Shown piece by piece: positions 1 through 64,000 of a stretch of 64,000 nt of DNA. Positions within the stretch are counted from its first letter, which is position 1. Each line of letters starts with the position of its first letter. Made by a program: the position numbers and the translations under genes. This DNA is from Dokdonella sp. (GTDB lineage Bacteria; Pseudomonadota; Gammaproteobacteria; Xanthomonadales; Rhodanobacteraceae): the NCBI GenBank assembly GCA_016712865.1, contig JADJQH010000001.1, positions 278,092-342,091 of the forward strand. Reading direction: 5' to 3'. Below the pieces are notes generated by a model. It was not told the origin of the DNA. It did not search any database and was given only the letters and a program-made list of their open reading frames with translations.

Positions 1-1
1 G

Positions 2-610
2 GGCACAGAGGTTATCGCTGAGGTTAGCGCGTTCCCTGGCGAATCGTTCCGGGGTTCGGTCGAGTCCTTGCTTCCCGATCTTGATGCGGGCACGCGAACC
101 CAGATGGCGCGCATCGTCCTCGACAATCCCGGACACCGGCTCGCACCGGGCATGTTTGCGGACTTGCAGTTCGCAAGCGACACGCGTGATTCCCATCTCT
201 TGATTCCTGACGGCGCTTTGATCGCTACCGGCACCGATGCGCGCGTGATTGTGGTCGTGGACGATGGAACGTTCCGTCCCGTGCGTGTGATCGCAGGCCA
301 CTCCGCCGCCGGCAAGACGGAAATCCTCAAGGGACTGAACGTCGGTGATCGCGTGGTCGTCTCGGGACAGTTTCTGATCGACTCGGAGGCAAGCCTGTCC
401 GGCGCGCTGGACCGCTTGTCCACACCCGACGGAGACATGGGAGGCAGCGGCAACGCCGACGACGGCGGCATGCCCGGCATGGACATGCCGGCACCACAAC
501 AACCGCCGGCGATGGACGCGGACATGCGCAATGACGCCGACGCCATGAAGGACATGGCTGCTGATCGGAACATGCCTGGGACGTCGCAATCACAGGAGCA
601 CCCACGATGA
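2..610 (+). CDS. cusB: CusB/CzcB-type periplasmic adaptor of a heavy-metal RND pump (5' end outside window)
   Basis: This is the C-terminal part of a membrane-fusion (adaptor) protein that links an inner-membrane RND pump to an outer-membrane channel. The reading frame is open from base 2, so the start lies upstream of the window. The visible part contains the adaptor's beta-barrel and membrane-proximal segment ([11 protein letters not shown], then [14 protein letters not shown] and a [20 protein letters not shown]-like end), matching the CusB family. After the conserved domain there is an unusual tail rich in Met and Asp ([20 protein letters not shown]) that may bind Cu(I)/Ag(I). The stop overlaps the cusA start (ATGA), so the two are translationally coupled. 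It is paralogous to the adaptor at 39050-40540 but lacks that protein's C-terminal metal-binding module. Confidence 0.9.
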
Positions 611-3600
611 TTGCGCGCATCATCCACTGGTCGATCGGCAATCGTTTCCTCGTCTTGCTGGCTGCCGCCGCCCTGGCCGTCGCTGGCGTCCTTGCCATCG
701 AACGTACGCCCCTGGATGCACTGCCGGATCTGTCGGACACCCAGGTGATCCTGCGCACCAGTTGGCCCGGACAAGCGCCGCAGATCGTCGAGGATCAGGT
801 CACCTATCCGCTGGCGACCACCATGATGTCGGTACCGGGAGCGACCACGGTGCGCGCCTTCTCGTTCTTCGGCGATTCGTACGTCTACGTGTTGTTCGCC
901 GATGGCACCGATCCCTACTGGGCGCGCTCACGCGTGCTCGAATATCTGAGCCAGGTCCGCGACAAGCTGCCCGAGGGCGTGAGCCCCACGCTCGGACCGG
1001 ATGCCACGGGCGTCGGCTGGATCTACGAATATGCCTTGGTCGATCGCAGCGGCCAACATGATCTCGGTGAACTGCGTGGCTTGCAGGACTGGTTCCTGCG
1101 CTATCGGCTCAAGACCGTTCCTGACGTCGCCGAAGTCGCCAGCATCGGCGGCATGGTGCGGGCCTGGCAAGTCGTCGTCGATCCGCAGGCGCTCGCGGCG
1201 CGAGGACTGACAGTTCAGCAGGTCAAGACCGCGATCCGCGACGCCAATGGAGCCAGCGGGGGTTCGGTGATCGAGCAAGGCGAGGCCGAACTGATGGTGC
1301 GCAGTGTGGGCTACCTGGCCTCACAAGTGGAATTTGAGAGCATCCCCCTGCAGACCGGAAGAGACGGAGTGCCGGTGTTGTTGCGCGATGTCGCCCAGAT
1401 TCGGCGCGGACCGACACTGCGGCGCGGGATTTCCGAGCTTGACGGTCAGGGCGAAGTCGCCGGCGGCGTCGTCATCTTGCGCTCGGGCAAGAACGCACTC
1501 ACAGCGATCGATGCGGTCAAGGCGCGCCTGCAGGAGCTCAAAGCCAGTTTGCCTGAGGGCGTCGAGATCGTTCCGACCTACGACCGATCGGTCCTGATCC
1601 GCGCCGCGGTCGACAACCTGTCGCACAAGCTGATCGAGGAATTCCTGGTTGTGGCCTTGGTCTGCGCGCTGTTCCTCTGGCACCTGCGTTCATCGCTGGT
1701 CGCGGTGATCACATTGCCGCTCGGCGTGCTGGCCGCGTTCATCGTCATGCAATGGCAAGGCGTGAGTGCCAACCTGATGTCTCTGGGCGGCATCGCGATC
1801 GCCATCGGCGCGATGGTCGATGCGGCCGTGGTGATGATCGAGAACACGCACAAGCACATCGAGGCCTGGCAGTTGGCCCATGAAGATCGCGATGAGCCCA
1901 GCGCATCGGAACGCTGGGGCCTTGTTGGTGCGGCGGTGGCTGAAGTGGGCCCAGCCCTCTTTGTCAGCCTGCTCGTGATCACGCTTTCGTTCCTGCCGGT
2001 GTTTGCATTGGGTGCGCAGGAGGGACGGCTGTTCAAGCCCTTGGCCTACACCAAGACCTACGCCATGGCTGCCGCCGCGGGGCTGTCGATCACCTTGATC
2101 CCGGTTTTGATGGGTTATCTGGTGCGTGGCCGCATTCGGTCCGAGCACGCCAATCCGGTCAATCGTGCGTTGACCGCGGTGTATCGGCCTGCACTAGGCT
2201 GGGTCTTGAAAGCACCAAAAATGGTGCTGTTGGCCGCCGGGATCGTGCTGGTTTCGGCGGTGTTGCCATGGAGCCGCTTGGGCAGTGAATTCATGCCGCC
2301 GTTGAATGAAGGGACGCTCCTGTACATGCCCACCGCGCTGCCCAGTCTCTCTGCAGGCAAGGCTTCCCAGCTTCTGCAACTGACCGACCGGATGCTCAAG
2401 ACCGTACCCGAAGTCGAGCATGTCTTCGGCAAGGCTGGGCGCGCCGATTCGGCCACCGATCCCGCACCCTTGACCATGTTCGAAACCACGATCACTTTCA
2501 AACCAAAGGCGCAGTGGCGTGCCGGGATGACGATCGAAAAGCTCAAAGGTGAGCTTGATGCCGCTGTGAGGGTGCCCGGTCTGACCAATCTGTTTGTCTA
2601 CCCGATCCGCAACCGCATCGACATGCTCGCGACCGGCATCAAGAGTCCAATCGGCATCAAGGTACTGGGTCCGGATACCCGCCGACTGGAGCAATTGGCA
2701 TCGCAGATCGAAGCGGTGGCCAAGGCGGTCCCCGGGGTGAGTTCGGTGATCTCGGATCGCGCTGCAGGGGGACGATACGTCGATATCACCGTGCGGCGAG
2801 ACGCTGCGGCCCGATATGGCCTGACACAGGCCGCCGTGCAGTCCTTGCTGGCCATGACCGTAGGCGGGGCACCGATCGACCAGACGGTCGAGGGCCTTGA
2901 GCGCTACCCGATTGTGTTGCGTTATCCACGAATCCAACGCGATTCACTGTCTGCGCTTCGCGAGATGCCGATCGTCACCGCCAATGGCAGCCAGATCACC
3001 CTTGGGCAGGTAGCGGATATCGGTCTCAGCGGAGGTCCGCCGATGCTTAAGAGCGAAAACGGGCAGCTGGCGACGTATGTCTACGTCGATACGTCGAACT
3101 CCGATCTTGTCGCACAAGTCGAAGCGATCCGGCAGGCGGTGGCTGCAAAACTTGACCTGCCCGCTGGCTACACGTTGGCCTGGTCGGGCCAGTTCGAGTA
3201 TCTGCAACATGCCTTGGAGCGATTGCGCCTTGTGGTGCCGGCAACGCTTGGCATCGTTTTCCTGCTGATTTATCTGGTGTTCCGCCGGGTCGACGATGCA
3301 TTGATCATCATGCTCAGCCTCCCGCTTGCGCTGGTGGGCGGGCTTTGGCTGATCTGGCTGCTCGGGCATTCGATCTCGGTGGCGACCCTGATCGGATTTA
3401 TCGCGCTTGCCGGCGTGGCAGCGGAATTCGGCATCATCATGCTGCTGTACTTGTGGCACGCGTGGGAAAGACAACTCGCGATAAACCCCGCTGCGGGCGA
3501 TGCAGAACTCGATATCGCAATTCGCGAAGGTGCTCTCCAGCGTGTGCGGCCCAAAGCCATGACGATCGCTGTCATCCTGGCAGGCCTGCTTCCAATCATG

Positions 3601-3771
3601 ATCGGGACCGGAGCAGGCTCGGAAGTCATGCAGCGCATTGCCGCACCCATGGTCGGTGGCATGATCACGGCTCCCCTGTTGTCGATGCTCGTTATTCCAG
3701 CGGCGTTCCGGCTATCGCGCCGCCGCGACCTTGCGCGACGTGCCCAACACAATTTGAAAGCCATGACATGA
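607..3771 (+). CDS. cusA: Cu(I)/Ag(I) efflux RND pump, CusA family
   Basis: Inner-membrane proton-driven RND transporter of 1054 residues, the usual size for CusA. It exports Cu(I)/Ag(I) from periplasm or cytoplasm through the adaptor encoded just upstream. The methionines of the CusA binding site are present at M574 (LLYMP), M624 (LTMFET) and M673 (IDMLATG), which supports a monovalent metal substrate rather than zinc. The transmembrane relay segment ([13 protein letters not shown]) is also conserved. The start codon overlaps the end of the adaptor gene. It is highly similar in length and motifs to the second CusA at 35889-39053, so the window carries two copies of this pump in different genomic contexts. 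No cusF or outer-membrane gene follows it; the next feature on the right is the leftward defence-like block. Confidence 0.95.
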
Positions 3772-4101
3772 GCAAGATCGGACTTCTTCTTCCAAAGGAG
3801 TGCTGGCACATCGGCAGGACGAAAATTCGTTGCCAAACGTGAAGGACCCACTGCGGTGGTGGTGTGGATCGGTGGTGTTGGACTCCAGAACCAGGGGGTC
3901 AATGCCGCCGATCCGACCGACAGCGCATGTTTTCGAGATGCCGACAGGTTCTCTGGCGATGGTCATACGAAGTGTTCTTTGAGTGGCTAGGTCAGCCGTG
4001 GTGCGTTTCTCACCTAAAACGCACACTACTAGAGATCCTCATCGCAAAAGTTCAATACCAAAACTTAGGAGCAGTCACTCGTTTCTCCGAACCACGCCAC
4101 C
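3772..4101. other. Intergenic region with two dyad structures; no convincing gene
   Basis: No ORF here has family-like sequence. Two inverted repeats are visible. The first is an imperfect 49-bp hairpin (arms GGATCGGTGG at 3866-3875 and CCGCCGATCC at 3905-3914, with a partly paired inner segment). The second is a perfect 8-bp dyad, GTGCGTTT/AAACGCAC, at 4001-4008 and 4017-4024. The region separates the rightward cusBA genes from the leftward defence-like block. It could hold a terminator or the left boundary of the inserted block; nothing seen decides between these. Confidence 0.5.
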
Positions 4102-4701
4102 TCATGGAAAGTGACCTCGCGCAAGATTGCCCAGCCAAATTTCGAATTCCGCCACAGTGTCGAACGGAAAATCCGCGATCTGTGTCGCCCGAAATGTGGC
4201 CAGTTGCGCGGTATTTCGTTCGAGGCCGTTGTAGCCGAACTCCCTCGTCCCGGTGGCGGCTAGCGCGGACATCCACGCGATCACGTGGCCAACATCTGCT
4301 TCGAGGTGAGCCGCGGTGAGCTTCTGTCCTGTGAGCTGCCCATGCAGGATCTTCTTTCGGTACCGATGGATGCGACTGATCTCCGGGGATAACTGCGCAT
4401 GTGCGACACCGATAAGGTCGGCCTCAGTACATCGTGCGAGGCGCACGATGCCTGATAGGAACGTGCTGGGGTAGAGCTGGCGGTTGGCGAGGATCGCTCT
4501 GTTGATCGCGCTCTGCGCTAGCATGTCCAGACCGAAATGTTGCTGGACGAGAAAGCTAAAAAGTCGACGGGTCTGCTTTTCGTACTTCACCCAGGTAAGG
4601 ATCAGCGCGTCGACGCGGCGGGTCGACGCCTGTAACTCCCAGATAGCTTGTACGGTTGCGAATTCGCCTTTTAAGGGATCAGGAATGGTGAGTGTGCCCA
4701 T
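4102..4701 (-). CDS. HEPN-like hypothetical protein
   Basis: A 199-residue protein with no named family that I can assign firmly. Around residues 133-145 it has the string RKKILHGQLTG, which fits the R-x4-H motif of HEPN-domain RNases. The following helices end in a W-x-x-x-L segment and a GYNGLERN stretch, both seen in uncharacterised HEPN-like proteins. A good ribosome-binding site (GAGGAG, 5 nt before the ATG) supports the start at 4701. It lies 197 nt downstream of the E1-like gene on the same strand. HEPN proteins commonly act as toxic RNases in toxin-antitoxin or antiphage modules. A role as an effector or passenger of the neighbouring system is inference only; no antitoxin-like gene adjoins it. 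Confidence 0.6.
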   Translation of the reverse strand: MGTLTIPDPLKGEFATVQAIWELQASTRRVDALILTWVKYEKQTRRLFSFLVQQHFGLDMLAQSAINRAILANRQLYPSTFLSGIVRLARCTEADLIGVAHAQLSPEISRIHRYRKKILHGQLTGQKLTAAHLEADVGHVIAWMSALAATGTREFGYNGLERNTAQLATFRATQIADFPFDTVAEFEIWLGNLARGHFP

Positions 4702-4897
4702 TGGGTCTCCTCATGTAGTTCAAGCGTTGCCAGGCACGTGCTTGAAAGATTGCTGGGGGTCACTATTGCATCGTCAACGAAATACGACCGTGGCGGCAGC
4801 GCTTGCGATTTCAAGTGATGCCCAAGCAGGAGGGGTAGCAACCTGGACGCCTCCAATTGGAAATTTCGTGCAAGGCGATCACTTGTTCCAATCTACT

Positions 4898-6262
4898 TCA
4901 TTTGTTGACATCAATGAACGCACATCGCGTGCTTGGAGATGTCGTCGGCGCACCCAGCCGATGTGACAGAGATTGCATCTGGAGGTCGAGGCTGACGTGT
5001 GTGCCACCCCCGTGCAGGGGTCGTACGAGCTCCGCAATGACCAAGCTCGCGGCGACTGCGCCCACGAACGGCGTGGCCACCGCCTTGGTGGCGAGCATCG
5101 TCACTCCGCACAAATCGCCGCTGTCGTGCGCGAGCTGTTGGTAGGCCTCATTGAGCGTGGCGACCCCTTGGCTTGCCGCCTGTGCAGGCCACAGCTCGCT
5201 GGCCGGCCGCGGTCCGGGCAAGGTATGCATCCGCAGGCTGCGGAAGTCGCGGTAACCGCTGCCCAAACCGGCCTCGATCACCAGCGCGAATGCGGCCGTG
5301 TCGAGGTCGCGCCTCGCGGCGATGTTGTCTACGCCAAACAAGGCGACCGTCGGTTCACCTTGCTGCAGGCGGTGGTGTGCGCCGAACCGGCGTTCAACGA
5401 GCTCGATGTCAAAGCCGATCGCCTCCAGGCGGCGCGCCACCACGCGGGTCTTGCGCACCTTGAGATCGTCGGCACCCACCAGAAGGCAGGTACTCAGGTT
5501 CGACGTGGTAACCCGGTCCACGTCTTGGAGCACGAGGCGGGGGCGTCGATCCTGCGGATACGGCAGCATTCCTAGGACCCATGCGTAGGCTTGGCCTAGA
5601 TGTCCTACCCCGACCAGCCACAGGTCGTTGGGCAAGTACGCAAGTCGAGGACCTCGCCATTCGGGCGACTGCCAGTCGGCGACCGCCAACGGATTCCACA
5701 AGGACAGGCCGATTCGGCGGTGGCCTGCCTCGAGTGAGTCTCCGCGTACGTGCGAGAACGCTTCGCTCACCGCTAATGCGCCGGCGCAAACGCCCGCCAG
5801 GGGATTGTCATCGCTCGTGGTCAGATGGCCGCCGCTGCCGACGGGGGCGATTTGCGCGCACCAGCCATCCCACGTCGGTCGAATGGCGAACGTGGCGCTG
5901 GACGGAACCGCACCGTCCCCGATGAGCAGCGACGGAACGTGCGGGGTCGGGGCGTCGACCACCGTGCCGCCCAGTTGCTGCACAACCTGCGCCGTGGGCA
6001 GGCCGGCGAACAGGGGCAACCGAAGGAGGGGGGCGAGGTCGCCATCCACCTCCACGCGGCCAAGGAATGCTCGGGACGCGGTGCTAAGCGCCGTTACGAA
6101 GCACGCTTGGCCGGCAAGGGTGTCCGCCCAGCCCGTGCCCAAGTGGATTCGCACGCGATACTGCTGGAAGAGGGCAAGCGCCGCTTCGGGCGTAGTGGCT
6201 TCGCCGGCATCGAGCGCCAGCTTGGCCAGGCGGTGCATCGAGTCGGAATCGAACTGGTTCAT
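4898..6262 (-). CDS. bilD: E1-like (ThiF-fold) ubiquitin-activating enzyme, BilD-type
   Basis: A 454-residue adenylating enzyme of the ThiF/E1 superfamily. By family knowledge it should adenylate the C-terminus of the Ubl protein encoded three genes upstream and hand it on as a thioester. The C-terminal half is a Rossmann domain with the glycine-rich nucleotide loop GVGHLG (218-223), acidic residues D247/D249 and a TSNLST segment (252-258). Residues 1-210 are a helper domain that I cannot assign. The usual Arg-Gln after the N-L of ThiF proteins is not visible. C259 and C385 (GDLCG) are the best candidates for the thioester cysteine. The start was chosen at 6262 because it overlaps the upstream JAMM gene stop (ATGA). 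It is the last gene of the Ubl-E2-JAMM-E1 operon. Confidence 0.85.
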   Translation of the reverse strand: MNQFDSDSMHRLAKLALDAGEATTPEAALALFQQYRVRIHLGTGWADTLAGQACFVTALSTASRAFLGRVEVDGDLAPLLRLPLFAGLPTAQVVQQLGGTVVDAPTPHVPSLLIGDGAVPSSATFAIRPTWDGWCAQIAPVGSGGHLTTSDDNPLAGVCAGALAVSEAFSHVRGDSLEAGHRRIGLSLWNPLAVADWQSPEWRGPRLAYLPNDLWLVGVGHLGQAYAWVLGMLPYPQDRRPRLVLQDVDRVTTSNLSTCLLVGADDLKVRKTRVVARRLEAIGFDIELVERRFGAHHRLQQGEPTVALFGVDNIAARRDLDTAAFALVIEAGLGSGYRDFRSLRMHTLPGPRPASELWPAQAASQGVATLNEAYQQLAHDSGDLCGVTMLATKAVATPFVGAVAASLVIAELVRPLHGGGTHVSLDLQMQSLSHRLGAPTTSPSTRCAFIDVNK

Positions 6263-6750
6263 GCAGTGTCCTCTGCCGCAGCGAACGTAATGAGCGTGGT
6301 GACAGGCGGGCCGCGAAAGCGCTGCCAGCGATGAGCACCCTGGTACAGATACAGGCCGACATCTTCGAGGTGCACGGGCCCTTGGGCGAAGTGGGGAACG
6401 ATGAGTGCAAGGTGACCGGCGATTGCGAGCATCGGGTTCTCGCTGTCGCTGCGGCTCTGTCCGGCCCCGTAACGATGGGTGTGCACGTCGGCCACCACAT
6501 CGAGGTCGTGGTCGGCGCAGTAGGCCCACAGCCGACCGAAACTGGCGGCGGACAAGTGCACGAAGTCCGCCTGCAGGGCGTCGTGCTGCAGCTGTTCGTA
6601 CGGAAGGAAGTGGGTCGCGACACGCCGATCGCGCTGCACCTTGCCCAGCAGAAAGCCGCCGCTCTCGCGCACCCCCGCACCCTGCTGGCGAAGATGCGCG
6701 AGGGTCGCTTGCCACAACGCAGGGGAGAGCTCAAGCAGCGGCGCTGACAT
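6259..6750 (-). CDS. bilC: JAB/JAMM metallopeptidase (deubiquitinase-like), BilC-type
   Basis: A 163-residue Mov34/MPN-fold zinc peptidase. The full JAMM signature is present: E29 (in RESGGFLLG), H90-x-H92 (DVHTH), then S99-x-x-D102. In ubiquitin-like systems such enzymes cleave Ubl precursors or remove conjugated Ubl. The partner Ubl already ends in glycine, so deconjugation or proofreading is the more likely job here (inference). The start at 6750 (MSAPLLEL) was preferred over upstream in-frame codons because the upstream sequence is an out-of-frame copy of the E2 gene; it overlaps the E2 end by 20 nt. Its stop overlaps the E1-like start. Confidence 0.9.
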   Translation of the reverse strand: MSAPLLELSPALWQATLAHLRQQGAGVRESGGFLLGKVQRDRRVATHFLPYEQLQHDALQADFVHLSAASFGRLWAYCADHDLDVVADVHTHRYGAGQSRSDSENPMLAIAGHLALIVPHFAQGPVHLEDVGLYLYQGAHRWQRFRGPPVTTLITFAAAEDTA

Positions 6751-7201
6751 GGTCGTGGCCTTGCAAGAGGTCGTGGACGACTTCCAGGTAGTGCGAGATC
6801 CCCTTCGCCGGTTTCCAGATGAGCTGGGGATACTGAGACAGCCATGCATCGTGACCGACCAGGCTCTCCCGGTCGCAGGGCAGGTACAGGGCATGTCCGT
6901 TCTTCCACTCAGGCCTGAAGGCCAGGCGCATGCACTCGCCACCGGTGGGCCAGCGTGCAGCGGCCAGGTGACAATCGCCTTCGAGGTCCCAGAAGCCGCC
7001 GGTCGGCGCAATAGCCGGGAAGCCTTTGCAGTTGAGCCGGAGCACGAACTCCTGCCCGTCGGGTGCGAAGACGCCCACGAAGACAAACGGCCAGTCGACC
7101 CGGTGAAATCGCCAGCGCCCCCGATCCTGGCCCGACAGGAAGCGCGCCGACGCGAGGTCGGCGCGCAAGGACAGCTCATCCGGCGATACCTGCGCGGCCA
7201 T
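6731..7201 (-). CDS. bilB: E2-like ubiquitin-conjugating enzyme, BilB-type
   Basis: A 156-residue protein with the layout of prokaryotic E2-like (UBC-fold) proteins. It has a strand-rich core (FVGVFAPDGQEFVLRL at 41-56), a Pro/Gly turn (GFPAIAPTGGFWDL), a late strand LYLPCDR (105-111), then H117, W120, W129 and a C-terminal helix (YLEVVHDLL). C109 in LYLPCDR is the best candidate catalytic cysteine that receives Ubl from the E1; C58, C77 and C90 are alternatives. The start codon overlaps the Ubl stop (TGATG), and the tail overlaps the JAMM gene, so translation of the four genes is coupled. The assignment rests on fold-level pattern plus the Ubl and E1 neighbours. Confidence 0.8.
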   Translation of the reverse strand: MAAQVSPDELSLRADLASARFLSGQDRGRWRFHRVDWPFVFVGVFAPDGQEFVLRLNCKGFPAIAPTGGFWDLEGDCHLAAARWPTGGECMRLAFRPEWKNGHALYLPCDRESLVGHDAWLSQYPQLIWKPAKGISHYLEVVHDLLQGHDHVSAAA

Positions 7202-7707
7202 CAGCCGTTGATCCGGTGTGCAGGCACCAGGTCGAACACGATGGAGCAGTTGGGGTGCTGCACCAGGGCACCAACGTGGGTGTCCATGTCCGGCTGCTCG
7301 TTGGAGCCGGCGATCTGCAAGACGTGCTCAGCGATGTCGCCGGCCTTCATGCCGAACTGGCGCCCAGCCCACTGACGAATGCGACCGATCGTCGTCGCAG
7401 GGCGGAAGCGGTGTTCCTCCGTGCGCCCCCCAAAACGAACCCCGACCGTCACGTGCTTGCAGCGATGCAAGTGGACGCGCACGCCGTGGCCCTGGTTCAG
7501 GTCCTTGACACGTCGAGGCGACGGGGCGTCCTCGTCGTCCGCGTCATCGTCCTCGACGGAAAGCGAAAGCTCTAAGGCGTCGGTGCCAGGCGGCAGCAGG
7601 GCAAGGGCGGCGCGCTTGAGATCGGCGATGGTGGCGTGGCCGTCGATCTCGACCAGCTTGATGTCGGAAAAGTGCTCCGACTGCACATAGACACGGGTAC
7701 TGGACAT
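7201..7707 (-). CDS. bilA: Tandem ubiquitin-like protein (ISG15-like, BilA-type)
   Basis: A 168-residue protein made of two beta-grasp-like halves. The first spans residues 3-82 and is interrupted by an acidic insert, DDDADDEDA (53-61). The second spans residues 83-163 (THIGR-like strand-helix order, then CSIVFDLV). It ends Arg-Ile-Asn-Gly, so a C-terminal glycine is already exposed for adenylation without processing. A double-Ubl modifier heading an E2-JAMM-E1 operon matches the Bil antiphage system, in which the modifier is conjugated to a phage virion protein; that target has not been shown for this protein. A strong ribosome-binding site (AAAGGAG) sits 9 nt before the ATG. A sigma-type promoter motif ends 54 nt upstream. 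It is the first gene of the operon. Confidence 0.87.
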   Translation of the reverse strand: MSSTRVYVQSEHFSDIKLVEIDGHATIADLKRAALALLPPGTDALELSLSVEDDDADDEDAPSPRRVKDLNQGHGVRVHLHRCKHVTVGVRFGGRTEEHRFRPATTIGRIRQWAGRQFGMKAGDIAEHVLQIAGSNEQPDMDTHVGALVQHPNCSIVFDLVPAHRING

Positions 7708-7761
7708 GCGGTGTTACTCCTTTGGGTTGGAGCCGCGCGTTTTTGCGTGGCTCTTAAGGAG

Positions 7762-7791
7762 TAAGTCGCAGTGAATCCCAAAAATCGGAAA
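7762..7791 (-). promoter_or_regulatory. Predicted alternative-sigma promoter of the Ubl operon
   Basis: On the minus strand this reads TTTCCGATTT, then 10 bases, then CTGCGACTTA. Both half-sites and the spacing are identical to those at 12517-12546 in front of the sigma gene, while the 10-base spacers differ. The motif ends 54 nt before the Ubl start codon, where a promoter would be expected. I infer recognition by the sigma factor encoded at 11736-12467; binding by its Cro-like partner is the alternative. Confidence 0.75.
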
Positions 7792-7809
7792 CCAATCCGC
7801 CGCGTGACG

Positions 7810-10800
7810 CTACGCAGGGCAGTACAGGAAGTGCCGGCATCCCGGGCACACCCACGAACTGGGCGCCGCGCTGAACTGACCGACCGATAGTGCCTGCGCG
7901 AAGTGCGTCAAGTTGAAGTCCGGAACCAGATGCCCATACGCCACGACGGGCTCAGTCTGGCGTGTGCTCAGAACATGCAAGCTGCCTTGGAAGCGCAGCG
8001 GCGGGTACGCCTCATTGAGATGTTTGAGCACCCATCGGATGGCCTTGTGCTGCTTGGCCAGTGGGCTGGACGGCTGCGCGCGCACAAAGTGCAAGGTAAC
8101 CGCATTGCCTTGGCGCGTGATGCGGTGTGAAATCACACGAATGGGTAGCCCGTCGCACACCACGTCAACCGGGGGCGCCACCGCCACGCGGTCGGCGCCG
8201 GACCAGGCGCGTCCGGCCTGCAAGAGCTGGTCGGCGTACGCCCGAAGGTGCGGCCTGGTCACCTCATAGTCCTCGGGAAGCCTGCTCAGTTCGAGTTTCA
8301 CGTCGTTCACCGGCGTCGAAACCTCGCCTCCGTGCGGCACGAAAAGCTCGCGCAAGACCGCGGACTCGATGCGTACGGCCGGATGCAATCCCGCCGCTGG
8401 CGTCAGCTGCCTCACTTCGTCGTAGTAGTAGCGACGAGGACACGTGCGGTACGTCACGAACTCCTTCAAGCCCACGGGCAAGGAGGGCCCTTGTGCGGTC
8501 CGGTGCGTGGTGCTGGTGGTGTCGGCCTGGACCCGCGTGCCGACGACACGATCAAGCAAGTGAGAGGCGCGCTGCACCGTAGGCGTGCACGCCGCCTTGT
8601 AGTAGCTCTTCTCCTCGTACAAGGTCAGATGCGAGCGCGCACGCGACAGGGCGACATAGAGCTTGTTTGACGCCTCGGACTTGGCTTCGTCCACGCCGCC
8701 GGCCGTCTGCGTAAACGCAGCGGGAAGCCAGGCTGCGTCGTCGGACCGCTCGAAGTGGCGGGCGTCGACGTCCATCAGGTGAACGGCTTCAAACTCCAGT
8801 CCTTTGCTCTGGTGGATCGTCATCACGGCCACCGCCTCCAGCCGCTCGGCTTCCGGCGGCGGAATGCGCAGATCGCGGTCCTCCGCCAGACGCAAGCGCC
8901 GGCGCAGCCGGGTCAGGAATGTGCCCACGGTCTGGTAGGCGCGGCCACCGTCAGGAACGCGCAAGTAGTAGATGATCTGCCAAAGCGCGAGTCGTCGCGT
9001 CACCGCTTGCAAGTCGTCGCCCGCTTCGTATGCCCCGAGCCATCCGGTGCGATCGAACAGCACCGTGCACGCGACGTCCCAAGGCGAGTCGCGTGCGCTC
9101 AATCCAGCAAAGGTTTCGCGCCACCGCTGCAACGCAACTACGCCCGCGACGGACAGGCCGATCGGCGGAGCGGTGAGCCAAGATAAGGGCTCGGGGCGGG
9201 TACGTCGAAGATGGGCAAGCAGAAGGTCCAGGTCTTCGGCGGGCAGGGCCAATCCCGGCAATTGCGCGATCCGCACGAGCGCACTTCCCGAGCGATCGAC
9301 AAACAATTGCAGCAGCGCCAGCAGGTCTTTCACCTCCGGGCGTTGAAAGATGTCGCCCAGATGCAACACCGGAATGCCGGCGGCCACCAAGGCCGCCGCC
9401 GCGGCATCGCAGGTGTCGTGCCTGCTGGCCAGGATCACCTGGTCGCGATAGGCGACGCCTTGGGCCTGCAGCCCGCGCACGCGAGACCAGCTCGCCATGG
9501 GCGATGCTCGGGTCATCGCAGCTCACAAGTGTCGGACGCAGCCCGCCTTGGCCCCTGATCGGCGCGACGCCGTCCAGCGGAAGCACGCCCTGCAGCGGAT
9601 TGTCGTCGCGGCCAGTGTGCTCCACGAGCCGAACGATCTCCTCGAAGCTGCGCCAGTTGCCGTTGAGTCGAAACACGCGGTGCTTGGGAAAATCATCCTC
9701 GAAGCGAACGATGTTGCGCATTGATGCGCCGCGAAAGCGGTAGATCGCCTGGCGCGGATCGCCCACCACCCACAGGCTGTCGGCGTTGGCCGCGAGCGCC
9801 TTCACCAGCTCGGCGCTGGCGCGGTTCACGTCCTGGTATTCATCGACCAACATGTGTCGGAATCGTCCGACACTGGGCAAGAATTCGCCCATCCCCGCGC
9901 CCAGCGCTCGGGCGGGCAGCATGATGAGGTCACCAAAGTCGACGAGCCCGCCATGGGCCCGCAACAGTGACTCGTAGTGGCGGTAAAGCGTGGCTACGTC
10001 GCGCTCTCTGGCGAGCCGGTCCGCGTCACTGCGAGCGGCGCTGTCTTCCACCATCGTGCCGAACGCCTCGGCATCCAGCAGTTCGTCCTTGGCGCGCTGG
10101 GTCGTCTTGACCACCTGATCCAGCCAGGGCAGCGGATCGCCCAATGGGTTGAACGACCGCAGGGGCAGGCCGTAGATATGCGGTTCGAGGAGGGCGATCT
10201 GCGCCATCTTGTCCGCCACGCCGAACTCGGGGCGCAGCCCGAATCGTTCATGGTTCTTGCGGAGGAATTCCAGCCCGAAGGCGTGAAAGGTCCCCACCCA
10301 CATTTCATGCGCGCCAGGCACCCCTGCGGCCTCGAGGCGGTCGACCAACTCTCGCGCGGCGCGGTTGGAAAACGTCAGGACCAGCAGTTCTGCTGGCATG
10401 GTGCCGTTAGCCAGCAGGTGCTCAATGCGCATGAGCAAGGTGGCGGTTTTGCCGGTACCCGGTCCGGCGACGACAAGGGAGGTCCGCGCATCCGAGCGCG
10501 CGGCATCGCGTTGCTCGATCGTCGGGGACAGCGCTGGCTCCGGCGATTCCTCCGAGATGGCGTCGTGCGGCAGTAGGACAGCATCCAACAGCTGCTGGCG
10601 AACCAGTTCGAGTGGCAGTTCGAGCTCCGCGGCAATTTGGCCCGCCGTCCGACCGGCATCGAACAGGGCGCGCGCCAGAGCGTGGGGCAACAGAAGGTCC
10701 CGCGCGAAGAGGTTGGCTTGCAGCTCGGCCCGCTCACGAGCGCCGTACGCTTCGACGCGCTTGGCGCCGAGGGTGTCGTCCTCGGCCGGATTCAGGTGGC

Positions 10801-11122
10801 TGACGATGACTTTCCGGCAGCCCTCCTGCTCTTCAGGGTGCAGCACCCAGTGCCCGAACTCGTGCGCCACCAGAAAGGCCCGCTCTGGTACGTCCACGTC
10901 ATCGCGGACAATGATTTGGCGAAAGGCGCGGACCAGCACTGCGTCGGCTCCGCTCAACGCTGAATCGTCCGGCCGCGCCAGCGTGATATCAAAATCCTCG
11001 GCGTCCACCGCGGCAATGCACGCGATCAGGTCGCTGGAGCGAATGCCGGTTGGCGTGGCTTCGCCGCAGTGCCGCTCGCGCAACTGCTGCGCCGCTAGCC
11101 GCGCTTGCCGAAACGGTGTCAA
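7810..11122 (-). pseudogene. ImmA/IrrE peptidase - UvrD helicase - Fe-S PD-(D/E)XK-like fusion, split by one frameshift
   Basis: The fusion has three parts. Residues 1-190 form an ImmA/IrrE-type zinc peptidase (HEFGH at 87-91 plus a downstream ELQANLFA helix). Next comes a superfamily 1A helicase (Walker A GPGTGKT, GTFHAFG, Walker B VDEYQD, GDPRQAIYRFRG, and later MTIHQSKGLEF). The C-terminal domain resembles the AddB/Cas4 nuclease, with cluster-type cysteines (TCPRRYYYDE, then CPGC-x5-C at the end). The nuclease catalytic D...E-x-K residues are not evident, so it may only bind DNA. One missing base near 9477-9484 shifts the frame after GELVSR; the other frame continues at VRGLQAQGV. Both sides are well conserved, so sequencing error or very recent loss is likely. 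The start overlaps the upstream Cro-like gene (ATGA). Confidence 0.85.
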
Positions 11123-11739
11123 GACGGGCGGCCCCGATCCTGCATCGCGCGCAGCCGGGCCTTTTCTGCCTCGTCAACGGCGAGCGCACTGATCGCGTCC
11201 TCCCACGACTCGCCGGCGGTCATGGTCGGCTTGTCCGCAGCTTTGTAGCTGCGATGCAACGCCACCTGGGGCCCCAGTTCTTCCGAAAGCAATGTCACTG
11301 TGACATTCAAGAACTGCGCGAGTCGGTCCAGCACCGCCCGAGGCGGATCGATGATCATCCGCGTCAGAATTTTGCTTAGAAGCACCGTCGAGCCCACACC
11401 AGTCGCCTGTGCGGCCGACCTGAGGCGTTGCCCGGCCAGCGCCCCAATCGCCTTGCGAACCGCGTCAGCGCCCTCCAGGACGGGCGGGGCATACAGTTGA
11501 TTGAGCACGCGGCTCTGCAGGCGCATGACGGAAGCGTCGGAAACCTCCAGTTCGGACTCGGCCGGTTCGGGCAGGGCGTCTTGCGCCATCCAGAGCGCGG
11601 AGAACTCCAAGATCTCCTCGCGATACTCCGCGTGCGCTTGACAGGCTTGGACGATCATCTCGGGCGTCGGCGCGTTGTCTTGCTGAAACAACGCGTCCAA
11701 CACGTCCTCGAGCGAGGGATTACGGTTGGGCGAAGTCAT
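11119..11739 (-). CDS. Cro/C1-like helix-turn-helix partner protein of the sigma factor
   Basis: A 206-residue protein without a family name that I recognise. Residues 95-155 resemble a degenerate Cro/C1 helix-turn-helix (QRLRSAAQATGVGSTVLLSK, then DRLAQFLNVTVTLLSEEL). The N-terminal 50 residues are helical and acidic. The gene overlaps both neighbours by ATGA junctions: the sigma factor upstream and the ImmA/IrrE-UvrD fusion downstream. In ICEBs1-type modules an ImmA peptidase inactivates a Cro/C1 repressor. By analogy this protein could be an anti-sigma factor or repressor cleaved by the neighbouring peptidase. That role is inference from context only. Confidence 0.65.
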   Translation of the reverse strand: MTSPNRNPSLEDVLDALFQQDNAPTPEMIVQACQAHAEYREEILEFSALWMAQDALPEPAESELEVSDASVMRLQSRVLNQLYAPPVLEGADAVRKAIGALAGQRLRSAAQATGVGSTVLLSKILTRMIIDPPRAVLDRLAQFLNVTVTLLSEELGPQVALHRSYKAADKPTMTAGESWEDAISALAVDEAEKARLRAMQDRGRPS

Positions 11740-12467
11740 ATGTTGAACTCCTTGTTAATCTTGTCTTTGATGCTTCTTTCGTAGTTGTTGATGGTGCGCG
11801 GGTTGACGCCGAGTGCTGCGGCGATGTCCTTGATCTTCATCTGTTGGCGCCACAACATCACGAAGACCGAATACTCCTTGCGCGTGAGCAGGGTCTGCAG
11901 GAGAGCATGGAACTGCTCGAACTCCCGCGAGTGGCCAAGGGCCACATCCGGCGTCCATTCGTCCTGCAAAGCGGTGTCCCCGTCGCCGCCGTCCTCGTCG
12001 CTGCCTTCGTATTCGCGCTCCGCTTGGTGCCATTCTTCGAGGCTTTCCATCCGCGAGCGACATTGCGCCAGGATCGAGCGCAAGAACGAGATCGACTGGT
12101 TCTTGAAAAAGACGCCGAACCGGCGCGCGGCGAACTGCGCGTTCTTGTCCTTGAGCAGGCGTTCCCATACGTACGCGGACAACTCGTGGGCGGCCTCGTC
12201 GATGTGGGAAAAATGCTGGGGGACCAAGCTGTTCTTGAGTGCGAACGACCGGGAGCGCCGCAATATCCGCCGCGATAGCGCGCTGCTGAACAGCCCAACG
12301 CGGGTCGTGCTCCCCGCGGCCCGAGCGACCTGGAACTGTCGTACGAGCTGCTCCTCGCGGATGAAAAGCGGATCGTCCCAGTCTGCGCAACTCAGGCGCT
12401 CGACCAGTTCCCGGTCCGCCAAGTTGTCCAGATTTTCTGTTTCAGATGTGTCCATCGCGTCGTCCAT
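11736..12467 (-). CDS. ECF-like RNA polymerase sigma factor
   Basis: A 243-residue protein. The C-terminus is a clear sigma region 4: LTRKEYSVFVMLWRQQMKIKDIAAALGVNPRTINNYERSIKD has the dimer-free helix-turn-helix layout. A region 2-like helix pair (AAHELSAYVWERLL, FFKNQSISFLRS) lies at about 90-140. An acidic linker (DEDGGDGD) separates them. Longer in-frame starts exist up to 12536, but they would place the start inside the 12517-12546 promoter motif, so I chose MDDAMDT at 12467. It heads the operon sigma, Cro-like, ImmA-UvrD. It differs from the chromosomal ECF factor at 57036-57557 and probably reads the repeated TTTCCGATTT-N10-CTGCGACTTA promoter. Confidence 0.8.
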   Translation of the reverse strand: MDDAMDTSETENLDNLADRELVERLSCADWDDPLFIREEQLVRQFQVARAAGSTTRVGLFSSALSRRILRRSRSFALKNSLVPQHFSHIDEAAHELSAYVWERLLKDKNAQFAARRFGVFFKNQSISFLRSILAQCRSRMESLEEWHQAEREYEGSDEDGGDGDTALQDEWTPDVALGHSREFEQFHALLQTLLTRKEYSVFVMLWRQQMKIKDIAAALGVNPRTINNYERSIKDKINKEFNI

Positions 12468-12516
12468 CTTGTTAGCAGGGTCCCCACCGCCACCGTGGCG
12501 TACATCCCCTAGTACG

Positions 12517-12546
12517 TAAGTCGCAGGCCGCGACACAAATCGGAAA
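12517..12546 (-). promoter_or_regulatory. Predicted auto-regulated promoter of the sigma operon
   Basis: The minus strand carries TTTCCGATTT-N10-CTGCGACTTA, with both 10-bp boxes identical to those in front of the Ubl operon at 7762-7791. It ends about 49 nt before the chosen sigma start. Its position before the sigma gene itself suggests positive autoregulation. Confidence 0.75.
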
Positions 12547-12642
12547 TCGGGTCTTCACCGACGGCGAGGGCACTGAAAGCGGTTTCGAGGCACGCTTCCG
12601 GGATCGCCGGGCCAGAGTGCGGTCGACGCAATGGGCGGGCGG

Positions 12643-12894
12643 CTACTTGCGCTCCCCAGGATGCTGCGTGAGCACGCTGCCGGCCAAGGTCTTGGTGCTA
12701 GCGTTGGTCCGGCCGTCGTTGAGCGCCTTCGCTGCGGTTCGGACCGTGGTCGCCGTGGATGACTTCGTCGTGCGCGCCGGGGCGAGGGCGCTGCCCGCCA
12801 GACTCTTGGAGGTCTTGCTGGCGCCACTGTTTCGCAGCACCAAGGACGCCGTGCGCATCACCTTGTGACCTGGGCACTCGTTCTTTTTGGTCAT
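12643..12894 (-). CDS. Small basic Ser/Thr/Lys-rich protein
   Basis: An 83-residue, strongly basic protein starting MTKKNECPGHK, with GGAG-like bases upstream of the ATG at 12894. The rest is low in hydrophobic residues and carries two related motifs, TSKSLAGSAL and STKTLAGSVL, towards the middle and the C-terminus. I do not recognise a function. It sits between the subtilisin-like gene (74 nt upstream) and the sigma operon (downstream, same strand), so it is probably transcribed with the protease. A substrate or partner of the protease, or a nucleic-acid-binding protein, would fit its charge, but nothing shows this. Confidence 0.55.
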   Translation of the reverse strand: MTKKNECPGHKVMRTASLVLRNSGASKTSKSLAGSALAPARTTKSSTATTVRTAAKALNDGRTNASTKTLAGSVLTQHPGERK

Positions 12895-12968
12895 ATCGCG
12901 TCTCCGTAGGGGCGAACGGAGCGCGACGGGCTGCCCTTGGGCCCGCCGTGAGATCGAACTAGTGAGGC

Positions 12969-15167
12969 TCATGGGCTGCCACCCACAGGAACCTGCACCT
13001 CGACAGGCAAGGTCTGGAGGACCGGGAATTCCGTCTGGATCCGCGTCATGAGATCGACGACCCCTGGGGCCTGCAGCGTCACGATCAGCGCGTAGGGCAT
13101 AGGCACGGCGTCTTCCGTGCGGACCGCTTCACTCTCGTCGCGCACCTGGTAGTTGATGTGGAAGTAGGGCGATTCCAGCTCGTCGGCATTGACCGTGCAA
13201 GAGTTGTTCAACACGGTGTCCCAGCGCATGGCGTCGCGACGCAGTTCTTCTTCGGACTTGTACATGCCGGTGCCGAACAGGGGCAGGCTGTTGCCCGGCG
13301 CCTTGTAGCAGCGCACCCACAGTCCCGCCCGCGTGTAATTGATTGCGTGGGCCGAATCGACCGGCGCGCGGTAACAGAACGTCGCGCCAATGCGCACCTT
13401 GGTGCCGGGAGGCAGACCTTTTGGCACGGGGATCAACGCCTTTTGCGGATGACCAGGACGCGTGATGCCCTGGTATACCACGCGCACGACATCGAGCGGT
13501 GTATACAAAATCCCCTCCGGATCGAGAGGAATTCGCCCCCAGCCCACATCCGCTCGCTTGTGACTGCGCCGGTACTCGGCCGCGTTGATCAGCAGGGCCT
13601 GCAGCGTGATCGGGGCAAAGCGCGACTGACTGAGAACGTCGATTCCCACCGCAGTGCGCAGGGCCAAGGGGCTCGCAAAGCTGGTGCCACCCACGGCAAC
13701 GACGCCACCGGCCAACGGGCTGTACACCGGCAAGGGCTCCCCGTTGGATCCTCCGAAGGCAACCACATCAGGTTTCACAAAGCCCGGACTGCGCCCGGGT
13801 CCGGTGGCGCTGTACGGGGCGCGATTCCATTTCTTTCGGCGGGTGTCAGCTGCGCCGATCGCAAACACGTTCACGGCGTCTCCCGGGGGCTGGATGCGGC
13901 CGAGCTCTCCGCCCAGCGCACCGTTGTTACCGATGGCCGCCGTACACAACGTGCTCCCATCAGCGAGTTCGGTGTCCAGTCGCGAAGTCCACTCGTGGAT
14001 GTCGTCATCAAAGAAGGTAGCCACAGGGCCGAGGCTGATGTTGGCGAAGCGGTAGGGGCGACCCGCGGTGCGGGCACTGCGCAAGGCAGTGACGATGCGA
14101 TCGAGCACGTCGAGGGCCTGCTCCGGGCTGTCCGTCGTGGGCAGCACGCGATGGTGCTCGACCGCCCACGGTGGCGTGGGCAATATCCCTTGCTTTGGGT
14201 CGACCGGACCAAACAGCAGCGCGGAGGTGACGTTGACTCCATGGGTCAGGTCGCCGACGGCGGCCGGTGGCAAACCTGAAGCGGCCAGTTCGACCACGTG
14301 ACTACCAAACGCTTGCGCGGTACCGCCGTCGAACACCGCCACGCGCGGCCCGTGCGGGGTCGGCATCGGCGCCGGCAAGCTCAACTTGGGATACGAACGG
14401 CCCAAGGCTGCCGTTAGATCGAGTTCCTCGCGCAGGCGCGGCATCGAGCGCACCAGCCGGATGCGTTCGAAACGAGCGAGCTCCGGCACCTGCGCTGCGG
14501 GCAAGTGCACGGCCACGAAGGCCAGCCCGGGGACGAAGCGGAAGCCCCTCAGACTGATTTCACCGCCGAGCTGCAGCACCAGCGTCTGGAACGCGGCGAG
14601 GATGTCGGCGTCGTTTTCTCCTGCGTGCAAGGTGACGTGCACGAAATTCGGCCATGGAGTTTCGGTGTCCAGCCGCAGCTTGGCGTTGCTTGCATAGGCG
14701 TGAATCGACTCGATGTGGGTGAACTCTTCCTGGCGGCCTTTACCGATCGCCGGATCCTGGAGGTAGCGATCCATCACCTCAAACTCCTCTGGCGTTCCTG
14801 CCACCAGAATTTCGGCGGTGTCCTGCGCCCCCGGCTTGCCACCTTGGCTGATCCGTGGCGTGACGCGGGTCGTTCGCGAACCCAGGATGGTCAAACCCGC
14901 GTCGCGGAGGATGTGGGCGGGGAAGTGGGTTTTCGCAAGAAAGGTGGGATGAAGGGTTAGTTGCGCCGTAATCTCACCACGGGGGGAAAATCTACGGGAC
15001 ACTGCTCGCGCCGCGCCGGCGACGGCGGCCAACTGAGGATGCAATGTCTCGCGCGCATCTGCGATTGAGTAGGGGTGCCACTTCGGTCCGCCCCCCTGGG
15101 GCCACGACAAGGAACCGATGAGTTCTTGCCCGTTGGCTATCAGCACGTTCCGAGGGGTTGCGGCCAT
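12969..15167 (-). CDS. Subtilisin-like serine protease (S8), intracellular
   Basis: A 732-residue protease. The S8 catalytic triad is visible as D280 (VAVFDGG), H309 (DLTHG) and S496 (GGTSFASP), with the oxyanion Asn near 414 (AIGNNG). There is no signal peptide, which suggests a cytoplasmic enzyme. The N-terminal 270 residues are a non-catalytic region without a recognisable domain, and a beta-rich extension of about 170 residues follows the catalytic domain. The start at 15167 has a good ribosome-binding site (TAGGAGAA) and lies 10 nt after the AAA+ gene stop. An AAA+ ATPase paired with a subtilase recurs in accessory regions. The ATPase may unfold or gate substrate for the protease (inference). 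Confidence 0.9.
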   Translation of the reverse strand: MAATPRNVLIANGQELIGSLSWPQGGGPKWHPYSIADARETLHPQLAAVAGAARAVSRRFSPRGEITAQLTLHPTFLAKTHFPAHILRDAGLTILGSRTTRVTPRISQGGKPGAQDTAEILVAGTPEEFEVMDRYLQDPAIGKGRQEEFTHIESIHAYASNAKLRLDTETPWPNFVHVTLHAGENDADILAAFQTLVLQLGGEISLRGFRFVPGLAFVAVHLPAAQVPELARFERIRLVRSMPRLREELDLTAALGRSYPKLSLPAPMPTPHGPRVAVFDGGTAQAFGSHVVELAASGLPPAAVGDLTHGVNVTSALLFGPVDPKQGILPTPPWAVEHHRVLPTTDSPEQALDVLDRIVTALRSARTAGRPYRFANISLGPVATFFDDDIHEWTSRLDTELADGSTLCTAAIGNNGALGGELGRIQPPGDAVNVFAIGAADTRRKKWNRAPYSATGPGRSPGFVKPDVVAFGGSNGEPLPVYSPLAGGVVAVGGTSFASPLALRTAVGIDVLSQSRFAPITLQALLINAAEYRRSHKRADVGWGRIPLDPEGILYTPLDVVRVVYQGITRPGHPQKALIPVPKGLPPGTKVRIGATFCYRAPVDSAHAINYTRAGLWVRCYKAPGNSLPLFGTGMYKSEEELRRDAMRWDTVLNNSCTVNADELESPYFHINYQVRDESEAVRTEDAVPMPYALIVTLQAPGVVDLMTRIQTEFPVLQTLPVEVQVPVGGSP

Positions 15168-15177
15168 GCGAATTCTC

Positions 15178-16269
15178 CTACTTGTGCAGCCAGCGTGAGA
15201 CGGTGGCGGCGCTCACGCCAACATGCTTAGCGATTGCGCGTGTAGACAAGCCATCGGCATGTAGGCGTTTGACCAGCAGCCATCGCTCACTTTCGGCTGG
15301 ATCGGTCGCACTAGGCAGTGCCAATCGAATCAATACGTCGTCCAGCTCGCCGCCGTTGATGGCGATTTCGCGCCGCGCCCGGGTCACCAGCCGACTCGCG
15401 TCTGAGAGCGGCTTTCCGGCGAATGCCGGCGCGATCTGCCGGGAGACTGCGTGGCCGGCCCCCAAGTTGGAAAGCAAAGCCTCAACCTGACGGGTCGTGC
15501 TGTCGGGGAAGCGCAGCCAGATATCAAAACGGCGAAAGACGGCGCGATCTAGCAGTTCCTCGTGATTGGTGGCCGCCACAAGCAACGATGTCCCTGGCCA
15601 TTCGTCGATGGCTTGCAGCAGCACGTTGACGACGCGCTTGAGCTCGCCAACGTCTTGGCCGTCGTCCCGTCGCTTGGCCAAGGCGTCGAATTCATCTAAC
15701 AACAAGACGCACGGCTGAACCTTGGCATGAACCAGCACGCGGGTGAGGTTGGTGCCGGTCTTGCCAAGCAGACTGTTGACGGCGGCCGCAAGGTTGAGCG
15801 TGATCAAGGGGAAGTTCAGCTGTTCGGCAAGATAGGTCGCGGCGAGGGTTTTGCCGACGCCAGGTGGTCCGGATAGCAAGACGGTGCGAGAGGGCGACAG
15901 GCCCGCTTCACGCAGACGATCGGCATGCCGCCATTCATTCACCAGGCCGCCCAGGATTTCGTCGACCTTTGGAGGCCACACGGGCTCGTGCTCAAGAAAG
16001 GCGGGAAACTGTATTGAGGTCAAGGCGAGGTTGCTGTCGGAGTCGACGGGGCTGACCAATGCTTGCTGAGCCGCGCCGTCGCGTGCGAGCGTCAGGCGAG
16101 AACTGTTTGCCTCGGTTAGCGCTCTAGCTAGCAAAGGTGTCAAGGCAGACTTCTCTCGCCGCAAGCGGGCAATCAATCGGCTCAAGCGCAACTGGAACGC
16201 AGCAGCGTTGCCGGCGCAACCCTCCCGGACAAGCGCCAACCATTCGGCCTCGGAAGATGGTATCGACAT
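15178..16269 (-). CDS. AAA+ ATPase with C-terminal helix-turn-helix
   Basis: A 363-residue AAA+ protein with Walker A GPPGVGKT, Walker B LLLDEFDA, sensor 1 (VAATNHEELLDRAVFRRFD, containing the arginine finger) and a small helical lid. The last 25 residues form a Hin/resolvase-like helix-turn-helix (STRAIAKHVGVSAATVSRW), so the protein may bind DNA and control its own promoter. The start MSIPSS at 16269 follows AGAAGG by a normal distance; an alternative start MKQK lies at 16287. It is the first gene of the AAA+/S8/small protein unit. Two 8-bp direct repeats sit just upstream and are a candidate operator. Confidence 0.88.
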   Translation of the reverse strand: MSIPSSEAEWLALVREGCAGNAAAFQLRLSRLIARLRREKSALTPLLARALTEANSSRLTLARDGAAQQALVSPVDSDSNLALTSIQFPAFLEHEPVWPPKVDEILGGLVNEWRHADRLREAGLSPSRTVLLSGPPGVGKTLAATYLAEQLNFPLITLNLAAAVNSLLGKTGTNLTRVLVHAKVQPCVLLLDEFDALAKRRDDGQDVGELKRVVNVLLQAIDEWPGTSLLVAATNHEELLDRAVFRRFDIWLRFPDSTTRQVEALLSNLGAGHAVSRQIAPAFAGKPLSDASRLVTRARREIAINGGELDDVLIRLALPSATDPAESERWLLVKRLHADGLSTRAIAKHVGVSAATVSRWLHK

Positions 16270-16287
16270 GGGAGCCTTCTGTTTCAT

Positions 16288-16305
16288 GTGTTGCACAGTG
16301 TTGCA
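16288..16305. promoter_or_regulatory. Direct repeats upstream of the AAA+ gene (candidate operator)
   Basis: GTGTTGCA occurs twice, at 16288-16295 and 16298-16305, one helical turn apart. Their position just before the AAA+ start, and the helix-turn-helix at that protein's C-terminus, suggest an autoregulatory operator. Confidence 0.45.
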
Positions 16306-16350
16306 TGTCATTATGAAACAGCGCAAGAGCCCCTCGAGGTGCCTACCGGG

Positions 16351-17433
16351 CTAGGGTTCGAGCAAGCGCGCCGCTGGGTTGTCTGCTGCTCCACCGGTTT
16401 GAAAATACCCAATCACACTCGAAACGGCCCGATGTTCCGTCATAGCCATCACCGCGCCCAATGCAATGCCTTGCCGCCCGGCCTCGGTCACAAACCCCGA
16501 CCGAAGACTGTGTCCCGCAAAGTCACCCTCCAAACCGGCGAGTCGCGCACGCCGCTGGACGATTTCGCCAACGGCGGCCGGTGAGAGAGAAGGGCCAACG
16601 CGAGTCTTCCAGAGCCGCCGAAATATCGCCCCCTCAGTGATCGCGGCCCGTTCCAGCCAGGCGGCAAGTGCATGCGCACTACGATCAAGAATGGGCTTGT
16701 CGGGCGTCGACGCCGATGTTGGCCCGGCCTGCTGTGTCTTGCTGTGTTCAAGTCGGAAGATGAACGAATCTAGCCCAGTGCGTCGCAGATCGTGCATTTG
16801 CGCCGCCGCAATCTCGCTGCGCCGGCGGCCGCCACTGGCAAACCCAAAATGGAGCAAGGCGCAATCGCGGAGGCCTTCAAGAGATTCATCGCACGTGGCC
16901 AGCATCGCTTCGAGTTCGGTCTTGGTGATCGCGGTTTTCTTGGCCGGCCGCTCACCGCGCTTGACGGCGGCTCGTCGGGCGCGGCTCAGCACCGTGCGTA
17001 CTGCTGGCTGTTCGCACGGATTGGCTAGGCGCTTGAGTTTGTGGGCCGTCGACAGCACCGCCACGCGATGGACCACGCTGGTCAGCTTCCAAGGGCCGAC
17101 CTTTACCTTCAGGCCGGCGGTGACCAGGGCCCGATCGATTTCGGATGGCAGCTCCCACGTCAAACCGGTTTTGCCGCGGCGAGCGACGTGATCGACGACA
17201 AATTGGATGACGATCGCCTCGTCGAGGGGCAGGGCGAGTTCGACGCCATAGCGGGCGCGGTGCCAGCCGGCCCAGTAGCGCAAGGCGGTGGCGTAACTCC
17301 GCGTCGTATTGGCGGCTGCGGCTTCGGCGAGCAGCTCACGCACCGCCTCGGCGGCACTGGCAGCCAGTTGTGCCGGCAGGATCATCGCGTGGCTCGGCGA
17401 AGCGAGGGCAGGGATGCGCTTTTTCTGTTTCAT
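16351..17433 (-). CDS. tnpS: Tyrosine recombinase, TnpS-like
   Basis: A 360-residue tyrosine recombinase. The catalytic residues are visible as Arg in GGRRRSEIAA, H-x-x-R in GHSLRSGF, a later His (TEHRAVSS) and the nucleophile Tyr in VIGYFQTG near the C-terminus. The start MKQKKRIP at 17433 was chosen over upstream in-frame codons because those would run into the intergenic regulatory repeats. It is divergent from a KfrA/TnpT-like gene, with a 102-bp spacer that holds a dyad resembling a crossover core. This tnpS-core-tnpT layout is the cointegrate-resolution module of Tn4651-type transposons. No tnpA is visible in this half of the window, so the pair is either the end of a transposon running out of the window or an orphan. 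Confidence 0.85.
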   Translation of the reverse strand: MKQKKRIPALASPSHAMILPAQLAASAAEAVRELLAEAAAANTTRSYATALRYWAGWHRARYGVELALPLDEAIVIQFVVDHVARRGKTGLTWELPSEIDRALVTAGLKVKVGPWKLTSVVHRVAVLSTAHKLKRLANPCEQPAVRTVLSRARRAAVKRGERPAKKTAITKTELEAMLATCDESLEGLRDCALLHFGFASGGRRRSEIAAAQMHDLRRTGLDSFIFRLEHSKTQQAGPTSASTPDKPILDRSAHALAAWLERAAITEGAIFRRLWKTRVGPSLSPAAVGEIVQRRARLAGLEGDFAGHSLRSGFVTEAGRQGIALGAVMAMTEHRAVSSVIGYFQTGGAADNPAARLLEP

Positions 17434-17453
17434 AATATGTAGTCTATAATATG
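17432..17453. promoter_or_regulatory. Direct repeats ATAATATG in the tnpS-tnpT spacer
   Basis: ATAATATG is found at 17432-17439 and 17446-17453, a 14-bp period, overlapping the tnpS-like start. It is likely a binding site for the divergent KfrA/TnpT-like protein or part of the tnpS promoter. A comparable repeat pair precedes the second tnpT at 42579-42601. Confidence 0.4.
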
Positions 17454-17470
17454 ACATAGGCGGCGTACCA

Positions 17471-17491
17471 GCGATAATCATCCCTTATCGC
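17471..17491. other. Predicted TnpS crossover core (resolution site) 1
   Basis: Perfect inverted repeat GCGATAA-N7-TTATCGC in the spacer between the divergent tnpS-like and tnpT-like genes. Short arms around a 7-bp spacer are the usual layout of a tyrosine-recombinase core. The GATAA-N7-TTATC part is shared with the dyad at 42511-42533 beside the second tnpT. Confidence 0.6.
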
Positions 17492-17535
17492 GAGTACAGA
17501 TTCCTCAGGGCAGGGCGGACACACAGGAGACCCCG

Positions 17536-18481
17536 ATGGCGCGTTCCGGCATCACCCAGGCGCAAGTCAATGAAGCCGCCGACGCACTGCTGCGCGCCGG
17601 CGAACGCCCTACGATCGAGCGCGTGCGCCAGGTCCTCGGCACCGGGTCACCCAACACGGTCGTGCGCCTATTGGAAGTCTGGTGGAGTGAGTTGGGGCAA
17701 AGACTGCTGGAGCATGAGGCCAAGTTAGCGCTGCCGGATGCCCCTGATTCCGTCGTTACCGCTGCCTCGCAGCTCTGGCTCACCGCCCTTGATGCGGCAA
17801 AAACTATCGCTTTGAGCGCCCTGGAAGGGGAGCGGGAGCAACTAGCCGCCGAGCGGCAAGCGCACATTGAAAGCGCACAGATCCTCGAAGCGGAATCCAC
17901 TCACGCGCGGGAGCAGGCCGAGCTCGCTACGGCCGCACGCTCTCAGGCTGAGACGCGGTTCGCGGATCTTGAACGCCTCGCCGCGACACAGTCGGCCCAA
18001 CTGCTGGACCTCCAGGCGCAGCGGGACGCCGTTCAATCGGATCGCGACGCCCTGACGTCTCGAGTAAGCGAACTTCAAGGAACAATTGAACAGATCCGAA
18101 CGGATGCAACAGCGGAACGGCACGCTTTGGAAACCCAGGCGCGGCTCAATGAAGACCGCTGGATGCAGGAAGTGGATCGCGGTCGCCAGGAAGTCGCGCT
18201 ACTGCAGAAAACGCTCTCACGCCGGGAGTCAATCCCGGCACCCGCGGTTGAATCGACCGACGAAGATCGAAAACTTCGCTTCGTGCCCAAGGGCCTTGCA
18301 ACCTTGCAAACGCTTGGGTATCACAGTCGAAGAGCTTGCCGCTTTGCTAGGTGTGAGTCCTCAGAGCATCTATAACTGGCAGACGGGGAAATCCGTTCCC
18401 AGACGAGCGCAGCTTGAGAAACTGGCGTCCATTCGTGGCATGGGTAAGCGTGAAGCGGAAGCTCTCCTCGCGAGCAACTGA
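17536..18481 (+). pseudogene. tnpT: KfrA/TnpT-like DNA-binding coiled-coil protein, frameshifted
   Basis: The N-terminal 60 residues match the KfrA-type DNA-binding domain (GITQAQVNEAADALL, then GTGSPNTVVRLLEVWW). They are followed by a long Glu/Gln/Ala-rich coiled coil (about 95-230). In the initial frame the protein ends unnaturally at 18375. A one-base shift near 18303-18312 restores a C-terminal Cro-like helix-turn-helix (LGITVEELAALLGVSPQSIYNWQ) that runs to 18481. The restored protein would be about 314 residues with DNA-binding domains at both ends. Beside the divergent tnpS-like gene it is best read as TnpT, the accessory protein of Tn4651-type cointegrate resolution. Whether the shift is real or a sequencing error is undecided. 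Confidence 0.75.
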
Positions 18482-18946
18482 GCCGGAGTGGTCGATCCTT
18501 GCTTCTCACCGTCGTCCTTGGCCCTAAGTTTTCCACGTTGCGCCATTCGTGGACCGTTGTATGTGGCGTCCGCGACAACTGGCGCGCCTATTTTGGCGTC
18601 AAATGCTCTGAACCATAGCGTTGTTGGCCCGCAACGACTGACGGGGAGCAGCTATCAGAGCGACATCGGCTGCGCCGAGCGTACGAGTCGGAGGCGGTTT
18701 TGTTGGCGGATATATGAATCGGGGCGGTTTATCCGTCGATCTCTGAATCTGGGGAGTTTGTTGGAGGTATCCGGATGGGTTGTCTAGCCATGCGGGGGTG
18801 GTTCGTGGTCGTCAGACATCAGTTCGAGGCGCTGCCAAACTCGCGGGTGTTGGCGGCCTTGCGCATCTGCCGAGGCCCGAAAGCGTACCACAATGCATAT
18901 TATGTTAAATACAAGAGACGGCATAACCTAGGATTGCCGCAGGAAA
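18482..18946. other. Intergenic region, no gene seen
   Basis: No family-like ORF lies here. It separates the tnpT-like gene from chromosomal genes and so should contain the right boundary of region A. GGCATAACC at 18920-18928 resembles part of a Tn4651-type terminal repeat, but the run of four Cs expected at the outer end is missing, so no boundary can be called. Confidence 0.4.
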
Positions 18947-19222
18947 TCAGACCCTTTTGTTCCCAACGCAGCGCACCGGCCGGCCGTTTCGGGTTATCTG
19001 CTCATAGGTTGGGACGCCATCCTGGACTCGCATTCGAACCACCAGGCCCGAAATGCAGCGTTGATCCGGGCCAAGCTTCGATGCGGCGAATTCCTTCACC
19101 ATCTGGTTGATTTCTGCTCGGGCACGGTGCTCCTTGATCTCCGGCACGACAACAAACGCGACGATAATCGCGACAGCAACTGCGGTGATCGCACCTGCGA
19201 TCTTCGACTCTGCACTAGCCAT
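18947..19222 (-). CDS. Small membrane-anchored hypothetical protein
   Basis: A 91-residue protein with one N-terminal hydrophobic helix (ITAVAVAIIVAFVVVP, residues 12-27) and a charged, probably periplasmic remainder with Cys residues at 56 and 85 that could form a disulfide. An AGGA-type ribosome-binding site precedes the ATG. I do not recognise the family. It stands alone between region A and the decarboxylase gene. Confidence 0.5.
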   Translation of the reverse strand: MASAESKIAGAITAVAVAIIVAFVVVPEIKEHRARAEINQMVKEFAASKLGPDQRCISGLVVRMRVQDGVPTYEQITRNGRPVRCVGNKRV

Positions 19223-19350
19223 GAATTTCTGGTTCCTGTATTTACCCCAGTCTAGCTGCTGACCTGGATGAATGGTGCACCGCCATCGTTCGGCAGCAAA
19301 AAGCGCAGACAGAACCGCTAGCTAATCAACACCCGACTCCGTCAGCATTC

Positions 19351-20806
19351 ATGGATCAACCTTCGACATTCGACCCCGCGAGTCTTGAACTCTCCCTCGA
19401 TGAAATGAGAACGATGACGCACGCTGTCTTCGCTCATGTGTTGAGGCATCACGCCGGCTTGTCGTCCATGCCAAGCTGCGGTGACCTGGAAGACATCGAG
19501 TCGCTATGCCGCTCCTTGCGCGAGCCGGTTCCCGAGCATGGCGAGTCCGTGGACAGTCTGTTGCAACTCCTGTTCGAGGACTGGATCCCACGATCATTCG
19601 GAACGCCAGGTCCCGGCTATCTCGCCTACATTCCCGGCGGTGGCGTGTTTCCTGCGGCATTGGCCGACTTCATCTCGGCAACAACCAACCGCTACACCGG
19701 AATCTGGCAGGCGGCCCCGGCGTTGGTGCAACTGGGAAGCCAATGCCCTGGACTGGTTGCGTGATGCCATGCAGTTTCCGCCCGAGGCGCGCGGCCTGTT
19801 CACTCCCGGTGGCTCGATGGCCATGTTCAATGCCATCGCCTGTGCACGGGAAAAGCTGCTGGGTACGGAAATCCGGACCGGCACGGTGTTTGTGTCATCG
19901 CAAGCCCATCACAGCATCGCCAAGGCGGCGCGGCTGGCCGGCATAGCCCATGACCGCGTGCGAACCATCGACGTCGACGGCAACTACCGCATGCGAATCG
20001 ATGCCTTGCAACATGCCATTGAACGGGACCGTGGCGATGGCCTGAAACCTTTCATGGTGTTTTCCACCGCGGGCACCACCAACACCGGTGCGGTCGATCC
20101 GTTGGATGCCATTGCCGATGTGGCGGCGCGTGAAGGACTCTGGCATCACGTCGACGGCGCCTATGGCGGTTGTTTCCACCTGGTGCCGGAATTGCGCCAC
20201 CTGCTGGCCGGCTTGCCGCGTGCCGACTCGCTCACTCTTGACCCGCACAAGGGCCTGTTCCTGCCTTACGGCACCGGGGCGCTGCTCGTTCGCAACGGCG
20301 AAGACCTGCGCGCCCTGCACGCTTCCCATGCCGGCTATTTGCCGGACAACCAGCTCGAGTTCTACGACCCCGCGCAGTACGGACCGGATCTGTCGCGTGG
20401 ATTTCCCGGCCTGCGCGTGTGGATGTGCCTCAAGATTTTCGGCGCGGCCCGCTATCGTGCCGCCATCGCGGAAAAGCGCGAACTGGCCGTATGGGCGGCG
20501 CAGCAGATTGCAGCGATCCCGGGCATCGTCATGGATGCCCTGCCCCAGCTTTCACTGTTTGCCTTTCACCTCGAAGGCAAGGGCCTCGACACTCTCGACG
20601 CACAGAATCAGGCAACACGAGAACTGATGGAGCGCGTCACCCGACGCGGCAAGGTGATGCTGACCGGCGCCCAGGTGGGCGAACGTTTTCTCGGCCGTGT
20701 GTGCGTGTTGAGTTTCCGCACCCGTCGCGCCGAGATGGAAACCTGCGTGCAGCATCTTGTCGAGGAGGCCGCTGCGCTGGTGGCGCAAGCTGCCGAACAG
20801 ACTTGA
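19351..20806 (+). pseudogene. PLP-dependent group II amino-acid decarboxylase, one frameshift
   Basis: A pyridoxal-phosphate decarboxylase of the aromatic-L-amino-acid/glutamate decarboxylase superfamily. The first 128 residues (GPGYLAYIPGGG, TNRYTGIWQAAPAL) are in one frame. From EANALDWL onward the protein is in the next, including the cofactor lysine in DPHKGLFLPYG and the HVDGAYGG motif. The break is at about 19733-19737, where GGG in CTGGGAAGCC should be GG. This homopolymer change looks like an assembly error rather than decay, because everything downstream is conserved. The restored protein is about 485 residues. The substrate cannot be told from sequence. It is a chromosomal gene lying between the two accessory regions. 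Confidence 0.8.
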
Positions 20807-21021
20807 GCCGATGCGCTTTTGCGGCCCAGCCGGTTCGCGGACACAAGCACAATTGTTTGGTTTGGGAAAATCCACCAGCCGGTATCATGCTGCTTGATCG
20901 TTCCAAGACACAGATCAGAAGCGCGCAGATACATTTCGCTTGGATTGGTTCCGGATGATGTGATTTGTGGTGACAGCAATTTGTCAGTTCCCAGCGATGA
21001 CATACCAGACAGCCCAGCCGT

Positions 21022-21084
21022 CACCCCGGCGAAAGCCGGGGCCCATCGTGATCTTCCAGCCGGTCAGAAAATCGAAATGGGTTC
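21022..21084. repeat. Left half of a REP-like inverted repeat interrupted by the transposon
   Basis: Starts GTCACCCCGGCGAAAGCCGG and resembles the first arm and loop of the intact copy inside 56751-56894. Its second arm is found on the far side of the transposon at 43730-43757. The last five bases, GGTTC (21080-21084), are the target-site duplication. Confidence 0.8.
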
Positions 21085-21122
21085 GGGGTTCAGCCGAGAT
21101 ACGTGTAAAAATGCCCCATAGA
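21085..21122 (+). repeat. Left terminal inverted repeat of the transposon
   Basis: 38 bp starting with GGGG. It is identical to the reverse complement of 43692-43729 except at position 29 (G here, A there). Confidence 0.93.
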
Positions 21123-21150
21123 ACTCAAATAGTTCTTTTGGAGCAATAAG

Positions 21151-21555
21151 TTAGCCGATATTTTCTGCCAGCCGACCGAGGGTCGGACACGCTTCACCAG
21201 TTGCCGCGCGACACTCTTCGATCAAGTGTTCCAAATCGGCTTCCAGTCGCCGCAACTCTTCCAGGCGCTGCCTGACCTCGGCCAATTTCCGCTCGGTCAG
21301 CTGCAGTGTCTGCTCGCAGGCGCGCCGGCCTTTGACTTCCAGCAAGCCCGCAATCTCGTCGAGTCGGAACCCCACCGCCTGGGCTCGGCGGATGAAATGA
21401 AGCCGGCCAACATCGTCGGTGCCGTAGCGTCGTATGCTGCCCTGTGGGCGTTCGGGCTCCTGCAGCAGCCCCCGTCGCTGGTAGTAGCGAACGGTTTCGA
21501 CATGCACACCGGCGGCTGCGGCCAGTCGGCTGATCGTCATTGCATTGGCGGCCAT
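21151..21555 (-). CDS. merR: Mercury-responsive regulator MerR
   Basis: MerR-family activator/repressor of 134 residues from the chosen start MAANAM. It has an N-terminal winged helix (ISRLAAAAGVHVETVRYYQRRGLL), a dimerisation helix, and the three Hg(II)-binding cysteines of MerR: one in RRACEQT at the helix start, then C-x8-C in ECRAATGEACP. It lies divergent to merT across a classical mer operator. It should repress without Hg(II) and activate merT-merP with it. The upstream in-frame ATG at 21591 lies inside the operator and was rejected. Confidence 0.93.
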   Translation of the reverse strand: MAANAMTISRLAAAAGVHVETVRYYQRRGLLQEPERPQGSIRRYGTDDVGRLHFIRRAQAVGFRLDEIAGLLEVKGRRACEQTLQLTERKLAEVRQRLEELRRLEADLEHLIEECRAATGEACPTLGRLAENIG

Positions 21556-21559
21556 CGGC

Positions 21560-21590
21560 TTGACTCCGTACTTAGGTACGGAGATTACCA
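21560..21590 (+). promoter_or_regulatory. mer operator-promoter
   Basis: TTGACT (21560-21565) and TTACCA (21585-21590) are separated by 19 bp, the over-long spacing typical of MerR-controlled promoters. The spacer holds the dyad CTCCGTAC-TTAG-GTACGGAG. The merT ATG at 21598 is only 7 nt past the -10 box, so the transcript may be leaderless. Confidence 0.9.
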
Positions 21591-21597
21591 TGTCGCC

Positions 21598-21957
21598 ATG
21601 GCCTGGCAGCTCCCTTCCCGATCCTCCCTACCCGCCCTTCTGGGGGCTACCGCGGCAGCTATCGGTGCGTCTGTGTGTTGTGTGGTTCCCTTGGTGCTGG
21701 TCCTGATGGGCATCAGCGGAGCATGGATCGCCAACCTCACTGCCTTGGATGCATGGCGCCCTTGGTTCAGCGTGGTCACATTGGTGTGTCTGGGCTGGGC
21801 ATTCTGGACGCTGTATCGCCCGGCAGCACGATGCCAGGCAGACGGTTCTTGCGCCGACCCAGTGCAATTACGCCGACGCCGGCGCTGGTTATGGATTGCC
21901 ACCGGCCTGATCGCGTTGCTGCTGCTTTTCCCCTACTACATAAGCTGGTTCCTGTAA
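21598..21957 (+). CDS. merT: Mercuric ion transporter MerT
   Basis: A 119-residue inner-membrane protein with three hydrophobic helices. The Cys-Cys pair in the first helix (GASVCCVVPLVL) and the second pair in the loop (RCQADGSC) are the Hg(II) relay of MerT. The start at 21598 gives the usual MerT length; it lies almost at the predicted transcription start. It is followed 10 nt later by merP. No merA (reductase) gene is present in the transposon, so Hg(II) detoxification would need an enzyme encoded elsewhere. Confidence 0.92.
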   Translation: MAWQLPSRSSLPALLGATAAAIGASVCCVVPLVLVLMGISGAWIANLTALDAWRPWFSVVTLVCLGWAFWTLYRPAARCQADGSCADPVQLRRRRRWLWIATGLIALLLLFPYYISWFL

Positions 21958-21967
21958 GGAGTTCCCG

Positions 21968-22261
21968 ATGCGCAAGATCCTCCTTGGTTTGATCCTCACA
22001 GCATCGATGGGGTTGGTCTTCGCAGCCACTCCCAAGCAGGTCACACTTCGTGTGGAAAATATGACCTGCCCGGCATGCAGTATCACGATCGAAAAAGCGT
22101 TGGATAAAGTCCCGGGCATAACGGCACGCCGTATTGACACCCAAACTGCCACCGTGACGGTGGCATTCGATGGCGAGCGCACCAATGCGGTCGCCATCGC
22201 GAAAGCCATCACCGATGCCGGCTTTCCTGCCACCGCCAAGGCGAGCGCGAGTGGTGGCTGA
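21968..22261 (+). CDS. merP: Periplasmic mercury-binding protein MerP
   Basis: A 97-residue secreted protein with a signal peptide (LLGLILTASMGLVFA) and a heavy-metal-associated domain carrying ENMTCPACSITIEKAL. The M-x-C-x-x-C motif binds Hg(II) and passes it to MerT. It has an AAGGAG ribosome-binding site and overlaps the start of the next small gene. It forms part of the merT-merP unit. Confidence 0.95.
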   Translation: MRKILLGLILTASMGLVFAATPKQVTLRVENMTCPACSITIEKALDKVPGITARRIDTQTATVTVAFDGERTNAVAIAKAITDAGFPATAKASASGG

Positions 22262-22475
22262 CGTGCAGTTGCAAAGCACGCTCACGTGCCCGGCATGCGG
22301 GCACCAGGCGACCGAAACCATGCCCACCACGGCGTGCCAATTCTTTTACGAGTGCTCCGCCTGCCATACCCTGTTGCGCCCGAAGACAGGTGATTGCTGC
22401 GTGTTCTGTTCCTACGGCACGGTGCCGTGCCCGCCCATCCAGCAAAACAATTCCTGTTGCGGCAATACAGGTTGA
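22254..22475 (+). CDS. GDCCVxC-type cysteine-rich small protein
   Basis: About 73 residues from the GTG at 22254 (an alternative GTG lies at 22251). It contains CPACG near the start, ECSACHTLL, and the signature GDCCVFCSYGTVPCPPIQ. This small family is found next to merP in mer operons and is presumed to bind a metal through its Cys pairs; its exact function is unknown. It is translationally coupled to merP by overlap. Its stop lies 6 nt from the convergent end of tnpA. Confidence 0.8.
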   Translation: MADVQLQSTLTCPACGHQATETMPTTACQFFYECSACHTLLRPKTGDCCVFCSYGTVPCPPIQQNNSCCGNTG

Positions 22476-22481
22476 CGCACG

Positions 22482-25442
22482 CTACGCCGCCAGGGCGAGC
22501 TCGATTTCGTACGGCTCCGGAAGCGCGTCCACATCGATCAAGTAATCGCCGAAGCGCTTCACATGGCTGGTCACATAGGGACTGAGTGCAGCCACGTCCT
22601 CCTGGGTGATCTTCCAGCCTGCTCGCATAAGCGTCTTGATGATGCGGGTCTGTTCGACCACGTTATGAAAGATGACGGCGTTGGCGACCAAGTCGTTGTA
22701 CTTGACTGCCTTCTCCTGTTCGAGCGGATCGTTGTCGGCGATCACGCCCTCTCCGCCGAAGAAGAAATACTTGGAAAACCCGTTATAGGCTTCGACCTTG
22801 TTGGTGGAGGCCGTGATCTGCTCGCGCAACTCTCGATCGGAAATATATTGCAGCAGGAACAACGTGCGCACTGCGGCACCGAGTGCCCGGAAGGCCTGGT
22901 ACAGCCGGTTCTTGCGGCTGTAGTTGCCCAGCTTGCGCAACAACGTCGACGCCGCGATCTTGCCGGACTTGATCGACAGCACTACCTGCATCAGATCCTT
23001 CCAGTGGGTCTCGATCAGATCCCAGTCCACGTCTTCCCGGAACAGCGCGTCGATGTGCTCGTAGCGGCTGTCCTCCTCCGGACGGAAGAACCGGTAATCG
23101 CGCCAGTTGCGGATGCGCGGCATCAGCTGGATGCCTAGCAGGTGCGACAGACCGAACACCGGTAGCGATTGTCCCTGGGTATCGGCGTGGACGGTGTCGG
23201 GTTGGATGTCGGAGGTGTTCTTCAGCAGCCCGTCGATGATGTACACCGCTTCCCAGACGCCGCACGGGATAAAGTGGCTGAAGAGCGCTACGTAGGTGTC
23301 GGACACGTGGTGATAGGCAATGCCGCCGTAGCCGCCATAACGGATGTGGTACGACGCCAGCAGGTTCTGATCGTACAGGTCGTACTTGGTGCCGTCGGCG
23401 GCGGCGCGCTTGCCATCACCCCAGAATTTGGGGAGCTGCAGGCCGGCATAGCTGTTGATGATGTCGCGACAGGCCGCTGCGAGCTTGTTCGAATCCACGT
23501 GGCGGCGATTGACGAACGACAGCATGTGCGCAGAAGCGGCGCCGCGCAGGTGCCGTGCGGCTTGGGCCGGCCCGAGGTTGCAGCCATAAGTGAACGCCGT
23601 CAGCACGTAGCGCTCAGTCGGCTGGTCGACCTTGGCATCGGAGCCAGACAGTGGCCCGAAATGCCGCGTCCAGCGGGTCCAGTGGGCCACATCGCACAAG
23701 ATCTCGATGACGCTGCGCTCGCGCAGACGTTGGAGGATCGCGGTCTCCAGGGCGCGGGCGCCGCTGCTCATGTCCTTGGCCTTGTGGCGTTTGAGTACCG
23801 GCAATCCATCTTCGCCGATGATCACCTGGCCGTTCTCCAGATAACCCTGATCGGTCAGGTCCGCGACCTGTATCAGCTTGGACTGCAGCGCATTGACGAA
23901 GCCCACGGCCGAGGCGGGCAAGCCCACCTGGCGACAGTAGTCGTCCAGCAGCGGTTCGCACTGCTCCCAAGGCAGCAACTGCTCGCGGTAATCGGCGTAG
24001 GTTTCCGAACCGCGCACGGCCACGTCGCCGGACTTCAGCTCGTTGGCCAGTGAGGAGAACACGCACACCTCGAACAGACGGCGGTGGACGCGTTCCTCGC
24101 CCTGCTCGGTGCGGTGGGTGATGGTTTTTCGCCAGAGGTGTGTCGTGAACGCCAGATCGACCGGTTCGTCGAGCCAATCGCCGCGGGTACGCTCCTGCGA
24201 CAGGATCAGCTCGATGGCATCCATCAACGAACGGTCTTCGGTGGTGGATTCCAGGTCCAGCATGCGCACCATGCGCAGGATCGTGGCGCGGTGGCTCTTG
24301 TAGAACGGCCACAGCAGCGGCAGATGGTTGTCGCCGCTATGGGCGGCGATGGCATCGCAATCGGCCTGCAGGGTCTGGACGCCCCCGCGTGTGCTGACCA
24401 GGCGGCGGATTTCCCGCCCCGCGTCGGTGTCGCCCGGGTGACGATCGAGCACCTGGATCACATCCGACATCGTGGCCACGATGGCCTCGGTCTTCTCGCG
24501 GTAGCGCGCACGCAACCGCTCCAATTCCTCCTTGCCGCGGTTGTGGAGGTTGCCCATGCGCTTGATGAACATCTCGGCCAGGTCATCGCGGGTCTGCACC
24601 CGGGCACGATGGATCAGGCACAGCAGGAGCGCATGTCGCTTGGTCGGGCCGAAATCGCGCAGTTCAGCCGCGTCCAGCGCCCGGGCTTCGGCGGCAAAGT
24701 GCTTGCGCTTGAGTTCGGGTACGCCCTCCAAATGTTGCTCTTCGCCTACCAGTTCGCCCAACTGGGCGACATGGTCGATCAGTTCCTGGAAGTGCTGCAG
24801 CGAGGAGCGTTTTGGCAAGCGCTTGATGGCCTGCAGCGGACTCTTGATGCGAGCGTCGGTGACGACCAGCAGATCGTCCAGCCGTTGCTTCTCGTCCACC
24901 GTCAGTCGCGCGTCGATGAGGGCGAAGTAACGACCGTTGACCAGGGCGCGAATCCGGCGCGCCAAGCGGTCCAGCGCCGAAAACGCCGGCAGCTCGATGC
25001 GGTCGCGCACGAGTTGTTCGATCGCCACATTGATCAGGTCGGCCGGGTTGTCCATGACGGCCGCGGCTTCGTGGATGGCGCGGGCCGCCACGTCGAGTCC
25101 GCCATCGGCATAGGCCCGCACCTGCAGATAGGTCCGGATGCGCTGGAAATAGCGGTAGCGCTTGTTTGGCGCGATGTCGGCGGGCTTGATCTGGACCCGG
25201 TACCGCAGGGCATTGCGCAGGTGCCGGACGACCGCGGCGGGCACTTCATCGATTGCGGGGAAGTAGCCTAGTCGCTGGAAGGATTTCAGCAGCAGGGCCA
25301 AGGTCAATCGATGGCCGGGTTGCCGGGCGCTGTCGGTGATGAAGGCCAATTCGGCGTCGGTCGGCGTGTAGGCGGCGACGAGTTCCCGGACGACAGGGTT
25401 GCGCTTGAATTGCGGGTACGCGGTCCGTTCGATCGACGCCAT
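22482..25442 (-). CDS. tnpA: Tn3-family transposase TnpA
   Basis: An intact 986-residue Tn3-family DDE transposase, the length usual for the family. The N-terminal DNA-binding region (IERTAYPQFKRNP) is complete. The catalytic triad can be placed at D683 (AADGTKYD), D754 (HADTQGQS) and E884 (NKVEAYNGF). It should act on the 38-bp ends at 21085 and 43729, giving 5-bp target duplications as observed. Directly upstream on the same strand lies tnpS. Confidence 0.96.
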   Translation of the reverse strand: MASIERTAYPQFKRNPVVRELVAAYTPTDAELAFITDSARQPGHRLTLALLLKSFQRLGYFPAIDEVPAAVVRHLRNALRYRVQIKPADIAPNKRYRYFQRIRTYLQVRAYADGGLDVAARAIHEAAAVMDNPADLINVAIEQLVRDRIELPAFSALDRLARRIRALVNGRYFALIDARLTVDEKQRLDDLLVVTDARIKSPLQAIKRLPKRSSLQHFQELIDHVAQLGELVGEEQHLEGVPELKRKHFAAEARALDAAELRDFGPTKRHALLLCLIHRARVQTRDDLAEMFIKRMGNLHNRGKEELERLRARYREKTEAIVATMSDVIQVLDRHPGDTDAGREIRRLVSTRGGVQTLQADCDAIAAHSGDNHLPLLWPFYKSHRATILRMVRMLDLESTTEDRSLMDAIELILSQERTRGDWLDEPVDLAFTTHLWRKTITHRTEQGEERVHRRLFEVCVFSSLANELKSGDVAVRGSETYADYREQLLPWEQCEPLLDDYCRQVGLPASAVGFVNALQSKLIQVADLTDQGYLENGQVIIGEDGLPVLKRHKAKDMSSGARALETAILQRLRERSVIEILCDVAHWTRWTRHFGPLSGSDAKVDQPTERYVLTAFTYGCNLGPAQAARHLRGAASAHMLSFVNRRHVDSNKLAAACRDIINSYAGLQLPKFWGDGKRAAADGTKYDLYDQNLLASYHIRYGGYGGIAYHHVSDTYVALFSHFIPCGVWEAVYIIDGLLKNTSDIQPDTVHADTQGQSLPVFGLSHLLGIQLMPRIRNWRDYRFFRPEEDSRYEHIDALFREDVDWDLIETHWKDLMQVVLSIKSGKIAASTLLRKLGNYSRKNRLYQAFRALGAAVRTLFLLQYISDRELREQITASTNKVEAYNGFSKYFFFGGEGVIADNDPLEQEKAVKYNDLVANAVIFHNVVEQTRIIKTLMRAGWKITQEDVAALSPYVTSHVKRFGDYLIDVDALPEPYEIELALAA

Positions 25443-25457
25443 GCAGGTCCTCAGCGG

Positions 25458-26414
25458 TCATGGGGATGGCAGTGCCGGTGCTGGCAGCCGGGCTTCGATG
25501 CGTTGGCGTGCGAACGGATCGCCGCCGTCGAGGTAACGCATGGCCGAGTGCACGTCACGCCAGCCGACGTATTCCATCAGCGCCTTGACGTCCCAGCCGT
25601 TTGCGTTGGCCCAGCCGGCGAAGCCGCGGCGCAAGGAATGGCTGCTGTAGTCCTCGGCATCGGGAAGGCCGGCAGCAGTGAACAGGCGGCGCAACAGCGG
25701 AATCAGGCTGTTGGGGTGTAGCGGCGCCTCGCTGATGCGGCCCCAGCGATCGACACTGCGGAACAACGGCCCCTGCGTCAGGTCGGCCGCGGCCGTCCAT
25801 TCGGCGGTCGCTGTCACCGGACACAAACGTGACAACGCCGGCACCTTGTATGTATTACCCATGGCCTGACGGTCGCTCTTGCTGCGCGACAGGAAACAGG
25901 TCATGCCTTCGCCTGGAACCAGGCGCAGGTGTTCGACCTGCACACGGATCAGTTCGTCACCACGGAAGCCTCGCCAGAAGCCGAGCAGGATCAGGGCGCG
26001 ATCACGCCGATGGCGGAGTGCGTCCGCGCAATCACCGCGCTCCCGCGCAGTCGCAATCGCAGTGCCAAGCCAATCGTCCACCTGTGCGAGTCGGGTCAAC
26101 TGCAGCGGTTCGGCCTGTTTTTCGACCGAGGGGTGAAGGGTCTGAATTCCCTTGAGCACCTTGCGCACCACCGGCGCCTTGGTCGGATCGACGAAGCCCT
26201 GTTCGGTATGCCACTGCGCCAATGCCGCCAGACGTTGTCGGAGCGTGTTGTTCGCCAACTGGCCGGCGTACTCGGCCAGATAACGGGCCACGCTGTCGGC
26301 GGTCGCCGGCAAATGACCGCCCCATTCGATCTCGAAATGCCGCACCGCCGAAGCGTAACTGCGCTGCGTGTTTGCACGGGTCGCAGCCTCCAGGTACCGG
26401 TCCAGCGTCGTCAT
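25458..26414 (-). CDS. tnpS: Tyrosine recombinase TnpS (cointegrate resolution)
   Basis: A 318-residue tyrosine recombinase with an N-terminal SAM-like core-binding domain (NTQRSYASAVRHF) and the catalytic domain: Arg in FRGDELIRV, H-x-x-R in SSHSLRRGFAG, and Tyr in AMRYLDGGD. It should resolve transposon cointegrates at a core site, most likely the dyad at 42511-42533. The start MTTLDRY at 26414 overlaps the stop of the upstream MerR-type gene (ATGA), so the recombinase appears translationally coupled to a metal sensor. In Tn4651-type elements tnpS and tnpT are neighbours; here they are 16 kb apart. Confidence 0.9.
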   Translation of the reverse strand: MTTLDRYLEAATRANTQRSYASAVRHFEIEWGGHLPATADSVARYLAEYAGQLANNTLRQRLAALAQWHTEQGFVDPTKAPVVRKVLKGIQTLHPSVEKQAEPLQLTRLAQVDDWLGTAIATARERGDCADALRHRRDRALILLGFWRGFRGDELIRVQVEHLRLVPGEGMTCFLSRSKSDRQAMGNTYKVPALSRLCPVTATAEWTAAADLTQGPLFRSVDRWGRISEAPLHPNSLIPLLRRLFTAAGLPDAEDYSSHSLRRGFAGWANANGWDVKALMEYVGWRDVHSAMRYLDGGDPFARQRIEARLPAPALPSP

Positions 26415-26845
26415 GCGCGGCACCTGGCGTTGGTGCATTCCGACGCAGCCCCCATCTCACGCAGGGCATTGAGGATGGTGCAATGTCCACGCTCGCCGCC
26501 GGCACATTCGGCGATCACGCGTTCCAGTTCCGTGGCCATGCGGTGGAGTTCGTCGATTCGCTGGCGGATGTCGGCCAAGTGCGTGCGAGCAATCACATCG
26601 ACATCGCCACAGGACATTTTGGAGTCGTCGTCCAACCGCAGCAGGCTGCGGATTTCCTCCAGACTGAAGCCCAGTTCGCGCCCGCGGCTGATGAAGCGCA
26701 GCCGCTCCACCTCGGCCGGGCGATAGGCGCGGTAGCCACTGGCGGTCCGTGCCGGCGGCGGCATCAGCCCGACACGCTCGTAGTAGCGGATGGTTTCCAG
26801 GTGGCAGCCGCTGGCTGCGGCGGCGTCACTGATTTTCATTCGCAT
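26411..26845 (-). CDS. MerR-family dication sensor (PbrR/CadR/ZntR-like)
   Basis: A 144-residue MerR-family regulator (an alternative ATG lies at 26839). It has the winged helix (ISDAAAASGCHLETIRYYERVGLM), the conserved Cys of the divalent-metal members at the start of the long helix (KMSCGDVD), and C-x7-C in the loop (CAGGERGHC). The extra upstream Cys argues for Pb/Zn/Cd sensing rather than the Cu(I)-sensing CueR type. It is divergent to the PbrT-like gene across a MerR-type promoter, as in pbr operons. Its stop overlaps the tnpS start. Confidence 0.85.
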   Translation of the reverse strand: MRMKISDAAAASGCHLETIRYYERVGLMPPPARTASGYRAYRPAEVERLRFISRGRELGFSLEEIRSLLRLDDDSKMSCGDVDVIARTHLADIRQRIDELHRMATELERVIAECAGGERGHCTILNALREMGAASECTNARCRA

Positions 26846-26848
26846 CCC

Positions 26849-26879
26849 TTGACTCTGTAGCTACTACGGACTTTACGCT
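26849..26879 (+). promoter_or_regulatory. MerR/PbrR-type operator-promoter of the pbrT-czc operon
   Basis: TTGACT (26849-26854), a 19-bp spacer with the imperfect dyad CTGTAG-CTAC-TACGG, then TACGCT (26874-26879). The over-long spacer and the dyad fit control by the adjacent MerR-type regulator. Confidence 0.75.
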
Positions 26880-26920
26880 GTGCCTTCGCTGGTGCCAACT
26901 CGGGACTGGCACATTCAGGT

Positions 26921-28894
26921 GTGTCCGCGCCTATGTCCCGGCTTGTCGCTCTGATCCCGGTCATCTTGTTCGCCACACTCGCATGGGTGGCCGCCGCCCT
27001 TCCAGCCAGCGCCGCCGAGCCGGGCCAAGCCAATCCGCGCCAAGCCTGGCAAATGCTCGATTACATCGCGGTGGACTATGCCGGCGCGGTCCAGCACGGC
27101 CGCATCGTCGCGCCAGGCGAATACGCCGAAATGCAGGAGTTCGCCGGCGCGGTACGAACACAGCTGGCGGCCCTGCCGGTCACCCCGAAGCAGCCGGCAT
27201 TGGTTGCGCAGGCCGATCGGCTAGTGGCGGCAGTGACGGCCAAGGCCGAGCCCGTGGAAGTGGCGGAGCTCGCCCGTGGGCTGGCTGACGATGTGCTGGC
27301 CAGCTACCCGATTGGAGCGGTGCCGGCTGCACCGCCCGAACCGGCCCGTGTGGCCGCTCTCTACGCTCAACAGTGTGCGGTCTGCCATGGTCCCACCGGA
27401 CAAGGCGACGGCTCAGCCGCCGCGGGTCTGGATCCCCCGCCGATTGCCTTCACCGACGCCGCCCGCGCCGCCCAGCGCACGCCGTTCGCCTTGTACGAGG
27501 TGATTTCGCAAGGCGTACCGGGCACCGTAATGGCCAGCTTTGCCGCGCTGCCCGAGAACGACCGCTGGGCGCTGGCGTTCTACGTGGGCAGCCTGGCGTA
27601 TTCGCCGCAGGCGCGCGCCGACGGGGAGGCGTTGTGGCGCAAGGATGCCGAGCTGCGCGGGCGCATTCCCACGCTCGAAGCCTTGACGCGCACCAGCGAG
27701 GCCGAGCTGGCCGCTTCGGTGGGCGCCGCGCAGGCCTCGGCGATCATCGCCTACCTGCGCTCACGACCGCAGGCGGTGAACGAACCGGTCGCCGGTAACA
27801 CTGGGCCGTTCGCGCTGGCGCGGCAGCGGCTGGCCGACAGCCAGCGCGTCTATGCCGCCGGCGACACTGCACAGGCCCGATCTTTGGCCTTGTCGGCCTA
27901 CCTCGATGGCGTGGAACCGGTCGAGCCGACGCTGGCCACGCGCGATGCCGCTTTGATGCGGGACATCGAAACCGCCATGGCCCGGTTTCGCGCACAACTG
28001 GGCCAGAGCACCGCACCGGCAGAGGTGTCGGCGCAGGCCGTGCAGATCACTGCGCTGTTCGATCGCGCCGAGGCGGTGCTGCAAGACACGCATACCGATA
28101 CCACCACTGCCTTCCTCGGCAGTTTCACCATCCTGCTGCGCGAGGGCCTGGAAGCACTGCTGATCGTGATCGGCATGATTGCCTTCCTGCGCAAGGCCGA
28201 GCGCCGCGAGGTGTTGCCCTACGTGCATGCTGGCTGGGTTGGCGCGCTGCTGGCCGGCGCGGCGACGTGGGCGGCAGCGACCTACCTGATCGACATCAGC
28301 GGCGCCAACCGTGAAGTGACCGAAGGCGTGTCGGCGCTGTTCGCCGCAGCTGTGCTGCTCAGCGTGGGCATCTGGATGCACCAGAAGAGCCTGGCAGGCC
28401 GCTGGCAGCAGTACCTGCACGCGAAGATGTCGGCCGTCTTGACGCGGCGCTCGGCGATCTTCCTGTTCTTGCTGGCCTTCGTCGCGGTCTACCGTGAGGT
28501 GTTCGAGACGATCCTGTTTTACATCGCCATGTGGAGCGAACAGGCTTCCGGCGCGATCATCGCGGGCCTTGTGTCCGGAAGCGTGGTCCTCGCCGCAGTG
28601 GCGTACTGGATGCTGCGTATGAGCAAGCGCCTGCCGATTGGCCGATTCTTCTCGATCAGTTCGATCCTGATCGCGGTACTGGCTGTAATCCTGGTCGGAA
28701 AAGGCGTCGCCGCCTTGCAGGAGGCTGGCTGGGTTTCGCAGGCCCTCATCCAGGCACCGCGCATCGAATGGCTGGGCCTGTACCCGTCCTGGCAATCGTT
28801 GCTGGCGCAGTTGGCCGTGGCGGTGGTCGCGGTGATCGGCTTCCTCTTCAACACCCGGTCCGTGCCGACACCAGCACCTACTCCAAAGCCCTGA
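26921..28894 (+). CDS. pbrT: PbrT-like cytochrome c / FTR1 permease fusion
   Basis: A 657-residue membrane protein starting at GTG 26921, or ATG 26933, which gives a clean signal peptide. The periplasmic part holds a haem c site, C152-x-x-C155-H156 (CAVCHG). The C-terminal half is an FTR1-type permease of about seven helices with two REGLE-like metal motifs, REGLEALL (about 407) and REVFETIL (about 525). This architecture is that of PbrT, described as a Pb(II) uptake protein in the pbr operon of Cupriavidus; iron uptake is the alternative reading. The divergent MerR-type gene and its promoter support the pbr assignment. It is the first gene of a rightward operon with CDF and czcCBA. Confidence 0.85.
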   Translation: MSAPMSRLVALIPVILFATLAWVAAALPASAAEPGQANPRQAWQMLDYIAVDYAGAVQHGRIVAPGEYAEMQEFAGAVRTQLAALPVTPKQPALVAQADRLVAAVTAKAEPVEVAELARGLADDVLASYPIGAVPAAPPEPARVAALYAQQCAVCHGPTGQGDGSAAAGLDPPPIAFTDAARAAQRTPFALYEVISQGVPGTVMASFAALPENDRWALAFYVGSLAYSPQARADGEALWRKDAELRGRIPTLEALTRTSEAELAASVGAAQASAIIAYLRSRPQAVNEPVAGNTGPFALARQRLADSQRVYAAGDTAQARSLALSAYLDGVEPVEPTLATRDAALMRDIETAMARFRAQLGQSTAPAEVSAQAVQITALFDRAEAVLQDTHTDTTTAFLGSFTILLREGLEALLIVIGMIAFLRKAERREVLPYVHAGWVGALLAGAATWAAATYLIDISGANREVTEGVSALFAAAVLLSVGIWMHQKSLAGRWQQYLHAKMSAVLTRRSAIFLFLLAFVAVYREVFETILFYIAMWSEQASGAIIAGLVSGSVVLAAVAYWMLRMSKRLPIGRFFSISSILIAVLAVILVGKGVAALQEAGWVSQALIQAPRIEWLGLYPSWQSLLAQLAVAVVAVIGFLFNTRSVPTPAPTPKP

Positions 28895-28910
28895 ATCCGA
28901 GGACATCCCG

Positions 28911-29519
28911 ATGAGCGATTGCGGTTGCCACCACGAAGCAAAAAACGCCCACGAACGCCGGGTACTGACAATCGCGCTGACGCTTAACGCCGCCATGGCG
29001 GTGATCGGCTGTGTGGCCGGTTGGATCGCACAATCCACGGGCCTGCTGGCCGATGCGCTGGACATGCTGTCCGATGCCACGGCCTATGCGATCGGCCTGA
29101 TCGCCATCGGGCGTACCGCCCGTTTCAAGGCCAATGCGGCCTGGCTGAGCGGCAGCGTGCTGCTGGTGCTCGGTGTTGGCGTATTGATCGAAGTGGGACG
29201 TCGCGTGCTGCACGGCGCTGAGCCGCTGAGTGGTTGGATGATCGGCACCGCACTGTTATCGCTTGCCGTGAATGTCTACGTGCTGCGTCTACTGGCGCCG
29301 CTGAAGTCAGGCGAGGTGCATTTGCGAGCGACCTGGCTGTTTACCCGCGCCGACGTGGTGGCCAACCTCGGCGTGATTCTTGCAGGCGTGCTAGTGCTGT
29401 GGCTCGGCTCGCCCTATCCGGACTTCATCATCGGCACCTTGATCGGCCTGTACGTTATCAAAGAGGCTGTGGAAATCCTCGGTGATGCGCGCCGCGCCCA
29501 ACGCGAGGCCAACGCATGA
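28911..29519 (+). CDS. Short cation diffusion facilitator (CDF) transporter
   Basis: A 202-residue inner-membrane protein with about five or six helices. It starts with a Cys/His cluster (CGCHHE) that may bind metal. The helix-2 metal site is kept (ADALDMLSDA). In the helix-5 site the usual H-x-x-x-D is F-T-R-A-D, so the His ligand is replaced, as in some short CDF members. The C-terminal cytoplasmic domain of full-length CDF proteins is missing. It should export a divalent cation such as Zn, Cd or Pb to the periplasm, where CzcCBA can pick it up. It overlaps the next gene (ATGA). Confidence 0.82.
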   Translation: MSDCGCHHEAKNAHERRVLTIALTLNAAMAVIGCVAGWIAQSTGLLADALDMLSDATAYAIGLIAIGRTARFKANAAWLSGSVLLVLGVGVLIEVGRRVLHGAEPLSGWMIGTALLSLAVNVYVLRLLAPLKSGEVHLRATWLFTRADVVANLGVILAGVLVLWLGSPYPDFIIGTLIGLYVIKEAVEILGDARRAQREANA

Positions 29520-30801
29520 CGGGCAGATGCGTGGCGCACCGCGTCCTCGTCGCGGCGATGATCGCAATCGGTAGCGTAGGAGGTGTTCAGGCCCAGCAAC
29601 GCCTGACCCTGGGCGACGCCATCGCCCGCGTCGCCAGCGCGCATCCGGATATCCGCTTGATCGATGCCCGCGCGGCTGTGCTAGCAGCCGAACGCGAGCG
29701 CGCCGCGCAACGCCCGCCGTGGACTGTCGGTGCCGAGATCGAGAACGCATTCGGCACCGGCGCGGCCCGCGGCCTGGACGAGGCCGAACTGACCCTGACG
29801 CTGGCCTCGGTGCTGGAGCGTGGCGGCAAGCTCGATGCCCGCCGCGTCCTGGCGCAGAGCCGCATCGATGCTTTGGCCGTGCAACGCGAAACGCGGCGAT
29901 TGGACCTGCTTGCCGAGACGGCACGGCGCTATCTCGCCGTCGTCGCTGCCGACCATGCCCGTGCACTGGCGACACTTGATGTCGAGCAGCGCCGACGCAC
30001 GGTGGCCGCCGCACGACAGCGCTTGCAGGCGGGTGCTTCGCCGGAGTCGGTGGTGCTTACCGCGCAAGCGGCGCTAGCCCGTGCCGAACTCGCCCGCGAT
30101 CGCGTGGCGCAGCAGCGAACTGCGGCTCGCCAGCACTTGGCGGCATTGTGGGGCGAGCGAACCCCTGCGTTTGATGCCATTGCCGGCAATCCGTTGATCC
30201 TGCCGACGATCGCCTCGCTGGATACGTTGACGGCTGAATTGGAGCACACGCCCGAAATCACGCAGTTCGCTGACCAGCGCCGCATCGGCGAAGCCCGTCT
30301 GCAACTCGCACGTTCGGCAGCCAAACCGGACCTGAACTGGCAGGTCGGCGTACGTCGTCTGCAGGAGACTGATGATACCGCCTTGGTCGCCGGCCTATCG
30401 ATGCCGTTGGGCAGCCGCTCTCGCGCCCAGCCGGAGATCCGCGCCGCCGAAGCGGAGTTGGAGGTGTTGTCGATCGAACGCGAGGCCAAAGGCCTGTCGC
30501 TGTACTCGACATTGGTAGAAGCGCACGGCCGCTACACCGTGGCGCAAGCCGAGGTCGACCGCCTGCAGGACGACGTGCTGCCCAAGCTGACCCGCGCCGA
30601 AAAGGCGGCCGAGCGCACCTACCGTGCCGGCGCGATCAGTTACCTGGAATGGGCGCAACTGCAATCCGAGCAGACCGCCGCACGCCAACAACAACTCGAC
30701 GTTGCGCTTGATGCGCAACGCGCCCTTATCGAAATCCAGCGACTCACCGGTCAGGCCATGGTTGCCTCGGTCGTTGGCGCTTCCTCCGGAGATTCCATCC
30801 C

Positions 30802-30805
<4 letters not shown>
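29516..30805 (+). CDS. czcC: Outer-membrane efflux protein CzcC
   Basis: A 429-residue TolC-superfamily protein. It has a signal peptide ending VGGVQAQ and two copies of the helical OEP repeat, with the coiled-coil segments rich in Ala, Arg and Gln. It forms the outer-membrane channel of the CzcCBA complex. Its start overlaps the CDF stop and its end overlaps czcB, both as ATGA, so the five genes pbrT, CDF, czcC, czcB and czcA form one operon. Confidence 0.9.
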
Positions 30806-34925
<4,120 letters not shown>

Positions 34926-34943
34926 TCCATCACGTCATCCGAA

Positions 34944-34978
34944 GATAACCGGCACCGCGTATCGCGGTGCCGGTTATC
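34944..34978. terminator. Bidirectional terminator between czc and cus operons
   Basis: A perfect 16-bp stem, GATAACCGGCACCGCG paired with 34963-34978, with a 3-nt loop. It lies between the czcA stop (34925) and the cusF stop (34983) of the convergent operons. There is no long U-tract, but the stem is very stable in both directions. Confidence 0.85.
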
Positions 34979-34982
34979 CCCA

Positions 34983-35393
34983 CTACCGAGCAACCTCGAT
35001 GTTGACGATCGTGGCGTTCATACCCTCGGTGTTGAACTCAAACTGCACTTTCTGACCGGCCTGCACCGAAGCGATCTGCTCGGGCGTGGCCTTGAAGGCC
35101 ATCGTCATCGCCGGCCATTGCAATGCCTCTACCGGACCGTGAGCGATGGTGATCTTGCCGGCGGTGGCATCGACGGCTTCGACCGTACCTGTCGCCGAAG
35201 CCGTCTTGGCCATGGCCGCTTCCGCCTGCGGTGCAGCGGCTTCATCCGCCATCTTCGCGTGTTCGGCTTCGGACATTGCCATAGCATCGGCCGCGGCGGT
35301 GTCCTTTGAGGGGGCGGTGTCGCTACTGGGCGACGGCGAGCAGGCCGCCAGCAGAAGCACGGTCAGTGCGGGAACGAAGAGTGTCAATTTCAT
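34983..35393 (-). CDS. cusF: CusF-like periplasmic copper-binding lipoprotein
   Basis: A 136-residue protein from the start MKLTLF (35393), with a lipobox (LAAC) and a Met/Ala/Glu-rich linker. The CusF-fold domain at the C-terminus has the Cu(I)/Ag(I) ligands of the family: His in TIAHGPV, then W-P-A-M-T-M (WPAMTMAF). It should hand Cu(I)/Ag(I) to the adaptor CusB. It is the last gene of the leftward cus cluster, 95 nt after the small lipoprotein gene. Confidence 0.92.
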   Translation of the reverse strand: MKLTLFVPALTVLLLAACSPSPSSDTAPSKDTAAADAMAMSEAEHAKMADEAAAPQAEAAMAKTASATGTVEAVDATAGKITIAHGPVEALQWPAMTMAFKATPEQIASVQAGQKVQFEFNTEGMNATIVNIEVAR

Positions 35394-35487
35394 ATGGATT
35401 TCCTCAGTGGCTAGAAGGGGCGACTGCAAAGCTAGCGCGGCGACAGCGCAGTCGGGCTGCCGTCGTTGGTTTCAGCGGGCGCTGATT

Positions 35488-35844
35488 TCAATGAGGCCGT
35501 GAATTGACCGGGGCCGGGTGTACCTCGTCAAACCGACGTACCTTGCCTTCAACCAGCGTGGCGGATACACAGCGACCGGAGACCTCGGTGCCTATCTGCG
35601 CCGTACCGACGGGCCGCTCGCGAAACGTGGGCGTGAACTTCGGGTTCGCCACCTGTTGACGATGAACCAACCGAACCTGCTGGCCCGCGGCGGGCGGCAC
35701 GACTTGAGGATCGAAGCACAACTGCAGTTCGTGATCCGATACCGTCTTGACCGAACCCAAGCGATGCGCCGCCGTCGTGGTACTGCACGCATTCAGCAGC
35801 CCGATGACGGCCCCCAGGAAAGTGACGATGAGAGAGCGTTTCAT
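35488..35844 (-). CDS. Small lipoprotein of the cus cluster
   Basis: A 118-residue protein starting MKRSLIV (35844), with a lipobox (LLNAC). The mature part is short and polar with two Cys (LQLCFDP, SGRCVSA). I do not recognise a family. It lies between cusA and cusF on the same strand, 45 nt after the cusA stop, so it is probably co-expressed with copper efflux. Glycine-zipper or metal-binding roles cannot be shown from the sequence. Confidence 0.6.
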   Translation of the reverse strand: MKRSLIVTFLGAVIGLLNACSTTTAAHRLGSVKTVSDHELQLCFDPQVVPPAAGQQVRLVHRQQVANPKFTPTFRERPVGTAQIGTEVSGRCVSATLVEGKVRRFDEVHPAPVNSRPH

Positions 35845-35888
35845 GACGAATCTCCTTTGCAAAGCGGTGAGTGGACCGAACGCGCCGC

Positions 35889-38800
35889 TCACGTCGCGGT
35901 GTCCGTCGCCGAGGCCGCGGACGAAGGTCGAGTCAGGGCATGGCCGCGCAGCAGGCGATACGCGGCCGGAATAATCAGCATGGACAGCAACGGCGCGGTG
36001 ACCATGCCGCCGATCATCGGCGCGGCGATGCGCTGCATGACCTCCGAGCCGGCGCCGCTGCCGATGAACAACGGGAATAGACCGGCGAGGATCACGGCGA
36101 CCGTCATCGCTTTGGGCCGCACACGTTGCACGGCACCTTCACGGATCGCCGCCTCGAGTGTGGCGATGGTTTCCGGCTCGCCTTCCGCCAGACGGCGTTC
36201 CCATGCCTGACGCAAGTACAGCAACATGATCACGCCGAATTCCGCGGCCACACCGCCCAGCGCGATGAAACCGATCAGCGTGGCGATCGACACCGCATGG
36301 CCCAGCATCCAGATCAACCACAGGCCGCCGACCAGAGCCAGCGGCAGGCTGAGCATGATGATGGCCGCCTCGCCGAAATGCCGGAACACCAGATAGATCA
36401 GCAAGAAGATAATCGCCAGGGCCGCCGGCACCACCCACTTCAACCGGGCCAGCGCACGCTCCAGGTATTCGTATTGCCCCGACCAGGCCAGGCCGTAGCC
36501 CGGCGGCAGTTTCACCTGCTGGGCCATGCGCTGTTGCAGATCGGCGACCACCGAACCCAGATCGCGCCCAGCGACGTCGACGAACACGTAGCCGACCAAC
36601 CGCCCGTTTTCGCTCTTGAGCATCGGCGGACCCGGGCTCAGCGACACCTCGGCTACTTGCCCCAGGGTCAGTTGCACGCCTCCGGGCGCGACCAGTGGCA
36701 GTTGCGTCAATGCGCTGAGCGAATCACGTTGCCCGCGCGGGTAGCGCAGCACGATCGGATAGCGTTCTCGGCCTTCGATGGTTTCGCCGATGGCATCGCC
36801 GCCCACCACGGTGGCGATCAGTTGCTGCAGGTCGGCCTGACTCAGCCCATAGCGCGCCGCCACCGCAGGGCGAATCCGTACGTCGACATAGCGCCCGCCG
36901 GTGACACGTTCGGCCAGCGCGGAACTGACGCCGTCCACGGTCTTGGCCACGCGCTCGACCTGTTCGCTGACCTGCTCGATGACCTGCGTGTCGGGCCCGG
37001 AGACCTTGATGCCGATCGGACTCTTGATGCCGGTGGCGAGCATGTCGATGCGGTTGCGGATTGGCGGCACCCACAGGTTGGTCAGGCCGGGCACCTTCAC
37101 TGCCGCATCGAGTTCGGCGCGCAGCTTGTCCATGGTCATGCCCGGCCGCCATTGATCGCGCGGCTTGAAGGTCACCGTAGTCTCGAACATCTCGATGGGC
37201 GCCGGATCGGTCGCAGTGTCGGCGCGGCCGGCCTTGCCGAACACGTGCGCGACCTCGGGCACGGTCTTAATCATACGGTCGCTCTGCTGGAGCAGTTGCC
37301 CGGCTTTGCCGGACGACAGCCCCGGCAAGGCGGTGGGCATATACAGCAGCGTGCCCTCGTTGAGCGGGGGCATGAATTCGCTGCCGATCCGCGCATACGG
37401 GATCAAGGTCAGCAACAGCATCACGCCACCGAGCGCCAAGGTCAGTCGCGGAAAACGCAGCACCGCGTCCAGCACCGGCCGGTAGCCGGCGATCAGTACC
37501 CGGTTGAGCGGATTGTCGGCCTCCGGCCGAATCCGCCCGCGGATCAGGTAGCCCATCAGTACCGGGATCATGGTGATCGACAAGCCCGCCGCCGCGGCCA
37601 TGGCATAAGTCTTGGTGTAGGCGAGCGGCGAGAACAAGCGGCCTTCCTGGGCCTGCAACGCGAACACCGGCACGAACGACAGGGTGATCACCAGCAAACT
37701 GGCGAACAGCGCCGGGCCGACCTCGCTAGCCGCTTTCGCCATCAGCGTCCAACGGTCTTCGCCGGCGGCCTCGCTGCCATGCGCATCGCGCCAATGCTCC
37801 AAATGCTTATGCGCGTTCTCGATCATCACCACCGCCGCATCGACCATCGCGCCGATGGCAATGGCGATGCCGCCCAGCGACAGCAGGTTGGCACTGATGC
37901 CCTGATAGCGCATCACGATGAAAGCGGTCAGCACGCCCAGTGGCAAGGTGATTACCGCCACCAGCGCCGAACGCAGGTGCCAGAGGAACAACGCACAGAC
38001 CAGCGCGACCACCAGGAACTCCTCACCCAGTTTGTGGGTGAGGTTGCGCACCGCCTCACGGATCAACTCGGACCGGTCGTAGGTCGGGACGATCTCCACG
38101 CCCGCCGGCAAACTGGCCTTCAATGTTTCCAGGCGCGCCTTGACCGCGGCGATGGCCGTCAGCGCATCCTTGCCGGTGCGCAGTACGACCACGCCTCCGG
38201 CGACTTCGCCTTCGCCATCCAGTTCGGCGATGCCGCGGCGGAAGGTGGGGCCACGCTGCACGGTGGCAACTTCACCCAGCAGCACCGGCACCCCCTCGGC
38301 AGCGGTCATGATCGGCACTTGCTCGAAGGCCTCGGCGCTACGCAAGTAGCCTTCGCTGCGCACCATCAGTTCGGCTTCGCCTTGTTCGATCACAGAACCG
38401 CCGGTAGCGCCGTTGGCGGCATCGACCGCGTCGATCAGCTGCGCGACGGTCAAGCCGCGGGCGGCCAGTGCCTGCGGGTCGGGCACGATCTGCCAGGCGC
38501 GCACCATACCGCCGACGCTGGCGACTTCGGCCACGTCGGGCACGGTCTTGAGCTCGTAGCGCAAGAACCAGTCCTGCAGCGCCCGCAGTTCTCCCAGATC
38601 GTGTTGACCGGTACGGTCGACCAGCGCGTATTCGTAGATCCAGCCCAGGCCGGTGGCGTCCGGGCCGAGCGCGGGATTGACGCCTTCGGGCAAGCGATCG
38701 CGTACCTGACTCAGATACTCGAGTACGCGCGAGCGCGCCCAGTACAGGTCGGTGTCATCGTCGAACAGGATGTAGACGAACGAGTCGCCGAAGAATGAGT

Positions 38801-39053
38801 ATCCACGCACCGTGCGCACGCCGGGCACCGAGAGCATGGTCGTGGTCAGCGGATAGGTGACCTGGTCCTCGACGATGCGCGGGGTCTGTCCGGGCCACTC
38901 TGTGCGGATGATGACTTGGGTGTCGGACAGATCGGGCAGCGCATCGAGCGGTGTGTGCCGCACCGACCACAGGCCCGCAGCGGCGAGTAGCACGGCCGCC
39001 ATCAGCACCAGGGCGCGGTTGGCGATGGAGGCGCGAATGATCCGGGCGATCAT
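35889..39053 (-). CDS. cusA: Cu(I)/Ag(I) efflux RND pump CusA (second copy)
   Basis: A 1054-residue CusA-family pump, the same length as the one at 607-3771 and with the same Met triad (LLYMP, IEMFET, IDMLATG). The relay segment [13 protein letters not shown] is intact. Its start overlaps the adaptor stop (ATGA). Although highly similar to the first copy, it differs at many positions, so it is not a recent duplication. It belongs to the transposon cargo, whereas the first copy lies outside it. Confidence 0.95.
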
Positions 39054-40540
39054 GGCTGCGGCTCCTTGGGCGCTGCGGTCTCGACGTCGCGGACGGTGCA
39101 GTCAGGGGCGGCATCCGGCCCGAACTTGGGCACCAGCTGCATGTCCATGAAGGGCGATTTGCCCGATTGGTCAAAGTGCTTGTCCGGCACCATCGGGTCG
39201 TACCAGTACAGCACCGGACATACCCGCTGCGCCGAGGCGGGCTTTGGTTTCGTCGCCGGCTTTGGCATGACCGTGGGCGATCGCGCTTCGGTGGCGGGGC
39301 TCATCTCGCGCGTCGACGGCGCGGCGGTCGGAGCCTCCAGTCGCTGCAGCGCACCTGACAGACTGGCTTCGGAGTCGATCAGGAATTGCCCGGAGGTCAC
39401 CACACGCTCGCCGCCCTTCAAGCCGGCGAGGATCTCGGTGCGTCCGCCACCGCTACGCCCGCTACGCACGCGTACCGGCTGGAACCGACCATCGTCGCCA
39501 ACCACGATGACGCGGCTGTCGGTACCGGTGGCGATCAGCGCCTCGTTCGGCACCAGCGGTACTGCGGCACCTTCTTCGGGCCGGATGTTCAATTCGGCGA
39601 ACATGCCCGGCACCAGCACGTCGTCCGGATTGCGCAGCACGATGCGGGCACGCTGGGTGCGGCTGGTCGGATCGACCTGTGGCAGCAGCGTCTCCACTTC
39701 CCCCGTGAATGTCTTTCCTGGTAGGGCGCTGACCATCGCCTCAACCTTCGTCCCCGGCCCGACACCGCCGATACCGGCTTGTGGGATCGCCGCTTCCAGC
39801 CACAGCGTGGCCGTGCCGTTGACGCGGAACAACGGCATACCCGCCATCACCGTCTGGCCCTCGCGAACCAGGATCTCGCTGACGACGCCGTCGCTCGGGG
39901 CACGCAGTGTCACGCTGCCGTCGCGGCCCATGCCGCTGGGCACGCCGAGCACGCGCAGACGCTGCTGTGCCGCCGATTGCAGTTCCCGCGCCGAGGCCGA
40001 CCGCGCCTGCCGCAAGGCCTGTGCCTCGGCCAGCGCACTGCTCCAGCCCGGCGCCAACAAAGAGGCCAGCGGCTGGCCTCCGCGGACTGGCTCATACGGC
40101 GCCTTGACGTTCAGGCGTGACACGATCGCATCGACACGGGCGCTGACCACCGACTCCTCGCGCAGGTCCCAGGTCAGCGTGGCCGGCACGCGAATCTCAG
40201 TAGTCAATCGTCCGGTTTCGACCACGGCAGTGCGAATGCCGACACTCTGCTGTGTGCTTGAATCGATACGTATGCCGGAGGCTGCCGCTTCGTCGGCGTA
40301 TTTAGGTACCAGTTGCATGTCCATGAAGGGTGACTTGCCGGGTTTGTCGAAATGCTGATCCGGCACCATCGGGTCGTACCAATACAGCGCCTTGCGGTCC
40401 GACGATGTGGTCGCGGTGGGCGCTGCCATATCGATGCTGCTGGCGCGGTGTTGGCCCCACCACAGGCCACTGGCCAGGCCGATGGCGAGCAGCACAACGG
40501 CCAAGGCGATGAGCGCCATGCGGGTCATGGGACGGGTCAT
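39050..40540 (-). CDS. cusB: CusB-type adaptor with two heavy-metal-binding modules
   Basis: A 496-residue membrane-fusion protein with an N-terminal membrane anchor ([21 protein letters not shown]). It carries the short heavy-metal-binding module [13 protein letters not shown]...[12 protein letters not shown] near the N-terminus (about 53-82). A second, near-identical module, [13 protein letters not shown]...MDMQLVPKF, lies at the C-terminus (about 450-480). The lipoyl, hairpin and barrel regions lie in between. Most CusB proteins have only the first module. The overlaps with cusC upstream and cusA downstream show an operon. Confidence 0.92.
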
Positions 40541-41847
40541 GGCGTGAACTCCTGATCGGGCAACAGATAGGCCAGCGCGGCCCAGACACGGCCGAGCTCG
40601 CCGAGGTGGCGGGCGTGTTCGAGGTGCAGTTCGATTTCATCGCGCCGCGCTTCCAGCCACGGCTGTAGGTCACCGCCGCCGGCGTAAGCGGCCAGTGCCG
40701 TTTTCGCGCGGTCGTGGGCCAGCGGGAGGGATTCGGTTTCCTTGCGGGTGACCTGGCGTTGCAGGCCCTGCCAATCGGCCAGGGCACGGCGCACGGTTTC
40801 TGTCTGCAGGCGACGGGCTTCCTCGCGCTCGGCCACCACGGCATCCAGCTCGGCGCGCCGCGCCGCGACGCCGCGGTCCTGCCGATTGCGCGGGAATAGC
40901 GGCAGATCGATGGCAACCTCAACCATCAGCATGTCGCTACGGGACTCACCGTTCGGCATCCGGTCGCGCTGTCCGTAGGTCACGCCGAGGCTCCAGTCCG
41001 GCCGTTTTTCTGCAATGGCGGCGTCGACTTCGACTTCGGCCAAGGCCTCGCGCGAACGCCACGGCAGCAGCGGTCCCTGGCGGTCGATCGAGGCCAGCAG
41101 CGTGGCCGGGGCGACGGGCAGTTCCGTCAACTCGGGCGGTGCGTCCTCGGCGTCCAGATCTTCCGGTTCCACACACAACCACCGCGCCAGGCCGGCGCGA
41201 GCCGCTTCCGATGTGGCCTGTGCTGCATCGATGCGGTTTTCCAGTTCCAGTGCCGCGGCTTGTGTGGCCAGGGTGTCAGTCACCGTACCGATACCGCCCG
41301 CCAGCCGTGCCTTGGCGGTGCGCACGGCAACGTCGGCCGGCTCGCGCAGGGTTTGCAACGCGCTGACTTCGCGCCGCGCGGCCCACAGGGCGATCCAGGC
41401 TTCGGCGACGCCACGCCGAACCGCCAGTCGTTCGGCCGCCGACAGCGCTTGGGCCTGCTCAATACCGCGATCGGCCACGGCCTGCCGTGCCTGGCGTTTG
41501 GCGCGGGCCGGGAACTCCTGCATCACGCCGATCTGCTTCATGGTCATGTCGTCGGCGCGGAAGTCGAACGCGTCCGCGCCAGTGACCGGCCAATTGGCGA
41601 GGCCGAGCGTCAATTTGGGATCGGGCAAGGCGGCGGCGCGGACGGCTTCTTCGCGCGTAGCCGCGATTTGCGCCTGACGGGCCCTGAGCATCGGGGCGCG
41701 CTCGGCCGCCAGACGCTGTGCGTCATCGAATGAGATGCCGGCCGCACTGGACCAGGCAGGGGTGACCACGAAACCGATGACGAGCACCCACGCGGCGGGC
41801 CAACGGCGAGTCCTGCACCGGCGGTGCAGGAAGAATGGAAAGGACAT
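40537..41847 (-). CDS. cusC: Outer-membrane efflux protein of the cus cluster (CusC-like)
   Basis: A TolC-superfamily protein of about 436 residues from MSFPFF (41847), with a signal peptide (VLVIGFVVTPAWSSAAG). The first OEP repeat includes PDPKLTLGLANWPV and the second ends LPDQEF. It contains a Met-containing segment (DDMTMKQIGVMQEF) seen in copper-specific outer-membrane factors. It forms the channel for CusB-CusA. It overlaps cusB at its stop. Confidence 0.9.
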   Translation of the reverse strand: MSFPFFLHRRCRTRRWPAAWVLVIGFVVTPAWSSAAGISFDDAQRLAAERAPMLRARQAQIAATREEAVRAAALPDPKLTLGLANWPVTGADAFDFRADDMTMKQIGVMQEFPARAKRQARQAVADRGIEQAQALSAAERLAVRRGVAEAWIALWAARREVSALQTLREPADVAVRTAKARLAGGIGTVTDTLATQAAALELENRIDAAQATSEAARAGLARWLCVEPEDLDAEDAPPELTELPVAPATLLASIDRQGPLLPWRSREALAEVEVDAAIAEKRPDWSLGVTYGQRDRMPNGESRSDMLMVEVAIDLPLFPRNRQDRGVAARRAELDAVVAEREEARRLQTETVRRALADWQGLQRQVTRKETESLPLAHDRAKTALAAYAGGGDLQPWLEARRDEIELHLEHARHLGELGRVWAALAYLLPDQEFTP

Positions 41848-41918
41848 GAGACCTCCGAACACGCAACGACGAGCGCGCCGCCGGAATCGGCAGCGCGAGA
41901 ACGGATCGCGGTTGGGGT

Positions 41919-42317
41919 CTAGATCTGCAGGCTACAGAAGCGCTGCGCCGGGGGCGGATCGGACCGGCAGGTGGGCACGTCTTCGTAGTACTGGGCCTGC
42001 ACCGTCGGCAGCAGGGCCTCGGTCAGCGAGAAGTGCAGCGGCGGCAGGGCCAACTGTGGCACTTGCGGCGCTTTGAGGTCCGAGCTGGTGACGTGGTCGC
42101 GCAGGCAATGCTGGTCGCACAACGCGGGCGCGGCCGGATCGGGCATTTCCATACCCTCGCAGCCGGCCATCACCATTCGCGGTTCCGGTGGCGTCTCGCT
42201 GATCGGGCATGCATAGGCGGCCAGGGCGACCTGCTGGAACAGCAGCGCCAGCAACGCCAGCCAGGCAAAACGCAGGCGGAGCGAACGGGTCCGGAATGCG
42301 CGCAATTTCATCGGCAA
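41919..42317 (-). CDS. Secreted Cys/Met-containing protein heading the cus cluster
   Basis: A 132-residue protein with a signal peptide (LALLALLFQQVALAAYA). The mature part has Cys, Met and His residues placed like a metal site (MVMAGCEGMEMPD, LCDQHCLRDHV). It is the first gene of the leftward cus cluster, 71 nt upstream of cusC. Similar exported small proteins occur at the head of copper operons in related bacteria, but I cannot name the family with certainty; a CopL-like role is possible. Confidence 0.6.
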   Translation of the reverse strand: MPMKLRAFRTRSLRLRFAWLALLALLFQQVALAAYACPISETPPEPRMVMAGCEGMEMPDPAAPALCDQHCLRDHVTSSDLKAPQVPQLALPPLHFSLTEALLPTVQAQYYEDVPTCRSDPPPAQRFCSLQI

Positions 42318-42510
42318 CCCTCGCGGCGCAACACGACGCCTTGGCGAGCGAACGCCACGGTCAAGTTACGTGTGAGAGGGGCCAAGGACGGGGACATTGT
42401 GGACCAGTGTACTGGACTGCTGCTTGGAAGCGCGGCAATCCCAAAAGTTCCCAGGAAAGGCGGTTTCGTACTGTTCTTACGACCGCCGTACACCGCTTGC
42501 GGTCATGAGG

Positions 42511-42533
42511 CGGGATAAACCACTATTATCCCG
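42511..42533. other. Predicted TnpS crossover core (resolution site) 2
   Basis: Perfect inverted repeat CGGGATAA-N7-TTATCCCG, 98 bp upstream of tnpT. It has the same arm-spacer layout and the same GATAA-N7-TTATC core as the dyad at 17471-17491. It is the best candidate target for the transposon's TnpS. Confidence 0.62.
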
Positions 42534-42578
42534 TCTTAATTTATCGCCTAATTCATGGCCGTCTCCAAGCTTGATTGG

Positions 42579-42609
42579 TATGTAATTACGTGATATGTAA
42601 TACATTACG
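42579..42609. promoter_or_regulatory. Operator-like repeats upstream of tnpT
   Basis: TATGTAAT occurs at 42579-42586 and 42594-42601. The same stretch holds two small palindromes, GTAATTAC (42582-42589) and GTAATACATTAC (42597-42608). KfrA-type proteins bind such sites in front of their own gene, so autoregulation by TnpT is likely. Confidence 0.5.
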
Positions 42610-42630
42610 AAATCATCCGAGGGGACGGCC

Positions 42631-43671
42631 ATGGCCCGTGGCGGGTTGTACAAGAGCGACGTGCAGAAGGCTCGCGATGCGCTGCGGGCGCAGGGCAAGC
42701 ACCCGTCGGTGGACGCGGTGCGGGTGGCGCTGGGCAACACCGGCTCCAAGACCACCATCCACCGCTACCTGAAAGAGCTGGAAGAAGAGGAAGGGCAAGG
42801 CCTGGGCGCCAAGGTAGCGGTCAGCGACGCGCTACAGGATCTGGTCGGCCGGCTCGCCGGGCGCCTGCACGAAGAGGCCGAGGCCGTCGTCGCCGAGGCC
42901 CGGCAGCGCTTCGAGGCGCAGCTGCAAGAGCGCGGCCAGGCGCTGGAGCGCGCCCAGCAAGAATCGGCCGCCCTGAGTGCACAGCTCCAGCGCGCTGAAA
43001 CCGCGTTGCATGAGGAAAAGACCGCGCGCGCCGCCACTCAGCAGGCGCTGGCCGAACGGATGACGGAGGTCGCGCAGCTCGGCGAACGCATCGCCGGCCT
43101 GACCACCCGCCTGGCCGAGCACGAGAGCCACGTGCAGTCGCTGGAGCAGAAGCACCAGCACGCCCGCGAGGCGCTGGAGCACTACCGGACGTCGGTCAAG
43201 GAGCAGCGCGAGCAGGAGCAGCGCCGGCATGAGCACCAGGTGCAGGAACTGCAGGTCGCGCTGCGACAGGCCAATGAGGCGTTGACCGCCAAGAACCACG
43301 AGTTGGTGCAGCTCAACCGCGACAATGGGCAGTGGCTAGAGCGCCACAGTCGGCTGGAGCGGGAGCTGGCGCAGGTCCGGCATGGCGCGGACGATCAGCG
43401 GAAGGAACTGGACGCGCTGCGGCTCACGGCTACCGAGCACCAGGCCCTGCAGACGCGCTGGGCGCAAGATACCCAGACCCTCGAAGCCGTACGGACGGAG
43501 TTGGCCAGCGCTCGCGCCGATCTAACGAAGGAGCGGGAACGTCGCGAACAGGCCGAAGCCGACGCACTGCGGGCTAGTGTGCGCCTGGACACGTTGGAGC
43601 AGTTGCTGGCGCAATTACGACCCGATCACGTGGATAGTTCGGACGCGCGAAAAAATCCGGCAACTCAATGA
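42631..43671 (+). CDS. tnpT: TnpT: KfrA-type DNA-binding coiled-coil protein
   Basis: A 346-residue protein with a KfrA-type DNA-binding N-terminus (YKSDVQKARDALRAQGKHP, then LGNTGSKTTIHRYLKELEEEE). A very long coiled coil from about 75 to 330 is rich in Glu, Gln, Arg and Ala. In Tn4651-type elements this is the accessory resolution protein that works with TnpS at the resolution site. It ends 20 bp before the right terminal repeat. Unlike the first copy at 17536-18481 it is intact, and no Cro-like domain is seen at its C-terminus. Confidence 0.85.
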   Translation: MARGGLYKSDVQKARDALRAQGKHPSVDAVRVALGNTGSKTTIHRYLKELEEEEGQGLGAKVAVSDALQDLVGRLAGRLHEEAEAVVAEARQRFEAQLQERGQALERAQQESAALSAQLQRAETALHEEKTARAATQQALAERMTEVAQLGERIAGLTTRLAEHESHVQSLEQKHQHAREALEHYRTSVKEQREQEQRRHEHQVQELQVALRQANEALTAKNHELVQLNRDNGQWLERHSRLERELAQVRHGADDQRKELDALRLTATEHQALQTRWAQDTQTLEAVRTELASARADLTKERERREQAEADALRASVRLDTLEQLLAQLRPDHVDSSDARKNPATQ

Positions 43672-43691
43672 TTCAAAAGACGAAATCAGAC

Positions 43692-43729
43692 TCTATGGGG
43701 TATTTTTACACGTATCTCGGCTGAACCCC
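43692..43729 (-). repeat. Right terminal inverted repeat of the transposon
   Basis: 38 bp ending CCCC. It is the reverse complement of the left end with one mismatch and is followed by the GGTTC duplication. Confidence 0.93.
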
Positions 43730-43757
43730 GGTTCCGGCTTTCGCAGGAATGACGAGC
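43730..43757. repeat. Right half of the REP-like element split by the transposon
   Basis: Begins with the GGTTC duplication and continues CCGGCTTTCGCAGGAATGAC, the second arm that pairs with CCGGCGAAAGCCGG at 21026-21041. From 43758 to the next gene end at 43988 nothing else is seen. Confidence 0.8.
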
Positions 43758-43987
43758 AAACACGCAGTTGCCGGCGGCCAATGCAAAACGCCCGCGCGCA
43801 CGCAAGCCCGTCTGATCGCGCGGTGTCGACAACTCCGTTCGCCGCCCTGGCCTGCCTTCACCGTTTCCCCGCTGGCGTACGCGAAGGGTATGAAGGATGC
43901 CAATTTGCTGCCTCTCCCGCGGGCGCACCCACCGGGTATGAAGGAGCGGATTGGGTGCGGGTAGCCCAACGTGCCGAAGCACCCCAC

Positions 43988-45559
43988 TCACCAATCGGTC
44001 GGTTTGTAGTCCTTGAGAAACTGGCCCCAGACATGCGTGCCGGTGTTCATGCCGTCGATGATGGGATCGACGATGCGGGCGGCGCCGTCGATGATGTCCA
44101 GTGGCGGGTGGAAGCGCTCCTCGATGATCTTGCGCGCCGCGATTCCCGCGGGGTCTTCATCGGTCACCCAGCCGGTATCCACGCTGTTCATGTGGATGCC
44201 GTCGTTGAAATAGTCGGTGGCCGAAGTGCGCGTCATCATGTTGAGCGCGGCCTTGGCCATGTTGGTGTGCGGGTGACGTGATGTCTTGAAGTTTCGATAA
44301 AACTGCCCTTCCATCGCGGACACGTTGACGATGTGCTTGTCGCGCTCCGGACTGCGCAGCATCAGCGGTTTCAGGCGCGCATTGATGATGAAGGGAGCAA
44401 CGGCGTTCACCAGTTGCACCTCCAGCAGTTCCACGGAGGAGATTTCCGCCAGCATCAGTCGCCAGGAATTGCGTCCGCGCAGATCGACCTGCTGCAGGTC
44501 CTGATCTAGCTGCCCTTCGGGGAACAGGTGCTGGCGGGTTTGCATTTCCTCCGGCAGCAGGCGCAGTTGCGACATTTCCGCAGCGCGATCCAGGCCGGAA
44601 GGCAGCGGACTTTCGCCGCTCGAAACCGGCAGGGACCCCTTGTCCGCGGGAATCGAAGGAACGCCCTGGCGCAACTGTTCGTACTGGCTGACCAGGCTGC
44701 GCACCGGGTCCGGCAATCCACCATCCAGGGCACGTTCGTCTTCCATCATGTGCGCATAGAACTCCGGTGGTCGGCGCACGGTCTGGCAGGCATTGTTGAT
44801 GATGTAGTCGAGACGGCTGCGGGTTTTCAGCAGGTGCGTGCAAAACGCCTCGACGCTGGGCGTATGGCGCAGGTCCAGTCCGAAAATGTGCAGGCGCGAG
44901 GACCATTGAGGAAAGTCTTCCTCGCTTGCATAGCGTTTCGCCGAGTCGCGCGGAAAGCGTGTGGTGACCATCAGTTCGGCGCCGGCACGCAAGAGTTTCA
45001 ACCCGGCTTGGTAACCGATCTTCACGCGTCCACCGGTCAGCAATGCAACGCGTCCGCGGAGGTCAGCCAGTTCGTTGCGCTTGGCATGGTTGAACGCCGC
45101 GCACTCCGGGCACAGTTGATCGTAGAAATGGTGGATCAGCGAATACTTCTGCTTGCAGACATAGCAATGCTGCGGATCGGCGGATTGCCGATGTGCCTGA
45201 TCCTCGCTGTCGGTATCCCGGCTGGTGAATGCTTCCGGCGGGAACACATTGGGCGTGGTGAACACGGGCCTTGCGCGCAACTGGCGGATGCCCGTGGCGT
45301 TGAGCAGGGCATCGTCCTTGCCCGTCTTGCTGCGACTCTTTTCCTTCGCACGCACCTTCATGCGTTGTCGACGCAGGACCGGATCCGGGTGATAGACGCC
45401 AGCAACCGCCTGATGCAGCGCATTGCGATCCTCCGGGGGCAGCTGCTCAAGCAGGGACCAGTCTTCGGCTACGGCACGCAAGGCCTGCGTGGCGGCGCGC
45501 AACTGCTTGATCAGATCGGCTGCGGGATCGTCGGCGGGCTTGTCCGGTTTGCTGCTCAC
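43988..45559 (-). CDS. SDR-family oxidoreductase with N-terminal zinc-ribbon-like segment
   Basis: A 523-residue protein. After a polar N-terminus of about 125 residues there is a CYVCK...CPEC pair that could bind zinc. It is followed by a short-chain dehydrogenase domain (ALLTGGRVKIGYQAGLKLL nucleotide site, then INNACQTVRRP). The usual Tyr-x-x-x-Lys is not obvious; NMAKAALNMM supplies the lysine. The region between the fold elements is enlarged compared with typical SDRs. The substrate is unknown. It is the first chromosomal gene to the right of the transposon. Confidence 0.75.
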   Translation of the reverse strand: MSSKPDKPADDPAADLIKQLRAATQALRAVAEDWSLLEQLPPEDRNALHQAVAGVYHPDPVLRRQRMKVRAKEKSRSKTGKDDALLNATGIRQLRARPVFTTPNVFPPEAFTSRDTDSEDQAHRQSADPQHCYVCKQKYSLIHHFYDQLCPECAAFNHAKRNELADLRGRVALLTGGRVKIGYQAGLKLLRAGAELMVTTRFPRDSAKRYASEEDFPQWSSRLHIFGLDLRHTPSVEAFCTHLLKTRSRLDYIINNACQTVRRPPEFYAHMMEDERALDGGLPDPVRSLVSQYEQLRQGVPSIPADKGSLPVSSGESPLPSGLDRAAEMSQLRLLPEEMQTRQHLFPEGQLDQDLQQVDLRGRNSWRLMLAEISSVELLEVQLVNAVAPFIINARLKPLMLRSPERDKHIVNVSAMEGQFYRNFKTSRHPHTNMAKAALNMMTRTSATDYFNDGIHMNSVDTGWVTDEDPAGIAARKIIEERFHPPLDIIDGAARIVDPIIDGMNTGTHVWGQFLKDYKPTDW

Positions 45560-45635
45560 GTTGATGGTTCAGTCTTGAGGGGCGCGCATGGTCGCACACC
45601 CATGGCCCGCCGCCATCATGCGTTGATATGCCCGG

Positions 45636-46262
45636 TCAGTTCGATGAATCCTTGTCGCGTGCAACCGGCAAGCGCCAACCGCGGCGAATGGCCAACCAGC
45701 GCAGGATGAAACACAGCACGGCACCGACAATCGCAACAGGAACGGGCGGAAGGTCCGCGCGATCGCCAGCAACCACCACCACCGCACCGAGCAAGGCGGC
45801 AACCGCGTACAACTCGCGTTTGAGCACGCCGGGAATCTGCGCCACGAGTACATCACGCACCACGCCACCGCCCACGCCGGTCAGGATGCCGAGCATGATG
45901 GCACCCAGCGGCCCCAATCCCGCTTGCAGGGCCTTGCTCGTACCCAGCACCGCAAACAAGCCGAGACCAACGGCATCAAACAGCTGCACGGGGTTGCGCA
46001 TGCGTTCTACCTGCGCATGGCGAAAAAAAGTCAGCAATCCGGCTGCAATCGACACCGCCGCATAGCGCCAGTCCACCAGGGCCACGGGCGGTGTTGCGCC
46101 GAGGGCAATGTCACGCAGGATGCCGCCGGCCGCCGCGGCGGCAAATGCCAGCACCAGCACGCCAAAGAGGTCAAGCCGATGGCGCACCGCGACCAGCGCG
46201 CCGCTGATGGCGAATGCGAAAGTGCCGGCAAAATCGAGCAGGGATACCAGGCTGGCGGTCAT
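45636..46262 (-). CDS. TRIC-family (YicG/UPF0126) cation channel
   Basis: A 208-residue membrane protein with seven predicted helices. It contains the paired glycine-rich motifs of the family (GGILRDIALGATPP and GVGGGVVRDVL) in two homologous halves. Bacterial TRIC proteins form trimeric K+-permeable channels. It ends 76 nt upstream of the SDR gene on the same strand. Confidence 0.88.
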   Translation of the reverse strand: MTASLVSLLDFAGTFAFAISGALVAVRHRLDLFGVLVLAFAAAAAGGILRDIALGATPPVALVDWRYAAVSIAAGLLTFFRHAQVERMRNPVQLFDAVGLGLFAVLGTSKALQAGLGPLGAIMLGILTGVGGGVVRDVLVAQIPGVLKRELYAVAALLGAVVVVAGDRADLPPVPVAIVGAVLCFILRWLAIRRGWRLPVARDKDSSN

Positions 46263-46337
46263 GCCATTCTCGCGGAGAGGGTGTGTGCTGTGGCAATGGA
46301 CCGCTTGCGCAGGCGCCCAAGCATCAACGCTGCCACC

Positions 46338-46934
46338 CTACTCGCGCGTCGAGGCATCGGCGAGGTGTCCAAGAAACGGCCGGTAATATGCCAACTCGGC
46401 GATCGAGTCGCGCACATCGCTCAGCGCGGTATGCGCGGCATCCTTGCTGTGGCCCTTGTACACCTCCGGAGCCCAGCGACGGGCCAGCTCCTTGATGGTG
46501 GAGACATCCAGGTTGCGGTAGTGGAAAAACCGCTCCAGGCGCGGCATCAGCCGATGCATGAAGCGTCGATCCTGGCAGATGGAATTGCCGCACATCGGTG
46601 ACTTTCCGGCGGGAACCCACCGGGCAAGGAACTCGACGGTGCGGACTTCCGCCAGTGCCATGTCCACGTCCGAATCGATGACGCGTTGCCACAAGCCCGA
46701 TTTGCGGTGCTGGTTGCGGTTCCAGTCATCCATAACCTGCAAGCGGGTTTCGTCGTGCCGGATCGCAAACTCCGGCCCTTCGGCGAGGATGTTCAGGTTT
46801 CGATCGGTCACCACCGTGGCGATCTCCAGGATCGAGTCGTTGTCGGTATCAAGCCCCGTCATTTCGAGATCGATCCAGATCAGGTTGTCCTCGTGCGCGG
46901 TCGGCGCGTGCGTCGGCGGCATGGTGCTCTCCAT
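46338..46934 (-). CDS. orn: Oligoribonuclease
   Basis: A 198-residue DEDDh 3'-5' exoribonuclease that finishes RNA decay by degrading very short oligonucleotides, including pGpG. The motifs are [10 protein letters not shown] (Exo I), a second acidic motif around [10 protein letters not shown] (Exo II), and [12 protein letters not shown] (Exo III). The protein may start at MPPTH a few residues later. The length is close to that of other gammaproteobacterial Orn proteins. Confidence 0.96.
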
Positions 46935-47183
46935 TGGGCGATGAGGGGATTATGGCTGCGAGCGCGGAATGAGTGAACCCGAACTGCGAAAATGTGCATG
47001 AGGGGATTGCTTGAGCGGTGCAGGAAAGTCGCTGGGCCCCTGCCTGCGCAGGGGCGACGAGCCATGCAATTCTCCGTAATGCTTGCCTGCACGTGTGCGG
47101 GGAGCGGCTTTGCCCCGTCATCGCGCCATCAAAGGCAGGCCGGAAATCGTTCCTGCCTTCCCTGCATGCGGTCATCCATGGCT

Positions 47184-47297
47184 AAGGAAACTCTGAACAA
47201 GTATGGAACTCATTCGTCGCGAGCAAGCTCGCTCCCACAAAATCAAGCAATGGTGGGAGCGAGCTTGCTCGCGACAATACTTGTTCAGACCTTCCCT
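47184..47297. repeat. Palindromic MITE-like element
   Basis: A perfect 23-bp inverted repeat (47216-47238 with 47252-47274; arm core GCGAGCAAGCTCGCTCCCAC) lies within outer arms CTGAACAAGTAT (47193-47204) and ATACTTGTTCAG (47277-47288). It lies in the 519-bp gap between orn and sbcB, which holds no gene. It may also fold as an RNA hairpin in either direction. Confidence 0.75.
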
Positions 47298-47453
47298 AAC
47301 GCACGGAGTAGCTGGTTCAAGCATGGCTCACCACTCGTCGCCCCTGCGCAGGCAGGGACCCAGCGACTTTGGAGTTTGATTTCTTTACTGGGAGCCTCGC
47401 CTCTTGCGCTACTGCGCCAACGAAGCAGTTAGCATGCACATTCCCCCGCCCGC

Positions 47454-48902
47454 TTGCCCACCATGCCCGCTTCCACGTTCTTCTGGCACGACTACGAAAC
47501 CTTCGGCACGGACCCGCGTCGGGACAGGCCGGCGCAGTTCGCCGGAATCCGCACCAACGGTGAGCTGGAGGTCATTGCCGACCCGGTGATGCTGTATTGC
47601 AAGCCGCCCACCGACAGCCTGCCGCATCCGGAAGCCTGTCTTTTGACCGGCATCACGCCGCAGCTGGCGGAGCGCGAAGGGCTGATCGAGTGCGAATTCG
47701 CGGCGGCCGTGCTTGAGGAACTCGGTGCGCGCGGAACCTGTGGCGTCGGCTACAACTCGATCCGCTTCGATGACGAGTTCACCCGCAATCTGCTGTACCG
47801 GAATTTCCACGACCCCTACGAGCGGGAATGGAAAGACGGCAACTCGCGTTGGGACCTGATCGACCTCGCCCGCATGTGTTACGCCCTGCGGCCTCAGGGC
47901 ATCGAGTGGCCGCGGCGCGACGATGGCAGCCCGAGCTTTCGTCTGGAAGACCTGGCCAGTGCCAACGGACTCAAGCAGCAACGCGCGCACGATGCGCTAT
48001 CCGATGTCGAGGCCTTGATCGAGCTGGCGCGCCTGATCCGTCGCCGGCAACCGCGCCTGTTCGACTTCCACTTTGGCCTGCGCCGCAAGCAACAGGCCTT
48101 GCAACTGCTCGATGTCGCGCATGGCACGCCGATCGTGCATGTCTCCTCGCGCTATCCGGCCACGCGTGGCTGCCTGGCCATTGTTGCACCTTTGGCCATG
48201 CATCCGACCAATGCCAACGGCGTGATTGTCTACGATCTCGATGTCGATCCAGCGCCCCTGCTCGAACTGGATGCCGATGACATCGCCGAGCGCGTGTTCG
48301 TGGCACGCAACGATCTGCCCGAGGACATCCCGCGCATTCCACTCAAGCTGGTGCATGCCAACCGATCCCCGGCCCTGGCACCGCTTTCGGTATTGAAAGG
48401 CATCGACAGCGCACGCATTGCCCTCGATGTCGAGCGCGCCTTGCGTCACCGCGAGATGCTTGCGGGCCAAACGGGACTTGCCCGCAAACTGCAGGCGGTG
48501 TTTGCGGCGCAACCGGCATTCGAGGCGGCCAGCGATGCGGAGCTTGCACTGTATTCCGGATTCCTGCCGGATGCGGACAAGCGACTGCTGCGCGACGTGC
48601 GCAACAGCTCGGCGGACAAGCTGGGCAGCGCGTCATTTGTGTTCAAGGATCCGCGCTATGCGGAACTGCTGTTCCGCTATCGCGCACGCAACTGGCCGGC
48701 TTCGCTCAGTGATGATGAGGCCGATCACTGGCAGGCATTTCGTCGCCAGCGCCTGACCACGTCCTCGGCGCTGACCACATTGACACTGGATGAATACTTC
48801 GCCCTCATCCAGCAATTGCGGACAAGCGCGACGCAAGGCCAGGTCACCATTCTCGATGCCCTGGAGGACTGGGGCATGCACCTTCGTCGCACGCTGGATT
48901 GA
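47454..48902 (+). CDS. sbcB: Exodeoxyribonuclease I
   Basis: A 482-residue single-strand 3'-5' exonuclease of the DEDDh type. Motifs visible: FWHDYETFG (Exo I), GYNSIRFDDEFTRN (Exo II) and AHDALSDVEALI (Exo III). They are followed by the SH3-like and C-terminal helical domains (EDWGMHLRR at the end). It acts in recombination and mismatch repair. The alternative start MPASTF lies 9 nt downstream. Confidence 0.95.
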   Translation: MPTMPASTFFWHDYETFGTDPRRDRPAQFAGIRTNGELEVIADPVMLYCKPPTDSLPHPEACLLTGITPQLAEREGLIECEFAAAVLEELGARGTCGVGYNSIRFDDEFTRNLLYRNFHDPYEREWKDGNSRWDLIDLARMCYALRPQGIEWPRRDDGSPSFRLEDLASANGLKQQRAHDALSDVEALIELARLIRRRQPRLFDFHFGLRRKQQALQLLDVAHGTPIVHVSSRYPATRGCLAIVAPLAMHPTNANGVIVYDLDVDPAPLLELDADDIAERVFVARNDLPEDIPRIPLKLVHANRSPALAPLSVLKGIDSARIALDVERALRHREMLAGQTGLARKLQAVFAAQPAFEAASDAELALYSGFLPDADKRLLRDVRNSSADKLGSASFVFKDPRYAELLFRYRARNWPASLSDDEADHWQAFRRQRLTTSSALTTLTLDEYFALIQQLRTSATQGQVTILDALEDWGMHLRRTLD

Positions 48903-48906
48903 ATCC

Positions 48907-49590
48907 ATGAGCGTCTATTTCACCCGGGCCAGCTTCCAGTTCCTGCGCGACCTGCGCAACAACAACAACCGCGCCTGGTTCGCCGACAACAAGTCGCGCT
49001 ATGAAGGCGTGGTGCGCCAGCCTTTCCTGCATCTGATCGCGGACCTGCAACCTGCGCTGGCGAAGATCTCCACGCATTACGTTGCAGATCCACGCACCCA
49101 GGGTGGCTCGATGTTCCGCATTCATCGCGACACCCGCTACGCGAACGACAAGACGCCCTACAAGACTTGGGCGGGAGCGCGCCTGTTCCATGAGCATCAC
49201 CGGCAACAGGAAGCGCCTTCCTTCTACATGCACTTCGAACCGGCAGACTGTTTTGTCGGTGGCGGCATCTGGCATCCGGGTGCGGAGGCGCTCAAGCGCA
49301 TCCGTTCATTCCCTTGCCAACAACCCGGCGGCCTGGAAAAGGCAACGCGTTCGCGTTCATTCACCACGCATTTTGCGCTGGGCGGCGACAGCCTGATCCG
49401 CGATCCGCGCGGCTTCGAGGTGGATGCAGACCTCCTGCAGGACATCAAGCGCAAGGACTTTGTTGCCTCGCAGCGATTTGCCGATGCACTGGCCTGTTCC
49501 AACGAGCTCAAGCCCTTGTTGATCGACCGCTTCAAGCGCGTCGCGCCGATGATCGATTACCTGTGTGCCAGCCTGGATCTGGATTTCTGA
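48907..49590 (+). CDS. DUF2461 family protein (with two compensating indels)
   Basis: A 227-residue protein of the DUF2461/TIGR02453 family, with typical motifs (FLRDLRNNNNRAWFADNKSRYE, FRIHRDTRYANDKTPYKTW, RDPRGFEVD). Its function is unknown. Between about 49307 and 49340 the residues do not fit the family, but the neighbouring frame reads LANNPAAWK, as expected. A one-base insertion in CCC followed by a one-base deletion in AAAA explains this. The frame is open overall, but that short segment is probably wrong. It starts 4 nt after sbcB. Confidence 0.82.
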   Translation: MSVYFTRASFQFLRDLRNNNNRAWFADNKSRYEGVVRQPFLHLIADLQPALAKISTHYVADPRTQGGSMFRIHRDTRYANDKTPYKTWAGARLFHEHHRQQEAPSFYMHFEPADCFVGGGIWHPGAEALKRIRSFPCQQPGGLEKATRSRSFTTHFALGGDSLIRDPRGFEVDADLLQDIKRKDFVASQRFADALACSNELKPLLIDRFKRVAPMIDYLCASLDLDF

Positions 49591-49591
49591 A

Positions 49592-50791
49592 ATGAAGGCC
49601 TCGCCGCTTGCGCAAGCCGAGATTCCCATGCTGCGCCTGTCTTCGTTCTACTTTGCCTACTACGCGGCGCTCGGGGCATTCACGCCGTATTGGGGTGTGT
49701 ACCTGAAGGCGCGTGGCCATGATGCCGCGGCCATCAGCATCCTCATGAGCCTGTGGTATGCCACGCGTATTTTCGCGCCGAGCACCTGGAGCACCCTCGC
49801 ATCCCGATCAGCGCATCCGATCCGTTGGTTGCGCATCGGCTGCCTGTCCACCGCGCTCAGCTTTGCCGTGTTCATCGTGCCGCTCGACTTCACGGGCCTG
49901 TTCCTTGCCATGTGCGTGTTCTGTTTCGTCTACAACGCGGTGATGCCGCAGTTCGAGGCAATCACGCTTTCGCACCTGGTCGGCAGGAGTGAACGCTACG
50001 GGCGCATCCGGGTATGGGGATCGATCGGATTCGTATTGGTGGTGGCGCTGTTCGGGCTGTTGCTCGACCGCTTGGGTGAAACCACCCTGCCCTGGCTCAT
50101 GCTGCCCTTGTTCGCCGGCTTGTGCGTGTCCTCGTGGTTCAACGACTATGGAAGCGGGCAATCGGAAGCACCGGCGGGGAAGCATGGTGGATTCGCAGCT
50201 CGGCTGAAGCGCCCGGAAGTAGCTGCATTCTTCGGCGTCGCCTTCCTCATGCAGATCTGCTTCGGTCCGTACTACACGTTCTACTCCATCTATCTTGATG
50301 AACATGGCTACAGCACGTCCTCGCTCGGCATCTACTGGTCGATTGGCGTTGTACTGGAGATCCTGGTGTTTGCCGGATCGGGTTGGATCCTGAGGCGCTG
50401 GCATGCCGCATGGGTGCTGCTGGTGTCGGTGCTTGCCGCCGCGGTGCGTTGGGCCATGGTTGCACTGTTTGCCGACAGCGCCGTGTTGATGGCATTGGCA
50501 CAGGCGACCCATGCACTGAGCTTCGCCGCATTCTTCGCTGCCAGCATGCAATTCCTCGCGATATTCTTTCCGGGGCGGCAGAACGGTCACGCCCAGGGCA
50601 TCTTTTATGGTTTCTCCTCGGGTGTGGGCGGCGTGCTCGGCGCACTGCTGTCCGGTTGGGTCTGGGAAAGATCCGGCGGCGAGATGGCGTTCCTGCTTGC
50701 GTCGGCGGTTGCGGTGCTCGCCTGCGTTGTGGTCTGGGTCTGGTTGCGACCGGCCCGCTTGCAATGCATGGGCTCTGGAGTCGATAAGTGA
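49592..50791 (+). CDS. MFS transporter (PPP/HcaT-like)
   Basis: A major-facilitator transporter of 399 residues with 12 predicted helices. The family signature near the start (FYFAYYAALGAFTPYWGVYLKARG) matches the phenylpropionate-permease-like group, and GRIRVWGSIGFVLVV follows helix 4. The start at 49592 lies 1 nt after the DUF2461 stop; MLRLSS at 49628 is an alternative. The substrate is unknown. Confidence 0.87.
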   Translation: MKASPLAQAEIPMLRLSSFYFAYYAALGAFTPYWGVYLKARGHDAAAISILMSLWYATRIFAPSTWSTLASRSAHPIRWLRIGCLSTALSFAVFIVPLDFTGLFLAMCVFCFVYNAVMPQFEAITLSHLVGRSERYGRIRVWGSIGFVLVVALFGLLLDRLGETTLPWLMLPLFAGLCVSSWFNDYGSGQSEAPAGKHGGFAARLKRPEVAAFFGVAFLMQICFGPYYTFYSIYLDEHGYSTSSLGIYWSIGVVLEILVFAGSGWILRRWHAAWVLLVSVLAAAVRWAMVALFADSAVLMALAQATHALSFAAFFAASMQFLAIFFPGRQNGHAQGIFYGFSSGVGGVLGALLSGWVWERSGGEMAFLLASAVAVLACVVVWVWLRPARLQCMGSGVDK

Positions 50792-51239
50792 GCGATCGAT
50801 CTTGCCACTCAGGCACTGTTCGCGCTGGATGGATCGAATCTTGTCGAGAGATTGCAATGAAACCGTCCATGGTTCCCTTCGACAGGACGGGCCCTTCGAC
50901 TGGCTCAGGACAAACGGGACAAGACATGCCGTTCGTGGTGACCTGGTCGAACCATGAACGGATCGCAAGATCGCAGGCTCACCCTTCGACTGGCTCAGGA
51001 CAGGCTCGGGCTCACCACGAACGAATGGTTGGGCGGGTATGCCATGGTCCCGCTCATGGTTCGACAGGCTCACCACGAACGGGCCTGGGAGCTCACCACG
51101 AACGGGCCTGGGAGCTCGCCACGAACGGAATTTTTGCTCAGCGCTGATTGACATGCAGCATAGAATCTCAGGACAGGCTCGGGCTCACCACGAACGGTTG
51201 TTTGTATCACTTTTGCGTTGAACAGGAAGGAGGTGCATC
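50792..51239. repeat. Intergenic array of TTCGTGGTGAGC-type repeats
   Basis: The gap holds several diverged copies, in both orientations, of a short repeat built from CTCACCACGAACG and TTCGACTGGCTCAGGACA (mainly 50876-51201). Copies of the same repeat occur at 61726-62210. No gene is seen. Confidence 0.8.
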
Positions 51240-51665
51240 GTGTTTGAGGCGTGGATACCCGCACTTGCGGGTGGCGTGTTGATCGGGCTTTCCTCCGTTC
51301 TGCTGCTTTGGTTGAACGGACGCATCGCCGGCATCAGCGGAATCATGAATGGCGTGTTGCTGCCGAAATCCGGCGAGACGTCGTGGCGCATTGCATTCCT
51401 GCTCGGGTTGATTGCCGCTGCCGGGCTTTACATCGCCTTCGTTCCGGGCGCACCACAACCCCGCCAAGGCTTTTCGACCACCGGGTTGATCATTGCCGGA
51501 TTATTGGTCGGTTTCGGTACGCGCATGGGCAATGGTTGTACCAGTGGGCATGGCGTGTGCGGTCTGGGTCGCTTCTCCGTTCGCTCGCTTGCCGCCGTAC
51601 TCGTTTTCATGGCGACCGCGATGCTGACGACTTTCCTCTTGCGCCACGTCTGGGGGTTGTCATGA
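51240..51665 (+). CDS. YeeE/YedE family transporter subunit A
   Basis: A 141-residue membrane protein starting at GTG, with an AGGAGG ribosome-binding site. It has about four helices and the family motif GFGTRMGNGCTSGHGVCGLGRFS, whose Cys residues belong to the substrate path of YeeE/YedE-type thiosulfate or sulfur-compound transporters. It pairs with the next gene through an ATGA overlap. Such pairs are the two halves of a transporter for sulfur species. Confidence 0.9.
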   Translation: MFEAWIPALAGGVLIGLSSVLLLWLNGRIAGISGIMNGVLLPKSGETSWRIAFLLGLIAAAGLYIAFVPGAPQPRQGFSTTGLIIAGLLVGFGTRMGNGCTSGHGVCGLGRFSVRSLAAVLVFMATAMLTTFLLRHVWGLS

Positions 51666-52075
51666 GTCGCTTGCTGGTTTCTGCGCTCGTCGCCGGCGCA
51701 TTGTTCGGGCTCGGCCTGGCCATGTCCGGCATGACCGATGCACGCATCGTGCTTGGCTTTCTCGACGTGGCCGGTGCCTTCGATCCCACGCTCATGTTCG
51801 TGCTGGCCGGTGCCGTTGCCACCACCGCCCTGCTGTTCACGCCGATCCTGCGTCGCGGTCATCCCCTGTTCGCAAGTGCATTCCAGGTCTCGAACCTCAA
51901 GCACATCGATGCACCGCTGCTTGCGGGTGCCGCGCTGTTCGGCATCGGCTGGGGCATTGCCGGATATTGTCCGGGTCCCGCCCTGGCGGGCCTTGGTGCC
52001 GGTTCACTGGAATCGTTGTGGTTTGTTCCCGCCATGCTGGCGGGCAGCCTGTTGCATCGACTGCTCTTCCGCTGA
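51662..52075 (+). CDS. YeeE/YedE family transporter subunit B (DUF6691)
   Basis: A 137-residue membrane protein with the second YeeE/YedE half-motif (GIGWGIAGYCPGPAL) and an upstream GLAMSGMTD segment. It starts inside the ATGA overlap with subunit A. Together the two genes make a complete sulfur-compound transporter. No sulfurtransferase or rhodanese gene adjoins them. Confidence 0.88.
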   Translation: MSRLLVSALVAGALFGLGLAMSGMTDARIVLGFLDVAGAFDPTLMFVLAGAVATTALLFTPILRRGHPLFASAFQVSNLKHIDAPLLAGAALFGIGWGIAGYCPGPALAGLGAGSLESLWFVPAMLAGSLLHRLLFR

Positions 52076-52178
52076 GGACGTGATTGCCATCGGCAAGCGC
52101 TGGGGGCTGAAGGGTTTGGAAGCCGAGGTGCGTGGGCGCGTCGGCGCACGTCAGTCTGGCCGATGAATAGCCGAATCC

Positions 52179-52293
52179 GGTGGATGCGCTTCGCTTATCC
52201 ACCCTACGCGCGACACATAGACGGGATGATTATTTGCAGCGAATACACCACATTTGGTGCATGGGTAGTGTGGATAAGCGCAGCGCATCCACC
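52179..52293. repeat. REP-like inverted repeat, possible bidirectional terminator
   Basis: Arms at 52179-52203 and 52270-52293 (GGTGGATGCGCT...TTATCCAC against its complement, 23 of 24 matching). It lies between the convergent YeeE/YedE and epmA genes, so it could terminate both. Confidence 0.75.
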
Positions 52294-52298
52294 TCCGG

Positions 52299-56610
<4,312 letters not shown>

Positions 56611-57035
56611 ATCCGGGATTCGGGATTGGGGAAAGCGAGTAGTCGTCTACTGATTCCTCCCCGCGATTCAGACATTCAATGCCCGGATTCGAAGCCTGCG
56701 CTCCACACTCCCGAGTAGCCGCTGGTCCGAATCCCTACTCTCTCAGATCCGAATGCCACTGACTTAAGGCCGGCGCACCCAGATACCGTCATTCCGGCGA
56801 AAGCCGGAATCCATTTTGATCTTGGGCATCCGGCGGAGAAAGCAATATGGATCCCGGCTTTCGCCGGGATGACGAGCTTAAGTCAGTGCCATTCCTCTCA
56901 GATCCCAAATCCCGGCCTCCCGGAAACCCCGATTCCCGCCTTGCCGCGTTGCACACGGCACCATGTTGATGACGACCTCCCTGGATTGCCTTAACCTCGC
57001 GTCCATGGGGTCCGGAACGTACGGACGAGGAACTG
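56611..57035. other. Intergenic region holding a MITE
   Basis: No gene is seen in these 425 bp. The main content is the element at 56751-56894 with its flanking direct repeats. The remainder is low-complexity sequence rich in GATTCCC/AATCCCG-like words. Confidence 0.7.
56751..56894. mobile_element. MITE-like element with 11-bp direct repeats
   Basis: A 144-bp element with outer inverted ends (GAATGCCACTGACTTAAG and its complement with one mismatch) around an inner REP-like inverted repeat (CCGGCGAAAGCCGG ... CCGGCTTTCGCCGG). It is flanked on both sides by CTCTCAGATCC (56740-56750 and 56895-56905). The matching flanks indicate insertion as a unit; it encodes no protein. Confidence 0.8.
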
Positions 57036-57557
57036 ATGCTTGCGTATGCCGGGGGCGACATGATCGCCTTCGAGACCCTCTATCGCCGTCATCGCGGCAC
57101 CCTGTACCGCTTCCTGCTGCGCTCCTTGCGTCAGCGCGCCGATGCCGATGAACTGTTCCAGGAAACCTGGAGCCGGGCCGTGGCCGCTCGCGAGCGTTAT
57201 CGGCCGGAAGCCAAGTTCAGCACCTGGCTCTTGCAGATTGCCCACAATCTGGTGATCGACCGCTTTCGCCGCTCGCGGCCGCATGCCTCGGCGGAGGAAA
57301 CCGATCTGCTGTTCAGCCGCCTGGACGCACCGGAGTCCGAGCAGCCGGATCGTGTGTTGAGCGAGTTCGAGCAGCGCCGCAGGCTTCAGCTCGCGCTTGA
57401 GGAATTACCTGAAGAACAGCGCGTAACCTTCTTGTTGCGTATGGAAAATGGCCTTGGACTTGAGGAAATTTCGGAAGTCACCGGGGCGGGCCGGGAAACC
57501 GTGAAATCCCGCCTTCGCTATGCCCTGGCACGGGTGCGGGCGAGGTTTGAGTCATGA
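57036..57557 (+). CDS. ECF sigma factor (RpoE-like)
   Basis: A 173-residue extracytoplasmic-function sigma factor. Region 2 is clear (DMIAFETLYRRHRGTLYRFLLR, DADELFQETWSRAV) and region 4 ends the protein (LPEEQRVTFLLRMENGLGLEEISEVTGAGRETVKSRLRYAL). In-frame sequence upstream reads TDEELM, which usually follows the start, so the true start may be lost through an indel a few codons earlier. Its stop overlaps the start of the next gene, a candidate anti-sigma factor. Confidence 0.88.
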   Translation: MLAYAGGDMIAFETLYRRHRGTLYRFLLRSLRQRADADELFQETWSRAVAARERYRPEAKFSTWLLQIAHNLVIDRFRRSRPHASAEETDLLFSRLDAPESEQPDRVLSEFEQRRRLQLALEELPEEQRVTFLLRMENGLGLEEISEVTGAGRETVKSRLRYALARVRARFES

Positions 57558-58414
57558 GCACGCGACGCGATCCCGAACAGGATCTCCAACAGCTGCTGAA
57601 CGCTGATCGGGGCGACCTGGGCCACATCTACGACAAGCTCGCCCGTGCCGAGCCACCGCCACGCCTGGACCGAATCGTGCTCGGCGAAGCGGCGCGCGCC
57701 ATTCGCAGTCAGCGTCAGCCGCGTGCGCAACGCTGGCTGGTCGGATTCGGGTCGGCCGCTGGAATTGTCCTCGCCGCAGGAATCGCCTGGCAGGTCGGTC
57801 AGCAAATGCAGCGGCAGGACGCTGCGGATACATCCTCGGACAGTGCCCGCAGCGTGATACCCGTGCAGCCAATCAGCGCACCGGCCGACGTCGAGCGCGA
57901 AGCGGTGTATGCCCAGCCCTCCGCCGAAAGCGTCGCCGCGCCGCAAGCTGCAGCGCCAGCGAAACAGGAGTCGGCCCCCATGCGTGCGCGCCAGGAAAAA
58001 CCCCGGCCTGCGCCACCTCCTGCACCCCGGCTCCAGCATCGCCACCCGTCCCCATGCCCGAATTGGCAAAGCCGAAGGCGGACACGCGCAGCCGGCTGCT
58101 GCCGAACCCTTCCCGGCTGCCGAGGAAAGCGCGGCATCTGCGGCGGGTGGCATCCTGCGCGAGCAAGCCGACATGGCGGCCGAGTCAGCTGCGGTTGTGG
58201 GAAGAAAAGCGCGCCAGCGCTGCCAGGCGCCTGCACCCAGCGCATCCATGCGCTTGCATCGGAATATCCATTGGATCCCGAGGCATGGCTCGGTGAAATC
58301 ATCAGACTCGAAGAACAGGGTCGGCACCAGGAAGCCATCGAGAACCTGCGCCTGTTCCGCCGCAAGTATCCCGACCATGACCTGCCGGATGTCTTGCGCA
58401 AGCTCGATCCATGA
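57554..58414 (+). pseudogene. Membrane-anchored probable anti-sigma factor, internally frameshifted
   Basis: Begins with a cytoplasmic domain (LQQLLNADRGDLGHIYDKLARAEPPPRLD) and one membrane helix (WLVGFGSAAGIVLAAGIAWQV, about 61-81), followed by a Pro/Ala-rich periplasmic region and an SEYPLDPEAWL...[14 protein letters not shown] end. From about 58030 to 58240 the frame is wrong: other frames supply PELAKPKA, AAEPFPAAEESAAS and ILREQADMAAESAAV. At least two indels that cancel each other explain this. Translational overlap with the ECF sigma gene suggests it is the anti-sigma factor. Confidence 0.6.
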
Positions 58415-59009
58415 GTGTGTTGCACGCGCTGCGCAGGTCCGCGCAGTTGTCGCAGGAAATCCGCAAGAGTCGTTTCCTGGTCCAGGCAGAACGTGTTGAT
58501 TCGCCCGATCAGGCCATGGCATCACTCAAACGGATGAGCGATCCGCTGGCCACGCACAACTGCTGGGCCTGGCGCATCGGCGCGCTTTACCGATTCTCCG
58601 ATGATGGCGAACCGGGCGGCACGGCGGGTCGTCCCATTCTCCAGGCCATCGAAGGCCAAGGCATGGACCGCGTGCTCGTGGTGGTGACGCGCTGGTACGG
58701 AGGCATCAAGCTTGGAACGGGCGGTTTGGCGCGCGCCATGGCGGGAGCGCGGCCGAATGTCTACGCCTTGCCGAACGGATTCCGTTGGTGGCGATGACCC
58801 GGATGCAGGTGCATTGCGAATTTGCCCTTCTGCCGCTGCTGATGGCCCGGCTGCCCGAGTTCCAGGCGCAGAAGGTGGAGGAAGCATTCGATGCACAGGG
58901 CGCACGCCTCAGCCTGCGTCTGCCACGCGATCAGGCAAGCGGACTACGCCACCTGCTGACGAACCTGAGCAAGGGGCGTGCGCTTATCGAGCCGGAACAG
59001 CCGGAGTAG
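58411..59009 (+). pseudogene. yigZ: YigZ/IMPACT family protein, one frameshift
   Basis: An IMPACT-family protein of about 198 residues after correction. The signature is visible ([44 protein letters not shown]). Near 58737 an extra base shifts the frame; the next frame continues [20 protein letters not shown] and the C-terminal DUF1949-like domain to the stop at 59009. The conserved continuation points to an assembly error. It overlaps the preceding gene by ATGA. Confidence 0.8.
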
Positions 59010-59723
59010 TGGACTGCAGCGGCAACGCAGGTGCGCCCAGATCGCGATCGGCATCGCCCGTGGATCCGGTGCGCATGTTCGCCGGAATATGGCCAACGTC
59101 ACCCACCGAAAGCACCTTGAAGCGACCGTCCGCTTCCACCCGGATGCGAGTGATGCTGGCGTGGCCCGGTGACATCTCCAGCCACGACTTGGTATCCACG
59201 CCGAGCGCGCGGGTCACCAGATAGCGAATCACGTTGCCGTGGCAAACCATCATCTCGGTGCGCGGTTTTCCTGCGCCGGTTTGAAGTACTCATCGAACAC
59301 GCCATCCAGTTGCTTCTTGCACGCAGCCATGCTGGCCGGATCTTCCTTGTCGGCTACTTCCTTGCGCCAGGTGGGTGGCGTGCACTCTTCCAGTCCATCA
59401 ATGATCGAGAAGCTGCGCCCCGGAAACTCCTGCGCGATGGCCGCTGCGGTATCGCGCGCACGCTGCATCGGGCTGACATACAGGGCATCGAACCCACCCG
59501 GGAATCCCACCAGGCGGGCACCGGCCATCTGTGCTTGTGCCACGCCGAGTACAGACAAACCCGGGCCGAGCTTTTTGTCGGCATCGGGGTTGGGCAGGTA
59601 ATGCCATGCCGCACCAGCACGATGGTGGCGTTGCCGATTCAGGGGCGCACTGGTCTTGTCGGCAACTGCGGATGGGGTCGTTGCGATCAGCAAGACAAGC
59701 ACAAACAGCATTTTCAAGGTCAT
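58984..59723 (-). pseudogene. Histidine phosphatase family protein, broken by indels
   Basis: A secreted phosphoglycerate-mutase-like phosphatase. The N-terminal piece has a signal peptide (MLFVLVLLIATTPSAVA) and the core ALYVSPMQRARDTAAAIAQEF. The RHG motif is reachable only in another frame (LVRHGI, about 59615). The C-terminal piece (VCHGNVIRYLVTRALGV, with the second catalytic His) lies in a third frame beyond about 59250. So at least two indels split the gene. The conserved pieces suggest sequencing error rather than long decay. Confidence 0.75.
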
Positions 59724-59726
59724 TGA

Positions 59727-61623
59727 TCACTCTCCAAGGCTGCGACAACGTTCAGGGGGTTGAACTGACCGACCAACGTGACGCCGCTGTAGTTGGACCA
59801 CGCGTACAGCATCACATGCCAGGTTCCGCCTGCGGCGAGGCAATGACGCAGGTTTCCGTGCTGCTGGATGAAGTGGATCGGCAATCGTAAACCTGTTGGG
59901 TGGGTGGCGAACCCCGGCGAACATACAGATCCATGTCGCCCGTGCCACCGCTGCTGCTGAAACTGAGATTGGTCGCACCCGCGGAACTTCCAGGGTGAAG
60001 TAAATGGTGCCGCCCTGAGTGTCGGAAAGCCCCGCAACCGGCACGCCATTCTGCAAGGGACCACCGCCTGGCGATACGACCACGTTGCGCACGCGATCAT
60101 CGGACGCGCCATCGTCATCGGTCACGGTCAGGGTGACCTGGTAACCGCCGCCTACCGCGTAGCTGTGTTGTGGATTAGCAACGGTGGAATTGCCGCCGTC
60201 ACCGAAATTCCAGGCATGGGAAACGATGCTGCCATCATTGTCCGTCGATGTATTGGTGAAGCTCACATCGAGGCCATTGGCCAGCGAGCTGAAACTGGCC
60301 GTTGGCGGCTGGTTCGGCAGGGCCTCGAATCCGTGCGCAAAATCAGGTCCCGATGCCTGGCTGGTGCCTTTGGCCACTTCGCCGAGGAAGGCGAGGCCCA
60401 GCTGTGCGAACGGCACGCTGTGTTCGGCGCTATCGCCCATGTTGACCAATAGGTCATTCATGCTGTGGATCTGATTGAAATCGTGCCCCATGCCGCCACC
60501 CTCGAACAGGAACGACGACGGATAACCAGACGATGTCCAGGATGCGTGATCCGAACAGGCATACCCGCACGGGCTGCTGCCGCGACTCATGCCCAGTGGT
60601 GCCAGGTAGGCATCGAACAACTGGCCCATGAACGCATTCAAGGTTGAGCTGGTGAAGTCGTTGATCACCTCGATCTCGACCTGGCCTGGCTCGTGGTAAG
60701 TTGGTCATGTCCAGTTGCAAGGCGCCGACCACGTTGACGCCATCCGCCTGGAATGACTGGGCAATGGCCTGCGAGCCGTTCAATCCCACTTCCTCGGCGG
60801 CATAGCCCATGAATTTGACGGTGCGCTGCGGGCGGAAGTTGCTGGCCATCGCCACGCGCAGGATTTCGGTCAGGCTGGCAATACCGGAGGCATCGTCATC
60901 GGCACCCGGCGCGCGCTCGGTCGCCGGCGGCAGGTTGTCCACATGGTTGATGGAATCCAGGTGTCCACCCAGAACGACCACTTCATTGGGAAGCGTCGTG
61001 CCCTGGATGGTCAGGATCACCGAAGGCTGACCGCCACAGTCGCCGCAGGCGGTGAACAATTCGGCGCTGACATCGCTGCGGCCATTGGCCAGAGCCAACC
61101 AGGTATCGCGGATCCAACCTGCAGCTTCCGCACCTGTTGCACTTCGCGTAGTAGCGGTTCTGGTAAGCCTGCAGGTGACTGATGGTGTTGTATATGTTCA
61201 GCTCGCTGACCTGTGGCAGCCAGGCGTTCACCACATTCGCGTTGTCGATGGTGTAACCACCCGTGGGTTCAAACTGCGCGGCCTGCCTGCTGCGGTCATT
61301 GGCCAGGAAGGCTTCCGCAGCGGCGCGGCTCGGAAACGAGAAGAATCCACCACAGCGGCGCTCCTGCTGGTGAACGTGCCGCCCCAGGGCATCCACCTGG
61401 CCTGCATCCAGTTCGGCCAGCATGAGTGGGTTGCCCAGGGCGTCCACGCGCGGTGCCGCCGAGGCCTGTAGCCGGGAATACCCTGCCAGGTTTCCTGGGC
61501 AGTGATCACGAAACGCCGGGAATCACTGTCGACAGGTGCCGCTGCTGCCGTGCCGAACGTGATTGCAGTGCCCAGCATCAGGGATGCGTGGACGAAACGG
61601 CCAAGCGTGTTGATTCGAAACAT
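59727..61623 (-). pseudogene. Secreted M28 aminopeptidase with PKD and pre-peptidase domains, multiply frameshifted
   Basis: Starts MFRINTLG with a signal peptide (LMLGTAITFGTAAAA). Next come a propeptide, an M28 zinc aminopeptidase (GGHLDSI, GADDDASGIASLTEIL, YAAEEVGLNGSQAIA, and later HASWTSSGYPSSFLFEGG), a PKD domain (NFGDGGNSTVANPQHSYA) and a pre-peptidase C-terminal domain (TWHVMLYAWSNYSGVTLVG). These pieces are spread over several frames, with breaks near 61460, 61140, 60690 and 59990. The intact gene would encode about 620 residues. It is probably a secreted leucine-type aminopeptidase of a protein-degrading bacterium. Confidence 0.75.
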
Positions 61624-62284
61624 GGATGGATACCGGATTGGAATTCTGGTGCCACGTGTCCGCAGCGAACACAACGGGCGGCAACGGGCGATTATGGCAT
61701 GCGTTTGGCCAACGCAAGTTAGCGCTGAACAAGCCGCTTCCGTTCGTGGAGAGATCCTATGTTGCCGGTCAACCAGCACTGAGCAAGAGAATTCCGTTCG
61801 TGGTGAGCCCAAGCCTGTCCTGAGATTCCATGTTGCCGGTCAACGAGTTCTGGGTAAAAAATTCCGTTCGTGGTGAGCCCTTCAATTCCGTTCGTGGTGG
61901 CTTGTCGGACCATGAACGGAATCCTGCCAGATTCCACGCCCTTTTCGAGCGGCCAAGAGCGATACCTATCCCGGATGACAGGCCGGTTCCCGGCCTGCCC
62001 TTCGAGCCAACGCTTCGCGCATGTTCGCTACGGCATCCTGCCTACGCAGTGCGCTGCGCGGCATCTTGGCTACGTTGCTCAAACCCGTTCGTGGCGAGCC
62101 CCAAATTCCGTCCGTGGTGAACCCTTCAATTCCGTTCGTGGTGAGCCCTTCAATTCCGTTCGTGGTGAACCCTTCAATTCCGTTCGTGGTGAGCTTGTCG
62201 AACCATGAGCGGAATCATGGTGGCGCCTATTCATCCTCCGACCGGCCCAGGAATAGAGGTTTGGTCAGCTCTATCCCATAACCC
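61624..62284. repeat. Intergenic array of TTCGTGGTGAGC-type repeats
   Basis: Contains tandem-like copies of AATTCCGTTCGTGGTGAGC, especially 62103-62200 where the unit recurs every 24-25 bp, plus diverged copies from 61726. It belongs to the same family as 50876-51201. No gene is seen in this 661-bp gap. Confidence 0.82.
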
Positions 62285-62757
62285 TCACCCGCCGCGCACG
62301 CGCCGAGTCAGGCCCTTCAGGAAGTTGCGCAGCATCTGATCACCGCAGGCACGGTAGTTCTTGTGTCCAGGCTGACGGAACAGCGCCGACATTTCCGGCT
62401 TGGTCACGGGAAAATCCACCTCTTCGAAAATGCCGTGCATGTCTTCATCCTTGAGCTCAAAAGCAACCCGCAACTTCTTCAGCACCAAATTGTTGGTGAT
62501 GCGCTTCTCGATGGCGCGCTTCGGATCGCCTTCCCTGCGCCCACGGCGATAGACGATCAAACCATCCAGGAAATGCGCAAGCACGCTTGTCGGGACATTC
62601 GAGATAGCCGAGTTCCCTTCCTTGCGCAACATCGCCTGCGCGTGTTGCGCCTCCATGGGGGAACGGCATCCACCATGCGCGTGATCTCAGCCACCTTGCG
62701 GTCGGACGGGTCGAGCATGCGCTAGCGGACGCTACGCAATGTATCGTTGTTGATCAT
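62285..62757 (-). pseudogene. DUF1456 (YehS-like) protein with disrupted N-terminal half
   Basis: YehS proteins have two DUF1456 repeats. The second is intact (TNNLVLKKLRVAFELKDEDM, then GHKNYRACGDQMLRNFLKGL). The first begins at 62757 (INNDTLRSVR) but meets a TAG at once and then changes frame near 62660 to reach the intact second half. So the gene has at least one nonsense or indel change and one frameshift. The function of the family is unknown. Confidence 0.72.
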
Positions 62758-63034
62758 CAAAGCGGATCCTGGTTGGCCTGACGGTTCGCCACTTGCTTGG
62801 CGAGACTATCGCCTACGGATCATGCAACGCACTGGGAGATGTTGTTGGTCCAGCGAAACCCGGACATTGGTTCAGCAGGCCGACCCGCAGCTGGGTCCGT
62901 AATAAACACTTTCAGAGTGTCCCTAGAATCACGACATGAATGGGAAATGACCCCAGGGTCCTTGAACCACATGCAGAAGGGCACGAAGCTCAGGACTGGA
63001 CATGCATCAGGTTCCCGGGTGCGTATGGGTTAGC

Positions 63035-64000
63035 ATGCTAGCTTTTCAGCTTCTGGCCTTGGTTAGGCGGCTGCGTATCGCCACAAGCCCCGCGCCCCTA
63101 CGCGCACGCACCGGATGAGGTTCGTGCCCGGTTAGTTCAGTTGATCCCGCCGAAAACGCCGGATCGCGCAGGCTGGGCAGCCGATATCCAGTCCTCGTTT
63201 CCAGATGTTGGATATTCCTCCGAGTACCGAAGAACCTGTGCGCCGCCCTGGCCGTCATTGCCCAAGAGTCGACATTCGTGGCCGATCCGGTGGTGCCCGA
63301 CTTGGGACAGATCGCACGCAAGGAATCCGAGCATCGCGCCGCCCAGCACCACGACCCTGCACCTTTGCCGTGGGCATTGCGCTCAACTGGGGAACTCGCC
63401 CGATGGGCGGCACCAGCTACGCGGATCGCATTGCCCGCGTGCGCAGCGAGCGCGAGCTCAGCCCGAAATCTGCGAAGACCTGATTGAGTCGCCGTGCCTT
63501 TGGGGCGTCGATTGTTTGCCGATTCAATCCGGTACGCACCGGCGGACCCATGCAGGTGAGCATCGCCTTCGCCGAGCGTCATGCCGCCGACCATGCGAAT
63601 CCCTTTGCTGCCGATGGCTCGATCCGCCATGCCGTGTTCACGCGGCGCGGTGGTTTAATAGCTTTCCGGTATCGCCCACCTGCTCGACTATCCGACCAAT
63701 TATCCACAGCACCCGTGCCGGTTTGCCGATTTCGGTGTCGGCTGGTATGCCAGTCGCAATGCCGCGTTCAGAGCCGCGCTCGGCATTGCCACCGGCGTGC
63801 CCTTGCGCTTGATGGCGATCTGCTTGTTCCCGGCAGGCTCAGTGCGGCCTGAAGCGGCGGCCCGCACCTTGCCAGGCCGCAGTTGCGGCAAGGTGATGCC
63901 GGCGTTCATCGCCAGCTCGCGATGTGTGGGGGCGAACTGGCGTTCGAGGAAAGCGCTGTATCGCGGGGTGTTCGAGATTGTCGATCGTCGCAAGGGCAAA
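63035..64000 (+). pseudogene. DUF1615 lipoprotein, multiply frameshifted, runs off the window
   Basis: Segments typical of DUF1615 appear in different forward frames: PPKTPDRAGWAADIQ, then ESTFVADPVVPDLG, then GGPMQVSIAFAERHAADHANP, IRHAVFTRRGG, and finally GWYASRNAAFRAALG. A start near 63035 would give a lipoprotein signal, but its frame is broken at once. At least five indels are needed to join the pieces. The 3' end lies outside the window. From 62758 to 63034 no gene is seen. Confidence 0.65.

What the first reader, a model, noticed from the sequence alone, without database searches (positions are those of the whole stretch)
7762..12546. Identical bipartite promoter motif before the sigma gene and before the Ubl operon
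TTTCCGATTT-N10-CTGCGACTTA occurs on the minus strand at 7762-7791 and 12517-12546. All 20 box positions match while the spacers differ, and both sites end about 50 nt before a start codon. I saw no other copy in the window. The simplest reading is a dedicated promoter read by the sigma factor encoded between them, giving a self-amplifying, inducible ubiquitin-like response. I know of no description of a sigma-controlled Bil-type operon.
Basis: partly seen in the sequence, partly recalled or inferred. Interest (0 to 1): 0.93.

Follow-up and report, generated by a model that had tools for sequence, protein, structure and literature searches.

The report
Sigma-factor switch for bacterial ubiquitin-like defence
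A bacterial ubiquitin-like anti-virus operon appears to have its own dedicated transcription (sigma) factor, whose matching promoter sequence sits in front of both the sigma gene and the operon and changes with the sigma factor from lineage to lineage.

Summary
The two 20-base box sets are identical, shuffles give none, and the 3.75-Mb genome holds no other copy at up to 3 mismatches. The operon is a true Bil (bacterial ISG15-like) operon (PADLOC BilA-D, E 9e-56 to 7e-172). The gene after the first site looks like a sigma-70-type factor by profile (below cutoff) and predicted fold.

In 13 of 13 distinct close-type loci (sigma identity down to ~36%) both sites are kept as TTCCGATT-N12-TGCGACTTA with at most one mismatch. 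Ten more divergent loci carry other bipartite motifs, again shared between sigma gene and bilA. Across nine lineages only the true pairing of 362,880 permutations reaches the observed match. Four Bil loci with other regulators lack the close-type motif.

Best reading: a cis-encoded sigma factor with self-amplifying promoters. A conserved second gene is probably its anti-sigma or a co-repressor, and an ImmA/IrrE-UvrD fusion probably the DNA-sensing protease that frees it; these steps are inferred. The cassette also precedes multiubiquitin-ThiF-DUF6527 operons. In the window the helicase gene is frameshifted.

The parts
12517..12546 (-). Promoter-like bipartite motif 1, before the sigma gene (TTTCCGATTT-N10-CTGCGACTTA)
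11736..12467 (-). Sigma-70-family (ECF-like) sigma factor, 243 aa
   Evidence: TIGR02937 2.6e-8, residues 91-240, 33.7 bits, below its cutoff 42.9; Sigma70_r4_2 in 12 of 12 homologues at E<=0.1; AF2 model matches sigma factors
11119..11739 (-). Protein 2, 206 aa, XRE-like middle domain, start overlaps the sigma stop (ATGA); proposed anti-sigma or repressor
   Evidence: sequence; no Pfam hit at 0.001; HTH_31 in 6 of 12 homologues at E<=1, best 9e-4, below cutoff for the window copy; SinR-like segment, weak
7810..11122 (-). ImmA/IrrE (M78) metallopeptidase - UvrD helicase fusion with cysteine-rich C-terminus; frameshifted near 9480 in the window (open frames 11122-8951 and 9516-7810)
   Evidence: Peptidase_M78 3.4e-11, UvrD 2.2e-57; motifs in relatives; net 2-base loss against L009
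7762..7791 (-). Promoter-like bipartite motif 2, before bilA
7730..7753 (-). Inverted repeat / leader hairpin just after motif 2; 3 of 8 pairs with changes on both sides in 13 loci
7201..7707 (-). BilA, ubiquitin-like protein
   Evidence: PDLC03844 BilA 9.1e-56
6731..7201 (-). BilB, E2-like (DUF7665)
   Evidence: PDLC03845 BilB 1.2e-59; PF24702 2.4e-69
6259..6747 (-). BilC, JAB deconjugase
   Evidence: PDLC03846 BilC 2.8e-58
4898..6259 (-). BilD, E1 (ThiF)
   Evidence: PDLC03847 BilD 7.4e-172

Best explanation
The two sites are core promoters (-35-like TTCCGATT, -10-like TGCGACTTA, 16 nt between TTCCGA and CGACTT) read by the sigma factor encoded right after the first one. That sigma drives its own operon (sigma, protein 2, ImmA-UvrD) and the BilABCD operon; no further site was found in the genome. 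Shown here by sequence: conserved sites, fixed spacing, lineage-by-lineage co-change of both sites, restriction to the locus. Inferred: protein 2 holds the sigma (or the promoters) silent; the ImmA/IrrE peptidase fused to a helicase senses abnormal DNA (ssDNA, ends, phage DNA) and cleaves protein 2; freed sigma then amplifies itself and switches on Bil. The stated confidence is for the sigma-promoter core; for the inferred release steps it is about 0.5.
For: Exact pair, unique in the genome at <=3 mismatches. Both sites in 13 of 13 distinct loci, 26 sites: 12 of 17 box positions invariant, the other five kept in 23-25 of 26, spacer positions far less kept; best spacing always 12 when 10-14 were allowed. 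41 of 43 hits at <=2 mismatches in 16 genomes/records lie in this locus; reversed control 1 hit in all. Among 147 relatives the same two genomes hold the sigma gene and the motif. Divergent Bil loci carry other motifs, shared within each locus: per-locus test p<=0.05 in 21 of 23; cross-lineage test on nine representatives with every pairing maximised: own mean 22.9 of 33, cross mean 18.3, own is highest or tied highest in 9 of 9 rows, 1 of 362,880 permutations reaches the own sum. Motif similarity follows sigma similarity (Spearman 0.50, p 0.043, hand-picked sites). No sigma-70 promoter in the stretch. Bil loci annotated with HTH+ImmA regulators (L067, L069, L070) or another HTH gene (L066) lack the close-type motif at <=3 mismatches. 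Sigma fold.
Confidence: 0.85

Rival explanations
1. The boxes are a direct-repeat operator (TSCGAYTT twice, 19 nt apart) for an HTH regulator (protein 2, or the sigma-like protein acting as an ordinary activator), not a core promoter.
For: The two boxes resemble each other (TCCGATTT / TGCGACTT; read). The sigma-like protein's best Pfam hit is GerE (LuxR-type HTH). Protein 2 has an XRE-like part.
Against: No sigma-70-type promoter in 7600-12800; in L061 and L064 the matched stretch ends 7 and 11 nt before the annotated sigma start, leaving little room for another promoter if those starts are right; spacing 16-17 is promoter-like; the model matches sigma factors over residues 37-243.
Confidence: 0.1
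2. Sigma reads the promoters, but protein 2 is a CapH-like DNA-bound repressor (for instance at the inverted repeat just after motif 2) rather than an anti-sigma; ImmA-UvrD cleaves it as CapP cleaves CapH.
For: XRE-like segment; conserved inverted repeat after motif 2; Bil operons elsewhere carry annotated HTH + ImmA pairs at the same place (L067, L069, L070).
Against: Protein 2 directly follows every intact sigma gene met, also where the helicase is absent, the usual sigma/anti-sigma order (general knowledge); the repeat is equally an RNA hairpin.
Confidence: 0.35
3. ImmA-UvrD is not the switch but an accessory repair or effector enzyme; the signal that frees sigma is something else.
For: L068 and L071 have sigma and protein 2 with no adjacent ImmA-UvrD match; the window copy is frameshifted while the rest is kept.
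Against: HExxH, Walker A and DEYQD motifs are found in 25 of 25 helicases read; ImmA/IrrE peptidases with HTH repressors are known DNA-damage switches (PprI-DdrO, abstract of PMC10904395; CapP-CapH, passages of PMC13373217).
Confidence: 0.25
4. The identical boxes are the remnant of a recent duplication of an upstream region.
For: All 20 positions identical in the window.
Against: Spacers differ, and the pair is kept in loci whose sigma is 36-63% identical.
Confidence: 0.01

Closest known systems
CalpL-CalpT-CalpS (type III CRISPR; abstract and passages of PMC12751052)
   Same: A defence-locus protease cleaves an anti-sigma factor to release a dedicated sigma factor.
   Different: Lon-SAVED protease sensing cA4, not ImmA/IrrE fused to a helicase; no ubiquitin-like operon; no homology tested.
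CapH + CapP (Controller of adjacent pathways; passages of PMC13373217)
   Same: ImmA/IrrE-type protease plus HTH protein beside immune operons; three Bil loci here are annotated with such HTH + ImmA pairs instead of the sigma cassette.
   Different: No sigma factor; separate small protease without helicase; acts by de-repression.
PprI/IrrE-DdrO of Deinococcus (abstract of PMC10904395)
   Same: ImmA/IrrE metallopeptidase activated by ssDNA cleaves an HTH-type repressor.
   Different: No sigma factor, helicase fusion or ubiquitin-like genes.
Bil operon, BilABCD (PADLOC models; original papers recalled, not held)
   Same: All four genes, in the order BilA-B-C-D.
   Different: Here preceded by a sigma/protein 2/ImmA-UvrD cassette with a dedicated promoter pair.
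Autoregulated ECF sigma/anti-sigma pairs (general knowledge, recalled)
   Same: Sigma gene in front of a small coupled regulator gene, own promoter before its own gene.
   Different: XRE-like partner and DNA-helicase protease instead of a membrane anti-sigma; target is a protein-conjugation operon.
ECF sigma genes beside EACC2/caspase conflict systems (passages of PMC8195603)
   Same: A sigma gene inside a predicted immunity neighbourhood.
   Different: Other partner genes; no ubiquitin-like operon or promoter analysis in the passages seen.

Membership tests
Bil (bacterial ISG15-like) operon | Ubl, E2-like, JAB and E1 genes together | tested here: met
   PADLOC BilA 9.1e-56, BilB 1.2e-59, BilC 2.8e-58, BilD 7.4e-172
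Bil (bacterial ISG15-like) operon | Conjugation of the Ubl to phage structural protein and anti-phage effect | not testable with these tools
   needs bench work
Sigma-70-family sigma factor | Regions 2 and 4 by sequence profile | tested here: inconclusive
   TIGR02937 E 2.6e-8 over residues 91-240 but 33.7 bits under the cutoff 42.9; Sigma70_r4_2 in 12 of 12 homologues at E<=0.1, best 8.6e-8; no region 2 model among the 25 of 26 families shown
Sigma-70-family sigma factor | Sigma fold | tested here: met
Sigma-70-family sigma factor | Initiates transcription with core polymerase at a cognate promoter | not testable with these tools
   only comparative promoter evidence
CapH + CapP regulator | Stand-alone ImmA-type CapP next to HTH repressor CapH | tested here: not met
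   ImmA domain is fused to a UvrD helicase (intact in L005) and a sigma gene leads the cassette
Anti-sigma factor (protein 2) | Binds and inhibits its sigma | not testable with these tools
   no complex prediction available; gene order and XRE-like middle only
CalpLTS | SAVED-Lon protease sensing cA4 | tested here: not met
   no Lon or SAVED hit listed for the cassette proteins scanned

The most novel reading that the evidence does not exclude
A portable 'sigma, anti-sigma, DNA-sensing protease-helicase' cassette with its own private promoter code controls at least two kinds of bacterial ubiquitin-like conjugation operons (BilABCD and multiubiquitin-ThiF-DUF6527) in alpha-, beta- and gammaproteobacteria and a cyanobacterium. 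It is a DNA-damage or infection switch, self-amplifying in the Bil version, in which a helicase-fused ImmA peptidase frees a sigma factor. Each lineage's sigma and promoters have drifted together into different codes.
Probability: 0.5. Interest if true: 0.88.

Novelty: new variant of a known kind. Interest (0 to 1): 0.77.

Why it matters
It gives bacterial ubiquitin-like defence a concrete, testable on-switch: which promoter, which sigma, which likely silencer and which likely sensor. It shows one conjugation operon plugged into two alternative control cassettes (sigma type and HTH+ImmA type). The set of co-drifted sigma/promoter pairs is also a natural series of potentially orthogonal sigma-promoter systems.

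Tried and rejected
Duplication origin of the boxes: rejected (relatives keep boxes, not spacers). Wider regulon: none in the window's genome; the two extra 2-mismatch sites in G147 and G148 were not followed. Phage origin: no relative of sigma in viral contigs and 0 exact motif matches there. PDB sequence search for sigma gave best E 0.0023 (VraR/GerE-type HTH and FliA); for protein 2 nothing under E 0.1, and its fold search gave 0 hits with E<=0.001. The naive 33-nt test fails for the 4 multiubiquitin loci. A scan (no chance control run) then found a TTACCG-N17-CGATTA-type site at <=1 mismatch before the multiubiquitin gene in 4 of 4, and a further site inside the sigma gene in L073, L074, L075 and L076; the latter reads as conserved coding sequence and I do not count it. 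The rows listed by paper searches (mostly the top 12-25 of longer lists) show no description of a sigma-controlled Bil operon; the main Bil/Bub papers are not held, so priority cannot be judged. PMC12839542 passages had nothing on this.

Rows dropped: L008 and L020 (same locus as L007), L009 (near-identical to the window) and L014 (contig ends before bilA) were left out of the 13; H1, H3, H7, H9, H23, H68 (further records of plasmids already represented) were not fetched. Of the 25 records, five were fetched (H44, H46, H57, H59, H65), three were already held, 17 were not read. One search used hand-picked sites and is therefore biased; one search repeats the test with all pairings maximised, one representative for each of nine lineages. 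One search uses the hand-picked sites. In one search the L012, L016 and L018 reads contain 3, 2 and 2 stop signs, one of them terminal; whether these come from my upstream start or from real breaks was not checked.
Full report
OBSERVATION. The bipartite motif is present exactly as described on the minus strand at 7762-7791 and 12517-12546, with 0 of 20 mismatches. There is no further hit at up to 3 mismatches in the window, and none in 100 dinucleotide shuffles. In the held genome (3.75 Mb, 8 contigs) the only two hits at up to 3 mismatches are these. The leaders from motif end to start codon are 49 nt (sigma) and 54 nt (bilA). No consensus sigma-70 promoter was found in 7600-12800.

GENES. 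Reading along the minus strand: an AAA ATPase and an S8 peptidase that resemble IetA/IetS; motif 1; a 243-aa sigma-like gene; a 206-aa 'protein 2' whose start overlaps the sigma stop; an ImmA/IrrE (M78)-UvrD fusion; motif 2; then four genes that match PADLOC BilA, BilB, BilC and BilD at E 9.1e-56, 1.2e-59, 2.8e-58 and 7.4e-172. So this is a real Bil operon. The ImmA-UvrD gene is frameshifted near 9480. The otherwise 99.9% identical locus L009 (a Lysobacterales MAG) has 2 more bases there and continues in one frame at that point, so intact copies exist.

RELATIVES, CLOSE TYPE. Sigma homologues come from plasmids (6 records) and genomes (12 loci); none was found in viral contigs. After removing repeats of one locus there are 13 distinct loci in which both upstream regions are held: beta- and gammaproteobacteria and one MAG labelled Rhodospirillales. 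All 13 have both sites as TTCCGATT-N12-TGCGACTTA with at most 1 mismatch each. Over the 26 sites, 12 of the 17 box positions are invariant and the other five are kept in 23-25 of 26, while the commonest base of a spacer position is found in 10-20 of 26. The best spacing was always 12 when 10-14 were allowed. A further locus, L014, is cut before bilA but has its sigma site. L012 carries TTCGACTTA instead of TGCGACTTA at both of its sites, a small within-locus co-change. The Variovorax locus has three tandem sites before sigma.

THE MOTIF BELONGS TO THE LOCUS. In 16 genomes or records that hold the locus (some of them hold the same one), 41 of 43 matches at up to 2 mismatches lie in it: 37 before sigma or bilA and 4 at the end of bilC; the reversed pattern gives 1 match in all (one locus, L013, could not be searched). 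Among 147 relatives, the window's genome included, the sigma gene is in 2, and the motif at up to 1 mismatch is in the same 2.

RELATIVES, DIVERGENT TYPES. BilB finds 22 plasmid records, 3 of 399 genomes of the order of G153, the genome that holds the Trinickia fusca locus L016, itself included, and 1 of 369 of the window's class, which is the window's own. Of 16 further plasmid loci read, 9 have a divergent sigma + protein 2 (L055-L058, L061, L063-L065, L068; L056, L058 and L061 matched by tblastn to the others). In L062 an IS256 gene stands where sigma would be and no sigma match was found. L059 and L060 show no sigma or helicase match in the roughly 7.4 kb before bilA. L066 has another HTH gene, and L067, L069 and L070 have annotated HTH + ImmA pairs like CapH + CapP. 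Of the two genome loci, L071 has sigma + protein 2, while L072 has an integrase-type gene in front of bilA and no sigma match. The close-type motif is absent at up to 2 mismatches (spacing 11-13) from all 18; L072 has one hit with 3. Each of the 10 loci with an intact divergent sigma shows its own bipartite motif at both places. Examples are TTTCCGGGTT-N12-GCGATCAA in L055, TTCCGG-N17-CGATTA in L057/L058, TTCCGA-N17-TTGTAR in L061/L063, CCCATTTTT-N12-CGCTNTCTT in L065, and GCTTCATG...TTGGGGATT in L071 (read by eye). Whether the four loci with other regulators have paired motifs of their own was not tested.

STATISTICS. Best 33-nt match between the sigma and bilA upstream regions against 200 shuffles each: p<=0.05 in 21 of 23 Bil loci; the exceptions are L012 (0.333) and L063 (0.065), and in L055 the best window covers only the -35 side. 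Cross-lineage test, one representative for each of nine lineages, every pairing maximised the same way: own mean 22.9 of 33, cross mean 18.3; the own pair is highest in its row in 6 of 9 and tied highest in 3; of 362,880 permutations only the true one reaches the own sum. A version with hand-picked boxes, biased for that reason, gives the same result, with box identity 16.2 of 18 own against 10.0 cross and spacer identity 4.2 of 11 against 3.1. Motif similarity tracks sigma protein similarity (Spearman 0.50, p 0.043, hand-picked sites). This joint drift is what a sigma factor and its promoters should show. It is hard to explain if the boxes served an unrelated regulator.

THE CASSETTE IS NOT TIED TO BIL. 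A wider sigma search (25 records; five further ones read) led to loci in which sigma and a protein-2-sized gene and a UvrD-type helicase precede multiubiquitin, ThiF and DUF6527 genes. In L074 the domains were tested (Multi_ubiq 7.3e-61, DUF6527 1e-23, M78 + UvrD fusion). L073 and L076 are so annotated, and the cyanobacterial plasmid L077 has the same gene order. HExxH and helicase motifs were read in L074, L075, L076 and L077; the helicase of L073 is annotated shorter and was not read. In L075 an IS66 gene follows the helicase. A TTACCG-N17-CGATTA-type site stands before the multiubiquitin gene in 4 of 4, but no paired site was found before sigma. Autoregulation is therefore a feature of the Bil version only, as far as seen.

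PROPOSED MECHANISM. Shown by sequence: sigma-like factor, two cognate promoter-like sites, restriction to the locus, co-drift. Inferred: protein 2 keeps the system off. It directly follows every intact sigma gene met (by tblastn in the Bil loci; by gene order in L073-L077), also in L068 and L071 where no helicase match is adjacent. Its middle is XRE-like (HTH_31 in 6 of 12; SinR-like segment, weak). Inferred too: the ImmA/IrrE-UvrD fusion is the sensor-protease. HExxH, Walker A and DEYQD are found in 25 of 25 helicases read, with a C-terminal cysteine cluster and a PD-(D/E)XK-like end (PF12705 2.7e-8 in L057, 1.5e-8 in L074, only 0.0066 in L005). ImmA/IrrE proteases cut HTH-type repressors on binding ssDNA in PprI-DdrO (abstract, PMC10904395) and CapP-CapH (passages, PMC13373217). 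A sigma factor released by a defence protease is known from CalpL-CalpT-CalpS (abstract and passages, PMC12751052). Whether protein 2 is an anti-sigma or a repressor is open. A conserved inverted repeat sits directly after motif 2: 8 pairs tested, 91% of cells paired (0 of 500 shuffles as high), 3 pairs with changes on both sides (49 of 500 shuffles as many), one pair mostly unpaired. It could be an operator or a 5' mRNA hairpin. In the window, L005, L010 and L011 the first leader bases can also pair with the ribosome-binding AAGGAG (folds).

NOVELTY. In the open-access library the rows listed by my searches show no sigma-controlled Bil operon. PMC13373217 (abstract and passages seen) gives CapW or CapH+CapP beside 219 of 544 Bub operons and CapK+CapS beside 59; it does not, in the passages seen, describe a sigma factor as a regulator. 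The main Bil and Bub papers are not held, so I cannot exclude that the cassette has been mentioned. I rate it as a new variant of a known kind: a protease-released sigma switch, here wired to bacterial ubiquitin-like conjugation.

Noticed in passing
window 9480 region, minus strand: The ImmA-UvrD gene is frameshifted by a net 2-base loss against the otherwise near-identical L009 locus; assembly error or real loss of the sensor cannot be told apart.
   Followed up: partly
L016 16184-16212 and equivalents in L007, L013, L015, L017, L018, L019: A third, weaker copy of the motif (TTCCGATG-N12-TGCGACTTA type, 1-3 mismatches) lies at the 3' end of bilC just before bilD; internal promoter or coding coincidence.
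   Followed up: partly
window 7717-7761 and bilA leaders of 12 other loci: Conserved inverted repeat/hairpin right after the bilA promoter with some covarying pairs; in the window, L005, L010 and L011 the first leader bases can pair with the AAGGAG ribosome-binding site.
   Followed up: partly
L007 11758-11908: Three tandem copies of the motif before the Variovorax sigma gene.
   Followed up: no
window 12969-16326: IetAS-like AAA/S8 peptidase pair directly upstream, also upstream of the cassette in L005, L009, L010, L011, L014, L016 and L018; no motif at <=2 mismatches listed before it.
   Followed up: no
L059, L060 about 44-77 nt before bilA: Two S. medicae plasmids keep the bilA-side site of the L061 type but show no sigma or helicase match upstream; they may be orphan targets.
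   Followed up: no
L068 6135-7022; L071: Sigma + protein 2 next to Bil but no adjacent ImmA-UvrD match; in L068 a minus-strand gene, which I take for PIN-like from its start (recalled, not tested), lies in its place.
   Followed up: no
window 16351-17481 and 17536-18375: A recombinase-like ORF and a KfrA-like ORF (both recognised by eye, not tested) lie just beyond the IetA-like gene, suggesting a mobile or island setting; L005 also has an annotated integrase near its cassette.
   Followed up: no
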